Shown: positions 1 through 64,000 of the stretch, piece by piece
Position numbering within the stretch: the stretch's first letter is position 1
Layout of the letters: each line of letters starts with the position of its first letter
Assembly: GCF_026586795.1 (NCBI RefSeq)
Contig: NZ_JAPFGY010000019.1
Location: 1-64,000, forward strand
Direction of reading: 5' to 3'
Source: Erythrobacter sp. WG
GTDB lineage: Bacteria > Pseudomonadota > Alphaproteobacteria > Sphingomonadales > Sphingomonadaceae
Length of the DNA: 64,000 nucleotides
Made by a program: the position numbers and the translations under genes
Notes under the pieces: generated by a model
What the model was told of the DNA's origin: nothing
The model's database searches: none
Seen by the model: the letters and a program-made list of their open reading frames with translations, nothing else

Positions 1-474
1 GCCCCGGCGCCCGCTGCCACCGCCGCCACGCCGAGCGCCGCCCGCCTCGCGGCGGTGCAGGCGATCGCCAAGCCGCAGACGGCGGACGCGGCGGACGACG
101 AATATTCCTACGGCTTCCGCCTCTGGAACGCCGGCTTCTTCCCCGAGGCCCGCCAGCAGCTCGCCAAGTATGTCGAGCAGTATCCGAACCATTCCAAGAT
201 CAGCTACGGGCGCAACCTGCTCGGCCGTGCCTTCCTCGACGACAAGATGCCCGAGGACGCGGCGCGGTGGTTCCTGCGCAACTACCAGGCCAACAAGGCG
301 GGCGAGCGGGCGCCGGACAGCCTGCTCTATCTCGGCGCGGCGATGATCGCGATGAAGGACACCAAGCGCGCCTGCATCGCGCTCGCCGAATTCGCCGAGA
401 CCTACCCGCTGGTCGCTTCGGGGCGGCTCGCGACCGACTATCAGGCGAACCGCGCCAAGGTGAAGTGCAGCTAG
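1..474 (+). CDS. cpoB: CpoB/YbgF-type periplasmic TPR protein, 5' end outside window
   Basis: This is the C-terminal part of a tetratricopeptide protein; the frame is open from base 1, so the start lies upstream. After an Ala/Pro-rich linker come TPR-like helices (EYSYGFRLWNAGFFPEARQQ, then a block around ISYGRNLLGRAFLDDK), ending in VKCS. The 'Y-x-x-G-F-x-L-x-A-G-x-F-x-E-A' opening is typical of the YbgF/CpoB C-terminal domain. In that family the protein works with the Tol-Pal system to coordinate outer-membrane constriction and septal peptidoglycan synthesis. CpoB directly before tilS is a common alphaproteobacterial arrangement and supports the call. The coiled-coil N-terminus and signal peptide cannot be seen. 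Confidence 0.8.
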   Translation, partial: APAPAATAATPSAARLAAVQAIAKPQTADAADDEYSYGFRLWNAGFFPEARQQLAKYVEQYPNHSKISYGRNLLGRAFLDDKMPEDAARWFLRNYQANKAGERAPDSLLYLGAAMIAMKDTKRACIALAEFAETYPLVASGRLATDYQANRAKVKCS

Positions 475-1463
475 ACGCCGCCGCGCGGGACCGCTTCGCC
501 GCCGACCTTGCGGCCCTGTGGCCCGAGGCAGAGCGCGGCGGGCGCCCGCTGGGCCTTGCGGTGTCTGGCGGGCCGGACAGCCTCGCGCTGCTGCTGCTCG
601 CCCATGCGGCCTTGCCGGGGGGCATCGCCGTCGCCAGCATCGACCACGGCCTGCGGCCCGAGGCGGCGGGCGAGGTTGCGCTGGTCGAGCGGATCGCCGC
701 CGAGCGCGGCGTTCCCTTCACGCCTATGCGCGTCACCCTGATGCCCGGGAACGTGCAGGCCGAGGCACGCGCCGCGCGCTATCGGGCACTCGCCCGCTGG
801 GCTGCCGAGGCGGCGCTGGGCGCCGTCGCCACGGCGCACCATGCCGACGACCAGGCCGAGACCCTGCTGATGCGCCTCAACCGTGGGAGCGGGCTGGCGG
901 GCCTTGCCGGGGTGCGGGCCCGCACCGTTCTGGAGGGGACCGAGCTTCCGCTGCTGCGCCCGCTGCTCGGCTGGCGCAAGGCCGAGCTCGGCGCGATCGT
1001 CGCGGGCGAGGGTCTGATGGCGGCGCAGGACCCCTCGAACGCCGATCCCGCCTTCGACCGCGCCCGGCTGCGCGCGCGCCTCGCCGAGGCCGACTGGCTC
1101 GATCCGCTGCGCGTCGCCGCCAGCGCCGCGCATCTTGCCGAGGGCTGGCAGGCGCTCGAATGGTATGCCGAGCTCGACTGGCACGAGATGGTGATGCGCG
1201 ATGCGGGCGATGCGCCCGGCTTCACCTATTGCGCCAACGCCCCTCGCATCATCGGCATCGAGACGATCCTCAGGATCATCCGCGAACTCGGCGGCCATGC
1301 CACGCGCAGCGAGGCGGCGCGGGCGTGGGAGCGGCTGTGGGCGGGCGAGAACGCCTCATTGGGCGGCGTGCTGGCGGTGCCGGCGGTGGAGACGGTCGCA
1401 AAGATCGGGGTGTTGATGCGGGTGTGGCGTTTCAGGCCGGAACCGGCGCGCTCCCTGAACTGA
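465..1463 (+). CDS. tilS: tRNA(Ile)-lysidine synthase TilS
   Basis: This enzyme ligates lysine to C34 of the CAU-anticodon tRNA-Ile in the cytoplasm, converting its reading from AUG to AUA. The PP-loop ATP-binding motif SGGPDS is at residues 34-39, followed by the family block around ATAHHADDQAETLLMRLNRGSGLAGLAG. I chose the GTG at 465 (332 aa): it gives the normal distance to the PP-loop, AAGG lies 5 nt upstream, and it overlaps the end of cpoB by 10 nt, implying translational coupling. The frame is open further upstream, but that part only shadows cpoB. The protein is on the short side and seems to have only a reduced C-terminal region. Confidence 0.92.
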   Translation: MQLDAAARDRFAADLAALWPEAERGGRPLGLAVSGGPDSLALLLLAHAALPGGIAVASIDHGLRPEAAGEVALVERIAAERGVPFTPMRVTLMPGNVQAEARAARYRALARWAAEAALGAVATAHHADDQAETLLMRLNRGSGLAGLAGVRARTVLEGTELPLLRPLLGWRKAELGAIVAGEGLMAAQDPSNADPAFDRARLRARLAEADWLDPLRVAASAAHLAEGWQALEWYAELDWHEMVMRDAGDAPGFTYCANAPRIIGIETILRIIRELGGHATRSEAARAWERLWAGENASLGGVLAVPAVETVAKIGVLMRVWRFRPEPARSLN

Positions 1464-1480
1464 TCGCGCTCACGAGCGAT

Positions 1481-1569
1481 GCAGACCCCCCGCCCCGCCT
1501 CCCCACCCGGCCACCACAGCATAGTGGTACTATTGGTGGTCGGGTGGGGAGGCGGGGCGGGGGGTCTGC
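1481..1569. repeat. 89-nt near-perfect hairpin between convergent genes
   Basis: Two 36-nt arms (1481-1516 and 1534-1569) are reverse complements except at one position (1510/1540), which would be a G-U pair in RNA. The 17-nt interior holds a second small stem, ATAGT (1521-1525) with ACTAT (1529-1533) around GGT. It lies between the ends of tilS (+) and the L,D-transpeptidase gene (-). It could serve as a bidirectional terminator, though neither side has a U-tract, or be a copy of a dispersed palindromic element. Confidence 0.85.
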
Positions 1570-1590
1570 GCCACCGAAGGTGGCCGATAA

Positions 1591-2424
1591 TCAGAGAACC
1601 TTGTCGCCCAGCCCGATCATCTTGCCGCGGGTGATGATCACCTTGTCGCCGCGCTTCGCCTCGGCGAAGAGCTTGGCGGCGAATTCGTCGGGCACGCCGA
1701 TGCAGCCGTGGCTGGCATAGCCGTTCATGACCGGCGAGCCGTGGATCGCGATCCCGTCCCAGGTCAGGCGCAGCGTCCAGGGCATCGGCGCGTTGTTGTA
1801 CTTCTCGGAGACGTTGTTGCGCTCCTTGGTGAGGATCGGGAAGGTGCCGAGCGGGGTGGGGTGCGATTGCGTGCCGACCAGCACCACTGCCGTGCCGATC
1901 TCGTGCCCGTCGCGGAAGGCGCTGATCACCCGCGCCTGAAGGTCGACGGTGATGACCAGCTGGCCTGCGGCGGGGGCGGCGCTGTCGTCCCAGTACCAGT
2001 CGCCATACCGGAACGCGCCCTCGACCGGGAGGATCGACCTGACGACGAAGCCCTGGCTGCGCGCCGCTGCCGGGCGGGACGCGGGGGTGCGGGCTGCGGC
2101 GGGGGCGGTGGCGGGGAGCGGCTGGACCACCTCGCGCGGGATCATCCGCACCGCCGGGCCGCGCGGGGCCGGTTCTTCCTCGGGCACGGCGGCTTCCGGC
2201 GCGCCGGCGAGCGGCGGGAGACCGGCATAGACCGCCGCCGGATCGATCCCCGGCGTATCAGCCCCCCGCGCGTCCTCGGTGTCGGGATCGACGGCCTCGA
2301 AGGCCCCTGCGGCGCGCGCGGCAACCTCTTGTGCGGCATCTGCGGCGCGCGCGGTCGACGTTTGCGCCGAGGCTGCATATTGCAGCACGACGAGGGCGAT
2401 GAAGAAGGCGTTGGCGCGGATCAT
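1591..2424 (-). CDS. L,D-transpeptidase (YkuD domain)
   Basis: This is a secreted peptidoglycan-modifying enzyme: an N-terminal hydrophobic segment (residues 1-20, ending ASA) would send it to the periplasm. An Ala/Pro-rich spacer precedes a C-terminal YkuD domain (about residues 150-265) with GTFPILT, the catalytic-site histidine in IHGSP (H228) and the nucleophile in SHGCIGV (C241). The usual motif reads SHGC-hydrophobic-R/N; here glycine replaces the basic or polar residue. Family members form 3-3 crosslinks or anchor proteins to peptidoglycan. The gene stands alone, convergent with tilS across a long hairpin and about 80 nt downstream of rimO on the same strand. Confidence 0.88.
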   Translation of the reverse strand: MIRANAFFIALVVLQYAASAQTSTARAADAAQEVAARAAGAFEAVDPDTEDARGADTPGIDPAAVYAGLPPLAGAPEAAVPEEEPAPRGPAVRMIPREVVQPLPATAPAAARTPASRPAAARSQGFVVRSILPVEGAFRYGDWYWDDSAAPAAGQLVITVDLQARVISAFRDGHEIGTAVVLVGTQSHPTPLGTFPILTKERNNVSEKYNNAPMPWTLRLTWDGIAIHGSPVMNGYASHGCIGVPDEFAAKLFAEAKRGDKVIITRGKMIGLGDKVL

Positions 2425-2507
2425 GGGGTGATTATGCCGCGTCGGGCCGCAGGTTGCCAGACGTTAACCAACCCGCGTCCCGGCGGGGGACGCGCGCCCG
2501 GCAGGGA

Positions 2508-3884
2508 TTAACGGGCGATCGCGCCAAACAGATCGTGCGCGTCGGCATCCTCGATCGTGGCGCTGACCATGTCGCCGGGCTGGAGCGTCGCGGGCACGTT
2601 CCTGAGATACACCGCCCCGTCAATCTCGGGCGCGTCGGCCTGGCTGCGGCCCGTGGCGCCGATATCGCCGTCCTCGTCTGCCTCGCCGACCTCGTCGATG
2701 ATGACCGGAAGCGTGCGGCCCACCTTGGCGGCGAGCTTGGCGGCGCTGATCCGCTCGGTCACTTCCATGATCCGGGCGTAGCGCTCTTCCTTGACCGCCT
2801 CGGGCACCTGATCAGGCAAGGCATTGGCCGCCGCGCCCTCGACCGGTTCGAAACGGAAGGCGCCGACTCGGTCGAGTTGCGCCTCTTCCAGCCAGTCGAG
2901 GAGGTAGCGGAAGTCGTCCTCGGTCTCGCCCGGGAAGCCGACCACGAAGGAGCTTCGGATCGCGATATCGGGACAGATCGCGCGCCAGGACTTCAGCCGC
3001 TCGAGCACCTTGGCCTCGTTGGCGGGGCGGCGCATCAGCTTGAGCACCTTGGGGCTGGCGTGCTGGAAGGGAATGTCGAGATAGGGCGTCAGCAGCCCCT
3101 CGGCCATCAGCGGGATGACCTGATCGACGTGGGGGTAGGGGTAGACGTAATGGAGCCGCACCCACGGCGTCTGGCCGTCGGGGGTGCGCAAGCTTCCCAG
3201 TTCGCGCGCCATGTCGGTCATGTGCGCGCGCACCTCGCGACCGTGCCATTGGCGGGCCTCGTGGCGGATGTCGACCCCGTAGGCGCTGGTGTCCTGCGAG
3301 ATCACCAGCAGCTCGCGCGTCCCCGCCGCGACCAGCTTCTCCGCTTCGCGCAGCACGGCATCAATGCGCCGGCTGGCAAGCTTCCCGCGCAGGGCGGGAA
3401 TGATGCAGAAGGCGCAGGAGTGATTGCAGCCCTCGGAGATCTTGAGATAGCTGTAGTGCCGGGGCGTCAGCTTGATGTCGGGCTGGGGGATGAGGTCGAC
3501 AAACGGCCCTTGGCTCGGCGGCGCGTGGGTGTGCACCGCCTCGACCACCTGCTCATACTGGTGCGCGCCGGTCACCGCGAGCACCTGCGGGTGGACGGCG
3601 CGGATCGCGTCCGCCTCCTCGCCCATGCAGCCGGTCACGATCACCCTCCCGTTCTCGGCAATCGCCTCGCCGATCGCGGCAAGGCTCTCCTCCTTTGCGG
3701 AATCGAGGAAGCCGCAGGTGTTGACCAGCACCACGTCCGCGCCCGCATAGTCCTCGGCGAAGGCATAGCCATCGGCACGCAGGCGGGTGAGAATCCGCTC
3801 GGAATCGACCAGCGCCTTGGGGCAGCCGAGCGAGACCATGCCGATCCTCTTCTGGTCCGGGAGAGTCGTGACGGGGGTGTTCAT
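2508..3884 (-). CDS. rimO: Ribosomal protein S12 methylthiotransferase RimO
   Basis: RimO adds a methylthio group to the conserved aspartate of ribosomal protein S12 using radical SAM chemistry. The 458-aa protein has the normal family length and all three modules. The N-terminal MTTase domain has cluster cysteines C21 ([12 protein letters not shown]), C57 and C86 (TGCMGEE). The radical SAM core has C153/C157/C160 in [13 protein letters not shown], followed by the family sequence RGKLASR. A C-terminal TRAM domain covers roughly the last 65 residues. [12 protein letters not shown] and the '[15 protein letters not shown]' block separate RimO from MiaB. The gene appears monocistronic. Confidence 0.95.
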
Positions 3885-3946
3885 CGCGGCGCGCCCCTAC
3901 ACCAGGGCGGGGGATTGCGCCACCATATCCTCACAGCGCCATGACA

Positions 3947-3967
3947 CCCCCGGGGTTGACCCGGGGG
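3947..3967. other. GC-rich hairpin upstream of the DUF6356 gene
   Basis: An 8-bp perfect stem (CCCCCGGG with CCCGGGGG, loop GTTGA) ends 24 nt before the ATG at 3992. It has no T-run on either side, so a terminator role is doubtful. It may sit in the leader of the downstream gene. Confidence 0.4.
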
Positions 3968-3991
3968 CAAGAAAAGAGGCATTCCCGCCGC

Positions 3992-4231
3992 ATGATCGCC
4001 AAACTCTTCACCGAACACCCTCGCGCCATCGGCGAAACCTATGGCCAGCACGCCCGCACCGCGCTGTGCTTCGGCGCGCGCATGGTGACGGGCGGGCTCG
4101 CCTGCATGGTCCACGCCATCGTCCCCGGCCTGTTCGTCAAGACCGCGAGCCGCACCGTGGTGCAGCTCGATGCCGAGATGCGCGGCCGCAAGCCCGCCCC
4201 GGGCGCCGAGGAATTCGCCTACGTGATTTAG
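3992..4231 (+). CDS. DUF6356 family protein
   Basis: A 79-aa protein beginning MIAKLFTEHPRAIGETYGQH, which matches my memory of the small DUF6356 family in sphingomonads. It has one amphipathic to hydrophobic stretch (ARMVTGGLACMVHAIVPGLF, about residues 31-50) that probably inserts into or lies on the inner membrane. No catalytic motif is visible and the function is unknown. I start at the ATG at 3992 because the open frame before it is only a few codons and includes the hairpin. The next gene begins 15 nt downstream, so the two probably form a transcription unit. Confidence 0.75.
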   Translation: MIAKLFTEHPRAIGETYGQHARTALCFGARMVTGGLACMVHAIVPGLFVKTASRTVVQLDAEMRGRKPAPGAEEFAYVI

Positions 4232-4246
4232 CGTGGGAGCGCCCGC

Positions 4247-4648
4247 ATGAACGACTTCGCCCTGTGGCCGGTGCTGGCCGGGACCGCCGCCTTCTTCATC
4301 GTCGGCGCGCTGTGGTACGGGGTGATCTTCGCCAAGCCCTGGCAGCGCGCGGCGGGGCTTACCAACAGGCAGCTCCAGGCCGGCAACATGGGCCTGATCT
4401 TCGGCCTCGCTTTCCTCTTCGAAATGCTGATCGCGATGGTGCTGTGGCACCTCCTCGCGCGCACCGATCCCAAGCCGTTCGTCGTCATGATGATGGCGAT
4501 GGGCTTCGCACTCGGCGTGATGATCCCCGCGATCGGGGTGAACTACTTGTTCCTCAGAAAGCCGCTCGCGCTGTTCCTGATCGATGCCGGGCACTTCCTC
4601 GTCGGCATGGCGGCGATGGGCGGGGTGTTCGTGTGGTTCAGGAGCTGA
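4247..4648 (+). CDS. DUF1761 integral membrane protein
   Basis: A 133-aa protein with four likely transmembrane helices (about residues 8-27, 49-68, 78-100 and 110-130). The start 'W-P-V-L-A-G-T-A-A-F-F-I-V-G-A-L-W-Y-G' and the later GVIFAKPWQRAAGLT are characteristic of DUF1761, a family without a known function. It follows the DUF6356 gene by 15 nt and probably shares its transcript. Nothing in the sequence suggests a substrate. Confidence 0.8.
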   Translation: MNDFALWPVLAGTAAFFIVGALWYGVIFAKPWQRAAGLTNRQLQAGNMGLIFGLAFLFEMLIAMVLWHLLARTDPKPFVVMMMAMGFALGVMIPAIGVNYLFLRKPLALFLIDAGHFLVGMAAMGGVFVWFRS

Positions 4649-4707
4649 GTGAGGCGGCTTTCGGCCGGGGCGTCAGGCCGTGCATCCGGCACCGGTAACA
4701 CGATAGT

Positions 4708-5337
4708 TCAGGGCCTGCCTTCGGGGGACATTGCCGGAGCCTGTGCCTTCTCCTCCAGCGGAAGGGGCCGGTTGACCAGCGACAGAAAGAGGACCGGCGG
4801 AAGGATGAGCAGCAGCAGCGTATGCCACCAGCTCCGCCGCACCCAGCCCAGCGACAGGAACAGCAGGACCAGCACCCCATTCGGCACCACCGAAGGCAGC
4901 GCGGGAACCGTCCTCGCCCAGCCGACGAAGGCGATGCTGCGGCCCATGCGGATGATGACGAAGCCGGCGACCAGGATCGCGAACAGGGTCCAGAAATACC
5001 GGGCATTGGCGAAATAGCTGGCGCGCAGGTCGAGGCCTTCGGTCGGAACCTCATCCGGCAGGACCGCCGCGCAGGTCAGTTACAGGAGCAGGAACCCGCC
5101 CACGATCGGCAGGAAGATGCCGATCGTCACCGGCCGCCCCGGCACGATCACCTGGTTGGTGTTCCACCACAGCTCGATGATGATCAACAGCAGGAGCAGC
5201 GCGGCGGCGAAGGGGTACTAGTGCTAGCGCACCCGATGTCGGCAGCGCAGCAGCCGGTGGGTGCTCTGGGCAATCTCGGCGAGTGACAGGCCGACAAGTA
5301 TCGAGATGAACCCGGCCGCGTAGTCGATCGCGGTCAT
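4708..5337 (-). pseudogene. Membrane-protein pseudogene with three in-frame stops
   Basis: From the ATG at 5337 a single frame runs to the TGA at 4708 with no frameshift but three internal stops: TAG at 5226-5224, TAG at 5220-5218 and TAA at 5082-5080. Read through, it gives a ~209-residue membrane protein: MTAIDYAAGFISILVGLSLA, then RHRVR-stop-H-stop-YPFAAALLLL, then GGFLLL-stop-LTCAAVLPDEV, then two more hydrophobic blocks up to SLVNRPLPLEEKAQ. The first two stops fall where Trp would fit (R-W-H-W), one base change each; the third fits Tyr. Codon use is otherwise like the neighbours. Four to six transmembrane segments are plausible. Sequencing error is possible but three separate ones are unlikely. 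Shorter open frames inside this span are fragments. Confidence 0.8.
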
Positions 5338-5478
5338 GCGCCCCCCCCCTCCCAAGTCGGCAGGCCATAGAGCGGTTGCGGGGCGTTGTGAACCGCATCG
5401 GGGCCGCCTGCCGTGCAGCACCATGCGCAAGCCTTCGATCCCGCTGGGCCGTTCCAAAGCGATGGCCTGGGCGCCGGG

Positions 5479-6549
5479 TTACTCCGCTTCGCTCCCCGCC
5501 GTCGGCACGATTTCCACCACCACGTCGCCGGGGCGGAGCACCTGGCATTCGTCCTCCCAAAAGCCGATGGCGCGGCCATTTCGGTAGACCCTGAGGCCCT
5601 GGCCGCCGCTCGTCAGATCGGTGATCGGGCGGCCGCATTCCTGCGCCGTGACCTCGCGCTCGACCAGCTGCACCCGCCCGCCCACGCTGGCGAGGTCGGC
5701 GAGGTAATCGGCGATGTGCGCGCCCTTGACGCTGCCCGCCAGCAAGAGGCCGGTGAAGCGCACCGGGTTGATGACGTTGTTGGCGCCGGCCTGCCGGGCG
5801 AGCAGTTCGTTGTCGTCGGCGCGCACCACCACGCTGATCGGCACGTCCGGGGCGAGGTGGCGCACCGTCAGCACGATGAGGATCGAGGTGTCGTCGCGCC
5901 CGGCCGAGACCAGCACGCTCGAAGCCTCGGCGATCCGCACCGCCTTCAGCGTCTCGTCGCGGGTGGCATCGGCGGCCATGACGTTGACCCCGAGCTTCTC
6001 GGCGGCGGCGAGGCGGTCTTCCGAGGGGTCGATGACAACGATGCTGCGCGGATCGACCCCGCGCTCAATCAGCTCGCCCACGCTCTGCGCGCCCGAGATG
6101 CCGTAGCCCAGCACCACCACGTGGCCGGTGAGCTGTTCCTGGATGCGGGCCATGCGCCATTTCTCCCAGCTGCGCTTGATGACGAAATCGTAGGCCGCGC
6201 CCACGAAGATGAACAGGACAGCGATGCGGACAGGGGTGACGATCACCGCCTCGATCAGCCGCGCGCGGTCGGAAACGGGGGCGATGTCGCCGAAGCCGGT
6301 GGTGGTGACGCTGATCATCGTGAAATAGACGACGTCGAGAAAGCTGATGTGCTTGTCGAAGTTGTCGACCAGCCCGGCGCGGTCCCACCAGTGGATCATG
6401 ATGACCATGCCGAGCAGCAGGAAGGCGATCCCGGCGCGGATGCCGAGGTCGCCCCACACCGGCAGGCGCACCTCCCGTCTGAGCGGCCGGAACTGGTCGG
6501 CGAGCAGCGCCTTGCGCTGGAACAGGGTGCGGCCTTTCGGCTCGGCCAT
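5479..6549 (-). CDS. Two-TM potassium channel with RCK/TrkA-N domain
   Basis: This is an inner-membrane K+ channel subunit of the Kch/MthK type, 356 aa. Two transmembrane helices (about residues 35-55 and 95-118) flank a pore loop with the filter-like TTTGFGDI. A cytoplasmic RCK domain follows, with the Rossmann motif VVVLGYGISG, the acidic strand end VVIDPSE, and a TrkA-C-like end (YRNGRAIGFWEDECQVLRPGDVV). The filter reads TGFGD rather than the classical TVGYGD, a variant seen in many prokaryotic channels. The start at 6549 (MAEPKGRTLFQ) overlaps the surE stop by one base (TGATG), which indicates coupled translation from the serS-surE transcript. Confidence 0.88.
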   Translation of the reverse strand: MAEPKGRTLFQRKALLADQFRPLRREVRLPVWGDLGIRAGIAFLLLGMVIMIHWWDRAGLVDNFDKHISFLDVVYFTMISVTTTGFGDIAPVSDRARLIEAVIVTPVRIAVLFIFVGAAYDFVIKRSWEKWRMARIQEQLTGHVVVLGYGISGAQSVGELIERGVDPRSIVVIDPSEDRLAAAEKLGVNVMAADATRDETLKAVRIAEASSVLVSAGRDDTSILIVLTVRHLAPDVPISVVVRADDNELLARQAGANNVINPVRFTGLLLAGSVKGAHIADYLADLASVGGRVQLVEREVTAQECGRPITDLTSGGQGLRVYRNGRAIGFWEDECQVLRPGDVVVEIVPTAGSEAE

Positions 6550-7313
6550 CAGTCCGCGAACCGTTCGGCGAGAATGCCGATGGTCGAATAGTGGGTCAGG
6601 TCCAGCTGGAGCGGGGTGACCGCGATGTAGCCGTCCTCGATGGCTTCCAGATCGGTGCCGTGGTCGAGGGTGTGCTCGATGGGGTCCAATCCGAACCAGA
6701 AGTAGCGATAGCCGCGCGGATCGCGGCCCTCGACGATGGTGCCGCGCGAATAGTCGTGGAAGCCCTGCCGGACGACGCGGATGCCCTTGACCTCTTCGGG
6801 CGGCAGGGCGGGGAAGTTGACGTTGATGAGCGTGCGTTCGGCCATCGGCGCGTCGATCAGCTTGGCGAGCACCTTCGCGCCCCATTCGCGCGCCGCGCCG
6901 AAGGGGACGTCGTCGCCCATGCCTTCGCGGGCATAGACCTGGCTGAAGGCGATTGCGCGCACGCCCGCCAGCGCGCCCTCGATCGCGGCCGAGACCGTGC
7001 CCGAATAGGTGATGTCGTCGGCGAGATTGGCGCCGCGGTTGACGCCGGAGAGGATGATGTCGGGCGGCGCGGGCATGACGGTGCGCAGCGCCATCATCAC
7101 GCTGTCGGTCGGCGTGCCGGTGACCGCAAAGCGCCGCTCGCCGTGGGTCTGGAGCCGGACGGGCCGCGTCAGGGTGAGCGAGTGGCCCGCCCCCGACTGC
7201 TCCTCGGACGGCGCGCAAATCCAGATATCGTCGGAAAACTGGCGCGCGATCTCTTCCAGCACCTTGAGGCCGGGGGCGTGGATGCCGTCGTCGTTGGTGA
7301 GGAGAATGCGCAT
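6549..7313 (-). CDS. surE: 5'/3'-nucleotidase SurE
   Basis: SurE dephosphorylates nucleoside 5'- and 3'-monophosphates in a metal-dependent way and is linked to stationary-phase survival. The N-terminus [15 protein letters not shown] carries the metal-binding Asp pair (D8, D9), and the block SGAGHSLTLTRP and 'SGVNRGANLADDITYSGTV' are diagnostic. At 254 aa it has normal length. The start overlaps the serS stop by one base (TGATG) and its own stop overlaps the K+ channel start the same way, so the three genes form one coupled unit. Confidence 0.95.
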   Translation of the reverse strand: MRILLTNDDGIHAPGLKVLEEIARQFSDDIWICAPSEEQSGAGHSLTLTRPVRLQTHGERRFAVTGTPTDSVMMALRTVMPAPPDIILSGVNRGANLADDITYSGTVSAAIEGALAGVRAIAFSQVYAREGMGDDVPFGAAREWGAKVLAKLIDAPMAERTLINVNFPALPPEEVKGIRVVRQGFHDYSRGTIVEGRDPRGYRYFWFGLDPIEHTLDHGTDLEAIEDGYIAVTPLQLDLTHYSTIGILAERFAD

Positions 7314-8707
7314 CAGGCGGTGGGTTCCAATCGGGTGATGCCGCCCATGTAGGGCAGCAATGCGTCAGGCACGGTCACGCTGCCATCGGCGTTCTGGTAG
7401 TTCTCGATCACCGCCACCAGCGTGCGCCCGACCGCGAGGCCGGAGCCGTTCAAGGTGTGGACGAACTCGGTGCGTTTTTCCCCGGCCACCCGGTAGCGGG
7501 TGTTCATCCGCCGCGCCTGGAAGTCGCCCGTGTTCGAGCAGGAACTGATCTCGCGATAGGCGCCCTGGCCGGGGAGCCACACCTCGAGATCATAGGTCTT
7601 GCGCGCGCCGAACCCCATGTCGCCGGTGCACAGCAGCAGTTTGCGGTAGGGGAGGGCGAGGCGCTCGAGGATGGTCTCGGCGGCGCGCGTCATACGCTGG
7701 TGCTCGGCCTCGGAGTCCTCGGGCCGCACGATGGAGACGAGCTCGCACTTCTCGAACTGGTGCTGGCGAATGAACCCCCGCGTATCGCGCCCCGCCGCCC
7801 CGGCCTCGGAGCGGAAGCACAGGGTGAGAGCGGTAAGGCGCATGGGGAGGGCCGACTCGTCGAGCAGATCGCCCATGACGCTGGCGGTGAGGGAGACTTC
7901 GCTGGTGGGAATAAGCCAGTGATCCTCGCCAGCGCGGAAAGAATCGTCAGCAAACTTCGGCAGCTTATCTGTGCCATACATGGCATCATCGCCCACCAGC
8001 ACCGGCGGGTTGCACTCCGCATAGCCGTGCTCGCCGGTCTGGACGTCGAGCATGAACTGGCCGAGCGCGCGGTGGAGCCTTGCCATGCCGCCCCTAAGGA
8101 AGGTGAAGCGCGCGCCCGAGAGCCTTGCGCCGGTCTCGAAATCCATGCCGAGGGCAGGGGCGATGTCGGCGTGTTCCTTGGGGGTGAAGTCGAACGCGCG
8201 CTTCTCGCCCCATTCTTTTTCTACCCTATTGTCCTCCTCGCTCGCACCGTCGGGAACGTCCTCGGCGGGGAGGTTGGGGATAATCTCGAGCGCCCTTCTC
8301 AGTTCGGTCTCGGCTGTCTTCAGCCCAGCTTCCAGGAAAGGTAGAAGTGCCTTCACCGTTTGCGCTCTTGCGCTATAGGCATCGGCCTTTGGCTTCATAC
8401 CCTCTAAACGAGTGAGGCGTTTTTCTGCCTTCTCGAAATACTCATCTTCGGAAATTTCGCCGCGTTCAAAAAGTTCAAATTCTTTATCTTTTTCTTTTTT
8501 TATGTTTTTCAAAGCGATTTGAGCTTCTTTTTGTTGATTGGCTAGCTCATTGCGCTCGCTCTGGTAGCGTTGTATCTCTACTTTTAGACCTCTGACTTTG
8601 AGATCGAGCAACAGGATTTCAGTCACGACCTTTTTGTCCAAGCCTCGACGCTCGAGTGCCTTGGTAAAGTCGAAGGGGTTCTCGCGGATCCATTTGATGT
8701 CGTGCAT
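7313..8707 (-). CDS. serS: Serine--tRNA ligase
   Basis: This class II synthetase charges tRNA-Ser with serine. Motif 2 and 3 blocks are clear ([21 protein letters not shown] near residue 290; [20 protein letters not shown] near the end). The N-terminal coiled-coil tRNA-binding arm is unusual: at 464 aa the protein is some 35 residues longer than typical, the surplus lying in a Lys/Glu-rich arm (about residues 40-110). The DNA for that part is far more AT-rich than its surroundings: 8401-8640 is 40% GC by my count, and 8461-8520 only 25%. The frame is intact, so this looks like a recombined or recently acquired N-terminal segment rather than an error. Confidence 0.95.
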
Positions 8708-8840
8708 GGGGCGGGCCTATGCCTTCTCGCGTTGCCCAAGGGAAGGGGGCTTGGCGGCGCAGGCCAGCCGCACCCGGCCTGCGACGACCGGGGGAACCGG
8801 TCCGCTCTCCGGCGGTAGACCCTGGGAAGGAGAAGCAACA

Positions 8841-9101
8841 ATGCTCAAGAGAATCATCGGCGCCGCCGTCGGCGCGAAGCTTGCCAAGAATTCGCCCGCC
8901 GTGGGCGGCGCGACCGGCGCGGCGCTGGGTGCGGCCGTGCCGTGGGTGATCGGCCGGCTCAGCCTGCCCGGCATGATCGCGCTGGCCGCCGGCGGCTATG
9001 TCGCCAAGCGCTACATGGACAAGCGCGCGGCCGAGCCCGCCCGGCTCCCGGCACCGCAGGCGACGAAGCCCGTGCCGGTCGCCAGCCACGTCGATTACTG
9101 A
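8841..9101 (+). CDS. Small hypothetical membrane-associated protein
   Basis: An 86-aa protein starting MLKRIIGAAVGAKLAKNSP, with a Gly/Ala-rich hydrophobic centre (about residues 22-55, GGATGAALGAAVPWVIG then LPGMIALAAGGYVAKRYM) and a Pro-rich tail ending HVDY. It is preceded by a strong ribosome-binding site (GGAAGGAGAA, 8826-8835), which fixes the start at 8841 although the frame is open further upstream into serS. I do not recognise the family. It is divergent from serS and ends before a good intrinsic terminator. Confidence 0.7.
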   Translation: MLKRIIGAAVGAKLAKNSPAVGGATGAALGAAVPWVIGRLSLPGMIALAAGGYVAKRYMDKRAAEPARLPAPQATKPVPVASHVDY

Positions 9102-9120
9102 CACCCCTGACCGAAAAGCA

Positions 9121-9160
9121 GCGCGCGGCGGCCTCCTTCGAGGTCGCCGCGCGCCTTTTT
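9121..9160 (+). terminator. Rho-independent terminator
   Basis: A 10-bp perfect outer stem (GCGCGCGGCG with CGCCGCGCGC, 9121-9154), with a short CTC/GAG inner pairing, is followed by CTTTTTCC. It ends the small gene at 8841 and lies just past the stop of the convergent TonB receptor gene. Confidence 0.9.
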
Positions 9161-9170
9161 CCTTCCGTCC

Positions 9171-11489
9171 TCAGAAGTTGAAGCCGACCATCACGTTCCA
9201 GGTCTGCGGATCGCCGTAGTAGACGGTCTGGATGTTCCCGACCGAGCTGAACTCCTGCCCGTCGGTCTTGTAGAGCGCGTCGAAGGCGTTGCGCAGGCCC
9301 GCCTGCAGGTACCAGCGGCGGCTCGCATCGTCATAGCGCACGAAGGCGTTGACCAGCCAGTAGCCGTCCTCGACCAGCCCCGGGCGGTTGTCGACGCTGA
9401 GGAAGTGCTTGTCGACGAAGCGCGCGTCGCTGCCCACCGTCAGGCTGCCCGCATCGCCGAGGTCGAAGCGGTAATCGCTGGCGATGTTGAAGCTGATCGG
9501 CGGGGCGAAGGCCGGCTCGCAGGTGATGCGGGTGCCGGTCGGGTTGCAGCTGAAGGCGGGCGCGCGGCGGCCGTCGTTGAACTCGTCGTATTGCGCATCG
9601 AGATAGCCGAGGCTGCTGCGCACGGTCCACGCGGTGGTCGGCTTGACCACCATCTCGACCTCGGCGCCCCAGATCGACATCCTGCCCGCGTTGAGCACCG
9701 GGAAGACGCCCACTGCGCCGCCGCCGACGCGCGCCTGGAAGTTCTTGAAGTCGCTGTAGAAGACGTTGCCCGCCAGATAGACCCGCCCGCCGAGGAAGCT
9801 CGCCTTGGCGCCGGTCTCGTAGGTCCACACCGTCTCGGGCGCGAAGCTCGTCACCAGCTGGTTCTGGCCGTTCACCACCAGGGTGAGATCGGCAAGGCCG
9901 TTGGCGCGCCCGTTGAACCCGCCCGACTTGAACCCGCGCGCGGCCGAGGCGTAGATCTGGGCGTTGGCGCTCGGCTTGTAGGAGAGCGTCAGGCTCGGCG
10001 TCCATGCATCGAAGCTGATGTCGTTGTCGACATTGAGCGGCGCCGGCAGGCTGCCGGGGAAGCGGAAGGTCAGGTTGTTGAGCGTTGCCAGCGTCGATGA
10101 GGTGGTGGTGAAGCGATCGTAGGTGCGATCCTCCTTCGTGTAGCGCAGGCCGGCGGTGATGCTGAAGGCATCGGTGAGGTCATAGGTCGCCTGGCCGAAG
10201 GCAGCGTAGCTCTTGGTGTTCTGCCTGTCGTTGATGGTGCGCAGGAAGGTGAGCGGCAGCGCGCCGAAGGCGAACAGGTCGTTGGCGAAGGCCAGCTGGT
10301 TCGAGGCGATGGTCTCGTTCAGATAGAACAGGCCGAACACGCCGCGGAAGCGCTCGGTATCCCACTTGAGCTGGAGCTCCTGGCTGAACTGGCGCTGGTC
10401 GATGCCGACGAAGACGTCGCCCAGTTCGGCCTGGCTCGCGTCGATGTCGATGAACAGGTCCGGTTCGAGCTTGCGCCAGGCGGTGATGCTGGTCAGCGTG
10501 ATCGCATCGGAGAGCTCGAGATTGGCGGTGAGGCTGGCGCCCCAGTGATTGAGCCTCTGCCCCTCGTTGCCGCGGAAGCTGGTCGAGGCGCGGAAGTCGT
10601 AACGGCCATAGGGCTGGGCGGGCACGAGCTGCTGGGCGCCGGTCGCGAAGTTGGTGCGGAGCAGCGGCGCGGTCGGGTAGCCGAGCGTCAGCGCGTTGCG
10701 CTGGCGGTTGTAATCGCCGCTGGCGATGAGCTCGAGCCGCTCGGTCGGCTGGACGCGCAGGATGCCGCGCAGGGTCAGGCTGTCGCGGTCGTTGTACCTG
10801 CGCCCGGTGCGCGGATCGGTGACGATCCCGTCGCGCTTGTCCCACTGGCCGGCGAGGCTCAGCGCGGCCTTGTCGGTGACGAGCGGCGCGCTGACGTAGC
10901 CGTTGAGCACGATCTGGTCGAAGCGCCCGTAGAGCGCCGAGCCGGCGGCTTTGAGTTCGCCGAGGTCCGGCTTGCGGCTGACGATCGAGATCGCCCCGCC
11001 GGTGGTGTTCTTGCCGTAGAGCGTGCCCTGCGGCCCGCGCAGCACCTCGATCCGCTCGACATCGAACAGGCCGAGCAGCGCGCCCTGGATGCGGCTGAGG
11101 TAGACGCCGTCGACATAGACGCCGACCGCCGGATCGAAGGTCTGGAGCGCGTCGGGCTGGCCGAGGCCGCGGATGAAGATGTTGGCGCTCGCCGCCGAGC
11201 CGCGGCCCTGGACGAGGTTCAAGTTGGGCGCGGCGGCCTGGATGCCCGACAGGTCGATCGCCTGGATGCGCTGGAGATCGGCCTGGTCGAAGGCGGTGAC
11301 CGCGACCGGCACGTCGATCAGGCGCTCCTCGCGGCGGCGGGCGGTGACGACGATCTCGCCACTGCTGTCGGCCTGCGTGGTGGCGGTGTCGACCGTGACG
11401 GCATCCTGCGCGGCGGCGGGCGCGGCGGTGGCGGCGATCCCGGCGCAGCCGGCGAGCAGCGCGGCACGGGTCCAGTTCAGCATGGTCAT
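9171..11489 (-). CDS. TonB-dependent outer-membrane receptor
   Basis: A 772-aa outer-membrane gated transporter. A signal peptide (residues 1-28, ending APAAAQ) is followed by a TonB-box-like EIVVTARRREERLIDVPVAV, a plug domain (IRGLGQPDALQTFDPAVGVY; VLRGPQGTLYGKNTTGGAIS) and a 22-strand barrel ending in the outer-membrane signature aromatic VMVGFNF. I start at the ATG at 11489 (MTMLNWTRAALLAG); the frame runs upstream but has no signal peptide there. It is divergent from a TetR regulator with a palindrome between them. A PKHD-type Fe(II) dioxygenase two genes away suggests, but does not prove, a siderophore or iron-chelate substrate. Confidence 0.93.
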   Translation of the reverse strand: MTMLNWTRAALLAGCAGIAATAAPAAAQDAVTVDTATTQADSSGEIVVTARRREERLIDVPVAVTAFDQADLQRIQAIDLSGIQAAAPNLNLVQGRGSAASANIFIRGLGQPDALQTFDPAVGVYVDGVYLSRIQGALLGLFDVERIEVLRGPQGTLYGKNTTGGAISIVSRKPDLGELKAAGSALYGRFDQIVLNGYVSAPLVTDKAALSLAGQWDKRDGIVTDPRTGRRYNDRDSLTLRGILRVQPTERLELIASGDYNRQRNALTLGYPTAPLLRTNFATGAQQLVPAQPYGRYDFRASTSFRGNEGQRLNHWGASLTANLELSDAITLTSITAWRKLEPDLFIDIDASQAELGDVFVGIDQRQFSQELQLKWDTERFRGVFGLFYLNETIASNQLAFANDLFAFGALPLTFLRTINDRQNTKSYAAFGQATYDLTDAFSITAGLRYTKEDRTYDRFTTTSSTLATLNNLTFRFPGSLPAPLNVDNDISFDAWTPSLTLSYKPSANAQIYASAARGFKSGGFNGRANGLADLTLVVNGQNQLVTSFAPETVWTYETGAKASFLGGRVYLAGNVFYSDFKNFQARVGGGAVGVFPVLNAGRMSIWGAEVEMVVKPTTAWTVRSSLGYLDAQYDEFNDGRRAPAFSCNPTGTRITCEPAFAPPISFNIASDYRFDLGDAGSLTVGSDARFVDKHFLSVDNRPGLVEDGYWLVNAFVRYDDASRRWYLQAGLRNAFDALYKTDGQEFSSVGNIQTVYYGDPQTWNVMVGFNF

Positions 11490-11534
11490 GGCGGGTTTCC
11501 TCTCCTGTCGCCCTTCTTGTGGGGCGCATCCATA

Positions 11535-11557
11535 TTGAAAGGTGAACCAGCTTTCAA
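11535..11557. promoter_or_regulatory. Candidate operator between receptor and TetR genes
   Basis: TTGAAAG (11535-11541) and CTTTCAA (11551-11557) are perfect inverted half-sites with a 9-nt spacer, a size usual for TetR dimers. An outer inverted pair, GGGGCGC (11521-11527) and GCGCCCC (11571-11577), encloses it. It lies 46 nt upstream of the receptor start and 57 nt upstream of the regulator start, so one bound dimer could control both. The role is inferred. Confidence 0.5.
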
Positions 11558-11613
11558 GTTTTGCTTGTGCGCGCCCCTTGCCCCGCTTACCGAAAGCGGG
11601 GAGGGAGGTGCGG

Positions 11614-12261
11614 ATGAGCAACACTCGCAGCAGCGCGAAGCGGATCGCGGCCGCAGCCGAGGCTGACGGCGACCCCAAGGCGCCGCGCACCGAGCGCGGA
11701 CGGCGCACGCTGAGGAAGCTGCTCGATGCGGCGGCGGAGGAGTTCGGCGAGAAGGGCTTCCACGAGGCCTCGGTGAGTTCGATCACGCGGCGCGCGGGCG
11801 TCGCGCTGGGGAGCTTCTACACCTATTTCGACAGCAAGGACGCGCTGTTCCGCGCCCTGGTCGCCGACATGAGCCAGATGGTGCGCACCAGCGCGCGCTC
11901 GGCCTTGCGCGAGGGCATGGGCGCGCTCGAGATCGAGCGCACGGCGCTCGCCGCCTTCCTGCGCTTCGCGGCCGAGCACAAGGAGATCTACCGCATCATC
12001 GACGAGGCCGAATTCGTCGACCCGGCGAGCTACCGCGCGCATTACGAGACGATCGCGGCGCGCTTTGCCGAGCGCTTGCGCGCGGGCACGGCGGCGGGGG
12101 AACTGCGCGAGGGGCTGGGCGAGCTCGAGGCGTGGGCGATGATGGGCATCAACGTCTTCGTCGGCCTGCGGTATGTGGTGTGGGGCGAGGGGCCGGTCGC
12201 CGCCGAGGAACTTGCCGCGGGCGTGAACCGCCTGCTGGCGGAAGGCATCGCGCGGCGCTAG
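11614..12261 (+). CDS. TetR/AcrR-family transcriptional regulator
   Basis: A 215-aa one-component regulator. After a basic N-terminal tail comes the TetR helix-turn-helix: LLDAAAEEFGEKGFHEASVS, then ITRRAGVALGSFYTYFDSKD (about residues 31-75). The C-terminal half is an all-helical ligand-binding region. The ATG at 11614 is preceded by GGGAGGGAGG; the open frame upstream crosses the intergenic region and was rejected. It is divergent from the TonB receptor and 10 nt before the dioxygenase gene, so it probably controls both. The ligand is unknown. Confidence 0.88.
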   Translation: MSNTRSSAKRIAAAAEADGDPKAPRTERGRRTLRKLLDAAAEEFGEKGFHEASVSSITRRAGVALGSFYTYFDSKDALFRALVADMSQMVRTSARSALREGMGALEIERTALAAFLRFAAEHKEIYRIIDEAEFVDPASYRAHYETIAARFAERLRAGTAAGELREGLGELEAWAMMGINVFVGLRYVVWGEGPVAAEELAAGVNRLLAEGIARR

Positions 12262-12271
12262 AACCTCGCCC

Positions 12272-12949
12272 ATGATCCTCGTCATCGACGCCATCACCGA
12301 CCCCGCCGACCTTGCCGCCATCGACGAGCGCATCGCGCTTCTCCACTGGCGCGACGGGCGCGAGACGGCGGGCGCGGTGGCGCGCGAGGTCAAGCGCAAC
12401 GAGCAGGCGGTGATGGACGGCACCCCCGGCCGCGCCTTGCAGGACGAGGTGACCGCCCGCCTCGCCGCCCACCCCGTGATCCGCGCCGCCGCCTGGCCGC
12501 GCCGCTTCTCCCCGCTGCTGATCAGCAAGACCGGCGCCGGCGACCATTACGGCCGCCACGTCGACAACCCGCTGATGGGCCAGGGGCCGGCGCGGGTGCG
12601 CACCGACATCTCCTTCACCCTGTTCCTCACCCCGCCCGGCGACTACGAGGGCGGCGAGCTGGTCATCCACACCGCCGGCCTCACGCAGGAAGTGAAGGGC
12701 GAGGAAGGGCACCTGGTGCTCTACCCCTCGGGCGCGATCCACGAGGTGCGGCCCGTCACCCGCGGCACGCGCATCGTGTGCGTCGGCTGGATCGAGAGCC
12801 TGATCCCCGATCCCGCCCGGCGCGAGACCCTGTTCGATCTGGAAAACCTGCGGGCGAGCCTGCGCCAGCAATATGCCAGCCAGTCGGCCGAGATGCTGAC
12901 GCTCGACAAGACCATCGGCAACCTATTGCGGATGTGGGCGCGTCCCTGA
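12272..12949 (+). CDS. PKHD-type Fe(II)/2-oxoglutarate dioxygenase (PiuC/YbiX-like)
   Basis: A 225-aa dioxygenase of the double-stranded beta-helix fold. The iron triad is H96 and D98 in GRHVDNP and H157 in GAIHEVRPV; downstream basic residues near 164-167 fit 2-oxoglutarate binding. PiuC/YbiX homologues are usually found next to TonB-dependent siderophore receptors, as here, and are thought to process the chelate or stay active under iron limitation; the exact reaction is unknown. It starts 10 nt after the TetR gene. Its last 27 nt overlap the 3' end of the convergent gene at 12923. Confidence 0.88.
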   Translation: MILVIDAITDPADLAAIDERIALLHWRDGRETAGAVAREVKRNEQAVMDGTPGRALQDEVTARLAAHPVIRAAAWPRRFSPLLISKTGAGDHYGRHVDNPLMGQGPARVRTDISFTLFLTPPGDYEGGELVIHTAGLTQEVKGEEGHLVLYPSGAIHEVRPVTRGTRIVCVGWIESLIPDPARRETLFDLENLRASLRQQYASQSAEMLTLDKTIGNLLRMWARP

Positions 12950-13672
12950 TGCCGCGCGCGGGGCGGCGGGCTTCTTGCCCTTGACCGTGAAGTAGAGGAT
13001 CAGGCCCACCCCGATCACGCTCGGCCCCGCCCAGATCGCCGGGTTGAAGACGTGTTCGGGCACCATCCGGATGAGGCCCACCGAAAGAAACGCCGTGTAG
13101 GCCGAGATTCCCATCCCGATCAGCGCACGGAAATGCTCGCCGATATGCGTGCCGCGCGGAAAGTCCGCCGCGCGCCAGATGTAGCGCTGCTGGATCAGCA
13201 TCGCGGCGATGCCGATGACAGCCACCAGCATCATCAGCGGGTGCCCGACCCGCCAGCCATAGATGCCGCACCACGCGCCCGACACGATCACCGCCGCGAT
13301 CACCCCCTGATAGCGCAGCGCCCGCAAGGCGCGGCGGTCGCGGCTGTGCCGCACCACCGCGAGCCCATAATCGACGAAGCCGAGCGTCAAGGTGCCGAGA
13401 TAGAGCATCATCCACCCGAACAATCCGTCGAACAGCGCCCGGTCGGTGATCTCGGGATGGCGCGCCTCGGGCCCGTAAAGCGACAGCAGCGCCATGGCGA
13501 TGGCAAGGCTCCCCGCCCCGATGAAGCCATAACACGCGGCGCGGCCCCACTTGCGGTGCCGTGCCGCGCCCTTCTTCGTCGCGATCGGCCCCCAGAACGC
13601 CGTCAGCCCCACCGCGCCGGTGACGACATGGGCAATGACAAGGGCCTCGAACAGCGCCATGCCCGGCAGCAT
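12923..13672 (-). CDS. Hypothetical polytopic membrane protein
   Basis: A 249-aa protein with about seven hydrophobic segments. It opens MLPGMALFEALVIAHVVTGA and has TATKKG-like basic loops (GPIATKKGAARHRKWGRAAC), which resemble small DUF2306-type membrane proteins of unknown function. The second ATG (13660) is an equally possible start. A Lys/Pro-rich tail (VKGKKPAAPRAA) is probably cytoplasmic. The 3' end overlaps the dioxygenase gene on the other strand by 27 nt. No catalytic motif is obvious. Confidence 0.7.
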   Translation of the reverse strand: MLPGMALFEALVIAHVVTGAVGLTAFWGPIATKKGAARHRKWGRAACYGFIGAGSLAIAMALLSLYGPEARHPEITDRALFDGLFGWMMLYLGTLTLGFVDYGLAVVRHSRDRRALRALRYQGVIAAVIVSGAWCGIYGWRVGHPLMMLVAVIGIAAMLIQQRYIWRAADFPRGTHIGEHFRALIGMGISAYTAFLSVGLIRMVPEHVFNPAIWAGPSVIGVGLILYFTVKGKKPAAPRAASGTRPHPQ

Positions 13673-13719
13673 GGCACATCAATTGAGCTTATCCTAGATC
13701 AGTCTCGAGAAGCGCGTGT

Positions 13720-16347
13720 TCATCGCACCCGCGACGGGGCAATCAGCACCGCGTTGGCGATCGCGAGGTCAAGCCCCTCGAGATAGCCGCGGGTCGCCGG
13801 ATCGTGCGCGAAGCCGATCACCAGCCCCCGCCCCTGTCGCTGCGCCATCAGATAGGGCTTATAGGCGAGCTGCCGCTTGTTCTCGCCCCACACATAGCCA
13901 CTGGCGACGAGGCCCGCGGGCGCGGCGAAGCGCAGCACGTTCACGCCCTCGTCGCGGCCCAGCGGGGTCCAGATTTGCGCCCCCGTCGCCAGCACCACCG
14001 CGCCGTCGTCATAGCCGGCGGACAGGAAGTGGTCGGGCTCGCCCACCACGTTGAGCAGCGCGCCGGGCAGGGTATCGGGCAACGCCGCCTTGTCCTTGAT
14101 CGCCTCGCGATAGTCGGCATCGCCGGTGATCTCGACCGCCTCGGCGAGACTGCCCTTGTCGTCCTTGGCATCGGGTTCGCGGCCGAGCGCTGCCTCGCGC
14201 TTCACGGCGAGCAGCGGGTTGTCGCCGGCGGTGAAGGCCTCGAGGCTCTCGCCCATCACCGCGAGCACCCCGCCGCGCTGGACGAAGGCGCGGATCGCGC
14301 GCTGTCCGCCATCGCCGAGCACCCGGCCCGGGTCGCCCTCGGGCACCAGCACCACGTCATATTTCGACAGGTCGGCGCGGGCGAGGCGACTGGTGCGGAT
14401 CGGCGTCACCGGCAGGCCGATGCGCTGTTCGAGCACATAGCGCAGCGCGCCTGCCGAAAGCTGGTCCACGCCGTCGTCCCACGCCACCGCGACGCGCGGC
14501 AGGCTGAGGCGCACGAAATGCGCGCTGCCGAGGTTGGGGCCGCTGTCGGTCCAGCCGTTTGCGAGCCCCACGGTCTCGGCGCCCACCTCGCCCGCGAGCG
14601 CGGCAAGGCGGGCCATCTTCTCGGGGGTGTTGCTGCCGGCGGGGAAGACCACCGTGCCGCGTGGGAAGCTGCGCCCGCCGGCGGTGAAGGCGCGGTCGGT
14701 GACGCGCCCCTCGATCCCCTCGCGCAGCGCAAGGGTGACAAGCCGCGCCTGCCCGCTGTCGCTCCACGGCACGGCGATGCCGAAGCTGCCCGACCCCGAG
14801 GTCCGGGCGGCGATCGGCGCATCGGCGCGCAGCGGCTCGCCGGGCGCGGCGGCGTTGCACAGGCTGACATCGACGCCCGCCATCGGCCCCACCGACCAGG
14901 CGGTGACGTCATAGAGCTCGTGCGGGAGGTCGACCGCGCGGCGGCGCTCCTGCTCGGCGAGGAAATCGGGCGGCAGCGGCGTGTCCTTGTCGAGGAGGCT
15001 GCGCACCAGCCGCGCGGCGGGCTGGGCCTGCGGCACGGCAAGGTAGCCGGCCGGATAGGTCTTGCCGCACAGGCTCGCGCTGCCATCGCGGCGCAGCACG
15101 GTGATGCCCTGCGCGGCAAGGCGCCGGCCGAGCCTCTCGGCATTCCAGCGCCGCTTGGCGAGGTCGATCACATAGGCTCCCCGGCCGGCCGCGCCGCCTG
15201 CATTGGCAGCGCGGTAGGCGGCGAAATCGGCGAGGAACTTGGCCGGATTGTCGGCGACCGCGCTGGCGGTGGCGAGGCTGGTGGTGAAGTGGTTCCTCAC
15301 CCCGTCGGCATAGGTGAGGTCGGTCCCGTCGCGCCGGCGGAACACGAGGCCCCGCGCCGATCCCTGTTCGTAGGTCGATCCGATCGCGCCGTGATGCGCG
15401 TTCCAGGTGTCGCCGTAGCCGGGGTAAAAGAGGTCATAGACCTCGCGGGTGAAATAGGGCTCCCCGCGCGCGTCGAAGGCGGCGGCGTTGTAGCGGCCGA
15501 TCAGCTCGTAGGCGCGGATCTGCGCCGGGGTGAGGTTGGGGCTGAACGGCTGGGCCGCGGGCGAGAAGAAATAGGACTGGTCGCCGCCCATCTCGTGCAG
15601 GTCGACGACGACGACCGGGTTCCACTGGCGGATCGCGGCGATCTTGCCGCGCGTTTCTGGCTGCGAGAGGGTGAACCAGTCGCGGTTGAGGTCGAACATA
15701 TAGTGGTTGACCCGGCCCGAGGGCCAGGGCTCGTCGTGCTCGGCCGCCTGCCGGTCGGGATCGGGGACGATGCCGGTGGCGGCGAGGAAGTTGCCCAGAA
15801 AACGCGCCCGCCCGTCGGGGTTCTGCATCGGGTCGATGACGATGATGGTGTTGGCGAGGATCTTGGCGGCCTCTTCATCGTCCCGGGCGGCGAGCAGGTG
15901 GTAGGCGGTCATCAGCGCGGCGTCGGTCGAGGAGATCTCGTTGCCGTGGACCCCGTAGGCGAGCCAGGTGACCGGCACCGCCGCGCCATTGCCCGGGCGC
16001 CCGGCGGCGATGGTGGCGAGATCGGCCTGGATCGCGTCGAGCCGGGCGATGTTCTGCGGGGCGGAGATCACCAGATAGACGAGCGGGCGGCCCTCCCAGC
16101 TCGTCGCATATTGCACCAGCCGGGTACGATCGGGCGCGGCGGCGGCGAGCGCGCGGATATAGGCGATCGCCTGGTCGGGGGAAGTGATGCGGGTGCCCGG
16201 TGCATGGCCGGCGCTTTGGGTGAGGGTCGGGACCGCCGGGTCGAAAGTCCCTTCGGCGAAGGACTGCGCGGCGGCCGGGGAGGTCGTCGCCGCGCCCAGC
16301 AACGCCGCAGCCATGAGGAGGCAGCCGCCCCGGAAACCGTATCGCAT
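13720..16347 (-). CDS. M14-family zinc carboxypeptidase, secreted
   Basis: An 875-aa exported metallopeptidase. The signal peptide covers residues 1-28 (ending SPAAAQ). The catalytic domain has the zinc motif HGNE (H134, E137), DLNRDWFTLSQPE supplying the substrate-binding Asn-Arg, and the third zinc-site histidine in VVVDLHEMGGDQ. A C-terminal region of ~450 residues looks like a DUF4350/GATase-like non-catalytic domain (LSKYDVVLVPEGDPGRVL). Large periplasmic M14 proteins of this shape are common in sphingomonads and presumably trim peptides. It has its own promoter region, shared with a parS site and tandem repeats. Confidence 0.88.
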   Translation of the reverse strand: MRYGFRGGCLLMAAALLGAATTSPAAAQSFAEGTFDPAVPTLTQSAGHAPGTRITSPDQAIAYIRALAAAAPDRTRLVQYATSWEGRPLVYLVISAPQNIARLDAIQADLATIAAGRPGNGAAVPVTWLAYGVHGNEISSTDAALMTAYHLLAARDDEEAAKILANTIIVIDPMQNPDGRARFLGNFLAATGIVPDPDRQAAEHDEPWPSGRVNHYMFDLNRDWFTLSQPETRGKIAAIRQWNPVVVVDLHEMGGDQSYFFSPAAQPFSPNLTPAQIRAYELIGRYNAAAFDARGEPYFTREVYDLFYPGYGDTWNAHHGAIGSTYEQGSARGLVFRRRDGTDLTYADGVRNHFTTSLATASAVADNPAKFLADFAAYRAANAGGAAGRGAYVIDLAKRRWNAERLGRRLAAQGITVLRRDGSASLCGKTYPAGYLAVPQAQPAARLVRSLLDKDTPLPPDFLAEQERRRAVDLPHELYDVTAWSVGPMAGVDVSLCNAAAPGEPLRADAPIAARTSGSGSFGIAVPWSDSGQARLVTLALREGIEGRVTDRAFTAGGRSFPRGTVVFPAGSNTPEKMARLAALAGEVGAETVGLANGWTDSGPNLGSAHFVRLSLPRVAVAWDDGVDQLSAGALRYVLEQRIGLPVTPIRTSRLARADLSKYDVVLVPEGDPGRVLGDGGQRAIRAFVQRGGVLAVMGESLEAFTAGDNPLLAVKREAALGREPDAKDDKGSLAEAVEITGDADYREAIKDKAALPDTLPGALLNVVGEPDHFLSAGYDDGAVVLATGAQIWTPLGRDEGVNVLRFAAPAGLVASGYVWGENKRQLAYKPYLMAQRQGRGLVIGFAHDPATRGYLEGLDLAIANAVLIAPSRVR

Positions 16348-16478
16348 CGAAAACCCCTGATGATCGCGCCGGACGGCGCACGCGCCGAGTGTTGCCGCGA
16401 CAGGGTGGGGGTGGTCAAGCGCGCAAGCGGTGGGGGGCGAAAGGGCAGGGGCGCATTGCGAGCCGCTTGGTGCCGCCT

Positions 16479-16522
16479 AGACCCCTGCCAGACCCCCGTC
16501 AGACCCCTTCCAGACCCCCGCC
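16479..16522. repeat. Four 11-bp tandem repeats (AGACCCC-type) beside parS
   Basis: Four direct units: AGACCCCTGCC, AGACCCCCGTC, AGACCCCTTCC and AGACCCCCGCC. Each keeps AGACCCC and varies in the last four bases; a degenerate fifth follows. The 11-bp period is about one helical turn. The array ends 30 bp before the parS at 16552, and a related array lies near the other parS. Confidence 0.8.
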
Positions 16523-16551
16523 AGCCCGCCGTCGGCAGGCCTCTGGGGCGA

Positions 16552-16567
16552 TGTTTCACGTGAAACA
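16552..16567. promoter_or_regulatory. parS site (ParB-binding)
   Basis: TGTTTCACGTGAAACA is the perfect 16-bp parS consensus of bacterial chromosomes. The palindrome continues three more bases on each side (CGA...TCG). It lies between the M14 peptidase and MFS genes. Confidence 0.95.
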
Positions 16568-16575
16568 TCGAGCGG

Positions 16576-17805
16576 TCAGGCTCTCCTGCGTCCCGCGGTC
16601 TCGGGAAGCGCGAACCAGATCCCGGCCGCCATGAGAAAGCTGACCGAAGCAAGCGACATCACCGGGCCCAGCCCCACCGCCTCGGCAAGCGGGGCGGTGA
16701 TCAGCGGCGCGGTCATGCTGATGACCCTGCCCCAGTTGTAGATCGAGGCCGCGGTCGACCTGAGGTGCGGCGGGTAGAGTTCCGACAGCCACGGACCCCA
16801 GATCGCCGAGGCGCTGAGCATCACGCCGTAGAGGAAGCCCAATGCCTCCAGCAGCGTCAGCGGCAGGGGGACGAAGAGGTAGACCGGGATGATCGCCGCC
16901 GCCATGGCAAAGCCCGCCGCGCCGCTCCTTCGCCCCAGCCGGTCGCTGATCCAGCCCCACACGAGGCCCCCCAGCGCCGCACCGACGAATTGCCAGCCCA
17001 GCACATCGCCCACGATGGTGTCGGGGATACCGCGTTCGGTCTTGAGATAGGTGCTCGCCCAGCCCGTAAAGGCTTGATATGCGAAGAAATTGAGTCCCGA
17101 CATGGTTGCCAGCAGCAGCGTCTGCCGGGCGACGCCGGGCCTGAACAGTTCGGCAATGGGCAGCTTGGAAGCGGCGGTCGTGCTCCCGCCCACGGCCCCG
17201 CCGAAGGGGATGATCCGCCGGTCGTCGGGCACCACGAGGAAGGCGAACAGCGCCAGCACCACCGGCACAGCGCCGGCATAGAGCAGCACCTTCCAGTCGG
17301 CCCCGGCACGGAATGCTGCTGCCGACAGGAACCCCAGGGCCGAGACCGCGACATTGTAGGTCCCGAGCACGAAGCCCGCGATCAGCCCGCGCACCCCGGC
17401 CGGAAACAGGCCCGAATAGATGCCGACCGCAATCGGATACATTGCCCCCATGAAGAAGCCCATCAGCACCCGCTGGCCGACGAGTGCGCCATAATCGGCC
17501 ACCACCAGCCCGGAGAGCAGCATCGCGCCATAGCCGATCATCGCGATCACCAGCGCATTGCGCCGCCCGATGGTGTCGGCGACCTGCCCCATCACCACCG
17601 CGCCAAGGATCGCGCCCACCGCCTGCACGGTGTAGAGCGAGCCCGACTGGGTAAGCGTCAGGCCGAGATCGTCCTTGATATAGGGCCGCAGGATATCGAC
17701 CGTGTTCCACGACCAGGCGTAGAAGAAATAGCCGACCAGCAGGAACACGAGCGCGGCGATGCGGCGGGCCGCGCTGATATCCTCGGCGCGGGTGAGCGCG
17801 CTCAC
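16576..17805 (-). CDS. MFS transporter
   Basis: A 409-aa twelve-helix inner-membrane permease of the major facilitator superfamily. The A-motif region between TM2 and TM3 reads GQVADTIGRRNALV, and the sugar/aromatic-acid-type TM6-7 loop is present. It resembles sialate and aromatic-acid:H+ symporters (SHS/AAHS), but the substrate cannot be read. The GTG start at 17805 overlaps the stop of the aldolase gene by 4 nt (GTGA). It is the last gene of the six-gene operon beginning at 22769 and is presumably the inner-membrane uptake step after the TonB receptor at 23001. Confidence 0.88.
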   Translation of the reverse strand: MSALTRAEDISAARRIAALVFLLVGYFFYAWSWNTVDILRPYIKDDLGLTLTQSGSLYTVQAVGAILGAVVMGQVADTIGRRNALVIAMIGYGAMLLSGLVVADYGALVGQRVLMGFFMGAMYPIAVGIYSGLFPAGVRGLIAGFVLGTYNVAVSALGFLSAAAFRAGADWKVLLYAGAVPVVLALFAFLVVPDDRRIIPFGGAVGGSTTAASKLPIAELFRPGVARQTLLLATMSGLNFFAYQAFTGWASTYLKTERGIPDTIVGDVLGWQFVGAALGGLVWGWISDRLGRRSGAAGFAMAAAIIPVYLFVPLPLTLLEALGFLYGVMLSASAIWGPWLSELYPPHLRSTAASIYNWGRVISMTAPLITAPLAEAVGLGPVMSLASVSFLMAAGIWFALPETAGRRRA

Positions 17806-18572
17806 GCGGCAAAACCCGCCGCGCGGGCGAGGCTGGCGGCCCCTTCACGAATGAAGCCGTGGTCCGATCCCAGCAGGAAGAAACTCGCGCCCTGTTCGCG
17901 CCACAGGGCCACGTCTGCCGACCGGGGGGTGAACATCCCGCAGGCCCGCCCGGCAGCGCGGCAGGCGGCAAGGATGCGCTCCACAGTTGCGATCACGTCG
18001 GGATCGTCAGGCGATGTGCAGCCCAGGGCAATCGTGAGATCGATGCGCCCGATGAACAGCGCATCGATCCCCGGCACCGCGGCGATGGCGTCGATTTCGT
18101 CAAGCGCTTCAAGGTCTTCGATCTGCGCGATCACCACGCTGCGCGCGGCGCTGGCGGCGAGGTGTTCGGGGATCGGCGTGGTGCCGTATCCCGCCGCGCG
18201 GCTCGATCCGGCATAGCCGCGCCGCGCGGGGCCGCCGCCGGGGCCGTAGTGGACGCTGGCGGCGATCGCCTCGGCCTCGGCGGCGGAGCGCACGTGCGGC
18301 ACCAGCACGCCGTCCGCGCCGCAATCGAGGGCATTGAGGATCTCGTGCGCCGCCGAGGAGGCGGGCCGGACCAGCACCGGCATCCCCCCGGCGCGCGCGG
18401 CGAGGATGCAGGCATCGAGATCGCGGCGGTCGAAGGGGGCGTGCTCGGCATCGAGGCACAGGCAGTCGAGGCCCGTGCCGGCCAGCACCTCGACGATATG
18501 CGGGTGCGGGGTCTTGACGAAGGTGCCCAGCAAGGGGGCGCCGCTGGCGAGGCGGGTCTTGAAGCTGTCCAT
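17802..18572 (-). CDS. HpcH/HpaI-type class II aldolase
   Basis: A 256-aa TIM-barrel enzyme of the family that splits 4-hydroxy-2-oxo acids into pyruvate and an aldehyde. Markers are LCLDAEHAPFDRRDLDA, the substrate-arginine strand VLVRPA, GADGVLVPHVRSAAEA, and the metal ligands in VIAQIED and FIGRIDLTIALG. I start at the ATG at 18572 (MDSFKTRLAS), 5 nt after the preceding gene's stop; a slightly longer frame adds nine poor residues. It sits between the MetE-like gene and the MFS gene, so it probably performs the carbon-carbon cleavage of this operon. Confidence 0.87.
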   Translation of the reverse strand: MDSFKTRLASGAPLLGTFVKTPHPHIVEVLAGTGLDCLCLDAEHAPFDRRDLDACILAARAGGMPVLVRPASSAAHEILNALDCGADGVLVPHVRSAAEAEAIAASVHYGPGGGPARRGYAGSSRAAGYGTTPIPEHLAASAARSVVIAQIEDLEALDEIDAIAAVPGIDALFIGRIDLTIALGCTSPDDPDVIATVERILAACRAAGRACGMFTPRSADVALWREQGASFFLLGSDHGFIREGAASLARAAGFAA

Positions 18573-18577
18573 CGCCC

Positions 18578-19732
18578 TCAGGCCGCCACGCCGCGCCACA
18601 GGCGCTCGCTCGCCAGCGCTGCGCCGTCTGCCAGCGTCCTGAGCTTGGCCCAGACGATCTCGGGATCGACCACGCCGAACCCTGCGAAGGTCGAAAAGCC
18701 GCAGTCCGTTCCGGCGATCACCCGCTCACGCCCGATGATGTTGGCATAACGCTCGATCCGCTCGGCGACGACGCGGGGGTGTTCGATGAAATTGGTGGTG
18801 CTGTCGATCACGCCGGGGATGAGGACCTTCTCCTCAGGGATGAGGTGCGCCATTTCGGCGAAATAGGTCCAGTCGGCCTGGTGGCGCGGGTTGCTGGTCT
18901 CGAACAGCAGGCCGGCGGGCTTGGCCTGCATCAGGGTGGGCAGGATCACGCCCATCTCGACGTCGCAGCAATGGGGGCCCTCGTAATTGCCCCAGCACAC
19001 ATGCATCCGCACGCGATCGGCAGGAACGTTGCGCAGGGCGTGGTTCAGCGCCTCGACATGGCCGCCGATAAGGCGCAGGTATTCCTCGTCCGAACGGTCC
19101 TTGTACATCATGTGGCGGCCCAGTCCGAGGTCCGGGCTGTCCAGTTGCAGCAGCAGCCCCGCCGCGACGATGGCCTCGTATTCGGGCCGCATCGCTTCGG
19201 CCAGCGCCTCGAGATAGGCGTCCTGCGAGGGATAGTGCTCGTTGGGCTGGAACAGCGCGATCACGCCGGGCGAGGCAGAATTCATGAAACCGCCGACCGG
19301 CGCGTGGTTCGCCATCGCGGCGGCCATGTGGGCAAGGTCTGCTTCGAGCGGCGCCATCGACTTTACTTCGATAGGCCCGATGCACTTGGGCCGCCGGTAG
19401 GTGGGCGTCCCGCCGCCCTTGGCCTGCCGTTCGAGGAAGCTCGGGAACATCTCGAGGTCTTTGGGCGGCGTGCGCGGGCTGTCGCCGTCAAAGCCGGTGA
19501 TGCGGTCCTTGATATAGGTCGCGTAGCTGATCTTGGACATCTCCCCGTCCGAGACGAGATCGATCCCGGCCTCGACCTGAAGGCGCACCACATCATCCAC
19601 CGCCGCGCCGATCACCGCATCGAACCGGGCCTGATCGATGGCCTCGCCGCGTTCCTGCGCGAAGACGAGATCGGTGACGTCCCTGGAGCGCGGGAGCGAG
19701 CCGACGTGGGTGGTCAGGATGCGTTGGGGCAT
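18578..19732 (-). CDS. MetE C-terminal-like zinc methyl/alkyl-transferase family protein
   Basis: A 384-aa (betaalpha)8 protein of the 'cobalamin-independent methionine synthase II' family, which also includes epoxyalkane:coenzyme M transferase. It begins MPQRILTTHVGSLPRSRDVTD. The zinc-thiolate site seems complete: MHVCWGN (His and Cys), LLFETSNP (Glu) and AGTDCGFSTFAG (Cys). It lacks the N-terminal half of true MetE, so it is unlikely to make methionine from methyltetrahydrofolate alone. It probably moves a methyl or alkyl group to or from a thiol, or works on a sulfur compound. It starts 4 nt after the hydrolase gene. Confidence 0.82.
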   Translation of the reverse strand: MPQRILTTHVGSLPRSRDVTDLVFAQERGEAIDQARFDAVIGAAVDDVVRLQVEAGIDLVSDGEMSKISYATYIKDRITGFDGDSPRTPPKDLEMFPSFLERQAKGGGTPTYRRPKCIGPIEVKSMAPLEADLAHMAAAMANHAPVGGFMNSASPGVIALFQPNEHYPSQDAYLEALAEAMRPEYEAIVAAGLLLQLDSPDLGLGRHMMYKDRSDEEYLRLIGGHVEALNHALRNVPADRVRMHVCWGNYEGPHCCDVEMGVILPTLMQAKPAGLLFETSNPRHQADWTYFAEMAHLIPEEKVLIPGVIDSTTNFIEHPRVVAERIERYANIIGRERVIAGTDCGFSTFAGFGVVDPEIVWAKLRTLADGAALASERLWRGVAA

Positions 19733-19736
19733 GGGG

Positions 19737-20474
19737 TCAGGCGGTCCTCTCTTGAAGGGCGTGTGTCGCGGCGAGCCACGCGGCCAGCTGCCCGGCGAGC
19801 GCGCGGGGCGCCTCGAGCGGGAGCATATGGCCGGCAGACTCGATGTGGAGCTGCGCACCGGGGATCAGCGCCTGCCAGCGGCGGTGCCAGTCGGGCGGGC
19901 AGAGCGCGTCCTCCGCGCCCGCCATCAGCAGGACGGGGCAGGCGAGGCGGGCGAGCGCCGCAACCCGGTCGGCGCGCCGGCGCAGCGCCTCGGATTGGCG
20001 GATGAACACCTCGGGTCCGAGCGCCATTCCCATGTCGCGCAGCAGGTCGAGGAGGGGCAGGTTGCCGCGGTTGGCAGCGGCGAGGTAGTTGGGCTTCAAC
20101 TCCTCCACCAGCACCCGCTCGAGGCCACCTGCACGGACTTCGGCCTGCTGGGCGGGGCGGTGCGCGGCACGTTCCGGCAAGTCGGCGGTGGCGTTGTAGC
20201 CGATGAGGGCAAGGCCCGCGACGCGTTCGGGCGCCAGCACCGCCATCTCGACCGCGACGATCGCGCCCATCGAGAAGCCGACGGCGAGGAACGGCCCGTC
20301 CCGTGCCGCCAGTGCGCGAGCGGCCATCGCGGCGATGCTGTCGTCGCGCGTGGTGTCGGCATCCACCGCCGCGTGCCCTGTCGCCGCTTCAAGCGTCTGC
20401 CGGACCGTCTCGGTCCACAGCCGGGCATCGCACATATTGCCCGGTATCAGGAGCGGGAGCGGGGCGGCGTTCAT
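19737..20474 (-). CDS. Alpha/beta-hydrolase
   Basis: A 245-aa single-domain hydrolase. The nucleophile elbow GFSMGA carries the catalytic Ser; the acid is likely the Asp in GAEDALCPP and the base the His in SAGHMLPLEAP. The N-terminus LLIPGNMCDARLW holds the oxyanion region in a form usual for small esterase/lactonase-like enzymes. The substrate is unknown. Its start overlaps the LacI stop by 4 nt, and the MetE-like gene follows after 4 nt. An ester- or lactone-opening step in the catabolic route is the simplest guess. Confidence 0.85.
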   Translation of the reverse strand: MNAAPLPLLIPGNMCDARLWTETVRQTLEAATGHAAVDADTTRDDSIAAMAARALAARDGPFLAVGFSMGAIVAVEMAVLAPERVAGLALIGYNATADLPERAAHRPAQQAEVRAGGLERVLVEELKPNYLAAANRGNLPLLDLLRDMGMALGPEVFIRQSEALRRRADRVAALARLACPVLLMAGAEDALCPPDWHRRWQALIPGAQLHIESAGHMLPLEAPRALAGQLAAWLAATHALQERTA

Positions 20475-21502
20475 CCCAGCCGCGCCGAGCGGCCGGGCAG
20501 GAACTCGCCGCCGAACAGGCGCTGTTCGGGAATCATGCCGGGCTGCTCGATCCGCTCGATCAGCATATCGACCGCGGCCTGCGCCATGCGCCGCACCGGC
20601 TGGCGGATGGTGGTGAGCTGGTAGCCGCCCCAGGTCGCCGGGCCCACCCCGTCGAAGCCGACGATAGACAGCTGTTCGGGGATGGCGAGGTCATAAGTGC
20701 CGCGCGCGCAATCGATCGCGCCCATCGCCATCGCGTCATTGGTGGCGATCACCGCATCGAGCTTGCCGCCCGCAGCCTCCATCAGCGCGCGCAGCCCTTC
20801 CTCGCCAGAGCGATAGTCGAAGCGGCCGCGATGGAGGGGCGCCTCGATCCCCGCCGCGGCAAGATGACGACGCGCGGAATCGAGCCGCTCCTCGCCGACA
20901 TAGCTGTCCTCCGGCCCGGCGATGATCCCGAAGCGGCGGTGCCCGGCGGCGAGCAGGTGCTTGACCAGCTCGCGCATCCCCGCCGCGCTGTCGCAGGCGA
21001 CGCTGGCGGCCGGTTCGGCATCGCCGACGCGGTTGTAGAGGATGATCGGGATGCCGCGGTCGTGGAACTGGCGGATCTGCTCGTCCTTCAAGCGCGCGGC
21101 GATGATCGCCCCGTCGACCCGGTAAGGCCAGATCAGGCCCAGCATCTCGTCGATCTCGCTCTCCGCTGCTAGGCTGAACAGGAGCACCCGGTGTCCGGTC
21201 GCAGACAGGCGCTGGGTCAGCTCGGCAAGCACTTCGGGGTAATAGAGGTTGGTGAGGTTCGAGATCACCACCGCGACGAGATTGGTGCGCCGGGTGATGA
21301 GGCCGCGGGCGAAGGCGTTCGGCTGATAGCCCAGCTGCTTGGCCGCACGCATGATCTTCTCGCGCGTCTTGGGCGCGATCGAGGCGCCCTTGCGAAACGC
21401 GCGGCTGACCGCCGACTGGGAGACGCCGGCGAGTTCCGCCACGTCATACGACGTCGCGCCCGAGCCAGCGTGCGCCGCCTCAGGCAGCTTCTTCTTTGGC
21501 AT
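20471..21502 (-). CDS. LacI-family transcriptional regulator
   Basis: A 343-aa repressor with an N-terminal LacI helix-turn-helix ([20 protein letters not shown], about residues 17-36), the hinge [14 protein letters not shown] and a periplasmic-binding-protein-like sensor domain. It is unusual in lying inside the operon as the second gene: its start overlaps the 3' end of the HisD-like gene by 23 nt, and its stop overlaps the hydrolase gene by 4 nt. It therefore probably represses its own operon and the divergent receptor, with a pathway compound as inducer. Confidence 0.9.
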
Positions 21503-22769
21503 AGCGTCTCACCCGGATGTCGGCCTGCTCCTTGTGCCCGGCAAAGCCCTCGATGGCGCACAGGCGCGAGCAATATTCCCCCACCATCCGGCTCGCCGCA
21601 TCGGTCAGCACGCGCTGATAGGTACACGTCTTGATGAACTTGCCAACCCACAGCCCCCCGGTGAAACGGGCATTGCCGCGGGTGGGGAGGGTATGGTTGG
21701 TGCCGATCACCTTGTCGCCATAGGAGACATTGGTGCGCTCGCCGAGGAACAGGGCGCCGTAATTGGTCATGTTGGCGAGGAAATAGTCGGGATCGCGGGT
21801 CATCACCTGGACGTGCTCGGAAGCAATCTGGTCGGCGATTGCGACCATTTCCTCGTAGCTGTCGGCGACGATCACCTGTCCATAGTCCGCCCAGGCCTTG
21901 GCGGCGATGGGCGCGGTGGGGAGGGTAGTGAGCTGGCGCTCGATCTCGGCCATGGTGTCGCGCGCGAGCTTTTCCGAATTGGTCAGCAGCACGGCGGGCG
22001 AGTTCGGCCCGTGCTCGGCCTGGCCGAGGAGGTCGGCGGCGCACAGCTCGCCGTCGACCGTCTCGTCGGCGATCACCAGCGTCTCCGTGGGACCTGCTAG
22101 AAGGTCGATGCCGATCTTCCCGAAAAGCTGGCGCTTGGCCTCGGCGACATAGGCGTTGCCGGGACCCACGATCATGTCGACGCTGGCGATCGTCTCGGTA
22201 CCGAGCGCCATCGCCGCGACCGCCTGCACCCCGCCCACGCAATAGATCTCGTCCGCGCCCGCCATGTGCATGGCGACGACGATCGCCGGGTTGGGCTTGC
22301 CCTGGTAGGGCGGGGCGACCGAGACGATCCGCTTGACCCCTGCGACCTTGGCGGTGACCACGCTCATGTGCGCCGAGGCGACCAGCGGATACTTGCCGCC
22401 CGGCACGTAGCAGCCGACCGAATTGACCGGGATGTTGCGGTGGCCGAGCACCACACCCGGCAGCGTCTCGACCTCGACGTCCTTCAACGCATCGCGCTGG
22501 ATCTGCGCGAAGTTCCGCACCTGTGCCTGGGCGAAGCGGATGTCCTCGATCACCTGCGGGTCGAGCTCGGCATAGGCGGCGTCGATCTCTGCCTGGGACA
22601 GGCGGAAGTCGGCAGGGTTCCAGCCGTCGAACTTTTCCGACCACTCGCGCATTGCATCGTCACCGCGCGCCTTGATGTCGGCGATGATCGTTTCGACCGT
22701 GGCGCGGACCTGCGCATCGGCTTCGGCGGCGGCATCCTCGGTGATGCCGGTCTTGAGATAGCGTGCCAC
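21480..22769 (-). CDS. HisD-like NAD-dependent dehydrogenase (HpsN-like)
   Basis: A 429-aa histidinol-dehydrogenase homologue. Zinc ligands and catalytic residues of HisD are kept: the Gln and His of GQAEHGPN, the Glu-His of ASEHVQVM, the Asp of [15 protein letters not shown] and the His of [11 protein letters not shown]. It does not sit in a his operon but with catabolic genes, a LacI regulator and a TonB receptor. That fits the HpsN-like branch, whose known member oxidises 2,3-dihydroxypropane-1-sulfonate in two steps. The substrate here is unknown. I chose the GTG at 22769 (VARYLKTG), which has GGGAGA upstream and gives the normal length; the longer open frame adds a non-homologous leader. 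It is the first gene of the six-gene operon. Confidence 0.85.
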
Positions 22770-23000
22770 GTCTGTCGTCTCCCTACGAACGAACCGATCG
22801 TATGCACAAGTGACTTCGGATGCAAGCGCAACAGGTTGCCAAGGCGAGAGGCAGGCCGAGGAAAAGCGTAGTTTGCATGGCATTTCTGCAACAATCGCAA
22901 TTGATGTGCGTCAATAAGTCGGTGTTGGAACGATTCATGTTGCATCCGAAGTCAAGTGTGGCATTTCTCGTCATCGGCAAGCTATCCGAGGGGAAATCAC
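22770..23000. promoter_or_regulatory. Divergent control region for operon and TonB receptor
   Basis: This 231-nt gap is more AT-rich than its neighbours and must hold both promoters. Possible operator half-sites are TTGCA...TGCAA (22873-22891, 9-nt spacer) and ATTGA...TCAAT (22900-22915, 6-nt spacer). Either could bind the LacI protein encoded in the operon, but neither is a clear LacI-type palindrome with a central CG. Confidence 0.4.
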
Positions 23001-25631
23001 ATGGCCGGTCAGTTCAGGGACGCTATCACCGTCGGCGTCAGCATCATCGCACTCGGCGCCGCCCTGCCGGCTCAGGCGCAGGAAAATGCCGCAAGCAAGG
23101 ATGAGAGCGTCGGCATCGGCGAGATCATCGTCACTTCGCAGCGGCGGGAGGAAAACCTGCAGGATGTGCCGCTCTCGGTCTCGGCCTTCAGCGCGGAGCA
23201 GATTCTCGCCCGCGGGACCTTCGACATCGGGCGCCTCGAGGGGCTCGTGCCGGGCTTCACCTTCGGCCGTTCCGGCTCCGATGCCCGTCCCGCGATCCGC
23301 GGGGTGCGCACCGAGAATGTCGGCGTCAACGGCGACACCACAATCGGCTTCTTCGTGGACGGCATCTACCAGTCGCGCGCCAGCCAGGCGACCACCGGCT
23401 TTGTCGACATCGAGCGGGTCGAGGTCCAGCGCGGTCCTCAGGGCACGCTCTATGGCCGCAACACCTTCGGCGGTAACATCGAGATCCGCTCCGCGCGCCC
23501 CAAGCTGGGTGATCTGCTGGTCGGGGCGGACATCCATGTGGGTGAGTTCGGGCGGTTCCGCAGCGATGCCTTCGTCAACCTGCCGCTGGGCGATACGCTG
23601 GCGGTGAGGGTCGCCGGGTCATACGAGACCTCCGACGGCTGGGTCGAAAACGTCAATCCGCTCGGCAACAACCTGTTCGACGACGATAGCCGCTACCTTC
23701 GCGCCGCGATCCAGTGGGAGCCGAACGACGCCTTCTCGGCCTACCTCAAGTTCGACTATTCGCTCCGCAAGGGTGCGGGCGGCTCGGCCTTCGGCTACAA
23801 GATCATCGGGTCCTATTTCGACGTCGGCTCGCGCCAGCAGCTCTACAACGCGACGCCGGTGTTCCTCAACACCCGCCCCGGCAACCGGGACGCGATCAAC
23901 GACGCGCTGCCGGGCGGCGCTGCGACGAGCGATCTGGGCGTGCCGATCGTCGCGCCGGGTGATGGCTACACCATCGACACCGACCAGCCGACCATCCTCG
24001 ATCTCGAGAACATCGCCTTCACCGCCGATATCGCCTATGATTTCGGCGGGGTGAAGCTGCGCTCGATCACCGGCTACACCGATTTCGGCGCGGTGCGCAC
24101 GTCGGATTCGGATTTCTCCGGCAACCAGATCGCGATCGATTTCCAGGACACACGCGCGGAGACCTTCAGTCAGGAAATCCAGCTGCTGTCCAGCGACACG
24201 ACCAGCCGGCTCGACTGGGTGGTGGGGGCCTATTACTTCAAGGACGACCTGACCGGCATCTTCATCAACCAGCAGTTGCCGCGCATCATCCGCAACGTCA
24301 CGCCCAACCTCAACCTCGCCCAGAACGGCGCGGGCTTCTATGACCAGCAGCGCGCCTCGACCGAAAGCATCGCCTTCTACGGGCAGGCGAGCTACGAGGT
24401 GGTCGACAATCTGCGCCTTACGGCAGGGCTGCGCTGGACCCAGGACACCAAGGATTTCGCCTTCGCCAATGCCAACGCCGTGCTGCCAACGGCCGGCACC
24501 CCGCCGGTGCCGCAGGGCAACGCGATCACGCTGGCGACCGGGCCGATCCCCGACAGCGCCTTCGGGGTGCAGGGTGCGGCCACCAACTGCACCTTCACCA
24601 GCTTCCCTCCGCCGCGCCCGGGTTTCCAGTGCCTTGCGGCCAACACCACCGTGCTGACCGGGGCGACCTATGACACGGCCAAGTTCCGCAAGGCGACCTG
24701 GCGGCTGGCGGTCGATTACGACCTGACCCCCGAGAACCTCCTCTATGCGAGCGTGTCGACGGGCTTCCGGTCGGGCGGGTTCAATTCAGGCCAAGGGCCG
24801 GCGGCCTTGCAGCCGACCTTCGCTCCCGAAGAGGTGACGGCCTACGAAATCGGGTCGAAGAACCGCTTCCTCGACAACACCCTGCAGCTCAACCTTGCGG
24901 CATTCTACAACCGCTTCAGCGGTCTGCAGGAGCAGCGGCAGGTGCCCCAGGGCGCAACGACGCTCTCGATCATCGAAAACAGTGCCCGCGCCCGTGCCTA
25001 CGGGGCCGAGGCGGAGCTGCTGTGGCGGCCGACGCCGGGGCTCGAGATCGGGGCGAACGTGGCCTATCTCAATGCCCGTTACTCCCAATATGACCAGGTG
25101 CCCGCACCCTTCGGCACGAGCATTCTCGTCGCCGACACGACCCAGCTTGCGCCGACAGTCGTGAACGGCGTGACGATCGCGCCCGCCGGGCAGCGCCGCG
25201 TCTTTGCGCCGGGCTACAACTGCGCGCTGATCCCGGGCACCGGCGGCCCCGGACAGGCCGCAGCAGCCTTCGGCTGCAATATCGGTGGCAATGCGATCCC
25301 GCACTCGCCCGACTGGACCGGCGCCGTCTTCGCCAGCTACGAGATCGACCTCGGGGACCTCGGCACGCTGACGCCGTTTGCGATCATGAACTTCTCGTCG
25401 AGCTTCTTCGGCCAGCCGTTCAACTCGATCCTCGAGCGGCAGGAAGCTTTCCAGAAGATCGACCTGCGCCTGACCTGGGCCTACAACGAGAACGTCTCGA
25501 TCCAGGCCTTCGTCAACAACGTCACCGACGAGCAGACCATCAACCGCTTCGTGTGGGGCGGGGGCGGGGCGCTGCAGGCGAGCTTTGCACCGCCGCGCCA
25601 GTGGGGCGCGATCCTGAGCCTGCGGTTCTGA
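23001..25631 (+). CDS. TonB-dependent outer-membrane receptor
   Basis: An 876-aa receptor: signal peptide (about residues 1-27, ending LPAQAQ), TonB-box-like IGEIIVTSQRREENLQDVPL, plug domain (IRGVRTENVGVNGDTTIGFF; VQRGPQGTLYGRNTFGGNIE) and a long barrel ending WGAILSLRF. The ATG at 23001 follows GAGGGGAAA. It is divergent from the six-gene operon and is presumably its outer-membrane uptake component, co-controlled by the LacI protein. It differs enough from the receptor at 9171 (the loops are much longer) that it probably takes a different, perhaps organic rather than iron-chelate, substrate. Confidence 0.92.
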   Translation: MAGQFRDAITVGVSIIALGAALPAQAQENAASKDESVGIGEIIVTSQRREENLQDVPLSVSAFSAEQILARGTFDIGRLEGLVPGFTFGRSGSDARPAIRGVRTENVGVNGDTTIGFFVDGIYQSRASQATTGFVDIERVEVQRGPQGTLYGRNTFGGNIEIRSARPKLGDLLVGADIHVGEFGRFRSDAFVNLPLGDTLAVRVAGSYETSDGWVENVNPLGNNLFDDDSRYLRAAIQWEPNDAFSAYLKFDYSLRKGAGGSAFGYKIIGSYFDVGSRQQLYNATPVFLNTRPGNRDAINDALPGGAATSDLGVPIVAPGDGYTIDTDQPTILDLENIAFTADIAYDFGGVKLRSITGYTDFGAVRTSDSDFSGNQIAIDFQDTRAETFSQEIQLLSSDTTSRLDWVVGAYYFKDDLTGIFINQQLPRIIRNVTPNLNLAQNGAGFYDQQRASTESIAFYGQASYEVVDNLRLTAGLRWTQDTKDFAFANANAVLPTAGTPPVPQGNAITLATGPIPDSAFGVQGAATNCTFTSFPPPRPGFQCLAANTTVLTGATYDTAKFRKATWRLAVDYDLTPENLLYASVSTGFRSGGFNSGQGPAALQPTFAPEEVTAYEIGSKNRFLDNTLQLNLAAFYNRFSGLQEQRQVPQGATTLSIIENSARARAYGAEAELLWRPTPGLEIGANVAYLNARYSQYDQVPAPFGTSILVADTTQLAPTVVNGVTIAPAGQRRVFAPGYNCALIPGTGGPGQAAAAFGCNIGGNAIPHSPDWTGAVFASYEIDLGDLGTLTPFAIMNFSSSFFGQPFNSILERQEAFQKIDLRLTWAYNENVSIQAFVNNVTDEQTINRFVWGGGGALQASFAPPRQWGAILSLRF

Positions 25632-25707
25632 CTGCCGAGGGCGACATAGGCGTCACAAGCGGAGGGGCGGGATCATTCCCGCCCCCCTTCTTTTGCGCTA
25701 GCTGCGA

Positions 25708-26766
25708 TCAGGCTGCCGCGCCGCCGGCGATCTGGCGCAGCACTGCAATATCATCCCAGATGGTGACCTCTTCGCGCACACGGCCCTCGATGACCCGGAA
25801 GTGGCTGACCGCCATGATGAGCAAAGGCACGCCGGTGGGCGCGCCGTAGACCCCCTCGCCCGCGTGCGCGCCCGCCAGCGACCAGCGCACCGCCACGTCG
25901 CGCGCCTCGCCCAGGTAGGGCACCTCGGCGATGTGCTCGAGACGCAGACGCGCGCGGGGGCCGAAGGCGGCGCGGATCGGGGCGGACCATTCGGCGAGCT
26001 GATCGGGCCCGTAGAGGAAACGCCCGCCCGGCACCCAGGCATTCAGGCGGAAGTCGGAAAGGGCGGCGGCGCGGGCCGCGTCGCCCTCCTGCCAGCGGGC
26101 GCGCAGTAGGTCGGCGGCGACGGTCTGCGCATCGGTCCGCGGCGCGGCGTCGGTGCCCGTGAGCGCCTCGGCGTGGTAGGGGGCGAGCATCTGGGTGAGC
26201 GGCCTGCCCCTCTTGGCATCGCGGGCGGCCTGCTGTGCGGCGACCTTAGCGGGCGCAAAGCCCAGCTGTTCGACCAGCGCGAGGTTGTCGCGCACCAGCC
26301 ATTCCTCGACGATGCGGTTCTCGCGGCACAGACAATCGGCGATCGTGCGCACCAGCACGCGCTTGCCCGTGGCGGGGCCGAAGTCGCTGTCGCCTAAGTT
26401 GGTCATCTTCGAGGTGATGAGGTGCGAGGAAAGGAAACTCCCGTCCCCCTCGTCCGACCAGATCACGTTGTCGCCATCGAGCCTGCGGTCGGGGAACGCG
26501 GCGAGCGTCGCCCAGGTGTTGTCCACCACGGTCTGTGCCCCGGTGATCGGCCCCGCGAGCGTGTGGATCGAGCAGTCCTCGGAATACCATTCGAGGCATA
26601 GTTCGACCTCGCGGTCGTGCCAGATGCGATCGGTGATGCGGATGATGTAGTGCGGGAAATCGACGAATTCGTCCGCGAAGCCCGGCAGCGCCATACGCCG
26701 TTCGGTGCCGGGGTTCATCATGTCGGTGATGTCGGTGGTGGCGACGCGCATCACGGGGGGCGACAT
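25708..26766 (-). CDS. Double NTF2-like (SnoaL-type) domain protein
   Basis: A 352-aa cytoplasmic protein built of two NTF2/SnoaL-like cone folds. The first (about residues 30-170) includes VELCLEWYSEDCSIHTLAGP and ends VEEWLVRDNLALVEQLG. The second (about 215-345) includes VAADLLRARWQEGD and ends FRVIEGRVREEVTIWDDIAVL. Such folds serve as small isomerases, cyclases or dehydratases in polyketide and aromatic catabolism; no catalytic residue can be assigned by eye. The ATG at 26766 follows AGGAGA. It is the last gene of a four-gene operon with SDR, bicupin and a second double-NTF2-like protein. Confidence 0.8.
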   Translation of the reverse strand: MSPPVMRVATTDITDMMNPGTERRMALPGFADEFVDFPHYIIRITDRIWHDREVELCLEWYSEDCSIHTLAGPITGAQTVVDNTWATLAAFPDRRLDGDNVIWSDEGDGSFLSSHLITSKMTNLGDSDFGPATGKRVLVRTIADCLCRENRIVEEWLVRDNLALVEQLGFAPAKVAAQQAARDAKRGRPLTQMLAPYHAEALTGTDAAPRTDAQTVAADLLRARWQEGDAARAAALSDFRLNAWVPGGRFLYGPDQLAEWSAPIRAAFGPRARLRLEHIAEVPYLGEARDVAVRWSLAGAHAGEGVYGAPTGVPLLIMAVSHFRVIEGRVREEVTIWDDIAVLRQIAGGAAA

Positions 26767-26780
26767 GGGGCTCGGTTCTC

Positions 26781-27506
26781 CTATTGCGCGGTCCAGCCGC
26801 CGTCGATCAGCAGGCTGTGGCCGGTGATCATGGCCGCCGCGGGCGAGGCGAGATAAACCACCGCAGCGGCGACCTGTTCGGGGGTGGCAAGCTTGCCCAT
26901 CGGGATCATCCGGTCTACGAAGGCCCTGAACGCCGGATCGGCGAAGAAGCCTTCCGTGAGCGGCGTCTTCACGAAGGTCGGCGCGACGCAATTGACCCGG
27001 ATGCCCTGCGGCGCCAGCTCTACCGCCATCGCCTTCGACAGCCCCTCGAGCGCGTGCTTGGTCATGCAATAGACCGTGCGGTTCGGCGAGCCGACATGGC
27101 CCATCTGGCTCGTCATGTGGATGATCGCGGCGCCGCGCTCCATCCGCCGCGCAGCGGCGCGCGCGATGCGGAAAGGCGCGCGCACGTTGAGGCCGAGCAT
27201 GAGGTCGAGCGCCTCGTCTTCGACGTCGGCGAAGGGCTGGGGGCGGTTGGTGCCCGCGTTGTTGACGAGGATGTCGAAGGGCGCGGCGGCGGCGATGGCG
27301 GCGAGCACCGTCTCGCCGGTGACGTCATGGGGCCAGGCTTCGAAGGCGGAGCCGAGTTCCTGCGCGAGGCCGTCAAGTTCGGGCGAGGGTCGCGCGACGC
27401 CGGTCACGTGGGCGCCTTCCGCAACCAATGCATGACAGATCGCGCGGCCCAGCCCCTTGCTTGCGCCCGTCACCAGCGCGCGCTTTCCGGCGAGCACGCC
27501 CGCCAC
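26781..27506 (-). CDS. Short-chain dehydrogenase/reductase
   Basis: A 241-aa classical SDR. The nucleotide-binding motif TGASKGLG is at residues 13-20 and NNAG follows near residue 87. The catalytic triad is in HMTSQMGHVG (Ser) and VYCMTKHA (Tyr-x-x-x-Lys), and the C-terminus SLLIDGGWTAQ is typical. The 'S-K-G-L-G' form resembles 3-oxoacyl-ACP reductase and sugar-acid dehydrogenase types, but the substrate is unknown. It lies 3 nt after the bicupin gene and 14 nt before the NTF2-like gene, clearly one transcription unit. Confidence 0.88.
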   Translation of the reverse strand: MAGVLAGKRALVTGASKGLGRAICHALVAEGAHVTGVARPSPELDGLAQELGSAFEAWPHDVTGETVLAAIAAAAPFDILVNNAGTNRPQPFADVEDEALDLMLGLNVRAPFRIARAAARRMERGAAIIHMTSQMGHVGSPNRTVYCMTKHALEGLSKAMAVELAPQGIRVNCVAPTFVKTPLTEGFFADPAFRAFVDRMIPMGKLATPEQVAAAVVYLASPAAAMITGHSLLIDGGWTAQ

Positions 27507-27509
27507 GGG

Positions 27510-28487
27510 TCAGACCGCCTCGACAATGGTCAGGCCGTCGCCCCCGCGCACCTGCACCACTTTCGCGGGCGTCGCGCCGGGGTTCGACAGCGCGCGCACC
27601 GTGCCGACCGGAACGGTGATGGTGTCGCCAGGGCCGCAGAGCGCGGTTTCCTCACCGATCGCGACCGCGACCGCGCCTTCCTGCACGAACCAGACGTCGG
27701 GCACGCGCAGCCGATGCGGCGGAAGCGCGGCGCCGGGGGCGAGGGTCGCTTCGCTCAGCGTGAAGCCGTGGGGCCAGTCGATCGGGGGAGCACCGATCAG
27801 CAGCCGCTCCGTCACGCCGAGCGGGGCCGTCGCCCCCGCTGGCGGGCGCGCCATCCCCGCCGGGACCACGCAAGCCGCCAGCGCCTGCGAATCCGCGCGG
27901 GTCAGCGCCTCGACCTGCTGAGCCGTGGTCTCCGGCATGATCTTCGCGCCTGCGGGGACCGCCTCGCCCTTGGCGGTGTCGATCAGCGTGCCGTCCTCGA
28001 GCAGCACGAGGCCGTAATCGCGCGCCATGGCGAAGACATAGGGCGCCCACAGCACGTGCCCGGCATCGTCCCCGCCGAGCACCGCCCACAGGAAACCCTC
28101 ATCCTCGCCGACATTCTCGAACCCGCGGAACATCCGGGTGGGCAGCGAGATGAGGTCGCCCGGCCCCATGAACACCTCTCCGTCCGTGCCGTGCTCACCG
28201 CTCATGAAGCGCCACTGGCCGGAGTGGACGTAGAACACCTCCACCGTCTCGTGAGAGTGCTGCGAATTGAGGCAGCGCGGCGGTTGGCGCGCCCCGCCGA
28301 TGTTGAAGCCGTGCGGCTCGCTGATGTGGACGTGCTGGTTGGGGTTTTCGGCAACGCCCGGGCCGATGATCGTGAAGTTCTCCTTCTGATCCGAGCCCGG
28401 CGAACGGGTGTCGATGAAGGCATCGCGGCACGGCACCAGATCGGCATAGCGCACGATCCTGCTCTCGATGGCGGGCGCGAGGGTCAC
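27510..28487 (-). CDS. Bicupin protein
   Basis: A 325-aa protein with two cupin barrels. The first (about residues 70-135) carries the metal-binding pattern SQHSHETVEVFYVHSGQW and a later GPGDLISLP. The second (about 245-315) has LPPHRLRVPDVWFVQEGAVA and GPGDTITVP. The first barrel's H-x-H...E set suggests a bound Fe or Mn; the second has fewer ligands. Members of this shape include gentisate-dioxygenase-like and isomerase enzymes, so an oxygenase or isomerase role is possible. The GTG at 28487 overlaps the preceding stop by 4 nt (GTGA); no ATG near the start fits the domain boundary. Confidence 0.78.
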   Translation of the reverse strand: MTLAPAIESRIVRYADLVPCRDAFIDTRSPGSDQKENFTIIGPGVAENPNQHVHISEPHGFNIGGARQPPRCLNSQHSHETVEVFYVHSGQWRFMSGEHGTDGEVFMGPGDLISLPTRMFRGFENVGEDEGFLWAVLGGDDAGHVLWAPYVFAMARDYGLVLLEDGTLIDTAKGEAVPAGAKIMPETTAQQVEALTRADSQALAACVVPAGMARPPAGATAPLGVTERLLIGAPPIDWPHGFTLSEATLAPGAALPPHRLRVPDVWFVQEGAVAVAIGEETALCGPGDTITVPVGTVRALSNPGATPAKVVQVRGGDGLTIVEAV

Positions 28488-29506
28488 AGACTGGTCCGGG
28501 GATGGCCGCGCAAATGGGCGATGCGCGCGAACAGGTCGTAGCCCATCTGCAGCAGCAGGTGGGTGATATCGAGCGGCACCCAGTTCTCGGCGATCAGCCC
28601 GCTCTCGCAGCGGTAGAAATCCATCACCCGCATTCCCACCGAACGGCCCGTGGCGGGCATCCCGCAGAAGCCGTCGCCTGAGTGTGTGGCCGTGACGCTC
28701 GGCCAGCCGCCGGTGACGACGAAATCGCCGTCGCCGATCCGGGCGATGTGCTGGCCTCCGCGCCGGTCGGGAAAGGCGGCGAGGAAGGGGATCTGGTGGA
28801 CGGTGCGAAAGCCCTCGAGACCGAAACACGTGCCGATCCCCGCCGGGCCGTACCAGGCGAAATCGGGGGTCCACCAAGGCGCGAGGTCCATCGAATCCAG
28901 CGACGTGCCGTCGAAAGTGCCGAGCGCGGCGTGCATCCCCCTTACTAGCGCGAGGTTGGCGTGGCCGGCGGCGTGGTCGGTCGCGGACAGCGCCCGGGTG
29001 TTGCCGCCCGGCGCGGGCCACTGGTGCTCCGCGCCGAGGCTGGGTGCGAGCGGCCACAGCCCTGCCTGCCGAATGAGATCGAGCATATCGGGCAGCATCC
29101 AGCTTTCGGCGATCCGTCCGTCCGCGCCGATGCGGTGGATTTCGCCGAAGCGGATCCACACCGCCTTGTGGCTCGCCGGAATGCCGACGAGGTCGGCGGT
29201 GAAGGTGCCGTGCCAGTGCCCCATCACCGCGACCAGCCGCGCCCCTTCGAACGTGTCGGTCGCGACGATGGCGTGGGTGCGCGCGGCGTGGTGCAGGCTG
29301 GAAAGGAGCGGGGTAAAATAGCCATCGAGGCCCGCGTCCAGTCCCGCCAGATCGTTGAAGGGGTGGGCTATGTGGAAGCGGCACTCGGGTGCGAAGATCG
29401 CCGCAGCAGCTTGGGCGCGCGCATCGGCCGGGGCGGCTGCGAGCGCGCGCAGGCCAGCATCCACCCTCTGCTTGTCCGCGTCGCCATCGGCGCTGGAAGC
29501 TGCCAC
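28484..29506 (-). CDS. Double NTF2-like (SnoaL-type) domain protein
   Basis: A 340-aa protein with two SnoaL/NTF2-like halves: about residues 10-165 (IFAPECRFHIAHPFNDLAGL ... VWIRFGEIHRIGADGRIAES) and 190-335 (WWTPDFAWYGPAGIGTCFGL ... DFYRCESGLIAENWVPLDI). The second half matches the polyketide-cyclase-like SnoaL pattern well. I take the GTG at 29506 (VAASSADGDADK), with GGAGGAGG just upstream; the open frame before it has no ribosome-binding site. It is the first gene of the four-gene operon ending at 25708 and shares its basic architecture with the last gene. Confidence 0.8.
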   Translation of the reverse strand: MAASSADGDADKQRVDAGLRALAAAPADARAQAAAAIFAPECRFHIAHPFNDLAGLDAGLDGYFTPLLSSLHHAARTHAIVATDTFEGARLVAVMGHWHGTFTADLVGIPASHKAVWIRFGEIHRIGADGRIAESWMLPDMLDLIRQAGLWPLAPSLGAEHQWPAPGGNTRALSATDHAAGHANLALVRGMHAALGTFDGTSLDSMDLAPWWTPDFAWYGPAGIGTCFGLEGFRTVHQIPFLAAFPDRRGGQHIARIGDGDFVVTGGWPSVTATHSGDGFCGMPATGRSVGMRVMDFYRCESGLIAENWVPLDITHLLLQMGYDLFARIAHLRGHPRTSL

Positions 29507-29748
29507 TGCTATTCCTCCTCCGGTCAGTCCGACTACAGGCCCATTTGCATTCGCAGTCAATGACAAATAGGCACTGGCAAACTTTTTGTACCACGTCCCG
29601 CCCGCTCGTGACAAAGTCCGCATATACCGGGAGAAGAGGTGGCTTGAGGGCCGTTCGATTTGCGCCTATTCCAAACAATCGGTTCGGACGCTCGACGCCG
29701 GCTTTGCATCCGCATTCATCACTCATCCTCTTGCCAGAGCCGCACCCC

Positions 29749-31119
29749 ATGCTCTCGATCCTCCACCTGTTCCGCATCGGCATCGGCCCGTCGAGCTCGC
29801 ACACCGTCGGGCCGATGCGCATTGCGCGGCGCTTTGTCGCTGCTCTGGCCGAGGCGGGGAAGCTCGGCGATGTGCGCAGGGTGGCGATCGAGCTGCAGGG
29901 CTCGCTGGCGCTGACGGGGGTGGGTCACGGGTCGGTGAATGCCTGCGTCCTGGGGCTGATGGGTCTGGAGCCCGACAGCGTCGATCCGGACGCCGTGCCC
30001 GCGCTGCTCGCCGAAGCGGGAGCGGGGGAGATCCGGCTCCTCGGCACGCAGCCCGTCCCTTTCGACCGAGGCCGCGACATCGTGCTCGCTTGCGAGGTGG
30101 TGCCCGAACTTCATCCCAACGGGATGCGCCTGCGCGCCTATGGCGAGGACGCGGCGCCGCTTGCCGACGAGACCTGGTATTCGACCGGCGGCGGGTTCAT
30201 CGCCTCGGCGCGCCAGCTTGCCGCGCCGAGCGCCGACGATCTTGTCGCGAGCCCGGTCCGCGCGGCGCTGCCCTATGCGTCGGGCGCGGAGCTGCTCCAG
30301 CTGTGCGAGACGCATGATCGCGACATCGCCGCCGTGGTGCTCGCCAACGAGGCCGTATGGCGCCCGGAGGCCGAGACGCTCGCCGGGATCGACCGCCTGC
30401 TCGCCGCGATGCGCGCCTGCATCGACCGGGGGCTGACGCAGGAGGGGCACCTGCCCGGCGGCCTCCAGGTCCGCCGCCGCGCGCCCGAGTTGTGGCGCAA
30501 GCTCACCGCCGCCCCCGCCAACGAGGCCGAGGCGCTGATGGACCGCCTCAACCTCTTCGCCATGGCGGTAAACGAGGAGAACGCTGCCGGCGGAAGGGTC
30601 GTCACCGCCCCCACCAACGGCGCGGCGGGGATCATTCCGGCGGTGCTGCGGCAATATTGTTCCGATGGGGAGCGGGCGCAGGATCAGGCGCGGCGCTTCC
30701 TGCTGACGGCGGGCGGCATCGGGATTCTCTACAAGCAGCGCGCCTCGATCTCGGGCGCGGAGATGGGCTGCCAGGGCGAGGTCGGCGTCGCCTGCTCGAT
30801 GGCGGCCGCCGGGCTTGCTGCGGTGTGGGGCGGCACACCGCAGCAGGTCGCCGCGGCCGCCGAGATCGGGATGGAGCACAACCTCGGCCTGACCTGCGAT
30901 CCGGTCGGCGGTCTCGTGCAGATCCCCTGCATCGAGAGGAATGCCATCGGCGCGGTCAAGGCGGTCAACGCCGCACGCCTCGCGCTCCACAGCCACGAGG
31001 TGGGCAAGGTCTCGCTCGATCAGGTGATCGAAACGATGCGCCAGACGGGCATCGATATGTCCTCGAAATACAAGGAGACCAGCCTTGGCGGGCTTGCGGT
31101 GAACGTCGCGGCTTGCTGA
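29749..31119 (+). CDS. sdaA: L-serine ammonia-lyase (iron-sulfur type)
   Basis: This 456-aa enzyme deaminates L-serine to pyruvate. The beta domain begins [20 protein letters not shown]; the alpha domain carries the cysteines thought to hold the [4Fe-4S] cluster, in [13 protein letters not shown] and [16 protein letters not shown], and ends [17 protein letters not shown]. Both domains are on one chain, as in E. coli SdaA. The ATG at 29749 starts exactly at the domain; the longer open frame is not used. It is divergent from the NTF2/cupin operon. A serine-to-pyruvate step beside a pyruvate-forming aldolase operon may be coincidence or may show that the region feeds pyruvate. Confidence 0.94.
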
Positions 31120-31333
31120 GGCATTGGCGTGCGGCGGCCCGCCGGACCCGATCAGAATGACTGATGCGGCTGTCGAATGGATCCGGGATCGATCACGACC
31201 TATCGCTGATCGCGGGTGACGGGATGCTCAAAGGTACGCGCGTGATCGAGCCATCTGGCCGGCTGAGCTCGCGGCCCATCTCCAAGTTTTTCTGGCAAGA
31301 ACCAGCGCCATCTCTCCCAAGCCATCGGAAAGA
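31120..31333. other. Intergenic stretch without recognised content
   Basis: Between sdaA and the tRNA-Val gene. A 63-codon open frame exists on the + strand (31164-31355) but runs into the tRNA gene, lacks a ribosome-binding site and has no recognisable sequence. I see no terminator or repeat. Confidence 0.6.
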
Positions 31334-31408
31334 TGGTGGGCGCGACAGGGATTGAACCTGTGACCCCACCCGTGTGAAGGGTGTGCTCTACCGCTGAGCT
31401 ACGCGCCC
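31334..31408 (-). tRNA. tRNA-Val (anticodon CAC)
   Basis: The reverse strand folds into a full cloverleaf: acceptor GGGCGCG/CGCGCCC, D-arm GCTCAGCGGTAGAGC, anticodon stem ACCC/GGGT around TTCACAC with anticodon CAC, TTCAATCC T-arm, and an encoded 3' CCA (31336-31334). It is 75 nt including CCA and reads GUG codons. Confidence 0.96.
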
Positions 31409-31495
31409 GCCCGGAAGGCCATGCGGCCCGGACAGGGGCGCGCCTTTAATGGGGTCGGGCAGGCTTGGCAAGCACCGCCGTCGGGCCGGGCGCAT

Positions 31496-33385
31496 TTAGT
31501 CGCCGGTGAGCCAGGCCAGCACGCCGAGAAGCCCGCCAGATTGCCGCGATCCACCGCCGTCCGGCACTTGAGCCCCCGCCGGGCACGCCACGCACAGCGC
31601 CTGAATGCCCCGGGTGCCGGTCAGCCGTGCGAGGTCGCGGCCGAGACGGCTGGCGAGGCCCTCGCCGCGCAGCGCGGTCATCGCGAAGAGATCTCCAGCC
31701 CCCGTCGCCGGGCTGCTCCGCTCGGTGACGAGGCGGCGGATCAGGGAATCGTAATCGTTGCCGCTTTCGCCCAGATAGACCGCGTGCCACTCCCCCTCCT
31801 TGGCCCCGGCCTTGCCCGCCACCCAGGCGAGCGCTTCGGGGAGGCCGCCGAATTCGTCGACCAGCCCGTTCTGCCGGGCCGTGCCGCCGTCCCAGACCTG
31901 TCCCTGGCCGATCGCGTCGACCCGCTCCACCGGCATCCGCCGCGCCTTGGCGACAAGGCCGAGGAAGTTGCGGTAGGTGCCGGTCATGTTGGCTTGCAGC
32001 AGGCTGTCCATCGCCGGGGTGAAGCCGCCGACGAGGTCGGGCTGGCCCGACAGTGCCGTGGTGCGCACCCCGTCCGCCGTCACGCCAAGGCGCGGGGCGG
32101 CGTTCTCGAAGGTCGGCAGGACGGCGAAAACGCCGATCGAGCCGGTGACGGTGGCGGGTTCGGCGAAAAGCCGTTCGCCGGGGGTGGCGACCCAGTAACC
32201 GCCGCTCGCCGCGAGGTTGGCCATCGACACGGCGACGGGAATCTTGCGGTCGCGGTAACGCTGGACAGCGCGGCGGATCTCCTCGGAGGCGGTCACCGAT
32301 CCCCCTGGCGAATCGACTCGCACCACCAGCCCGGCCAGATCATCGTCGAGCGCATCGTCGAGCAGCTTCGCGATCCGCGTGCCCCCGGCGGTGCCGGGGC
32401 CTGCCTCGCCGTCGACGATCTCGCCGGCGATGGTGACGACACCGATCTTCTTGCCCGGCCGCTTGTCGCCGATGTCGGCGAGATAGGGGGCGAGCTCGCT
32501 CTTCGCGAAGCTGCCGGGCGTCTTGTCCAAGCTGTCCTTGCCGGCCAGTTCGGCGACCCGCGCGCCGAACTGCGTCTTGTCGCCGAGCTTGTCGACAAGC
32601 CCCGCCGCGAGCGCCGCCTGCGCCATGTTGCCCTGCGCGCTCTCGATCCACGCCTGGGGATCGCCCGTGACCTTGGCGAGTTGCAGCTTGGGCCGGGCAC
32701 GCGTGACGCTGGCCTTGTACTCTTCCCACAGCGCGCCGTAGAGCCCGCCGATATTGGCCCGCGCTTCCTCGGACATCGAGGTGCGCGTCCACGGTTCGAC
32801 TGCTGCCTTGAACTCGCCCACCCGGTAGACGCGCGCGGTCACGCCCAGCTTCTCGAGCAGGCCGGCATAGTAGAGGTTGCTGCCGCCCGGTCCGGCGATC
32901 ACCGCCACCCCCATCGGATCGAGCCACACCTCGCTCGCATGGGCGGCGAGCAGCATATGGTCGTCGGCATAGCCGATGCCCCAGGTGAGCACCGGCTTGC
33001 CGGCCTTGCGCACGCGGTCCATCGCCGCGCCGATCTCGGTGAGGTGGACCTGCCCACCGCCGAGGAAGGTGCCGAGGTCGAGCACCACCGCCTTGACGCG
33101 GGCGTCGGTCACCGCGGCATCGAGCGCGCGGGTCACGTCGCGCGCGCGCACCTCGCCGACGGGGGCGCTGCGCGAGAGGAGCACCGCAATCGGATCGAGC
33201 GAGGACTTCTCCTCGACGATGGTCCCCGACAGGTCGACGAGGAGAGCACCGTCCTTGACCGCACCCGGATTGGGCCGCGCCGAAAGGATGCCGAACAGGG
33301 CCACGAAAAACAGCAGCATGAACAACAGGACGAGCCCGTCCTTGATCCCGACGAGGACCTTCCACACCTTGCCGACGAAGCTCAT
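31496..33385 (-). CDS. sppA: Signal peptide peptidase SppA (67K type)
   Basis: A 629-aa membrane-anchored serine protease that degrades cleaved signal peptides in the inner membrane. One N-terminal transmembrane helix (about residues 15-35) is followed by two ClpP-like repeats. The Ser-Lys dyad fits S394 in NLAASGGYW and K193 in [10 protein letters not shown], one from each repeat as in E. coli SppA. It has the long tandem architecture; the C-terminus carries two Cys (LCVACP) and a short hydrophobic end. It is divergent from pyrB. Confidence 0.93.
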
Positions 33386-33502
33386 CCGATGTCCCTTTTG
33401 CCTTGCCGGGACGATCTAGGGGCTTTGCCGGGCAACTTCTATCGGAAAGCGCAAGAGGGCGGGTTGAGCGGGCGATGCGGCTCGACTAAGGGCGTGGCTT
33501 CG

Positions 33503-34519
33503 ATGGCAACGACCGCACCTTCCTCGACGCCGGGCCGCTTTCCGGCCGGGCGCCTTGCTTTCCCGCACCGCGACCTCACCGGCATCGGCCATCTCCAGCG
33601 CCACGAGATCCTCTACCTCCTCCACGAGGCCGAGCAGTGGGTGGCGCTGAACCGGCAGAGCGCCAAGCACACCGACCTTCTGGCGGGCCTCACCATCATC
33701 AACGCCTTCTTCGAGAATTCCACCCGCACGCTCCTCTCCTTCGAGATCGCGGGCAAGCGGCTCGGCGCTGACGTGGTCAATATGCACGCCGCGCAAAGCT
33801 CGGTGAAGAAGGGCGAGACGCTGATCGACACCGCGATCACGCTGAATGCCATGCGCGCCGATGCGATCGTGATCCGCCACGGCTCTTCGGGTGCGACGCG
33901 CCTCATTGCGGACAAGGTCGATTGCCCGGTGCTGAATGCCGGCGATGGGCAGCACGAGCACCCGACGCAAGGCTTGCTCGATGCGCTGACCCTGCGCCAT
34001 GCACTTGCGGAGCGCGGGGAAGGGGCGGAGGATTTCACCGGGCTGACGGTGACGATCTGCGGCGACATCCTGCACAGCCGGGTCGCGCGCTCGAACATCC
34101 TGTGCCTCACTGCCTTGGGCGCCAAGGTGCGGGTCTGCGCGCCGCCGGCGCTGATGCCGGCCGGCGTCGAGGCGATGGGGGTGGAGGTCCACCACCGCTT
34201 CGACGAGGCGCTCGAGGGCGCGGAGGTGGTGATGATGCTGCGCCTCCAGTCCGAGCGGATGAGCGGGCAGTTCGTGCCGTCCCCGCGCGAATATCGTCAT
34301 CTCTACGGGCTGACGACAAAGCGCCTCGCGCTCGCCCGGCCCGATGCGCTTGTCATGCACCCCGGGCCGATGAACCGCGGGATCGAGATCGACAGCGATG
34401 TCGCGGATCTTGCGGGCCGCTCGCTGATCACCCGGCAGGTCGAGATGGGGGTGGCGATCCGCATGGCCTGCCTCGATGTGCTGACGCGCGGCGCACGCGG
34501 GCTGGAGGGCTGGGCGTGA
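33503..34519 (+). CDS. pyrB: Aspartate carbamoyltransferase catalytic chain
   Basis: This enzyme makes N-carbamoyl-aspartate, the committed step of pyrimidine synthesis. Carbamoyl-phosphate-binding motif FENSTRT is at residues 70-76, with S100 and K103 (SVKKGETL) from the 80s loop, and HPTQ at 153-156. At 338 aa it is near normal catalytic-chain length. The ATG at 33503 has AAGGG upstream; a GTG three codons earlier is less well placed. No pyrI follows. Instead a dihydroorotase-like gene without metal ligands lies downstream, the arrangement of class A ATCases in which PyrB needs a pseudo-dihydroorotase partner for activity. Confidence 0.95.
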
Positions 34520-34543
34520 TCCGGCGTGGTTCTTCCCGTTCGC

Positions 34544-34605
34544 CTCGAGCGAAGTCGAGAGGCATTGCGCATCGGTGTCTCGACTGCGCTCGACACGAAC
34601 GGAGG
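34544..34605. repeat. Palindromic repeat pair (TCGAGCGAAGTCGAGA family)
   Basis: Two inverted copies of a ~27-bp element, CGTTCGCCTCGAGCGAAGTC... at about 34544 and ...CTCGACTGCGCTCGACACG up to about 34600, can pair into one long hairpin between pyrB and its partner gene. The distal copy runs into the ribosome-binding site (GGAGG, 34601-34605) of the next gene. A single further copy is at 58178. Confidence 0.75.
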
Positions 34606-34610
34606 TCGGG

Positions 34611-35846
34611 ATGAGACAGGCGGAGCCGCTCACCATCGTCAACGCGCAGCTGGTCACTCGTGCGGGGGTCATCGACGGTGCGTTGCGATGTTGTGGCGGG
34701 GTCATCGACGCGATCGGGGCCGGAGTCGCGGCGCAAAGCCGCGACATGGTGGTCGATGCCCGCGGCAAGCTTCTCGCTCCAGGCCTCGTCGATTTCGGGG
34801 TTTTCGCGATCGACAAGCCCGCCTTCCACTTCGGCGGGATCACCCGCGCAGCGCTCATGCCCGATCAGTCGCCGCCGCTCGACCTGCCTAGCCGGGTCGG
34901 CTTCATCGCCAAGTCCGGCAAGCCCGACCTTTGGGTCCATCCGCTCGCCGCCGCCACCAAAGGGCTCGAGGGGCGCGAGCTTGCGGAGCTGGCGCTTATG
35001 CAGGAGGCGGGCGCCAAGGGTATCGCCACCGGGCGGCGCTGGATCGCCGACAGCGGCGTGATGCTGCGGCTGCTCCAGTATGCGGCGATGCTGGGTCTGG
35101 TGGTCGTCACTCATGCCGAGGACGGCGGCCTGGTCGGCGAGGCGGCGGCCACCGCGGGCGAGATCGCCACGCGGCTCGGCCTGCCCGCCGCACCCGCCGA
35201 GGCCGAAGCGCTCGCCATCGCCCGCGACATCGCGCTGGCCGAGCTGGCAAGGGCGCGGCTGCATATCCGGCAGGTGACGACCGCGCGCGGCTTCGATCTG
35301 GTCCGCGCGGCGAAGGCGCGGGGGCTGCCGGTGACCTGCGGGATCACGCCAGCGCATTTCATGCTGTCCGACCTCGCCATCGCCGACTTCCGCACCTTCA
35401 CCCGCCTCTCGCCGCCCTTGCGCAGCGAGGCCGACCGGCAGGCGGCGCTTGCCGCGATCGCCGACGGCACGGTCGATGTCATCGCCAGCGGCCACGATCC
35501 GCGCGGGCCCGAGGACAAGCGCCTGCCCTTCGCCGATGCCGCGCCGGGGATGGCAGGCGCAGAGACGCTGCTCGCCATCACCCTGGGGCTGGTGCGCGAC
35601 GGGGTGATCGGCCTGGAGCGCGCCTTCGACTGCCTTTCGCGCAACCCGGCCCGTCTGCTCGGCGTGCCCGCCGGGGAACTCGCGGCAGGGCTGGAAGCCG
35701 ACCTCGCGCTGATCGACCCCGATGCACCGTGGATCATCGACCGGCGCAAGATGGAGGCGACCGCCGACAACACCCCCTTCGACCGTCAAGGTGCGCAGGG
35801 GCGTGTGCTGGGCCTGTGGAAGGGCGGGGTCCGGCTCGGCATCTGA
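34611..35846 (+). CDS. pyrX: Dihydroorotase-like protein lacking metal ligands (PyrC'-type)
   Basis: A 411-aa amidohydrolase-fold protein related to type I dihydroorotase. Where active enzymes have the metal-binding D-x-H-x-H after PG(L/F)(I/V), this one reads APGLVDFGVF (residues 57-65), so both histidines are missing (G63, F65). Other family blocks remain, including VVTHAED and ASGHDPRGPEDK. In Pseudomonas and relatives an inactive PyrC' of this type assembles with PyrB to form active dodecameric ATCase. The same role is likely here, next to pyrB; a true pyrC should lie elsewhere. The ATG at 34611 follows GGAGG by 5 nt. Confidence 0.88.
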   Translation: MRQAEPLTIVNAQLVTRAGVIDGALRCCGGVIDAIGAGVAAQSRDMVVDARGKLLAPGLVDFGVFAIDKPAFHFGGITRAALMPDQSPPLDLPSRVGFIAKSGKPDLWVHPLAAATKGLEGRELAELALMQEAGAKGIATGRRWIADSGVMLRLLQYAAMLGLVVVTHAEDGGLVGEAAATAGEIATRLGLPAAPAEAEALAIARDIALAELARARLHIRQVTTARGFDLVRAAKARGLPVTCGITPAHFMLSDLAIADFRTFTRLSPPLRSEADRQAALAAIADGTVDVIASGHDPRGPEDKRLPFADAAPGMAGAETLLAITLGLVRDGVIGLERAFDCLSRNPARLLGVPAGELAAGLEADLALIDPDAPWIIDRRKMEATADNTPFDRQGAQGRVLGLWKGGVRLGI

Positions 35847-35929
35847 GCCGTCTTGTTCACAAAAGTCATTCGGTGCGCAGGTCCGCGGCCGCGAACGTCA
35901 ACCAGACCATTTCCTACATGCGACACAAA

Positions 35930-35962
35930 AGAACTCCCGGAAGGCGCGGAGCCTTCCGGGAG
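35930..35962 (-). terminator. Rho-independent terminator for the lipoprotein gene
   Basis: A perfect 12-bp stem (CTCCCGGAAGGC, 35934-35945, with GCCTTCCGGGAG, 35951-35962, loop GCGGA). Read on the minus strand it is followed by TTCTTTTGTG, so it ends transcription from 37354. It may also help stop pyrX transcripts. Confidence 0.9.
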
Positions 35963-35995
35963 CCAAAGTGCTCATTGGGTGAACCGTGATGCGTT

Positions 35996-37354
35996 TCAGC
36001 GGCTGCGCGCAGCGACCTGCACCGGGCGATCCGCGACCGCGCCCTTGGGCGGGTTCGTGGCGGCATAGGCGAAGCAGCCGCGGCCGGCCGACTTGACCGT
36101 CGAACACATCGCCTTGGCGCCCGACTGGCCGAAGCCCTCGGCGGCGACGCGCCAGAAGGTGCGGCCGTCGACCACCGCCTGGGTGATCACGCCCTTGCGA
36201 TCCTTGAGCTGCGGGAACTTTGCCTTGAGCATGGTCCAGCCGCGCTCGGCCTCAAGCTTGCTGTCGTAGGCCCCGAGCTGCACGAGGTGCGTGCTCGGCT
36301 CCTTGGATGCGGGCGCTTCCGCCGCCATGGCGGTCGCGGCCATGCGGCGCTGCTGGGCGACCTCGGCAACGCGCGGAGCGCCGGCCGTGCGGCGCGGTGC
36401 GGCGCTGCTGGCGAGCTGCTGCACCACCGGGTTCGAAACATAGCGCGGAGCCGCATAGGCGGCCGGATCGACCGTCTCGACCGAGGGCGCGGCCGGCGCG
36501 AAGGCTTCGTTGAACGCCGGCGAGGGATCGGCGGAGGCAACCTGCACCGGCGCCTCGTCCGCGGCGGGGACATCGGCCTGCGCCGCAGCCTCGGCGACCA
36601 TGGTGGCCTGCGCCGGGAAGTTGGCGAGCGCGAGACGCTGCGGCTGGCCGCTGTCGGCGCGCGGCGTCACGTCGAGCAGCGCGGCGATCCGCTGCTGGAA
36701 CAGTTCGGGCGCGGCATTCGCTGCCCATTCGGCAAGGCGCGCGTCGATCTGGTCGGCGGGCACATCCTCGGCGGCCATGACCCGCGCCATCCGCCAGTTG
36801 CCGCCCAGCGCGTAGGTGTAGGCGAGGTTCTGGCGCAGCTTGGGCGAGGCCTCCTCGCTCGCGCGGACCGCGTTCACCAGCACGCCCGCCCCGCGCTCGG
36901 GCTGCCCGGCCAGCGCCAGGGCCAGACCGAGGTCGGCGGGATCGAGGATGTCGGCATACTGATCGAGCAGCGCCGCCGCCGCCTGGCCCTGGCCGAGCCC
37001 GATCTTGGCGAGCGCGAAGCTCAGCACGGTGCGCGGGTTCTCGTCACCCAGATCGAGCGCGTCGCCGAAGCTGGTCGCGGCGGACTGGAAACGGCCCGCT
37101 TCGAGATAGGCGGCGCCGAGCAGGGCGCGGAAGCCGGGGTTGCGCGGATCGGCGAGCACGGCGGCCTCGGCGTGCGCAATGGCCTTGTCGACCTGGCCCT
37201 TGGCGAGCGCGCCCTTGGCGCTGCTGAACGACAGGTCGGCGGGCGGCGCGGAGGCGGTGGTGCAGCCGGGCAGGGCCAGCGCGGCGATGGCGGTGGTGGC
37301 GGCCATCGCGAGGCGCGGGCCCGTCAGGCGTCCGGTCTTGAGCTTGCGGTCCAT
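35996..37354 (-). CDS. TPR and SPOR-domain lipoprotein
   Basis: A 452-aa envelope protein. The N-terminus is a lipoprotein signal with lipobox LPGC (about residues 27-30), then three to four TPR-like repeats (AKGALAKGQVDKAIAHAEAA, DPRNPGFRALLGAAYLEAGR), a Pro/Ala-rich linker and a C-terminal SPOR domain (THLVQLGAYDSKLEAERGWT to the end). SPOR domains bind denuded glycan strands at the division septum, so it is probably a septal or cell-wall lipoprotein. I chose the ATG at 37354, preceded by GGGGGAA; an ATG at 37387 is possible but has a weaker site. It lies downstream of the RHH-like and ParA genes on the same strand. Confidence 0.82.
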   Translation of the reverse strand: MDRKLKTGRLTGPRLAMAATTAIAALALPGCTTASAPPADLSFSSAKGALAKGQVDKAIAHAEAAVLADPRNPGFRALLGAAYLEAGRFQSAATSFGDALDLGDENPRTVLSFALAKIGLGQGQAAAALLDQYADILDPADLGLALALAGQPERGAGVLVNAVRASEEASPKLRQNLAYTYALGGNWRMARVMAAEDVPADQIDARLAEWAANAAPELFQQRIAALLDVTPRADSGQPQRLALANFPAQATMVAEAAAQADVPAADEAPVQVASADPSPAFNEAFAPAAPSVETVDPAAYAAPRYVSNPVVQQLASSAAPRRTAGAPRVAEVAQQRRMAATAMAAEAPASKEPSTHLVQLGAYDSKLEAERGWTMLKAKFPQLKDRKGVITQAVVDGRTFWRVAAEGFGQSGAKAMCSTVKSAGRGCFAYAATNPPKGAVADRPVQVAARSR

Positions 37355-37406
37355 GGTCGAATTCCCCCGTTGATCCTGGCTGTTCATGTGTCGTGCTTCG
37401 CGCCGG

Positions 37407-38063
37407 TCAGTGGCGCTTGAGGTGGTTGGCGATGAGATCGAGTTCGTCATATTCGGCGAGCAGGCGGTCCAGTGCCTCGGTCACCAGCACCTGCGCGCTC
37501 ACGCCCTGCATGGTCGCGGCGAGGCGCAGCTTGAGGTGGCGGTCGGCATCGAGCCGCAGGGTGAAGGCAGCGCGGCGGCCCGACTGCACGGCGGGCACGC
37601 GGGTGTAGGTGCGGGCCGCCGTGACGCGCGGCGCGGCTGCGGCGACCGGCGCGGGCGCGAGCGGGGCGTAGAGCGATTCGCCGGCATACTCGCCGTCGAG
37701 CGCTTCGTCGGCTTCCTCGTAATCCTCTTCCTCGTCACCTGCCGCGTCGTGATTTTCGGGACCGGTCATCGCCGCATCGGCGAGCACGCGTTCCTCGAGC
37801 CGGCGCTGCTGGCGACGGATGATCGGACCGGGCGCTTCGAAATCGGGCGATATTGCGGTGCTGATGGGGACCACTTCGCCGCCGGCGTCGTCATCGTGGC
37901 CCATGTCGTTCCAGCCGAGATCCTCGAGTTGTTCCTCGGCAATGGGCCCGGCGGGCACCGCGTCGGCGACCAGCGGGGCGACCTGCGGACGCATGGCGGG
38001 CTTGGCGCCGCCCTTGCGGGCCAGCAGCGACGGGCCGAGCGAGGCGAAACCGGATTCGGACAT
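37407..38063 (-). CDS. Hypothetical protein with RHH-like C-terminal domain, partner of ParA
   Basis: A 218-aa protein in three parts: an N-terminus MSESGFASLGPSLLARKGGA, an acidic low-complexity middle (DEEEDYEEADEALDGEYAGE, about residues 112-131) and a C-terminal ~50-residue block RRAAFTLRLDADRHLKLRLA then VLVTEALDRLLAEYD. That block has the strand-helix-helix pattern of ribbon-helix-helix DNA-binding domains. It lies 23 nt after the ParA gene, so by analogy with ParA/RHH pairs it may be the DNA- or cargo-binding partner. No family name is recognised. Confidence 0.7.
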   Translation of the reverse strand: MSESGFASLGPSLLARKGGAKPAMRPQVAPLVADAVPAGPIAEEQLEDLGWNDMGHDDDAGGEVVPISTAISPDFEAPGPIIRRQQRRLEERVLADAAMTGPENHDAAGDEEEDYEEADEALDGEYAGESLYAPLAPAPVAAAAPRVTAARTYTRVPAVQSGRRAAFTLRLDADRHLKLRLAATMQGVSAQVLVTEALDRLLAEYDELDLIANHLKRH

Positions 38064-38086
38064 GGTGCTCGGGCCCCCGTTCGCGC

Positions 38087-38806
38087 TTACTGGGCCACCC
38101 GGCGACCGAAGCCGCCGGCCGGACGCGGGACGCCGCCCATCTGCATCGCGCCGTTCGGGGCGGGCGAGAACACGGTGCGGCGGAAGTTCTTTTCCAGCCG
38201 GTCGGCGATATAGCGCCACAACGCGGCAATCTCGGCCGCCGAGCGGCTTTCGGGATCGACTTCCATCACGGTGCGGCCGTCGATCATCGAGGCGGCGAAG
38301 TCGGTGCGGTGGTGGAGCGTGATCGGCGCGACGGTGCCGTGCTGCGACAGCGCGACGGCGGCCTCCGAGGTGATCTTCGCCTTGGGCGTCGCGGCGTTGA
38401 CGACGAACACCAGGGGCTTGCCCGCCCGCTCGCACAGGTCGACGGTGGCACCCACGGCGCGCAGATCGTGCGGGGAAGGGCGGGTCGGCACGACGATCAG
38501 TTCGGCGACCGAGATGACCGACTGGATCGCCATGGTGATCGCCGGCGGGGTGTCGATCACCGCCAACTTGAAGCCTTGGCTGCGCAGCACCTGAAGGTCA
38601 TTGGCGAGCCGGGCCACGGTGGTCTGGGCGAAGGCGGGATATTCCGCCTCGCGCTCGTTCCACCAGTCGGCGAGGCTCCCTTGCGGGTCGATATCGATCA
38701 GCACGACCGGCCCGGCGCCGGCGCGCTGGGCCTGAACGGCGAGATGTCCGGACAGGGTGGTCTTCCCCGATCCGCCTTTCTGCGATGCCAAAGCGAGTAC
38801 ACGCAA
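38087..38806 (-). CDS. ParA/MinD-family ATPase
   Basis: A 239-aa deviant-Walker ATPase: ASQKGGSGKTTLSGHLA at residues 7-23 (signature Lys before GG), switch region IDIDPQGSLADWW and Walker B VIDTPPAI. It lacks the N-terminal HTH of plasmid ParA and is short, like chromosomal orphan ParAs that position proteins or complexes on the nucleoid. The partner is probably the RHH-like protein encoded directly downstream, not ParB, which is not in the window. A CtrA-like site lies upstream at 38897. Confidence 0.9.
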   Translation of the reverse strand: MRVLALASQKGGSGKTTLSGHLAVQAQRAGAGPVVLIDIDPQGSLADWWNEREAEYPAFAQTTVARLANDLQVLRSQGFKLAVIDTPPAITMAIQSVISVAELIVVPTRPSPHDLRAVGATVDLCERAGKPLVFVVNAATPKAKITSEAAVALSQHGTVAPITLHHRTDFAASMIDGRTVMEVDPESRSAAEIAALWRYIADRLEKNFRRTVFSPAPNGAMQMGGVPRPAGGFGRRVAQ

Positions 38807-38896
38807 CGCCTGGGTCCCCCATGCATGATGCCGCTGCGTGCCGCCCGATTGCGGCGCCTGACAACGGCGGGTCGTGCATGGCTTCGCAGGATACCC

Positions 38897-38912
38897 CTAA
38901 TTTAGGGTTAAC
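38897..38912. promoter_or_regulatory. CtrA-box-like site and palindrome upstream of ParA
   Basis: CTAATTTAGGGTTAAC matches the CtrA consensus TTAA-N7-TTAAC with one mismatch. It also overlaps the 13-bp palindrome CCCTAATTTAGGG (38895-38907). It lies between the divergent ParA (-) and SPOR (+) genes, in one of the few AT-rich spots of this region. Confidence 0.5.
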
Positions 38913-39059
38913 GCCTTGAGGGCGACAAACATCCCGCGGCACGCCGAATGGCCGTGTGCCGGCGGTCGGGGCCTGATCGGTTGGCTACCATTTGCTAACC
39001 ATATTCGCGCTAAAGCCGAGCGAAGGAATCTCACCATCCGCGTTGAACGAGGCAAAGCG

Positions 39060-40160
39060 ATGACGATGACCAAGCTGTGGAACCTTGCGGGCATGGGCGC
39101 TCGGCTGACCGCTGCCGCGACAGGCGTGGCGGCGCTGGCGATGCTGGCAGGGCCGGCGCTGGCCGACGTCAAGGCCGGGGTCGACGCCTGGAGCGCGGGC
39201 GACTTCAAGAAGGCCGTGGTCGAATGGCAGGGACCGGCCGCTGCGGGCGATCCCGATGCGCTGTTCAACCTCGCCCAGGCTTATCGCCTCGGGCGCGGGG
39301 TCGAGATCGACAATGCCCGGGCGCGCAAGCTCTACGAACAGGCCGCCAGCCTCGGCCACGTCAAGGCGGCCGACAATTACGGGCTGATGCTGTTCCAGGA
39401 GGGCGAGCAGGCCAAGGCGATGCCGCTCATCAAGGCGGCTGCCGAGCGCGGCGATCCGCGCGCGCAATATGTGCTGGGCCTGTCGCACTTCAACGCCGAT
39501 TACGTGGCGAAGGACTGGGTGCGCGCCTATGCGCTGATGACCCTGGCCAACGGGGCGGGGCTGCCGCAGGCGCGCGATGCGCTGGCGCAGATGGACAAGT
39601 ATGTGCCGCAGCCGCAGAAGGTGCAGGCGCAGTCGCTCGCGCGCGACCTCGAGGCGCGCGCGCGTTCGCAGCGCTCCGCCGAGCTCGCCGCCGCCGAATT
39701 GGGGGCGCGGCCTGCGGTCCAGCCTGCGGCTGTCTCCGGCAAGGCGCCGGGCCCCCGGTCGCCTGCTGCCGTGACCCAGCCGGGCCGCGCCGCCGCTGCC
39801 ATCGTCGCTCCCAAGCCCGCCGGGCTGCCGCCGGCCCCGAAATCGGCCGCTGCCCCTGCGACGATGATCGCTGCCGCGCCCGGCGCGGTCCCGGCGCCGC
39901 GCCCTGCACCGCAGGCGAATGCCGGCAAGGGCCGGTGGCGCGTGCAGCTCGGCGCTTTCGGCGTTGCGGCGAATGCCGAGCGGATGTGGAAGGAGGTCGG
40001 CAGGCACGCCGCGCTTTCGGGCACCAGCAAGGCGCTGGTGCCGAGCGGCAATCTCACCCGTCTGCTCGCCACCGGTTTTGCCAGCGAGGCCGACGCGGCC
40101 CGCGCCTGTGCCTCCCTGAAGCGCGAAGGCAAGGCCTGCGTGGTCGCCGGGCAGGGCTGA
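39060..40160 (+). CDS. Sel1-repeat and SPOR-domain protein, exported
   Basis: A 366-aa protein with a signal peptide (about residues 1-35, ending GPALADV), two to three Sel1-like repeats (GDPDALFNLAQAYRLGRGVE, KAADNYGLMLFQEGEQAKAM, GDPRAQYVLGLSHFNADYVA), a long Ala/Pro-rich linker and a C-terminal SPOR domain (GRWRVQLGAFGVAANAERMW). It should sit in the periplasm at the septum. GAGG upstream of the ATG at 39060 supports this start. It is divergent from the ParA cluster whose last gene also carries SPOR, so the locus has two SPOR proteins flanking an orphan ParA system. Confidence 0.85.
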   Translation: MTMTKLWNLAGMGARLTAAATGVAALAMLAGPALADVKAGVDAWSAGDFKKAVVEWQGPAAAGDPDALFNLAQAYRLGRGVEIDNARARKLYEQAASLGHVKAADNYGLMLFQEGEQAKAMPLIKAAAERGDPRAQYVLGLSHFNADYVAKDWVRAYALMTLANGAGLPQARDALAQMDKYVPQPQKVQAQSLARDLEARARSQRSAELAAAELGARPAVQPAAVSGKAPGPRSPAAVTQPGRAAAAIVAPKPAGLPPAPKSAAAPATMIAAAPGAVPAPRPAPQANAGKGRWRVQLGAFGVAANAERMWKEVGRHAALSGTSKALVPSGNLTRLLATGFASEADAARACASLKREGKACVVAGQG

Positions 40161-40260
40161 CCCGCTCGGCGAAAGACGTGCAGAGCAGGGCGGGAGGGTC
40201 TTCCCAAGGCGCGCGGAACCGCTAATCTCCCGCCCGTCAACAGGCTTTGGGGGATCAGCC

Positions 40261-41562
40261 ATGACCGACATTGTCGCGGGCGCCGCGGATTACGAGACCG
40301 TCACGCCCGCTGCCGCAGGCGCCGCGATCGCGCCCGTCGCGGCGGCCGAGCGCATCGAGACCTTGGACTTCATCCGCGGCCTTGCCGTGATGGGCATCCT
40401 GTGGGCCAACATCGTCGCCTTCGGCCAGCCCGCCAGCGCCTACTTCAAACCCGCCTCCTTCCTTGTGCCTGCGGGCGATCCCGGCGGCTGGCTGTGGATC
40501 GTCCAGTTCGTCCTCATCGACGGCAAGATGCGCGGGCTGTTCACGCTCCTGTTCGGCGCGGGCATGGTGCTGTTCATGGAGAAGGCCTGGGCGCGGGGGG
40601 GCACGCGCTGGCTCCAGGCCTGGCGCCTTGTCATCCTCGCCTGCTTCGGCCTCATCCATTTCTATTTCATCTGGTTCGGCGACATCCTGTTCGGCTACGC
40701 CGCCTACGGCCTTCTCGCGCTCTTGTGCATGAAGTGGCGTCCCAAGACCCAGCTCGGCATCGGGATCGCGGGCTACCTCCTCGGCTGTCTCTTCTATGCC
40801 GGAACGGTGGTGCCGTGGCTGATCCTGACGACGCCCTTCGGCGAATCCACGCCCGAGCTGGCCGAGCAGCGCACCGCCCTCACGCAGGGCATCGCCACCG
40901 AGCTCGCCCGCGACGACATCCCCAGCGACGCAATCGCTTCGGGCGACTACGCAGCGCTGACCGCGCACCGCCTCGGCGAGCAGGGGTTGGAGCCGTTCCA
41001 GAACCTGCTCCTGTTCGGCTTCGAGACCCTGCCGCTGATGCTGATCGGCATGGCGCTCTACCGGTTCGGCTTCTTTTCGGGCGCGTTCGCGCGGGCGACA
41101 ATGATCCGCTGGGGCGCGGCCGCCTTCGTCCTCGGCGCGCTCGCGCACCTCGCGATCGGTCTCGTCATGCAGGCCGACGGCTTCAGCTTCTACGGCACCT
41201 TCGCCGCCTTCATCGGGATGAGCGCACTGCCGCGCCTCGTGATGACCGTGGGCCTTGCCGCGCTGCTGGTCGCCTGGGCACCCTCGGCGACCGGCTGGCT
41301 GGGCGAGCGGGTGCGCGCGGCAGGGCGGGCGGCCTTCACCAATTACCTCGGCACCTCGATCGTGATGATGTTCGTCTTCCACGGCTGGGCGCTCGGGCTG
41401 TTCGGGCAGCTGAACCGGCCGAAGCTCTACATCGTCATGGTGCTCGCCTGGATCGCGATGCTGGTGTGGTCCAAGCCATGGCTCGCGCGCTTCAACTACG
41501 GCCCGCTCGAGTGGCTGTGGCGCTGCCTCACCTATCGGAAGGTCTTCCCGCTCAGGAAGTGA
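40261..41562 (+). CDS. DUF418 membrane protein
   Basis: A 433-aa polytopic inner-membrane protein (about nine transmembrane segments). It begins with RIETLDFIRGLAVMGILWAN, common to DUF418/heparan-acetyltransferase-like proteins, and its C-terminal block (NYGPLEWLWRCLTYRKVFPL) is the DUF418 signature. The family is often linked to acyl transfer or transport but has no proven function. The gene stands alone, 100 nt after the SPOR gene. Confidence 0.85.
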   Translation: MTDIVAGAADYETVTPAAAGAAIAPVAAAERIETLDFIRGLAVMGILWANIVAFGQPASAYFKPASFLVPAGDPGGWLWIVQFVLIDGKMRGLFTLLFGAGMVLFMEKAWARGGTRWLQAWRLVILACFGLIHFYFIWFGDILFGYAAYGLLALLCMKWRPKTQLGIGIAGYLLGCLFYAGTVVPWLILTTPFGESTPELAEQRTALTQGIATELARDDIPSDAIASGDYAALTAHRLGEQGLEPFQNLLLFGFETLPLMLIGMALYRFGFFSGAFARATMIRWGAAAFVLGALAHLAIGLVMQADGFSFYGTFAAFIGMSALPRLVMTVGLAALLVAWAPSATGWLGERVRAAGRAAFTNYLGTSIVMMFVFHGWALGLFGQLNRPKLYIVMVLAWIAMLVWSKPWLARFNYGPLEWLWRCLTYRKVFPLRK

Positions 41563-41609
41563 GCCGCATCAGGGTTCGTCCGATGAGGGCTCCTGCGAGA
41601 ACGCCCTTG

Positions 41610-41630
41610 TTATTGAGAATAACTCGCATA
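41610..41630. promoter_or_regulatory. Putative Fur box upstream of bfd
   Basis: GAGAATAACTCGCA (41615-41628) closely matches alphaproteobacterial Fur boxes of the GAGAATCATTCGCA type, and the TTATTGAGAATAA palindrome (41610-41622) overlaps it. It lies 44 nt before the bfd start, a position suited to repression or activation by iron-loaded Fur. Confidence 0.65.
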
Positions 41631-41673
41631 CATTCGCTCCTGCAAACGCCTCGCAGGAGTGATTCGAGCGGTC

Positions 41674-41874
41674 ATGTACATCTGCATTTGCAACGCCATC
41701 CGTGAGAATGATTTGCGCAAAGCCGCGCTCGCCTGTGATGGCGATGCCGAGGCGACCTATGCCTGCCTCGGCAAGCGCCCGAATTGCGGCCAGTGCCTTG
41801 ATGAAGCGCAGGAAATCATCGACGCCGAACGCGCCGCTGCGCGCTGCGATTTCCTCGCAGTAGAAGCCGCCTGA
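41674..41874 (+). CDS. bfd: Bacterioferritin-associated ferredoxin
   Basis: A 66-aa [2Fe-2S] protein: MYICICNAIRENDLR carries C4 and C6, and PNCGQC carries C38 and C41, the Bfd cysteine pattern. Bfd reduces ferric iron in the bacterioferritin core so it can be released. The ATG at 41674 begins exactly with the family's MYICIC. It lies 137 nt upstream of bfr and behind a Fur-like box, so iron storage and release are controlled together. Confidence 0.95.
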   Translation: MYICICNAIRENDLRKAALACDGDAEATYACLGKRPNCGQCLDEAQEIIDAERAAARCDFLAVEAA

Positions 41875-41881
41875 CCCGCGA

Positions 41882-41898
41882 TTGCGAACGGCTCGCAA
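41882..41898. promoter_or_regulatory. Inverted repeat between bfd and bfr
   Basis: TTGCGA-ACGGC-TCGCAA is a 6-bp inverted repeat, followed by GATTCGCAAAG. It resembles half-sites of iron regulators and could give bfr its own control. The assignment is weak. Confidence 0.3.
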
Positions 41899-42011
41899 GC
41901 GACTGATTCGCAAAGATTTTTCCTCGCCCGCCCTTGCGTAGAGCCCTCGGCAGCGTCTAAACTGACGCCAATGCCGCAACCCGGCTTTGACATTGCGCAA
42001 AGGACATTCCC

Positions 42012-42494
42012 ATGAAGGGCGACCCCAAGGTCATCGACTATCTGAACCAGGCGCTCACCAACGAGCTGACCGCGATCAACCAGTACTGGCTACACTACCG
42101 CGTGCTCTCGCACTGGGGCGTGACCAAGCTTGCCGCCTATGAGCGCAAGGAATCGATCGAGGAGATGGAGCACGCCGACAAGCTGGCGGAGCGGATCCTG
42201 TTCCTCGACGGGCTGCCCAATTTCCAGGCAATCCACAAGCTGAAGGTCGGCGAGACCGTCGAGGAGATCCTGCGCGCCGACCTCGCGCTCGAGGAGGAGG
42301 CGATCCCGCTGCTGCGCGACGCGATCGAATACAGCGAGAGCGTGCGCGATTATGTCAGCCGCGACCTGTTCGAATACATCCTCAAGAACGAGGAGGAGCA
42401 CGTCGACTTCCTCGAAACCCAGTTCGAGCTGATCGAGCGCATGGGCCTGCACAATTACGTGCAGCTGCAGAGCGCCCCGGCAGGCGACAGCTGA
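42012..42494 (+). CDS. bfr: Bacterioferritin
   Basis: A 160-aa haem-containing ferritin that stores iron as a ferric mineral in a 24-mer. All diiron ferroxidase ligands are at their standard positions: E18, E51, H54, E94, E127 and H130; the haem ligand is M52. It therefore looks fully functional. It follows bfd, and a terminator lies at 42530. Confidence 0.97.
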   Translation: MKGDPKVIDYLNQALTNELTAINQYWLHYRVLSHWGVTKLAAYERKESIEEMEHADKLAERILFLDGLPNFQAIHKLKVGETVEEILRADLALEEEAIPLLRDAIEYSESVRDYVSRDLFEYILKNEEEHVDFLETQFELIERMGLHNYVQLQSAPAGDS

Positions 42495-42529
42495 GTCGCT
42501 AAGGGAAAGCCGAAGGGCTGATGAAAAAT

Positions 42530-42564
42530 GGGGCAGGGTCGTGGCGCGATCCTGCCCCTTCGTT
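42530..42564 (+). terminator. Rho-independent terminator of bfr
   Basis: Stem GGGGCAGG (42530-42537) with CCTGCCCC (42551-42558), extended inward by TCG/CGA and followed by TTCGTTT. Confidence 0.8.
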
Positions 42565-42661
42565 TATGGATTGTCCCCGCGGGTCGCTCGTCGTCTGCCG
42601 CTTCTTGGCACACGATCGGGCGCGGCCAGACCTTCGGCCTTTTCGCTACCCGCGGCGCCGC

Positions 42662-43150
42662 CTAATCCTTGTGCAGCTGGTGCCCGCGCGCGGCCAGGCG
42701 CGTTTCGAACAGGAAGAAGCCGAGGCCCGTCACCAGCAGCGCCATGGTCAGCACCCAGAAGCCGGCGATCAGCGTGCCGATCTGCGCGAGGATGTAGGCG
42801 GAGATGAACAACAGGCCGATGACGAGGCTGATCATCACCGCCGCCGCCGTCGTGAACATGACCGCGCCCTGCATCAGCTTGCGGCGGCGTATCAGCCACG
42901 CGATCTCGCGCGCCTGCTTGGCGGTGCGCTGCTCCTCGATCCGCGCCTCGAGGTTCTCGATCCGCGTGGCGATCCAGATCATGCGGCTCATGATGACATT
43001 CATGATCGCGCCGATCCCCGACAGGAGGAAGGCGGGCGCAAGGCTCAGCTGTACCACCTGCTGCACGCGCGGGGTGGAGGCGGTGCGCTCGAGGAGCTCG
43101 CTGGCGAAGGGTGTGTGGAGGACCGCTGCAAGGAGGTCGAGGCTCGCCAT
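42662..43150 (-). CDS. DUF2721 membrane protein
   Basis: A 162-aa protein with an N-terminal hydrophobic segment (LSLAPAFLLSGIGAIMNVIM), a charged coiled stretch (RIENLEARIEEQRTAKQARE) and two C-terminal transmembrane helices, the layout of DUF2721. No function is known. The ATG at 43150 shares its first base with the stop of der (TGATG); a GTG one codon earlier is an alternative start. The coupling to der is notable, though its meaning is unclear. Confidence 0.8.
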   Translation of the reverse strand: MASLDLLAAVLHTPFASELLERTASTPRVQQVVQLSLAPAFLLSGIGAIMNVIMSRMIWIATRIENLEARIEEQRTAKQAREIAWLIRRRKLMQGAVMFTTAAAVMISLVIGLLFISAYILAQIGTLIAGFWVLTMALLVTGLGFFLFETRLAARGHQLHKD

Positions 43151-44565
43151 CACCCGTCCTTGGCGTAGGGGTTCTTGTTGGTCTTGAGCGTCACGCGCAC
43201 CGGCACCGCATCGAAGCCGAGCTTCGCGCGGATGCCGTTGACGAGATAGCGCTCGTAGCTCTTGGGGAGGAGGTCGAGGCGGCTACCGAAGATCACGAAG
43301 CGCGGGGGGCGCGTTCCCGCCTGGGTGATGTAGCGCAGCTTGATCCGCTTGCCGCCGGGGGCAGGAGGCGGGTTGGCTTCCATCGCGTCATCGAACCAGC
43401 GGTTGAGGGCCGAGGTGGAGACACGCTTCGACCACGCCTCGCGCAGCTCGAAGGCGGCGCCGAGCATCTGGTCCAAGCCCTTGCCGGTCTTGGCGCTCAC
43501 CGCGAACAGCGGTAGCCCGCGCACCTGCGCCAACCCATCGTCGAGCGCCGCGCGGATGCCGTTGAACAGCTTGCTCGCGTCCTCCGCCACGTCCCACTTG
43601 TTGATCGCGATCATCAGCGCGCGGCCTTCCTCGAGGACGAGGCTGGCGATCTTCAAGTCCTGATGCTCGAGGCCCTGCGTCGCGTCGAGCAGCAGCACCA
43701 CGACCTCGGCAAAGTCCACCGCCCGGCGCCCATCCGCCACGGAAAGCTTTTCGAGCTTCTCGGTGACGTTCTTCTTCTTGCGCATCCCCGCGGTGTCAAT
43801 CAGGCGGATCTCGCGGGTTTCGCCCGATTTGGGATCGGTCCATTGCCAGTCGATCGCAATCGAATCGCGGGTGATGCCGGCTTCGGGGCCGGTCAGCAGG
43901 CGGTCTTCGCCGAGCAGCCGGTTGATGAGAGTGGACTTGCCCGCATTGGGCCGCCCGACAATGGCGAGTTTTAGAGGGCCGGAGGGGCGGTCTTCCTCGT
44001 CCATCTCGCGCCACTCGGCGCGGGCGATCTCGTTCGCCTCTTCCCATTCCTCGGCCTTGGCGCCGATGATCGGCCACAGCCCGCCGAACAGATCGGCGAC
44101 GCCCTCGCCATGCTCGGCCGACATGGCAAGCGGCTCGCCGAGGCCGAGGGCGTAGGCTTCCAGCACCCCCGCCTCGGCAGCCGCCCCTTCCGCCTTGTTG
44201 GCGACGACCACGACGGGGACCTCCTGCTCGCGCAGGTAGCGGGCGATTTCCTCGTCGAGCGGCGTCAGCCCCGCGCGCGCGTCGACCACGAAGACCGCCG
44301 CGTCCGCGCCCGCGAGGCTCGCCTCGGTCTGCTTGCGCATCCGCCCGGGGAGCGAAAGCTCGTCCTCGTCCTCCCACCCGGCGGTGTCGACGATCGTGAA
44401 GTGTAGCCCCGCGATCACCGCGTCGCCCATCCGGCGGTCGCGGGTCACGCCCGGCTGGTCGTCGACCAGCGCGAGCTTCTTGCCCACCAGCCGGTTGAAC
44501 AGCGTGGACTTGCCCACGTTGGGGCGGCCGATGATGACGACTTCAGGCTTCTTGGGGAGGGACAT
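43150..44565 (-). CDS. der: Ribosome-associated GTPase Der (EngA)
   Basis: A 471-aa tandem GTPase needed for 50S subunit maturation. Each G domain has its P-loop (GRPNVGKST at about residue 13, GRPNAGKST in the middle), G3 (DTAGW, DTAGM) and G4 (NKAE, NKWD). The C-terminal KH-like domain ends with FIGSRLDLLPKSYERYLVN-type sequence in slightly altered form, then NPYAKDG. The ATG at 44565 (MSLPKKPEVV) places the P-loop normally; a start four codons earlier is possible. Confidence 0.96.
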   Translation of the reverse strand: MSLPKKPEVVIIGRPNVGKSTLFNRLVGKKLALVDDQPGVTRDRRMGDAVIAGLHFTIVDTAGWEDEDELSLPGRMRKQTEASLAGADAAVFVVDARAGLTPLDEEIARYLREQEVPVVVVANKAEGAAAEAGVLEAYALGLGEPLAMSAEHGEGVADLFGGLWPIIGAKAEEWEEANEIARAEWREMDEEDRPSGPLKLAIVGRPNAGKSTLINRLLGEDRLLTGPEAGITRDSIAIDWQWTDPKSGETREIRLIDTAGMRKKKNVTEKLEKLSVADGRRAVDFAEVVVLLLDATQGLEHQDLKIASLVLEEGRALMIAINKWDVAEDASKLFNGIRAALDDGLAQVRGLPLFAVSAKTGKGLDQMLGAAFELREAWSKRVSTSALNRWFDDAMEANPPPAPGGKRIKLRYITQAGTRPPRFVIFGSRLDLLPKSYERYLVNGIRAKLGFDAVPVRVTLKTNKNPYAKDG

Positions 44566-44629
44566 GGCCCGGCCCAAGTGGGCGCAAACGCCCCTTTTGG
44601 CAAGCTGGGAGGGGCCTCAGCCCTGCGCC

Positions 44630-44938
44630 TTAGTCCTTTCGGGCGACCGGCGGGTTGTCGCCCAGATCCTCATACCACGCCTCGACCGGGCCGGTGAGCT
44701 TGATCGTCAGCGGCTGGCCTTTGCGATCGACCGCCTTGCCCGCCTGCACCCGCACCCAGCCTTCGGAAATCGAGTATTCCTCGATATCGGTGCGCACCCG
44801 GTCCTTGAAGCGGATGCCGACCCCGCGCTGGAGCTTCTCCGCGTCGAAGAATTCGCTGCGCGGATTGACCGACAGGCGATCGGGCGGAACGTCGTTGCCG
44901 GACGCGACGGGGGCGGTTTCGGGGGTTTCTTCGCTCAT
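44630..44938 (-). CDS. DUF3297 family protein
   Basis: A 102-aa soluble protein: PPDRLSVNPRSEFFDAEKLQ, then VGIRFKDRVRTDIEEYSISE and VEAWYEDLGDNPPVARKD, the pattern I associate with DUF3297, a small family of unknown function. It lies 64 nt upstream of der on the same strand and may be co-transcribed. The N-terminal 18 residues are low-complexity and the start is the first ATG. Confidence 0.8.
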   Translation of the reverse strand: MSEETPETAPVASGNDVPPDRLSVNPRSEFFDAEKLQRGVGIRFKDRVRTDIEEYSISEGWVRVQAGKAVDRKGQPLTIKLTGPVEAWYEDLGDNPPVARKD

Positions 44939-45069
44939 GGCCCGCGCCTCTATCGGTGGATTGGCCGGGCATCAAGCGTGTTGCGCTTGCCCTTTTCCCG
45001 CGAGACGGATAAGGGCGCTCGCTGATACGCGCGGGGGGCCATGCTTCCCGCGCGGCTTCGTTCGGGCAA

Positions 45070-45154
45070 GCGGGCGTGGCGAAATTGGTAGACGCACCAG
45101 ATTTAGGTTCTGGCATCGCAAGATGTGGGGGTTCGAGTCCCTTCGCCCGCACCA
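45070..45154 (+). tRNA. tRNA-Leu (anticodon UAG)
   Basis: A class II tRNA with a long variable arm: acceptor GCGGGCG/CGCCCGC, anticodon stem CCAGA/TCTGG around TTTAGGT (anticodon TAG), variable arm near CATCGCAAGATGTG, T-arm GGTTCGAGTCC and encoded CCA. It is 85 nt long and reads CUA (and other CUN) codons. Confidence 0.96.
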
Positions 45155-45218
45155 ATTCGCCGCGCGCGGCCAGTCCCGACCTTACGGATTTCTAGCGTAG
45201 AAGGCACCACCAGTTCCC

Positions 45219-46766
45219 ATGCAGACCCAGCAGACCGTCAACGAAGGCCTCAAGCGCGGCTACACGATCACGATCACCGCCGCGGAACTCGCCGCCAAGA
45301 TCGAGGCCGAGATCAAAAAGATCGCGCCGCAGGTCCGCATGCCCGGCTTCCGCCCTGGCAAGGTGCCCGCGAACCTCGTGAAGAAGATGCACGGCGAGGC
45401 GCTGCACGGCCAAGTGGTCAACGACACGATCCGCGAATCGGTCGACAAGCTGATCCGCGACGAGGCGCTGCGCCCGGCGATGCAGCCCGAGATCGGCCTC
45501 AACGAGGACTACGAGGAAGGCAAGGACGCCGCGATCACCGTCAGCCTCGAAGTGCTGCCGACCATCGAGGCGCCGGCGATCGACGGCCTCAAGCTCGAGA
45601 AGCTCGTCGTGCCCGTGACCGACGAACAGGTCGACGAGGCGCTGGGCAACATCGCGTCGCAGAACAAGAGCTACACCGACGCGCCCAAGACGAAGAAGGC
45701 CGCTGACGGCGACCAGTTGATCATCGACTTCGTCGGCAAGCTGGACGGCGTCGAGTTCGAAGGCGGCAAGGCCGAGGACGCCGCGCTGGTGCTCGGCTCG
45801 GGCACCTTCATCCCCGGCTTCGAGGACCAGCTCGTCGGCGTTAAGGCCGGGCAGGAAAAGACCATCACGGTCACCTTCCCCGAGAACTACCAGGCCGCGC
45901 ACCTCGCCGGCAAGGAAGCGACCTTCGACATCACCGTGAAGGCGGTGAAGGTCGAGGGCGAGACCAAGATCGACGAGGACTTCGCCAAGAGCCTCGGCCT
46001 CGACAGCCTCGACAAGCTGCGCGAGATCATGAAGGGCCAGCTCGAACAGCAGACCGCCGGCCTCACCCGCACCGCGATGAAGCGCGCCCTGCTCGATCAG
46101 CTGGCCGCGGGTCACAGCTTCGAGGTGCCGGGCACCATGGTCGAGGCCGAGTTCGCGCAGATCTGGCAGCAGCTCCAGCAGGAAGCCGCCAGCGAGGAAG
46201 ATCCGGCTGCCGCGCTCAAGCAGATCGAGGACGAGAAGGACGAGTACCGCTCCATCGCCGAGCGCCGCGTGCGCCTCGGCCTGCTGCTCTCGGAAATCGG
46301 CCAGGCGAACGGCGTCGAGATCAGCCAGCAGGAAATGTCCATGCTGATCCAGCAGGCGGCGATGCAGTATCGCCCCGAGGATCGCGAGCGTTTCGTGCAG
46401 TACATCCAGTCCGAGCCGATGGCCGCCGCCCAGCTGCGCGCGCCGCTTTACGAGGACAAGGTCGTCGACTTCCTGTTCGACAAGGCCGAAGTCACGGAAC
46501 GTGAAGTGACCGTGGAGGAACTCCAGGCCGCGATCGAGGCCGAGGACGGCGCCGCGCCCGCTCCGGCTCCGAAGAAGGCTGCCGCCAAGAAGAAGGCTCC
46601 GGCCAAGAAGGAAGCGGCCGCCGAGGAAGCGCCTGCTGCCGAAGAAGAAGCCAAGCCCGCGAAGAAGGCTGCCGCCAAGAAGGCCGCGCCCAAGGCGGAT
46701 GCGGCTCCGGCCGAGGACAAGCCTGCCAAGAAGGCCCCGGCCAAGAAGGCGGCTGCCAAGAAGTAA
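45219..46766 (+). CDS. tig: Trigger factor with Lys/Ala-rich tail
   Basis: A ribosome-bound chaperone with peptidyl-prolyl isomerase activity. The N-domain has the ribosome-binding signature MPGFRPGKVP (about residues 41-50); the FKBP-like domain spans about 160-245 (GDQLIIDFVGKLDG, LVGVKAGQEKTITVTFPENY), and the helical C-domain follows. The normal protein ends near residue 442. Here 73 extra residues follow, almost all Ala, Lys, Glu and Pro (AAAKKKAPAKKEAAAEEAP, KKAPAKKAAAKK), resembling histone-H1-like or nucleoid-protein tails. The frame is clean, so the tail is probably real. The gene is downstream of tRNA-Leu and not next to clpP. Confidence 0.95.
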   Translation: MQTQQTVNEGLKRGYTITITAAELAAKIEAEIKKIAPQVRMPGFRPGKVPANLVKKMHGEALHGQVVNDTIRESVDKLIRDEALRPAMQPEIGLNEDYEEGKDAAITVSLEVLPTIEAPAIDGLKLEKLVVPVTDEQVDEALGNIASQNKSYTDAPKTKKAADGDQLIIDFVGKLDGVEFEGGKAEDAALVLGSGTFIPGFEDQLVGVKAGQEKTITVTFPENYQAAHLAGKEATFDITVKAVKVEGETKIDEDFAKSLGLDSLDKLREIMKGQLEQQTAGLTRTAMKRALLDQLAAGHSFEVPGTMVEAEFAQIWQQLQQEAASEEDPAAALKQIEDEKDEYRSIAERRVRLGLLLSEIGQANGVEISQQEMSMLIQQAAMQYRPEDRERFVQYIQSEPMAAAQLRAPLYEDKVVDFLFDKAEVTEREVTVEELQAAIEAEDGAAPAPAPKKAAAKKKAPAKKEAAAEEAPAAEEEAKPAKKAAAKKAAPKADAAPAEDKPAKKAPAKKAAAKK

Positions 46767-46775
46767 GGCGCCAAA

Positions 46776-46874
46776 CTCCCCTCCCGCTTGCGGGAGGGGT
46801 TGGGGGGTGGGCTTCTCCCTTCCCTTGACGGTAGAGCCCCCACCCCCTGACCCCCTCCCCGAGGGGAGGGGGAG
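46776..46874. repeat. ~99-bp palindromic C/G-rich element between tig and amidase
   Basis: The left arm (CTCCCCTCCCGCTTGCGGGA and on to about 46813) and the right arm (from about 46836) are imperfect inverted repeats, and each arm also folds on itself (CCCCTCCCGCTTGCGGGAGGGG-type). It lies between convergent genes and may act as a two-way terminator. It resembles dispersed palindromic elements of sphingomonads. Confidence 0.75.
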
Positions 46875-46876
46875 AA

Positions 46877-48454
46877 TCAGGGCGACGGTTTCCACGGCGC
46901 GAAGGTCAGCGCGGGCAGCTTGGCTGTCCGCGCTTTTTCGTAGGCCGCGCCGGCCTTCAGCACCTCGTGGTCCTGCCACTGGCCGCCCATGATGCTGAGG
47001 CCGATCGGCAGCCCCTCGACCCCGCCCATCGGCACGGTGATATGCGGATAGCCCGCGATCGCGGCGAGATAGCCCGCGCCGATCCGGCCGCTGAAGTTGT
47101 CGCCGTTGACGAGATCGGTGCTCCACGCGGGCCCCTGCGTGGGGGCGACCAGAAAGCTCACCTTGTTGTCGGCGAGCAGCTTGTCGATCCCCTCGGCGCG
47201 GGTCAGGCGGCGCAGGGTGGCGATGTTCTTGGCATAGGCCTCGGCGTCGGTGGTCTTCAGCGCCTGCTCGAACAGGTCCTGCCCGAACCAGCGCAACTCC
47301 TCGCGCGCGTTGGCGGCGTTGAAGGTGACGAGGTCGGCAAGGCTGCGCGGCCCGCCGGTGCCCGGGCGGGTGGAGAGGTACTTGTCCATCTCTACCCGCA
47401 GCTCGTAGAGCAGCACCGGCAGCGAGGCCGCCCACATCTCGGGCGAGGGCTTGTACTCGACATCGACCACCTCGGCGCCCGCGCGCTTCAGGTCTGCGAG
47501 CGCCGCCTCGAACAGCGTCTTCACGTCGGCACGGCTCCCTGCCGCATCACGAAGCACGCCGATCCGCACACCCTTCAGCGAGGCTGTGTCGAGCCCGGCG
47601 GTGTAGTCGGTGACCCGCTTCGCCTCCAGCGTGACGGGATCTGCCTGGTCTTCGCCCGCGATGGCGGTGAGCAGCAGGGCGGCATCGTAGACGGTCTTCG
47701 TCATCGGCCCGGCGGTGTCCTGGCTCGAGGAGATCGGGACCACGTGGGTGCGGCTGACGATGCCGACCGAGGGCTTGAAGCCGACGAGGCCGTTGATGCT
47801 CGCGGGGCAGGTGATCGAGCCGTTGGTCTCCGAACCGATCGCCGCCCATGCGAAGCCCGCCGCCACGCCTGCGCCGCTGCCGGAGGAGGAGCCGCAGGTG
47901 TTGCGGTCGATGGCGTAGGGGTTGCGGGTGAGGCCGCCGACCGCGCTCCAGCCGCTGGTCGATCCGCTGGAGCGGATGTTCGCCCATTCGGAGAGGTTGG
48001 CCTTGCCCAGCACCACGCCGCCCGCGGCCCTCAGCTTGGCGATCAGCGGCGCATCGCGGCCCGTCGCGTTGTCCTTGAGGGCGAGGGAGCCGGCGGTGGT
48101 CGGCAGTTCGCGGGTCTCGATGTTGTCCTTGACGAGCACCGTGCGCCCCTTGAGCGGGAGGCGCTGGGCCGCGCGGACCTGCGCGGTGATGTCGGGCGCC
48201 AGGGCGATCACCGCGTTGATTCCCTGCGGCCCGTCGTCGAAGCGCATGATCCGGTACACCTGGCCGACGGCGGTGGCCTCGGCCGGGCCGCTGCTGGGGC
48301 CGAGCTTCTCGACGCCGGGCGGCAGCTCCACTTTCGGCACCTCGATCCGGACCACCGGCTTGTCGTCTGCGGCGGCTTCCTGTGCAAACGCGGCGCTGGC
48401 GGTGGTAACAAGAAGCAGGGCGAGGGCCGATCGGCCGATGGTGCGATGGATCAT
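46877..48454 (-). CDS. Amidase-signature enzyme, exported
   Basis: A 525-aa amidase with an N-terminal signal peptide (MIHRTIGRSALALLLVTTAS, ending AFAQ), so it acts in the periplasm. The Ser-cisSer-Lys triad is visible: Lys in VLVKDNIE, the cis-Ser in GSSSGSGAGVAAG and the nucleophile Ser in GSETNGSITCPAS. It looks like the GatA/peptide-amidase branch, but being exported it is not the tRNA amidotransferase. The substrate (amide, peptide amide or aryl amide) is unknown. I start at the ATG at 48454 because it opens the signal peptide. Confidence 0.9.
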   Translation of the reverse strand: MIHRTIGRSALALLLVTTASAAFAQEAAADDKPVVRIEVPKVELPPGVEKLGPSSGPAEATAVGQVYRIMRFDDGPQGINAVIALAPDITAQVRAAQRLPLKGRTVLVKDNIETRELPTTAGSLALKDNATGRDAPLIAKLRAAGGVVLGKANLSEWANIRSSGSTSGWSAVGGLTRNPYAIDRNTCGSSSGSGAGVAAGFAWAAIGSETNGSITCPASINGLVGFKPSVGIVSRTHVVPISSSQDTAGPMTKTVYDAALLLTAIAGEDQADPVTLEAKRVTDYTAGLDTASLKGVRIGVLRDAAGSRADVKTLFEAALADLKRAGAEVVDVEYKPSPEMWAASLPVLLYELRVEMDKYLSTRPGTGGPRSLADLVTFNAANAREELRWFGQDLFEQALKTTDAEAYAKNIATLRRLTRAEGIDKLLADNKVSFLVAPTQGPAWSTDLVNGDNFSGRIGAGYLAAIAGYPHITVPMGGVEGLPIGLSIMGGQWQDHEVLKAGAAYEKARTAKLPALTFAPWKPSP

Positions 48455-48554
48455 GGCCGACAGATGTGCCACGCCTGCGCCACGGCTCAAGTGGGAAAAC
48501 ACCTGTGACGTCGGCGCGCGCCCCCGGGCAATTCACAGGGACAAGGTAAACGCC

Positions 48555-48582
48555 CTTGAAATTGCCCCTGAGGCTCCGACAT
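48555..48582 (+). promoter_or_regulatory. Sigma-32-like heat-shock promoter of clpP
   Basis: CTTGAAA (48555-48561), 14 nt, then CCGACAT (48576-48582) resembles the RpoH consensus CTTGAAA-N11-15-CCCCATNT. It would start transcription about 30 nt before the clpP ATG. rpoH itself is at 58337. Confidence 0.65.
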
Positions 48583-48618
48583 AGCCGTGACGAAACACCT
48601 GAAGGACGAAGAACCCAC

Positions 48619-49323
48619 ATGATCGACCTGTTCGGCAACTCCGGCGAGACCTACGGCACCCAGGGGCAATTCACCCGCGATCCGGTCACCGGCGCGCTGG
48701 TGCCGGTGGTGGTCGAGCAGACCAGCCGGGGCGAACGCAGCTTCGACATCTTCAGCCGCCTGCTGCGTGAGCGCATCGTCTTCGTGAACGGCCAGGTCGA
48801 GGACGGCATGGCCTCGCTGATCATCGCCCAGCTGCTGTTCCTCGAAAGCGAAAATCCTTCGAAGCCGATTTCCATGTACATCAACTCGCCGGGCGGGGTG
48901 GTGACGGCGGGCCTCGCGATCTTCGATACCATGCAGTACATCAAGCCGCGCGTGTCGACGGTGTGCATCGGCCAGGCCGCGTCGATGGGCAGCTTCCTGC
49001 TCGCCGCGGGCGAGCCGGGGATGCGGATCGCGCTCCCCAATGCGCGGATCATGGTCCACCAGCCCTCGGGCGGGGCGCGCGGGATGGCCGCCGACATCGA
49101 GATCCAGGCGCGCGAGATCCTGCGCATCCGGGCGCGCATGAACGATCTCTACGTCAAGTTCACCGGCCGCTCTCTTGAAGAGATCGAGAAGGCGATGGAC
49201 CGCGACACCTTCCTCGAGGCCGAGGAGGCGCGTGCCTTCGGCCTCGTCGACAAGGTGTTCGAGACCCGGCCCGAGAACGAGGAAACCGGCGTCGAGGACG
49301 GTTCGGGCGGCGCGCCTGAGTAA
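48619..49323 (+). CDS. clpP: ATP-dependent Clp protease proteolytic subunit
   Basis: A 234-aa serine protease forming the barrel of ClpXP/ClpAP. The catalytic Ser is in GQAASMGS (S122) and His in IMVHQPSGG (H147), with the Asp in the AMDRDTF region. Compared with E. coli it has ~15 extra N-terminal residues and an acidic C-terminal tail ([18 protein letters not shown]). The ATG at 48619 is the natural start; frames upstream are leader. It is followed by clpX after 209 nt. Confidence 0.96.
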
Positions 49324-49384
49324 CACCCCCTACCTCGCTGCGCCCGCCATCTGCACCGCGGCGGGACAGGCTGCGACAAGCCGT

Positions 49385-49462
49385 GGTTTTCCCGCGCCTT
49401 CGCGAAGGCGTGCCCCATGGTAAGGGCACGAAAACCCGCGCGATGTGTTGATTCATCGCGCG
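49385..49462. other. Structured intergenic region between clpP and clpX
   Basis: An outer pairing GGTTTT (49385-49390)/AAAACC (49431-49436) could enclose two hairpins, CGCCTTCGCGAAGGCG (49395-49410) and TGCCC/GGGCA (49411-49428), a three-way-junction shape. A second inverted repeat, CGCGCGATG/CATCGCGCG, covers 49437-49462. The region may contain a clpX promoter, an attenuator or an RNA element. Confidence 0.45.
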
Positions 49463-49532
49463 CGAACGATACACTTGCAGAATCCGCCCGGGCTGTCTCG
49501 GCACCCCGGGCCGCGGATTCGAGGACACAGGA

Positions 49533-50801
49533 ATGACCAAATTGAGCGGATCCGACAGCAAGAGCACCCTCTACTGCAGCTTCTGCGGGAAGTCGCAGCA
49601 CGAGGTGCGCAAGCTCATCGCCGGCCCCACCGTGTTCATCTGCGATGAATGCGTTGAGCTCTGCAACGACATCATCCGTGAAGAGACCAAGGCCGGGATC
49701 GCCGGCAAGAAGGACGGCGAGATCCCCACGCCGATGGACATCTTCACCACTTTGAACGACTACGTGATCGGCCAGGACCGGGCGAAACGCGTGCTCTCGG
49801 TCGCGGTGCACAACCACTACAAGCGGCTCAAGCACTCCGGCAAGGCGGGCGATGTCGAACTGGCGAAGTCGAACATCCTGCTCGTCGGCCCCACCGGCTC
49901 GGGCAAGACCCTGCTCGCGCAGACGCTCGCGCGCACCTTCGACGTGCCCTTCACCATGGCCGATGCCACCACGCTGACCGAAGCCGGCTACGTGGGCGAG
50001 GACGTCGAGAACATCATCCTCAAGCTGCTCCAGGCCTCCGACTACAATGTCGAGAAGGCCCAGCACGGGATCGTCTATATCGACGAGATCGACAAGATCA
50101 CCCGCAAGGCCGAGAACCCCTCGATCACCCGCGACGTTTCGGGTGAGGGCGTGCAGCAGGCGCTGCTGAAGCTGATGGAAGGCACCACCGCGAGCGTTCC
50201 GCCGCAGGGCGGGCGCAAGCATCCGCAGCAGGAATTCCTGCAGGTCGACACGACCAACATCCTGTTCATCTGCGGCGGCGCCTTTGCCGGCCTCGACAAG
50301 ATCATCGCCGACCGCTTGCAGAAGCGCTCGATCGGCTTCGGCGCGCATGTCGCCGATCCCGATAAGCGCCGCGTGGGTGAATTGCTCGAGAAGTCCGAGC
50401 CTGAGGATCTCCTCAAGTTCGGCCTGATCCCCGAATTCGTCGGCCGCCTGCCGGTGATCGCCACGCTGCACGATCTCGACGTGCCCGCGCTGGTGACGAT
50501 CCTCAAGGAGCCGAAGAACGCGCTGGTCAAGCAGTACCGCAAGCTGTTCGAGCTGGAAGACGTCGAACTTACCTTCACCGACGATGCGCTCCAGGCGATC
50601 GCCGAGCGTGCGATCAAGCGCAAGACCGGCGCACGCGGGCTGCGTTCGATCGTCGAGGGCCTGCTGCTCGACACGATGTTCGACCTGCCCGACATGGAAG
50701 GCGTCACCGAAATCGTGATCGACGCCGATGTGGTCGCGGGCAAGAAGGAACCGATCCGGGTGCATGGCGGCGAGGCTGCGAAGAAGGAAGAGGCGGCGTA
50801 A
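49533..50801 (+). CDS. clpX: ATP-dependent Clp protease ATP-binding subunit ClpX
   Basis: A 422-aa AAA+ unfoldase that feeds ClpP. The zinc finger has C15, C18, C37 and C40 (YCSFCGK, FICDEC). Walker A is GPTGSGKT, Walker B region [10 protein letters not shown], the pore loop [10 protein letters not shown], and the ClpP-binding IGF loop is SIGFGAH. Sensor 2 is in [10 protein letters not shown]. All blocks are standard. ACAGGA lies 6 nt upstream of the ATG. In alphaproteobacteria ClpXP also degrades cell-cycle regulators such as CtrA. Confidence 0.97.
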
Positions 50802-50938
50802 GTCATTGCGCCCTTAATAGCCGGGCGGCGGAAATCCGTCCGCCCTGGCTTTCCTCACGTCTTTGTTGGCCCATCGCTTCGCTATTTGAGGCCATAAGCT
50901 GGGGCGGGTGTACAGCCTTGCGGTTGCTGCGCGGCCGG

Positions 50939-51667
50939 TCAGCGGCTCCCGGAGCGCCTCAGCAGCTCGGAGACGGTGACAACCTCGTAGCCCTGCGAAT
51001 GCAAGCCATCGAGGATGATCGGCAGCGCTTCGCGCGCGACGTGATTGTGTTGATACATCGGGTGGATCAGGATGATTGATCCCGGCCGGACACGGGCCAG
51101 AATGTCCTGCGCAAAGGCGCGGGGCTCGGTGAATCTCTCGGGCTGATCCTCGACGTCCCACATGATCGTCCGGTAACCGGCGCGCTCAGCTTCCAGCGGC
51201 AAGCCGATCAGCCGCTTGCCGAATGGCGGGCGGAATAGGTTCGTGTCGCTTCCCGCGGCCTTCAGCAGTGCGTCCGTTCGCGCGATTTCAGCGGCATAGA
51301 AGGCCTGCGAGCGGCCAAGGTTGCGCTGGTGCGAGTAGGTGTGATTGCCGAGCTCGTGCCCGGCAGCGACGAGGCGCTCGGCCTGACCGGGGAATCGCTC
51401 CATCCGGTTGCCTATGAGGAAAAAGGTGGCGGTGATCCCGCGCGGCCCCAAGGCGGCAAGCACCGCGTCGACACCTTCCGGGGTGGGCCCGTCATCGAAC
51501 GTCAGGGCGACCACCTTGCCCTCGGTGTTCACGCGGCACGTCACTTCGCCCACCAGTTGAAAGCAGCGCGCCTTCGAGAGCTGCCAGACAGCGGCGGCCG
51601 AGAGTGTGAGAACGATCGCGGAGGCGATGATGGTGGTGCGAAAGCGAGCGTTTCGGGCGACTTTCAT
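50939..51667 (-). CDS. Polysaccharide deacetylase (NodB domain), membrane-anchored
   Basis: A 242-aa carbohydrate esterase family 4 protein. An N-terminal hydrophobic helix (about residues 10-30, TTIIASAIVLTLSAAAVWQL) anchors or exports it. NodB motifs are intact: TFDDGPTP (catalytic base and metal Asp), HTYSH (metal His), RPPFGK and ILIHP. It would N-deacetylate peptidoglycan or an exopolysaccharide. The ATG at 51667 is used; a TTG two codons earlier is open but unlikely. It is convergent with clpX and downstream of the fasciclin genes, from which a terminator separates it. Confidence 0.9.
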   Translation of the reverse strand: MKVARNARFRTTIIASAIVLTLSAAAVWQLSKARCFQLVGEVTCRVNTEGKVVALTFDDGPTPEGVDAVLAALGPRGITATFFLIGNRMERFPGQAERLVAAGHELGNHTYSHQRNLGRSQAFYAAEIARTDALLKAAGSDTNLFRPPFGKRLIGLPLEAERAGYRTIMWDVEDQPERFTEPRAFAQDILARVRPGSIILIHPMYQHNHVAREALPIILDGLHSQGYEVVTVSELLRRSGSR

Positions 51668-51697
51668 GGCCAAAGGTTAAGCTTTCCTGCCGGCGAC

Positions 51698-51740
51698 GCA
51701 AACCAAACCCCGCCCGGCCCTGGAGGAAGGCCGGACGGGG
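51698..51740 (-). terminator. Terminator of the first fasciclin gene
   Basis: A 12-bp stem with one mismatch (CCCCGCCCGGCC, 51708-51719, with GGCCGGACGGGG, 51729-51740), followed on the minus strand by TTTGGTTTG. A second stem (GCGCTGCCCCTC, 51750-51761, with GAGGGGCAGCGC, 51781-51792) lies between it and the stop. Confidence 0.8.
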
Positions 51741-51809
51741 TCGGAGGAAGCGCTGCCCCTCGGGTGGGGGATGAGGGGGAGAGGGGCAGCGCCAGCCGGA
51801 AAACCGGAC

Positions 51810-52364
51810 TCAGGCCGGCAGGAACACCCCGTCGGTCACATGGACCACGCCGTTCGACGTCGCGACATCGGCCTGCGTCACGGCGGTGGCACGGCCCTTT
51901 TCGTCGGTGATCACGATCTTGCCGCCCGAGAGGCGCGCGGTCAGTTCGCCGCCCGCGAGCGTTTCGATCACCGCCTCGCCGTGCCCCTGCTTGATCAGCT
52001 TGACGAGGTCGGCGCTGGTCACCTTGCCTGCGACCGCGTGGTAGGTGAGGATGCCGGTCAGCGTGCCCTTGTTAGCGGGCTTCACGAGGGTCGCCACGGT
52101 GCCCTCAGGCAGCTTGGCAAATGCGGTGTCGGTGGGGGCGAAGACGGTGAAGGGGCCGGGGCTCGACAGGGTGTCGACCAGCCCCGCCGCCTTGACTGCG
52201 GTGACCAGCGTGTTGTGGACGCCGGTGCTCATCGCCACCTCCACGATGTTCGGCCTTGCAGCGGCCGCCGCCTTGTGGCCGTGCGCGGCGGCGGGGAGGG
52301 CGGCAAGCCCGCCGGTCATGGCGAGGGCGGCGGCGGCGGCGGCAAGGATGTGCTTGGTATTCAT
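51810..52364 (-). CDS. Fasciclin-domain secreted protein
   Basis: A 184-aa protein with a signal peptide (about residues 1-27, ending LPAAAH) and one fasciclin (FAS1) domain: TVFAPTDTAFAKLPEGTV, ILTYHAVAGKVTSADLV and the final [14 protein letters not shown]1 domains are adhesion or interaction modules at the cell surface. It is a close paralogue of the protein at 52597, with a parallel terminator, promoter motif and leader hairpin, so the pair arose by tandem duplication. It probably belongs to the regulon of the ECF sigma factor at 54057. Confidence 0.9.
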   Translation of the reverse strand: MNTKHILAAAAAALAMTGGLAALPAAAHGHKAAAAARPNIVEVAMSTGVHNTLVTAVKAAGLVDTLSSPGPFTVFAPTDTAFAKLPEGTVATLVKPANKGTLTGILTYHAVAGKVTSADLVKLIKQGHGEAVIETLAGGELTARLSGGKIVITDEKGRATAVTQADVATSNGVVHVTDGVFLPA

Positions 52365-52400
52365 GGCGGGGCCTTTCGTGGCGGGATGGTTGGGTCGGTC

Positions 52401-52454
52401 GGCAAGCCCTCCCGCCTGCCTCGAATGCTACGGAACCCTGCGGCAGCCGGATGC
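52401..52454 (-). promoter_or_regulatory. Promoter motif and leader hairpin of fasciclin gene 1
   Basis: On the minus strand GCATCC (52454-52449) and CGTA (52432-52429) are separated by 16 nt; downstream a leader hairpin GGCAGGC/GCTTGCC (52420-52401) includes the block GCGGGAGGGCTTGC. The same three elements occur before the paralogue. Confidence 0.6.
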
Positions 52455-52489
52455 AGAGCCCTGTCCCGATGCGCTTTGCTGTCCGGCCA

Positions 52490-52529
52490 AGAAAAACCCC
52501 ACCGGACCCAAGGGGAAGGTCCGGCGGGG
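52490..52529 (-). terminator. Terminator of the second fasciclin gene
   Basis: A 12-bp stem with one mismatch (CCCCACCGGACC, 52497-52508, with GGTCCGGCGGGG, 52518-52529), followed on the minus strand by TTTTTCTTGG. It is a sequence parallel of the terminator at 51698. Confidence 0.92.
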
Positions 52530-52596
52530 TCGGGCAAGGCGCGGCCCCTCGGTTGAGGGGATGGGGGCGAGAAACCGCGCCCGCCGATCAGGCCGC

Positions 52597-53154
52597 TCAA
52601 GCGGGGAGGAACACCCCGTCGGTGACGTGGATCACGCCGTTCGAGGTCTTCACGTCCGCCTTGGTGACGGTGGTGCGGCCGCCCTTGGCATCGGTGATCA
52701 CGACCTTGCCGCCCTCGAGCGCGGCGGTCAGCTTGCCGCCCTGCACGGTGGTGATCGTCGCCTTGCCGCCGTTGGCGTTGATGAGCTTGACGAGATCGGC
52801 CGAGGTCACCGCGCCGGGGACGGCGTGGTAGGTGAGGACCGCGGTGAGCGTCGCCTTGTTCTCGGGCTTGACCAGCGTCTCGACGGTGCCGGCGGGCAGC
52901 TTGGCGAAGGCAGCGTCAGTGGGCGCGAAGACCGTGAAGGGGCCGGGGCCGGACAGCGTGTCGACGAGGCCGGCAGCCTTCACGGCGGTCACGAGGGTGT
53001 TGTGCATCCCCGTGCTGGTCGCGGTCTCGACGATGTTCGCGTCGGCCTTGGCGGCCGCGTTGTGCATATCGGCCATGGCGGGCACGGCAACGAGGCCGCT
53101 GGTGGCGGCGAGGGCGGCACCGACGGCGAGGGTCAGGGTCGTCTTGGGGTTCAC
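52597..53154 (-). CDS. Fasciclin-domain secreted protein
   Basis: A 185-aa secreted protein: signal peptide (about residues 1-29, ending VPAMAD) and one FAS1 domain ([50 protein letters not shown]). I start at the GTG at 53154, which has GGAGAAAAA upstream and opens the signal peptide; earlier codons in frame lack a site. It is about two thirds identical by eye to the downstream paralogue. It lies 132 nt after the anti-sigma gene with its own terminator and promoter motif, so it is probably expressed strongly when the sigma factor is free. Confidence 0.9.
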
Positions 53155-53182
53155 GATTTTTCTCCGTTCTTGAATGTCACGT

Positions 53183-53236
53183 GTGCAAGCCCTCCCGCTT
53201 GCACAAGGGTTTACGCGCAAACGGCGGATCGGATGC
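53183..53236 (-). promoter_or_regulatory. Promoter motif and leader hairpin of fasciclin gene 2
   Basis: On the minus strand GCATCC (53236-53231) and CGTA (53215-53212) are 15 nt apart, and the hairpin GTGCAAGC/GCTTGCAC (53204-53183) begins where the mRNA would start. The hairpin stem differs from that of the paralogue by paired changes. Confidence 0.6.
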
Positions 53237-53286
53237 GCTGCTCGCCCAAGACAGGGACGAGTGGTCGCACGGTTGCGGCGAAGCGC

Positions 53287-54060
53287 CTAGACGCGGCTGA
53301 ATGCGCCCGTGGCGACCACCGGCCCCGCGTCCTGGCCCTCGGGCTTGCCGCCGAGCGGTTCGCGCGTCAGCACGAGGCCCGCGCCTTTCTCAAGCGCCTC
53401 GGCGAGAGGATGCGGCAGCGGCATGGAGTGGACCTCGCCTGGCGCAACGACGCCCAGAGACTGCGGGATTCCGCCCCCGGCGGGCACCAGCCACAGCTCG
53501 TGATCGTGCACCCCGTCGGGCGTCAGGCCGATCGCGGCGATCACCATCCGCTCGCTCTCGGGGATATAGGTGACGTCGAGCCTGAGGCCGCTCTCGCCGA
53601 TCGGCACGGTTGCGACGAGCGGTGCGGCAGCGATGGTCCTGGCCTGCTGCGCGTCCGTTCCCGAGCGCGCGGGCGCGAGCACAAATCCCCATACCAGCGC
53701 GACCGCCGCGGCGATGCTCGAAAGCCCCGCGACCCATTGCCAGCGCCGCAGCCGGGCTTCGAGCGCGACGACGTTCGCGGCGGATGCTGCGGGCCCCTCG
53801 GCCGGCTGCTGCGCGGCGATGCGGGCGGCAATCGCTTCCCACACGTGCGCGCCCGGTTCCGCGCCCGGGAAGCCGTCGGAGAGCGGGGCGAACCAGCCGT
53901 CCCACCATTCCTTGCGCCACGCGAAATCGCGGTCGGTGGCATATTTCCCGCGCGCGGCGAGCAGTTCCTCGCCCTCGAGCAGGCCGAGCGCCCACTCGGC
54001 GGCGAGCATCGGATCGTCGCGCGTCACGCCGTTGTCCGGTGTGGTCTCGGGGCCGCTCAT
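53287..54060 (-). CDS. RskA-like anti-sigma factor
   Basis: A 257-aa single-pass membrane protein. The cytoplasmic N-domain (AAEWALGLLEGEELLAARGK, about residues 20-40) matches the anti-sigma 'WALG-L-GEE' pattern. One transmembrane helix follows at about 108-130 (WVAGLSSIAAAVALVWGFVL), then a periplasmic RskA-type domain with HELWLVPAGGGIPQSLGVV. It should hold the ECF sigma factor until an envelope signal triggers its proteolysis. Its ATG overlaps the sigma factor stop by 4 nt. Its product would control the two fasciclin genes just downstream. Confidence 0.9.
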   Translation of the reverse strand: MSGPETTPDNGVTRDDPMLAAEWALGLLEGEELLAARGKYATDRDFAWRKEWWDGWFAPLSDGFPGAEPGAHVWEAIAARIAAQQPAEGPAASAANVVALEARLRRWQWVAGLSSIAAAVALVWGFVLAPARSGTDAQQARTIAAAPLVATVPIGESGLRLDVTYIPESERMVIAAIGLTPDGVHDHELWLVPAGGGIPQSLGVVAPGEVHSMPLPHPLAEALEKGAGLVLTREPLGGKPEGQDAGPVVATGAFSRV

Positions 54061-54650
54061 GCCGCCTCGCTCTTTTCAAAACAGGCGCGCAGCCGCTGGA
54101 GCCCGCGGCGCACCCAGCTCTTCATCGTGCCGAGCGGCACCCCGGCGCGCTCGGCAAGCTGGGCGTAGGTGTAGCCTTCGAAGAAGGCCGCGCGGATGTG
54201 CTCCTGGGTGCGCGGGTCGAGTTCGGCGAGGCACTTGTGGATCTGCGCGCTCTGCTCGGCATCGATCAGCAGCGCGTCAGCCAACGGGCTCTCGTCCGGG
54301 AGGGGCGCGGCCTCCTCGACCGGCACGGCGCCGCCGCGCACCTTGCCGGTGCGCAGGCGGTCGATCGCGCGGTTGCGCGCGAAAGCGGCCAGCCACGCGA
54401 TGGGGCTGGCGCGCGCCGGATCGTAGCGGTCGGCCCGCTGCCACAAGTTCACATAGACGTCCTGCAAGGCGTCCTCGGCTTCCTTCCTGTCTCCTAAGAT
54501 ACGCAAGGTGATGCCGAACAGCTTCACCCGGGTCGCGCGGTAGATTTCCTCGAGCGCGGCCTGGTCCCCGGCGGCGAGCCGCGCCATCGCATCGCGCAGC
54601 GCCTCGCGGGCCTCGTCGTTGGTGGGGCGGGGGCGAGGGTGGGCCGCCAT
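54057..54650 (-). CDS. ECF-family RNA polymerase sigma factor (SigK-like)
   Basis: A 197-aa group IV sigma factor: region 2 (LFGITLRILGDRKEAEDALQ, DVYVNLWQRADRYDP, SPIAWLAAFARNRAIDRLR) and region 4 (LDPRTQEHIRAAFFEGYTYA, VPLGTMKSWVRRGLQRLR). The pairing with an RskA-like anti-sigma factor and fasciclin genes is that of mycobacterial SigK. I start at the ATG at 54650, which shares a base with the stop of the CDF gene (TGATG); the longer frame only shadows that gene. No copy of the fasciclin promoter motif is seen before it, so strong autoregulation is not evident. Confidence 0.92.
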   Translation of the reverse strand: MAAHPRPRPTNDEAREALRDAMARLAAGDQAALEEIYRATRVKLFGITLRILGDRKEAEDALQDVYVNLWQRADRYDPARASPIAWLAAFARNRAIDRLRTGKVRGGAVPVEEAAPLPDESPLADALLIDAEQSAQIHKCLAELDPRTQEHIRAAFFEGYTYAQLAERAGVPLGTMKSWVRRGLQRLRACFEKSEAA

Positions 54651-55603
54651 CAGCAGCCGGTCCCGCAGGGCGCGCCGCAAGGCTCCTCGCCGCTTTCGAC
54701 CTGGATCGTTACGTGGTGGACGCCGAAGCGGCGCTCGAGGCTTTGGGCGAGGTCGCGCAGAAAACTGTCCTTGGCCGGGCGGCCCGGCATGACGAGGTGC
54801 GCGGTCAGCGCGACTTCGGTGGTGGACATCGGCCAGACGTGCAGATCGTGGACCGCCACGACCCCCTCGAGGCTTGCAAGATGCTGTTTCACCTGCGCAA
54901 TGTCGATCCGCGCGGGCGCGGCGAGCAGCCCCATCGCGAAGCTGTCGCGCGCCAGGTCCCAAGTGCCCCAGGCGATGACGGCGAGGATCGCGAGGCTCAC
55001 CAGCGGGTCGATCCACGCGATGCCGGTGAGCACGATGGCGAGCCCCGCCACCACCACGCCCAGCGACACCGCCGCGTCGGCCGCCATGTGGAGATAGGCG
55101 CCGCGGATGTTGAGATCGTCCTGACCGCGCAAAAACAGCATGGCGGTCAACGCGTTGATCGCGATCCCGATCCCGGCGACGGCCATCATCGCGGTGCCCT
55201 CCGGCTCGGCGGGGTTCAGCATCCGGTGGAGGGTCTCGAACCCGATCGCGCCGATCGCCACTGCCAGCAGCAGGGCATTGGCAAGCGCGGCGAGGATCGT
55301 CGAGCTCTTGTAGCCGTAGGTAAACCGCCCCGAGGCCGGGCGCTTGGCGGCGATGCTGGCGGCCCAGGCGAGGGCGAGGGCGAGCACGTCGGACAGGTTG
55401 TGCCCCGCATCGGCGACCAGCGCCATCGAGCCGTAGATCAGCCCCGCGCCCGCCTCCAACACCACGAAGGCGGTGTTGAGCGCGATGCCTACGGCAAAGG
55501 CGCGGCCGAAATCCTTGGGCGCATGGCTGTGCCCGTGCCCGTGTCCGTGGCCATGGCCGTGCCCGTGGCCATGATGATCGTGCGGATGGGCATGAGCGTG
55601 CAT
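54650..55603 (-). CDS. Cation diffusion facilitator (zinc-type) exporter
   Basis: A 317-aa CDF transporter exporting Zn2+ or a similar metal from the cytoplasm. The N-terminus is a His-rich metal loop (HAHPHDHHGHGHGHGHGHGH, residues 4-23). Six transmembrane helices follow, with the metal-site pattern SMALVADAGHNLSDVLAL and the partner helix YLHMAADAAVSLGV. The C-terminal cytoplasmic domain is ferredoxin-like (VVAVHDLHVWPMSTTEVALT). It ends in a Cys-rich CGAPCGTGC that may bind metal too. The start at 55603 opens the His stretch; a longer frame overlaps mtgA. It is the gene before, and coupled to, the ECF sigma factor. Confidence 0.92.
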   Translation of the reverse strand: MHAHAHPHDHHGHGHGHGHGHGHGHSHAPKDFGRAFAVGIALNTAFVVLEAGAGLIYGSMALVADAGHNLSDVLALALAWAASIAAKRPASGRFTYGYKSSTILAALANALLLAVAIGAIGFETLHRMLNPAEPEGTAMMAVAGIGIAINALTAMLFLRGQDDLNIRGAYLHMAADAAVSLGVVVAGLAIVLTGIAWIDPLVSLAILAVIAWGTWDLARDSFAMGLLAAPARIDIAQVKQHLASLEGVVAVHDLHVWPMSTTEVALTAHLVMPGRPAKDSFLRDLAQSLERRFGVHHVTIQVESGEEPCGAPCGTGC

Positions 55604-55610
55604 CACGCGG

Positions 55611-56282
55611 TCACTTGTAGACGCAGGCATCGAGCCCGTCACGCCTGACGATGCCGATGCGGCGTTCGATGCGCCGGCCGTGGCGCGCCAGCCATCCGCC
55701 GGGGTTGGTCACCGCGCGCTTCTTGGGACTGGGGAAGGCCGCCGCCATGCGCGCCGCCTCGCGCGGGGTCAGGCGCGCGGCGGAGTGGTTGAAATAGCGC
55801 TGCGCCCCGGCTTCCGCGCCATAGGTCCCGATCCCGGTTTCGGCGACGTTGAGATAGACCTCCATGATCCGCCGCTTGCCCCAGATCAGCTCGATCCAGA
55901 AGGTGAACCACGCCTCGATCCCCTTGCGGACATAACCGCCGCCCTGCCAGAGGAAGACGTTCTTGGCGGTCTGCTGGCTGATCGTCGAGCCCCCCCGGAT
56001 GCGCCCGCCTTCCATGTTCTCGCGCCAGGCCTGCTCGATCGCCTCGGCATCGAAGCCGGAATGCTCGCAGAACCGCGAATCCTCCGCCGCGACCACCGCG
56101 CGCACGAGGTTGCGGTCGATGTTGTCCAGGGATTCCCAGTCGCGGGTCGCGCCGTTGCCGTCCATCAGCATGGTCGCGGTGATCGGCACGGGCACGAACT
56201 TGAACAGCACCACCAGCACCAGCGTCAGCCCGACGAAGCCGGCAATCGCCTTGGCGAGGAAGCGCAGGAGCATCGGGATCAT
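55611..56282 (-). CDS. mtgA: Monofunctional peptidoglycan transglycosylase
   Basis: A 223-aa GT51 enzyme polymerising lipid II into glycan strands. One N-terminal transmembrane helix (about residues 9-30), the catalytic Glu in VVAAEDSRFCEHSGFD, and the second motif GGSTISQQTAKN are present, followed by RKGIEAWFTFWIELIWGKRR and EVYLNVAE with the second Glu. No transpeptidase domain follows, so it is monofunctional. Its stop is 8 nt before the CDF start, so mtgA heads a run of five minus-strand genes that includes the ECF pair. Confidence 0.95.
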   Translation of the reverse strand: MIPMLLRFLAKAIAGFVGLTLVLVVLFKFVPVPITATMLMDGNGATRDWESLDNIDRNLVRAVVAAEDSRFCEHSGFDAEAIEQAWRENMEGGRIRGGSTISQQTAKNVFLWQGGGYVRKGIEAWFTFWIELIWGKRRIMEVYLNVAETGIGTYGAEAGAQRYFNHSAARLTPREAARMAAAFPSPKKRAVTNPGGWLARHGRRIERRIGIVRRDGLDACVYK

Positions 56283-56386
56283 CGCACACGCTCTAGCGCA
56301 GGGCGGGCGGGGTGGAAAGCATGGGCCTTGCGGTGAGCCCCGCGGCTCGGTTAGCTGCTGCCACAACCAACCCGGGGGGACCTTCC

Positions 56387-57715
56387 ATGCGCCTGTTCCA
56401 CGCCGCCGCCAGCGCCCTTGCGCTCGCTCTCGCCAGCCAGCCTGTCGCCGCCGAGGACCTCGCCACCAAGGCCGCGATCGAGGGGGAATACGACAGCTAC
56501 CTCGCCCCGCTGTTCCTCGAATTTCACCAGAACCCGGAGCTCGGCTTCCTCGAGAACCGCACCGCCGCGAAGATGGCGGCCGAGCTGAAGGCCGCCGGGC
56601 TCACGGTGACGACCGGCGTCGGCGGCACCGGGGTGGTCGGCATCCTCAAGAACGGCAAGGGCCCGACGATCCTGATCCGCGCCGACATGGACGGTCTTCC
56701 GGTCGAGGAGAAGACCGGCCTCGCCTATGCTTCGCGCGCGAAGCAGGTCGGCGAGGACGGCAAGGAATACCCCACCATGCACGCCTGCGGGCACGACACG
56801 CACATCACCGCCATGCTGGCCACCGCGCGGCGGCTTGTGGCCACCAAGAGCCAGTGGAGCGGCACGCTGATGTTCGTCGTCCAGCCCGCCGAGGAAGGCG
56901 TGCGCGGCGCCAAGCGAATGATGGAGGACGGGCTCTACCAGCGCTTCGGCAAGCCCGATTATGCGCTCGCCTTCCACGTCGCGGCAGAGCTGGAGACGGG
57001 CAAGGTCTCGGCCTCGGAAGGCATCCAGTATTCCTCCTCGGATTCGCTCGACATCATCGTGCCCGGCATCGGCACCCACGGCGCCGCGCCGCATCTGGGG
57101 CGCGATCCGGTCTACATCGCCTCGCAGATCGTCACCGCGCTGCAATCGATCGACAGCCGCGAGATCTCGCCGGTGAAGCCCGTGGTGGTGACGGTCGGCT
57201 CGTTCCATGCCGGGTCCAAGCACAACATCATCTCCGACGAGGCGGTGCTGCAGGTGACGGTGCGCGCCAACGACGAGGAAACCCGCGAACAGGTGATCGC
57301 AACGGTCGAGCGGATCGCGGTCAATATCGGCAAGGCGCACGGCCTGCCCGAGAACCTGCCGGTCAAGGTCAGGCGCGGGTCCGGCACGCCGACGACGATC
57401 AACGACGGCGCGCTCGCTCGGCGGCTCAACGCAGTGATGAAGCGCGAACTGGGCGAGGCGGCGGTGGTGCCCTTCGAGCAGAAGAACATGGGCGCGGAGG
57501 ACTTCACCTATTTCGTCGGCCCCGACACGGGCGTTCCGGGCTACTACTTCGCGGTCGGCGGCACCACGCCCGAACGGATCGCGGCGGCGAAGGCGGGCGG
57601 GCCGCCGATCGCCGGGCACCACTCCCCCCTGTTCCAGATCGCCCCGCGCGAAAGCATCACGCTGGGCGCCCGGGCAATGGTCGCGGCGGTGCTGGACCTT
57701 GCTGCGAAGAAGTGA
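56387..57715 (+). CDS. M20-family amidohydrolase, exported
   Basis: A 442-aa metallohydrolase with a signal peptide (residues 1-22, ending QPVAAED). M20 motifs: IRADMDGLPVEEKTG, the metal-site HACGHDTHITAM, QPAEEGVRGAKRM and, near the end, NMGAEDFTYFV. This is the IAA-amino-acid-hydrolase/HipO-like branch, which cleaves N-acyl amino acids or hippurate-like amides; being periplasmic it probably frees amino acids from conjugates. The ATG at 56387 opens the signal peptide. A parS site lies 13 nt after its stop. Confidence 0.9.
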   Translation: MRLFHAAASALALALASQPVAAEDLATKAAIEGEYDSYLAPLFLEFHQNPELGFLENRTAAKMAAELKAAGLTVTTGVGGTGVVGILKNGKGPTILIRADMDGLPVEEKTGLAYASRAKQVGEDGKEYPTMHACGHDTHITAMLATARRLVATKSQWSGTLMFVVQPAEEGVRGAKRMMEDGLYQRFGKPDYALAFHVAAELETGKVSASEGIQYSSSDSLDIIVPGIGTHGAAPHLGRDPVYIASQIVTALQSIDSREISPVKPVVVTVGSFHAGSKHNIISDEAVLQVTVRANDEETREQVIATVERIAVNIGKAHGLPENLPVKVRRGSGTPTTINDGALARRLNAVMKRELGEAAVVPFEQKNMGAEDFTYFVGPDTGVPGYYFAVGGTTPERIAAAKAGGPPIAGHHSPLFQIAPRESITLGARAMVAAVLDLAAKK

Positions 57716-57727
57716 GCGTTCGCGCGA

Positions 57728-57743
57728 TGTTTCACGTGAAACA
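57728..57743. promoter_or_regulatory. parS site (ParB-binding)
   Basis: A second perfect TGTTTCACGTGAAACA, with the same three extra palindromic bases on each side as the site at 16552. The two sites are 41 kb apart. Confidence 0.95.
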
Positions 57744-57830
57744 TCGGCGGGGGTGATTGTGCTTGGAGAAGCTGCCGCGACGGGGTTGCGGTAGCCTTTC
57801 TGTTGGATCTTGGGGAGCCTTGAACCCCCA

Positions 57831-57931
57831 GTCCGTTCGTCCTGAGCTTGTCGAAGGACTGTTCTTCTTCAACGCGTTACGCGCCGGACTCAAGGAAAGT
57901 GCGGCCCTTCGGCAAGCTCAGGGCGAACGGC
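57831..57931. repeat. Inverted pair of CCTGAGCTTGTCGAAGG-type repeats
   Basis: The left copy (57831-57859, with CCTGAGCTTGTCGAAGGAC) and the right inverted copy (57903-57931, with GGCCCTTCGGCAAGCTCAGG) form a hairpin with a ~43-nt loop. Further single copies lie at 60325 and 60655. Confidence 0.8.
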
Positions 57932-58006
57932 CCAGCCGGGGTGTGATCCAACACGTCACGAATGCCCGGCGAGGGAGACCCTGACGGAGGCGAAGCGGGG
58001 CTAAGG

Positions 58007-58039
58007 GGGGTCTGGCAGGGGTCTGCCGGGGGTCGAGGG
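58007..58039. repeat. 11-bp repeats related to those at 16479
   Basis: GGGGTCTGGCA, GGGGTCTGCCG and GGGGTCGAGGG are 11-bp units that, on the minus strand, match the AGACCCC units beside the first parS. The array starts 263 bp past the second parS. Confidence 0.7.
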
Positions 58040-58177
58040 CGGGCTGGCGCCCTTCTTGCCGCATCCAACATCCGGAGCCGGGCGGCTTGTGGCCGTCCTA
58101 CACGGCGACGCGATGATCCATCAGGTCGACACCTCGTGCCGTTCTCCTAGCGCGTAGTCGCGAGGCCACGCGACGCG

Positions 58178-58209
58178 GGGTGTCTCGACTTCGCTCGACA
58201 CGAACGGGA
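58178..58209. repeat. Single TCGAGCGAAGTCGAGA-type repeat
   Basis: GTGTCTCGACTTCGCTCGAC followed by ACGAACGG is a self-complementary element; related copies form the pair at 34544-34605. Confidence 0.75.
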
Positions 58210-58280
58210 GATCGGGGACCTGGGGCGAACGAAAGGAGCAAGGCCAAGGCTTTTCCTGACCTGCGCCGCCGCCCATGCGG

Positions 58281-58312
58281 AAAGCCCCCCGGCCTCGCGA
58301 CCGGGGGGCTTT
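58281..58312 (-). terminator. Rho-independent terminator of rpoH
   Basis: AAAGCCCCCCGG, loop CCTCGCGA, CCGGGGGGCTTT: a perfect stem ending in a short T-run on the minus strand, 24 nt past the rpoH stop. Confidence 0.85.
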
Positions 58313-58336
58313 GCAATCCGGGCCTGACGAGGGCGC

Positions 58337-59242
58337 TTACGCGATGCCCGGCAGCAGGCGCTCGCCGGCGATCCGCTGCATCGCCTTCTGGAGCTTCTCG
58401 AAGGCGCGCACCTCGATCTGGCGGATGCGTTCGCGGCTGACGTCGTATTCCTGGCTCAGTTCCTCGAGCGTCTGGGGCTTCTCCGTCAGGCGGCGTTCGG
58501 TGAGGATGTGGCGTTCACGCTCGTTGAGGCTTTCCATCGCCTGCCCAAGCATTTCCATGCGCAGCTGCGATTCCTGGCTTTCGGCGACGGTTTCGTCCTG
58601 GAGCGGCCGGTCGTCCGCCAGCCAGTCCTGCCACTGGCCCGAGCCTTCCTCGTCGCCGCGCAAGCTGACGTTGAGCGAGGCATCGCCGCCCATCATCATG
58701 CGCCGGTTCATGTTGACGACTTCCTGCTCGGGCACGCCGAGGTCGGTCGCGATCTTGGCGAGATCGTCAGGGCGCAGGTCGGAGTCCTCGTAGGCGTCGA
58801 GGTTCTTCTTCATCCGCCTGAGGTTGAAGAACAGCTTCTTCTGTGCAGCCGTGGTGCCCATCTTCACGAGGCTCCACGAGCGCAGGATATATTCCTGGAT
58901 GCTCGCCTTGATCCACCACATCGCGTAGGTCGCGAGGCGGAAGCCGCGATCGGGTTCGAACTTCTTGACGCCCTGCATCAGCCCGACGTTGCCTTCCGAG
59001 ATGAGGTCGGCAACGGGCAGGCCATAGCCGCGGTATCCCATCGCGATCTTGGCAACGAGCCTGAGGTGGCTGGAGACGAGCTGGGCGGCGGCCTCGGGGT
59101 CCTCGTGCTCCTGATAGCGCTTGGCGAGCATGTATTCCTGCTCGGCGGTGAGCACCGGGAACTTGCGGATTTCCGAGAGATAGCGGTTGAGCGACTGCTC
59201 GCCGCTCAGCGCCGGGACCGAGGTGGTCTTGGACTTGGTCAC
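58337..59242 (-). CDS. rpoH: RNA polymerase sigma-32 factor RpoH
   Basis: A 301-aa heat-shock sigma factor. Region 2 contains LVSSHLRLVAKIAMGYRGYG, DLISEGNVGLMQGVKKFEPD and the RpoN-type FRLATYAMWWIKASIQEYIL; the RpoH box is close to LFFNLRRMKKNL. Region 4 is LNERERHILTERRLTEKPQT and VSRERIRQIEVRAFEKL. It directs transcription of chaperone and protease genes, and clpP in this window has a matching promoter. The gene has its own terminator and an AT-rich TATATAC stretch upstream. It is monocistronic. Confidence 0.96.
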   Translation of the reverse strand: MTKSKTTSVPALSGEQSLNRYLSEIRKFPVLTAEQEYMLAKRYQEHEDPEAAAQLVSSHLRLVAKIAMGYRGYGLPVADLISEGNVGLMQGVKKFEPDRGFRLATYAMWWIKASIQEYILRSWSLVKMGTTAAQKKLFFNLRRMKKNLDAYEDSDLRPDDLAKIATDLGVPEQEVVNMNRRMMMGGDASLNVSLRGDEEGSGQWQDWLADDRPLQDETVAESQESQLRMEMLGQAMESLNERERHILTERRLTEKPQTLEELSQEYDVSRERIRQIEVRAFEKLQKAMQRIAGERLLPGIA

Positions 59243-59357
59243 TGCTTACCTAACCTTTCTGGCGTCGACCGCGTTGCGCAGGACCCCTGATGGGCATCCC
59301 GCGGAGTGGGTCACGGGTTGTGTATATACGCGATTTGGCGACGAATGGTTGCACGTT

Positions 59358-60311
59358 TCATCGATCACTATGGCGCAGTTGGTCGATCAGCGTGGCCATG
59401 TCTTGCGGACAATCGCTCCGGAACAGGACATTCTCGCCGCTGACCGGGTGGACGAACCCCAGCTGCGCCGCGTGCAGCGCCTGACGGGCGAAGCCGAGTC
59501 GCTCGAGGACCGGGCGCAGGGACTTGGGGGTGCGGCCATAGGCAGGGTCTCCCAATAGCGGATGGCCGATTGACGCACAGTGAACGCGCACCTGGTGGGT
59601 ACGGCCGGTCTCCAGCCGGCATTCGATCACGGCGCTTCCATCGAGCCGCTCGAGGGTTCTGTAATGGGTGATCGCCGATTTGCCGCGCGAGGAATTGTTG
59701 GGGAGCACGGTCATTTTCTTTCGGTCGCCGTCCGACCGGCCAAGCCGCGCGTCGATGGTGCCTTGCGCGGGCGAGGGGTGCCCGGCGCAGACCGCGAGAT
59801 AGCGGCGGTGGACGGTGTGCGCGGCGAACTGCGCGGCGAGCCCCTCGTGCGCGGCGTCGGTCTTGGCGACCACCAGCAGCCCCGAGGTGTCCTTGTCGAT
59901 GCGGTGCACGATCCCGGGCCGGGCGACGCCGTTGATGCCCGAGAGCTGCCCCCGGCAGTGGTGGAGAAGCGCATTGACCAGGGTGCCGGTAAGGTTCCCC
60001 GCCGCCGGATGAACGACGAGGCCCGCAGGCTTGTCGACGACGACGAGGTGCGCGTCCTCGAAGGCGATGACCAGCGGGATCGCCTCCGGCCCTGCTGCGG
60101 CCGGCGCGGCTGGGGGGACGTGAACCGCGAAAGCCGTGCCCGCGGCGACCTTCGCGGATGGGGAGGTGGCGGGCCTGCCGGCGATCTCGACCCGCCCGTC
60201 CTCGATCAACCCCTGCACCCGCGCGCGGCTGAGCCCGGTCGCTTCGGCCAGCGCCTTGTCGAGGCGGGCGGGGGCTTCGATGGTGCCGGTGATGATTTCG
60301 CTGCTGGACAC
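59358..60311 (-). CDS. RluA/RluD-family pseudouridine synthase
   Basis: A 317-aa rRNA pseudouridine synthase. An N-terminal S4 RNA-binding domain (RLDKALAEATGLSRARVQGL) precedes the catalytic domain with the Asp-bearing motif VHRIDKDTSGLLVVAKTD, and the block VECRLETGRTHQVRVH-like sequence confirms the family. S4 plus this catalytic core suggests RluD (23S rRNA positions 1911/1915/1917 in E. coli), but RluC cannot be excluded. It is followed by rpoH and divergent from the GIY-YIG/JAMM gene. Confidence 0.9.
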   Translation of the reverse strand: MSSSEIITGTIEAPARLDKALAEATGLSRARVQGLIEDGRVEIAGRPATSPSAKVAAGTAFAVHVPPAAPAAAGPEAIPLVIAFEDAHLVVVDKPAGLVVHPAAGNLTGTLVNALLHHCRGQLSGINGVARPGIVHRIDKDTSGLLVVAKTDAAHEGLAAQFAAHTVHRRYLAVCAGHPSPAQGTIDARLGRSDGDRKKMTVLPNNSSRGKSAITHYRTLERLDGSAVIECRLETGRTHQVRVHCASIGHPLLGDPAYGRTPKSLRPVLERLGFARQALHAAQLGFVHPVSGENVLFRSDCPQDMATLIDQLRHSDR

Positions 60312-60324
60312 GCAGCCCCTCTAA

Positions 60325-60352
60325 CCGTCCGCCCTGAGCTTGTCGAAGGGCC
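60325..60352. repeat. CCTGAGCTTGTCGAAGG repeat, left flank of GIY-YIG segment
   Basis: A 27-28-bp copy (CCGTCCGCCCTGAGCTTGTC and on) just upstream of the GIY-YIG start. It is nearly identical to the reverse complement of the copy at 60655, so the pair brackets the nuclease-coding segment. Confidence 0.85.
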
Positions 60353-60374
60353 GTCTTTCACTTAGCCCACCTGG

Positions 60375-61076
60375 ATGGGGTTCTGGGCCTATATGCTCCA
60401 CTGCCGCGGCGGTGTGTTCTACGCGGGTCACACCGATGACCTCGAGCGCCGGATTGCGCAGCACAAGTCCGGCACCATTCCGGGCTTCACAAGCGAGCGC
60501 TTGCCCGTCGAGCTTGTCTGGGCACAGGAATTTCCCACCCGCCACGAAGCCAAGGCCGCCGAACTCAGGATCAAGGGCTGGTCGCGCGCGAAGAAGCTGG
60601 CGCTGATCAGGGAGGACTGGGACGCGATCTCAAGGTTGGCGAAGAGGAAGGGCAGCCCTTCGACAAGCTCAGGGCAGGCGGAGATAGAGGTTTCCGCTCA
60701 GGCCCTCGCCGCCATGCGTGCCGCCGCCGCCGCCGCGCATCCGCATGAGGCCTGCGGCATCCTGCTCGGCGAGGGCTCGCGCATCACCGAAGCGCGCGCG
60801 GCGCGCAATGTCCACCCCGCGCCCCGCACCCACTTCGAGATCGACCCTCAGGCGCTGATCGACGCGCACCGCGCGGCGCGCGGCGGAGGGCCGCAGGTGA
60901 TCGGCTACTTCCACTCGCACCCTTGCGGCCCCGCCGCCCCCTCCGCCACCGACCGCGCCTGCGCGAGCGGGGACGGGCGGGTGTGGGCGATCCTCGGCGA
61001 ACCGGACGCCGTGACGTTCTGGCGCGACGGGGAAGCGGGTTTCACCGCACTTCCCTTATGCCTGACGGACGGTTAG
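60375..61076 (+). CDS. GIY-YIG nuclease domain fused to JAMM/MPN metalloprotease domain
   Basis: A 233-aa two-domain protein. Residues 1-90 are a compact GIY-YIG nuclease (MGFWAYMLHCRGGVFYAGHT, catalytic R25-like Arg in LERRIAQH, E58-like Glu in RHEAKAAELRIKGW). Residues 105-233 are a JAMM/MPN+ domain with E125 (HEACGILLGE), H180, H182 and D193 (HSHP then SATD), a complete zinc motif typical of RadC-like or ubiquitin-like isopeptidase/Rhodanese-linked bacterial enzymes. The linker GSPSTSSGQA (93-102) is the translation of a dispersed repeat (60655-60680), so the fusion arose by repeat insertion in frame. The JAMM half is followed by chpT after 9 nt. Confidence 0.85.
   Translation: MGFWAYMLHCRGGVFYAGHTDDLERRIAQHKSGTIPGFTSERLPVELVWAQEFPTRHEAKAAELRIKGWSRAKKLALIREDWDAISRLAKRKGSPSTSSGQAEIEVSAQALAAMRAAAAAAHPHEACGILLGEGSRITEARAARNVHPAPRTHFEIDPQALIDAHRAARGGGPQVIGYFHSHPCGPAAPSATDRACASGDGRVWAILGEPDAVTFWRDGEAGFTALPLCLTDG
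60655..60680. repeat. Repeat copy inside the coding region (fusion joint)
   Basis: GCCCTTCGACAAGCTCAGGG plus GCAGGC, in inverted orientation to the copy at 60325. It is translated in frame as SPSTSSGQA between the two domains. Confidence 0.88.
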
Positions 61077-61085
61077 GGAAGCGCG

Positions 61086-61739
61086 ATGATGTCCCAGACC
61101 GATCTTGCCGCGATGCTGTGCTCGCGCCTGTGCCACGATATGCTCTCGCCGGTCGGCGCGCTCGCCAACGGGCTGGAGCTGCTCGCGGACGAGCAGGACC
61201 CGCAGATGCGCTCCAAGGTGATCGAGCTGCTCGAACAGTCGGCGAAGATCAGCACCGACAAGCTGAAGTTCTTCCGCCTCGCCTTCGGGGCGGCCGGCGG
61301 CTTCGGCGAGGCGATCCCGATCGAGGAAGCCAAGGACGTGATCGACGCGCTCGCCTCGGACGCCAAGCGGGTCACGGTGCAATGGGCGGTGCCCGAGCCG
61401 AGCCTGCCCAAGCCGGCGGTCAAGGTGCTGCTGAACCTTGCGCAGATCGCGCTGGATTCGCTGGTGCGCGGCGGCACGCTCGACATCGGCGCGGAACGGC
61501 GCGAGGGCGCGGTCGAGATCGTCGCCCGCGCGCGCGGCGACCGGATCGCCTTCGACGAAACGATCGGCCGCGCGCTGCAGGGCGACCTCCACGAAAGCGA
61601 GATCACCAGCCGCACCGCCGCCGCGCACATGATCAGCGTGCTCGCCGCCGAGATGGACGGCGGGCTGCAATACAAGCTCGGTGACGGCGCGCTGGTGCTG
61701 GGCGCGGTGCTGCCCGAACCCGAAGGCCTGATCGGCTAG
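61086..61739 (+). CDS. chpT: Histidine phosphotransferase ChpT
   Basis: A 217-aa dimeric phosphotransferase that passes phosphate from CckA to CtrA and CpdR, driving cell-cycle control in alphaproteobacteria. The phospho-accepting histidine is H17 in LCSRLCHDMLSPVGALANGL, within a helical DHp-like half; the C-terminal half is a degenerate HATPase-like fold without ATP-binding boxes. The start MMSQTD lies 9 nt after the fusion gene, so expression may be coupled. This supports CtrA-type control in the organism. Confidence 0.92.
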   Translation: MMSQTDLAAMLCSRLCHDMLSPVGALANGLELLADEQDPQMRSKVIELLEQSAKISTDKLKFFRLAFGAAGGFGEAIPIEEAKDVIDALASDAKRVTVQWAVPEPSLPKPAVKVLLNLAQIALDSLVRGGTLDIGAERREGAVEIVARARGDRIAFDETIGRALQGDLHESEITSRTAAAHMISVLAAEMDGGLQYKLGDGALVLGAVLPEPEGLIG

Positions 61740-61749
61740 GGGCGCGCGC

Positions 61750-62469
61750 GTGTCGGGGGGCACCGGAGACGACGAGCTGGTCCACCGCGAGGTGCTCTCG
61801 CCCAACCACGGCGCGCGCACCCTGCCGATCTCGATGGTCGTGCTGCACTACACCGAGATGCCCCTCGATGCGGCGCTCGCGCGGATGTGCGATCCCGAAG
61901 CGCAGGTGAGCGCGCATTACTGCATCACAGAGGGCGGCGAGGTGATCCGGCTGGTGCCGGAGGACCGCCGCGCCTGGCACGCGGGGGCGAGCTACTGGCG
62001 CGGTATCCCGGACGTGAATTCGGCGAGCATCGGGATCGAACTCGACCATCCGGGGCACGCGCTCGGCTACCGCGCCTTCGCCGAGGCGCAGATCGACGCG
62101 CTGATCCCGCTGCTCGCCCGGATCGTGAAGACCTACGACATCCCGCGCGCCAACGTGGTGGGGCACAGCGATGTCGCCCCGATGCGCAAAGTGGATCCGG
62201 GCGAACTCTTCCCGTGGGAGCGGCTCGCGCGGCACAAGCTGTGCCTGCCACGCCCCGACTGCCTTGCGGCGGGCAATCCGTTCCACAACTGGGGGAGCTT
62301 CTTCCTCGCGCTGGAACGCTTCGGCTACGACATTACCGATCAGGCGAAAGCGGTGGAAGCCTTCGAGCGCCGCTGGCGGCCCGAGCGGATCACCGGCGTG
62401 CCGGACGGCGAGATCGCCGCGATCCTGTGGCAATTGCTGCTCGACCGCGACCAAGGGAGGACGCGCTAG
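61750..62469 (+). CDS. N-acetylmuramoyl-L-alanine amidase (AmiD-like, amidase_2)
   Basis: A 239-aa zinc amidase of the amidase_2/PGRP fold. Zinc ligands: His in VVLHYTEM, His in VVGHSDVAPMRKVDPG and the Asp of that same block (D near KVDPG); AHYCITEGG and AWHAGASYWRG line the site. There is no signal peptide, so it is more like cytoplasmic AmpD or a phage-type enzyme, cleaving anhydro-muropeptides for recycling. The C-terminal ~60 residues (peptidoglycan-binding-like) are longer than AmpD. The GTG at 61750 is used because no ATG fits. Confidence 0.85.
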   Translation: MSGGTGDDELVHREVLSPNHGARTLPISMVVLHYTEMPLDAALARMCDPEAQVSAHYCITEGGEVIRLVPEDRRAWHAGASYWRGIPDVNSASIGIELDHPGHALGYRAFAEAQIDALIPLLARIVKTYDIPRANVVGHSDVAPMRKVDPGELFPWERLARHKLCLPRPDCLAAGNPFHNWGSFFLALERFGYDITDQAKAVEAFERRWRPERITGVPDGEIAAILWQLLLDRDQGRTR

Positions 62470-62534
62470 GCGGACCAAGGAATCCGGCTTTCGCAGGGGC
62501 GGGGCCGGGGTGACAGCGAAGCATAAGGGGGATC

Positions 62535-63266
62535 ATGATGACCAAGAAACTTGCGGCCGAGTTCTTCGGAACCTTCTGGCTGGTGTTCGGCGGCTGCGGC
62601 TCGGCGGTGCTGGCGGCGGGGGTGCCGGATCTCGGGATCGGTTTTGCCGGTGTCAGCCTTGCCTTCGGGCTGACGGTGCTGACCATGGCCTATGCGGTGG
62701 GCGGCATTTCGGGCGGGCACTTCAATCCGGCGGTGTCGCTGGGCCTTGCGGTCGGCGGGCGGTTTTCCTGGGGCGAGCTTGTCCCTTACTGGGCGGCGCA
62801 GCTCATCGGATCGTTCTGTGCGGCGGGGATGCTCTACGTGATCGCCAGCGGCACGGCGGGCTTCACCGCCGGGGGCTTCGCCTCGAACGGCTATGGCGAG
62901 CTGTCGCCGGGCGGCTATTCGATGCTCGCCGCGCTGGTCATCGAGGTGGTGCTGACCGCCGGGTTCCTGGTGGTGATCCTCGGCGCGACCTCGGCCGCGG
63001 CCCCGGCCGGCTTTGCGCCGATCGCCATCGGGCTGGCGCTGACGCTCATCCACCTCATCTCGATCCCGGTGACCAACACCTCGGTCAATCCGGCGCGCTC
63101 GACCAGTGTCGCCTTTTATGCCGATACGGCGGCGGTCAGCCAGCTGTGGCTGTTCTGGGTCGCGCCGCTCGTCGGGGCGGTGATCGGCGCGCTCGTCTGG
63201 AAGCTGCTGCTGGCGCCCAACGAAAGCCTCGAGAACATCGGCGGGCAGGATACGGCGACCGCATAG
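62535..63266 (+). CDS. aqpZ: Aquaporin Z
   Basis: A 243-aa water channel of the inner membrane: six transmembrane helices and two half-helices with NPA motifs, [16 protein letters not shown] (first) and [13 protein letters not shown] (second). The filter residues are compatible with AqpZ (an F/H-type constriction; Arg after the second NPA). The ATG at 62535 is the first of two adjacent methionines. It lies 65 nt past the amidase gene and before rnpB. Confidence 0.93.
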
Positions 63267-63324
63267 GCGGGCGACCGGGCGGCGGCTTTGCATTCGCCGC
63301 CCGTCATGCCTATAGGCCGATGCG

Positions 63325-63763
63325 TCAGGGGGCCTGAGGCAGTCGCGTGTGCCTTCTTGTGAATGCAGGGGGGGACGCGAGGAAAGTCCGGGCTCCACGA
63401 AACGAGGGTGGCGGGTAACGCCCGCCGGTCCTGCCTTCGGGCAGGGCAAGGGAAAGTGCCACAGAGAGCAGACCGCCGATGGTTCCCCGCTTGCGGGGGC
63501 ACAGGCAAGGGTGAAAGGGTGCGGCAAGAGCGCACCGGGGGGGCCGGCAACGGCCACCGCATGGCAAACCCCACCCGGAGCAAGGCCGAATAGGGGCCGC
63601 GCGCCCTTCGCAAGGAGGGTAGGGGTGTTTCGCCCCGAGCGGCCCGGGTTGGCTGCTAGAGCCGCCGGGCAACCGGCGGCCCAGATGAATGGCTGCCACC
63701 CCGGGGCCGGTCCGTAAGGATACCGCCCGGGGAGACAGAACCCGGCTTATGAGGGCCCCCTGA
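63325..63763 (+). ncRNA. rnpB: RNase P RNA (bacterial type A)
   Basis: This ribozyme removes 5' leaders from tRNA precursors. The P1 helix pairs TCAGGGGGCC (63325-63334) with GGCCCCCTGA (63754-63763). The universal GAGGAAAGTCCGGGCTCC lies at about 63379-63396, ACAGAGAGCAGACCGCC near 63462, and the 3' core AGACAGAACCCGGCTTA near 63733. The length of ~439 nt and these conserved stretches match bacterial RNase P RNA. Exact transcript ends are not determined. Confidence 0.96.
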
Positions 63764-63778
63764 TACGTTGTGTTTTAG

Positions 63779-63798
63779 GCTCGCCCATCCGGGCGAGC
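63779..63798. terminator. Hairpin after rnpB
   Basis: GCTCGCCC-ATCC-GGGCGAGC, a perfect 8-bp stem 15 nt past the P1 helix. No strong T-run follows, so it is only a possible terminator or 3' end structure. Confidence 0.45.
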
Positions 63799-63950
63799 GT
63801 CCTCGGCGGTTTTCAGGCCCTGCGGTCCTGATCGCCTGCGGCTCGCGCGCGTGCGCTCGCGGTCGCTGCGCGACCGATCGGGCGCCTTTGCGCAAGGCTG
63901 TGTGGGGCGGCCGCGCGGAACAATCCGGTCCCGCCGCGACTTAACGCGCC

Positions 63951-64000
63951 ATGATCGAACGCACCGCCGTCCCCCGTCCGCTCGCCCAGCGCGTCGCGAT
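63951..64000 (+). CDS. Start of an unidentified gene, cut by window end
   Basis: Sixteen codons are visible (MIERTAVPRPLAQRVA) from an ATG preceded by an AT-richer GACTTAACGCGCC. The stretch is too short to identify. It lies downstream of rnpB. Confidence 0.4.
   Translation, partial: MIERTAVPRPLAQRVA

Follow-up and report, generated by a model that had tools for sequence, protein, structure and literature searches.

How a small GIY-YIG nuclease gene came to lie between two inverted repeats, joined in frame to a JAMM metalloprotease gene, is the question raised by a locus near the end of the window, that is, the whole 64,000-nt stretch of Erythrobacter sp. WG DNA that was analysed. The first-pass annotation had described two near-identical arms in opposite orientation around a GIY-YIG segment, the second of them translated in frame as a linker to a JAMM domain with an intact E-HxH-x10-D motif, and had read the whole as a mobile cassette that landed at the JAMM gene. 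Its description of the locus was confirmed. The arms are inverted copies with 24 of 26 bases identical, and they belong to a longer, imperfect inverted repeat of 44 nt (60316-60359 and 60647-60690, 80% complementary). A complete single-domain GIY-YIG gene lies between them and its frame remains open through the right arm, where it reads PSTSSGQA, into the JAMM domain, with the stop at 61076. The JAMM motif, inspected by eye in the translation, is intact, and we take E-HxH-x10-D to be the JAMM signature of this domain. The features of the locus are the following:

57832..57931, no strand assigned: short family-A dimer without a gene, the common form (cores 57841-57857 on the minus strand and 57906-57922 on the plus strand)
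59358..60311, minus strand: rluD (pseudouridine synthase), the other neighbour of the insertion site (PF00849, 8.4e-36)
60325..60352, minus strand: left REP arm of family A, with the core CCTTCGACAAGCTCAGG on the minus strand and the head CCG(T/C)TCG outward
60375..60650, plus strand: single-domain GIY-YIG nuclease (Pfam PF01541, 1.8e-14, conserved columns present)
60375..61076, plus strand: fused open reading frame of GIY-YIG nuclease, REP linker and JAMM domain (233 aa, open)
60655..60680, plus strand: right REP arm of family A, whose in-frame translation is the linker SPSTSSGQA (extended repeat 60647-60690)
60684..61073, plus strand: JAMM/MPN (Prok-JAB) metalloprotease domain (PF14464, 4.2e-24)

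The nuclease meets the criterion for membership of the GIY-YIG superfamily, namely a PF01541 domain with the conserved Y, R and E. Y16, G18, R26 and E63 are all present, and presumably have a catalytic role. By sequence, the nearest solved structures are the UPF0213 proteins PDB 1zg2 and 1ywl (1.3e-12), and NCBIfam provided no name for the protein. The predicted structure of the fusion consists of two confident domains and a linker (residues 91-100, the translated REP) with pLDDT below 50, and the best structural match of its JAMM part is P. furiosus JAMM1. No in-frame ATG, GTG or TTG occurs from 60648 up to 60714, a position that is already inside the JAMM part. Since the relevant frame of the REP is free of stop codons, translation of JAMM is predicted to begin at the nuclease start and to yield a fusion with a flexible linker.

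REP families and nuclease genes in one genome

What the first-pass account lacked is that the arms belong to a repeat family spread over the whole genome, commonly in the form of a short dimer. The 17-nt core of this family, designated family A (CCTTCGACAAGCTCAGG), occurs in 50 copies with at most 2 mismatches in the 3.31-Mb genome, and its reversed control in 2. Among 30 copies that were fetched (0-1 mismatch), 20 had a head-outward partner within 120 bp and so form short dimers, and two of the 10 without a close partner are the window element's own arms. The 16 distinct short dimers follow one common layout, in which an outward CCGTTCG head is followed by a hairpin stem, a pyrimidine-rich inner flank, a short centre and the mirror image of these parts, with cores spaced 55-65 bp. 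When single-stranded, such dimers fold into long hairpins. The window element shares their ends and, as judged by eye, has similar inner flanks, with the difference that 324 bp separate its cores and that the gene occupies the centre. Thus, the criterion for a REPIN or MITE relationship, short dimers with the ends of the gene-bearing element, is met by 16 dimers, with the reservation that inner flanks were compared by eye. The criterion for the CGTC REP superfamily (CGTC head, CCA tail, head-outward dimers) is not met by family A, whose head is CCGTTCG and whose tail has no CCA.

Other REPs were noted in the window: a family-A dimer at 57841-57922, a CCCCGGG-type copy at 3948-3966 and, for a family with the pattern TCGAGCG-AGTCGAG, a dimer at 34536-34602 and a solo copy at 58184-58207. 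An inverted repeat arising by chance or from low complexity was ruled out by the reversed-core control and by the control positions in related loci described below.

The genome contains five GIY-YIG matches, one of which lies in a 700-aa frame and was taken as uvrC. All four non-UvrC genes are bracketed by inverted arms, each belonging to another REP family (30-44 nt, 80-100% complementary). uvrC has no comparable arms, its best bracketing pair being 27 nt long, 78% complementary and 1140 nt apart. With the patterns used, the four families number 50 (family A), 140 (TCGAGCG-AGTCGAG), 24 (CGTCATTGCGAG, exact pattern) and 20 copies (CCCCGGGCTTGACCCGGGG), and reversed-pattern controls for the last three gave 0 matches. 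Head-outward dimers are present for two further families of this genome. The third gene (L003, C19:35686-36157) is placed between two complete dimers and not inside one, the innermost pair of repeats facing inward and the outer pair outward.

Genomes that contain REPs usually have more than 100 copies of them (PMC2817692), and for the GTAG class a RAYT transposase has been proposed as partner. Of the criteria for a RAYT REPtron, an enzyme gene flanked by dispersed inverted REPs is met here. A Y1/HUH tyrosine transposase and GTAG-tagged REPs are not, the heads being CCGTTCG or CGTC. No Y1_Tnp (PF01797) match at E 0.001 was found in the 58 contigs of this genome, and 5 of 14 control genomes do match the same profile. 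On these grounds, a RAYT encoded here was rejected as the REP mobiliser.

Repeats around related genes and their pairing with protein lineage

A scan of genome contigs provided 80 related GIY-YIG loci (clade A), mostly from Sphingomonadales, with a few in records named Rhizobacter, Thiobacillus, Pseudoxanthomonas, Rehaibacterium and Myxococcales. Counting either orientation, 58 of these loci had the family-A core within 300 bp upstream, 61 had it downstream and 49 had it on both sides; in the orientation seen in the window, the corresponding numbers were 57, 56 and 46. The background in these loci was 59 copies in ∼1290 kb of flank more than 1 kb away. The upstream core also keeps a common distance, starting 39-47 bp before the gene match in 50 of the 80 loci. 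When inverted matches were scored without reference to any known repeat, 56 of 77 clade-A genes were bracketed at a score of at least 18 (the remaining three loci had too little flank), and none of 1399 control positions taken from these loci was. The same de novo test bracketed 26 of 39 other sphingomonad GIY-YIG genes at a score of at least 18 compared with 0 of 326 controls; this sample comprised 40 loci hand-picked, one per genome, among the matches listed, and one of them (L182) remained unscored. The arms of this second group are largely CGTC...CCA repeats, and many of the non-A families meet the CGTC superfamily criterion given above. Hence, single-domain GIY-YIG genes distant from clade A are often found between other REPs, and the link between nuclease and repeat that the first-pass annotation had suggested counting is present well beyond this locus.

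The association does not extend to the whole superfamily. Of the best 29 phylum-wide PF01541 matches scored (a thirtieth, L227, was skipped), 9 were bracketed at a score of at least 16 and 20 fell below it. We therefore discarded REP linkage of every GIY-YIG gene; many single-domain genes probably do something else, and the link covers part of the superfamily. Longer, two-stem arms, possibly a compound REP, were observed at the clade-A genes of L061 (e.g. CCGTTCGTCCTGAGTAGCCATTGAGCTTGTCGAAATGGCGTATCGAAGGAC) and L242.

Conservation of the nuclease itself was high. Y16, R26, H30 and E63 were invariant in 98 of 98 aligned GIY-YIG domains, and dN/dS values of ∼0.06-0.13 in nine nuclease pairs, both fused and unfused (some with saturated dS), point to purifying selection. 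On a tree of these 98 domains, four REP types required 5 changes, the minimum being 3, compared with a mean of 31.6 after shuffling, and none of 200 shuffles gave a number as low. Within the non-A (CGTC) subset there were 3 changes compared with 12.5 after shuffling. REP types were assigned by pattern and subsequently by hand, and the tree omits loci below score 16 together with L181 (two types), L182, L220, L233, L238 and L243. Because gene and arms are physically linked, this congruence may reflect common descent without recognition.

Copy number offers a test that is partly independent of that linkage. Of 147 genomes surveyed in the order, 30 have a clade-A gene and 117 lack one; a count of at least 8 family-A copies is reached by 23 of the former and 16 of the latter. 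Within the family the figures were 19 of 25 compared with 15 of 61 (P = 1.8e-5, kinship uncorrected). Counter-examples exist in both directions. Seven of the 30 genomes with a clade-A gene hold fewer than 8 copies, one of them none, and three genomes hold many family-A REPs without a clade-A match (135 copies in G086, 68 in G096 and 44 in G108), for which recent loss, an assembly gap or another enzyme are possible explanations. Across the order, Y1_Tnp showed no association with family-A copy number (odds ratio 1.1, P = 0.81), and it was accordingly set aside as a driver of these REPs. Copies of the CGTCATTGCGAG family number 25-66 in G000, G023, G108 and G141, the four genomes that have a typed gene, and at least 25 copies occur in 13 of the 147 genomes. 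One genome, G027, holds 76 copies of this type-III REP while its sole GIY-YIG gene among the matches listed is of type I; the other high counts are in genomes whose GIY-YIG genes were not all typed. Taken together, relatives with a different repeat for each enzyme lineage make GIY-YIG enzymes good candidates for the missing spreader of a large REP class.

Turnover at the rluD-JAMM site and gene fusions

A cassette that had landed at the JAMM gene should have left relatives with an empty site, a comparison that the first-pass annotation had proposed. A JAMM match was found in 89 of 99 genomes of the family. In the best 30 of these 89 loci, the nuclease was present between rluD and JAMM in 4 and absent in 26; in 16 of the empty loci the spacer is a compact 16-19 bp, and 22 have an ATG in frame close to where JAMM starts. 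The cassette is found at this site in 11 of the 80 related loci, six times in the JAMM direction and five times inverted. On a host tree of 40 rows, from which L188 was left off, the states empty, same direction and inverted need 10 changes, and for filled versus empty at least 6 changes are forced by the starred branches of a quick tree. This alternation indicates recurrent gain, loss or recombination, plus inversion. Two gene-less loci at this site, L187 and L190, retain a lone REP or an apparent half dimer (the latter in L190). The JAMM junctions lack part of the usual spacer, and no target-site duplication was seen by eye at rluD-JAMM. Neither outcome that would have refuted the cassette reading, a fused gene without repeats throughout the order or the lack of any GIY-YIG-repeat link elsewhere, occurred. 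The reading is thus supported by the empty sites and the repeat link, and has to be modified in one respect: the cassette is no recent peculiarity of this one genome, as it recurs at rluD-JAMM in both orientations and at many other sites.

Grouping the 80 loci by shared neighbours on both sides gave 33 clusters, seven with at least two loci (15, 12, 11, 6, 5, 3 and 2) and 26 singletons; the number of sites is overstated because short contigs stand alone and the two rluD-JAMM orientations were counted apart. The rluD-JAMM, rnc-era and tyrS-DOMON sites were defined by their neighbours, and the names DOMON-like, tyrS, rnc and era were assigned by reading the sequences. At rluD-JAMM, the fused frame is open in all nine JAMM-directed loci, including the window, L195 and L198 (L188 and L038 are the same genome), and in the inverted cassette the nuclease is fused to RluD instead in 4 of 5 loci, on which basis a conserved partnership of JAMM and nuclease was rejected. 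At one recurrent site, GIY-YIG is fused in frame to a SpoU-type RNA methylase in 15 of 15 loci (L061, L068, L073, L074, L079, L082, L084, L090, L093, L094, L096, L109, L111, L112 and L113), ten of which have no in-frame ATG, GTG or TTG between the domains. Outside sphingomonads, fusions to a MeaB GTPase (2 of 2, in two Rhizobacter records) and to a TadA-like deaminase (1 of 1, Pseudoxanthomonas) were found; in these three loci (L077, L086 and L101) candidate start codons are present in the linker. Because the SpoU, MeaB and TadA-like partners were picked after the fused frames had revealed them, their combined 18 of 18 carries an upward bias. Fusion to the DOMON-like gene was seen in 6 of 12 loci and to era, at the rnc-era site, in 0 of 12, so fusion is not a general rule. 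In 17 of the 28 fusions examined there is no in-frame ATG, GTG or TTG between the two domains. The host gene therefore seems to depend on the nuclease start at several sites, not at all of them.

The recurrent clade-A sites adjoin RNA-related genes (rluD, the SpoU methylase, rnc-era, tyrS and the TadA-like gene), although no expectation was computed for this. REPs have also been described inside pseudouridine synthase and tRNA synthetase genes by Di Nocera et al. (2013, PMC3733652).

A proposed nuclease-based REP element, its rivals and known systems

We consider it probable, with appreciable room for doubt, that the nuclease gene and the REP arms on either side of it together form a single element, namely a REPtron in which a GIY-YIG nuclease takes the part of the RAYT and of which the short dimers are non-autonomous forms. 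The anatomy, the dispersal, the pairing of REP with lineage, the turnover and inversion at one site, the frame fusion and the selection follow from the sequence data. Weighing against this reading are the copy-number counter-examples, the physical linkage of gene and arms, the incomplete spacer at the JAMM junctions with no target-site duplication visible by eye, the many unbracketed genes among the phylum-wide matches and the dependence of fusion on the site. Cleavage and mobilisation of the REPs by the nuclease are inferred, since no cleavage, binding or movement was observed. In the mechanism that we propose, the nuclease would recognise the hairpin of its own REP family, probably while this is single-stranded, either at a replication fork or in the course of DNA uptake, and would nick it; repair or rejoining of the cut ends might then copy or invert the element and spread short dimers, which would be internally deleted, non-autonomous forms moved in trans. 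At rluD-JAMM, the element would have replaced the JAMM start codon. Such start-codon capture is an inferred means of persistence that may protect the nuclease from loss, because any stop or frameshift arising in the nuclease would also shut off the gene joined to it.

The main rival inverts the order of events: REP dimers came first and a homing-type GIY-YIG endonuclease, targeting the dimer, invaded the centre of one, so that dimers are landing sites and not offspring. The position of the gene in a dimer centre fits this well, as do the many REP copies with a single bracketed gene per family in this genome, the persistence of family-A REPs in genomes without a clade-A gene and the apparent half dimer without a gene in L190. 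Homing alone, however, explains neither why copy number tracks the matching gene nor why each protein lineage has its own REP type, unless the nuclease also spreads REPs, and we regard it as unlikely, while keeping it under serious consideration. Less likely still is a function resembling that of Ssn enzymes, in which the nuclease would act on single-stranded DNA at the repeats to limit or steer natural transformation, the repeats being marks and any movement incidental. It does not predict that the gene lies within a repeat pair at a common distance, that it is gained, lost and inverted time and again, or that a single genome has one enzyme for each repeat family, even if the common superfamily, the purifying selection on the nuclease and the long single-strand hairpins of REP dimers agree with it, as does the placement of the Neisseria dRS3 repeat in the CGTC-1 family by Di Nocera et al. 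(PMC3733652).

Two further explanations retain almost no weight. REP hairpins could be common ornaments of genes that gather round small dispensable ones, with the nuclease an unrelated passenger; REPs are indeed abundant, and a role in transcription termination has been hypothesised (PMC3733652). This was already made unlikely by the control positions (0 of 1399 and 0 of 326 bracketed at score 18), by the common upstream spacing of the core and by the way REP type tracks protein clade, and we now find it very hard to sustain. Nor do we see much in favour of a domesticated two-domain enzyme, selected for a joint role of GIY-YIG and JAMM. It would account for the fused frame in 9 of 9 co-directional loci, window included, and for the conservation of both domains, but the inverted cassette joins the same nuclease to RluD (4 of 5), the partners elsewhere are a SpoU-type methylase, MeaB, a TadA-like and a DOMON-like protein, and the linker is essentially the translated repeat; the chance that it is correct seems slight.

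Returning to the nuclease-based REPtron, a broader form of it can be put forward only tentatively, as we would not quite wager on it: single-domain GIY-YIG nucleases would be the missing autonomous partners of the CGTC and CCGTTCG REP superfamilies, as ∼350-bp elements with an REP alphabet of their own, several per genome, which would give rise to short dimers in trans, invert where they stand and, at some sites, be maintained through start-codon capture (JAMM, SpoU-type methylase, RluD), where loss of the nuclease would cost the host a gene. If small GIY-YIG nucleases do fill this role, the enzyme-repeat pairs can be read off from each genome, four of them in the present case, and short oligonucleotides could serve to test the claim. 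For a selfish element, start-codon capture would be an uncommon defence against deletion; it would also explain GIY-YIG fusions to unrelated housekeeping domains through REP-encoded linkers such as PSTSSGQA.

Among the matches listed from the open-access literature, as far as titles and the beginnings of abstracts reveal, no paper ties GIY-YIG to REP, REPIN or RAYT, and the family-A core sequence appears in no paper of the open-access literature searched. The available part of RepRanger 2025 (PMC12306157) makes no mention of a transposase or endonuclease, and a 2024 MITE review (PMC10969869) none of GIY, endonuclease, REPIN or CGTC. The closest parallel in organisation is RAYT/TnpA-REP with its REPINs, which has in common with the present element an enzyme gene flanked by inverted REPs, dispersed head-outward dimers and a lineage-specific pairing of enzyme and REP (PMC2817692, PMC3116915). 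It differs in its Y1/HUH transposase and GTAG REPs; the window element has a GIY-YIG nuclease, no GTAG tag and its gene inside the dimer. With regard to the repeats, the CGTC-tagged REPs of Di Nocera, De Gregorio and Rocco (2013, PMC3733652) have the CGTC head, CCA tail and head-outward dimers seen around many non-A GIY-YIG genes, as well as an alphaproteobacterial bias; this class, to which Neisseria dRS3 and Rickettsia RPE-4 and RPE-6 belong, is most prevalent in Alphaproteobacteria. No associated transposase gene is reported for them in that survey, whereas the associated genes here are GIY-YIG. Family A of the window departs from them in its CCGTTCG head and the lack of a CCA tail.

On the side of the enzyme, the UPF0213 GIY-YIG proteins mentioned above are the closest by sequence among solved structures. 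GIY-YIG homing endonucleases (I-BmoI, Seg type) have the catalytic fold and motif in common with the window nuclease, and spreading by DNA cutting is the analogy; the window element differs in having repeats at both ends, and neither an intron or intein nor a separate DNA-binding domain was seen in it. The Ssn family (Neisseria NTS) is reported to consist of GIY-YIG site-specific single-strand nucleases, the Neisseria enzyme being paired with a repeat of hundreds of copies. The likeness is that of a small GIY-YIG nuclease paired with a multi-copy genomic repeat, and the Ssn family thus probably anticipates the nuclease-repeat pairing. If this holds, enzyme-repeat pairing in the GIY-YIG superfamily is known in kind, and the present work adds how the element is built, which REP classes take part, the coexistence of four pairs, the flipping and the inferred capture of start codons.
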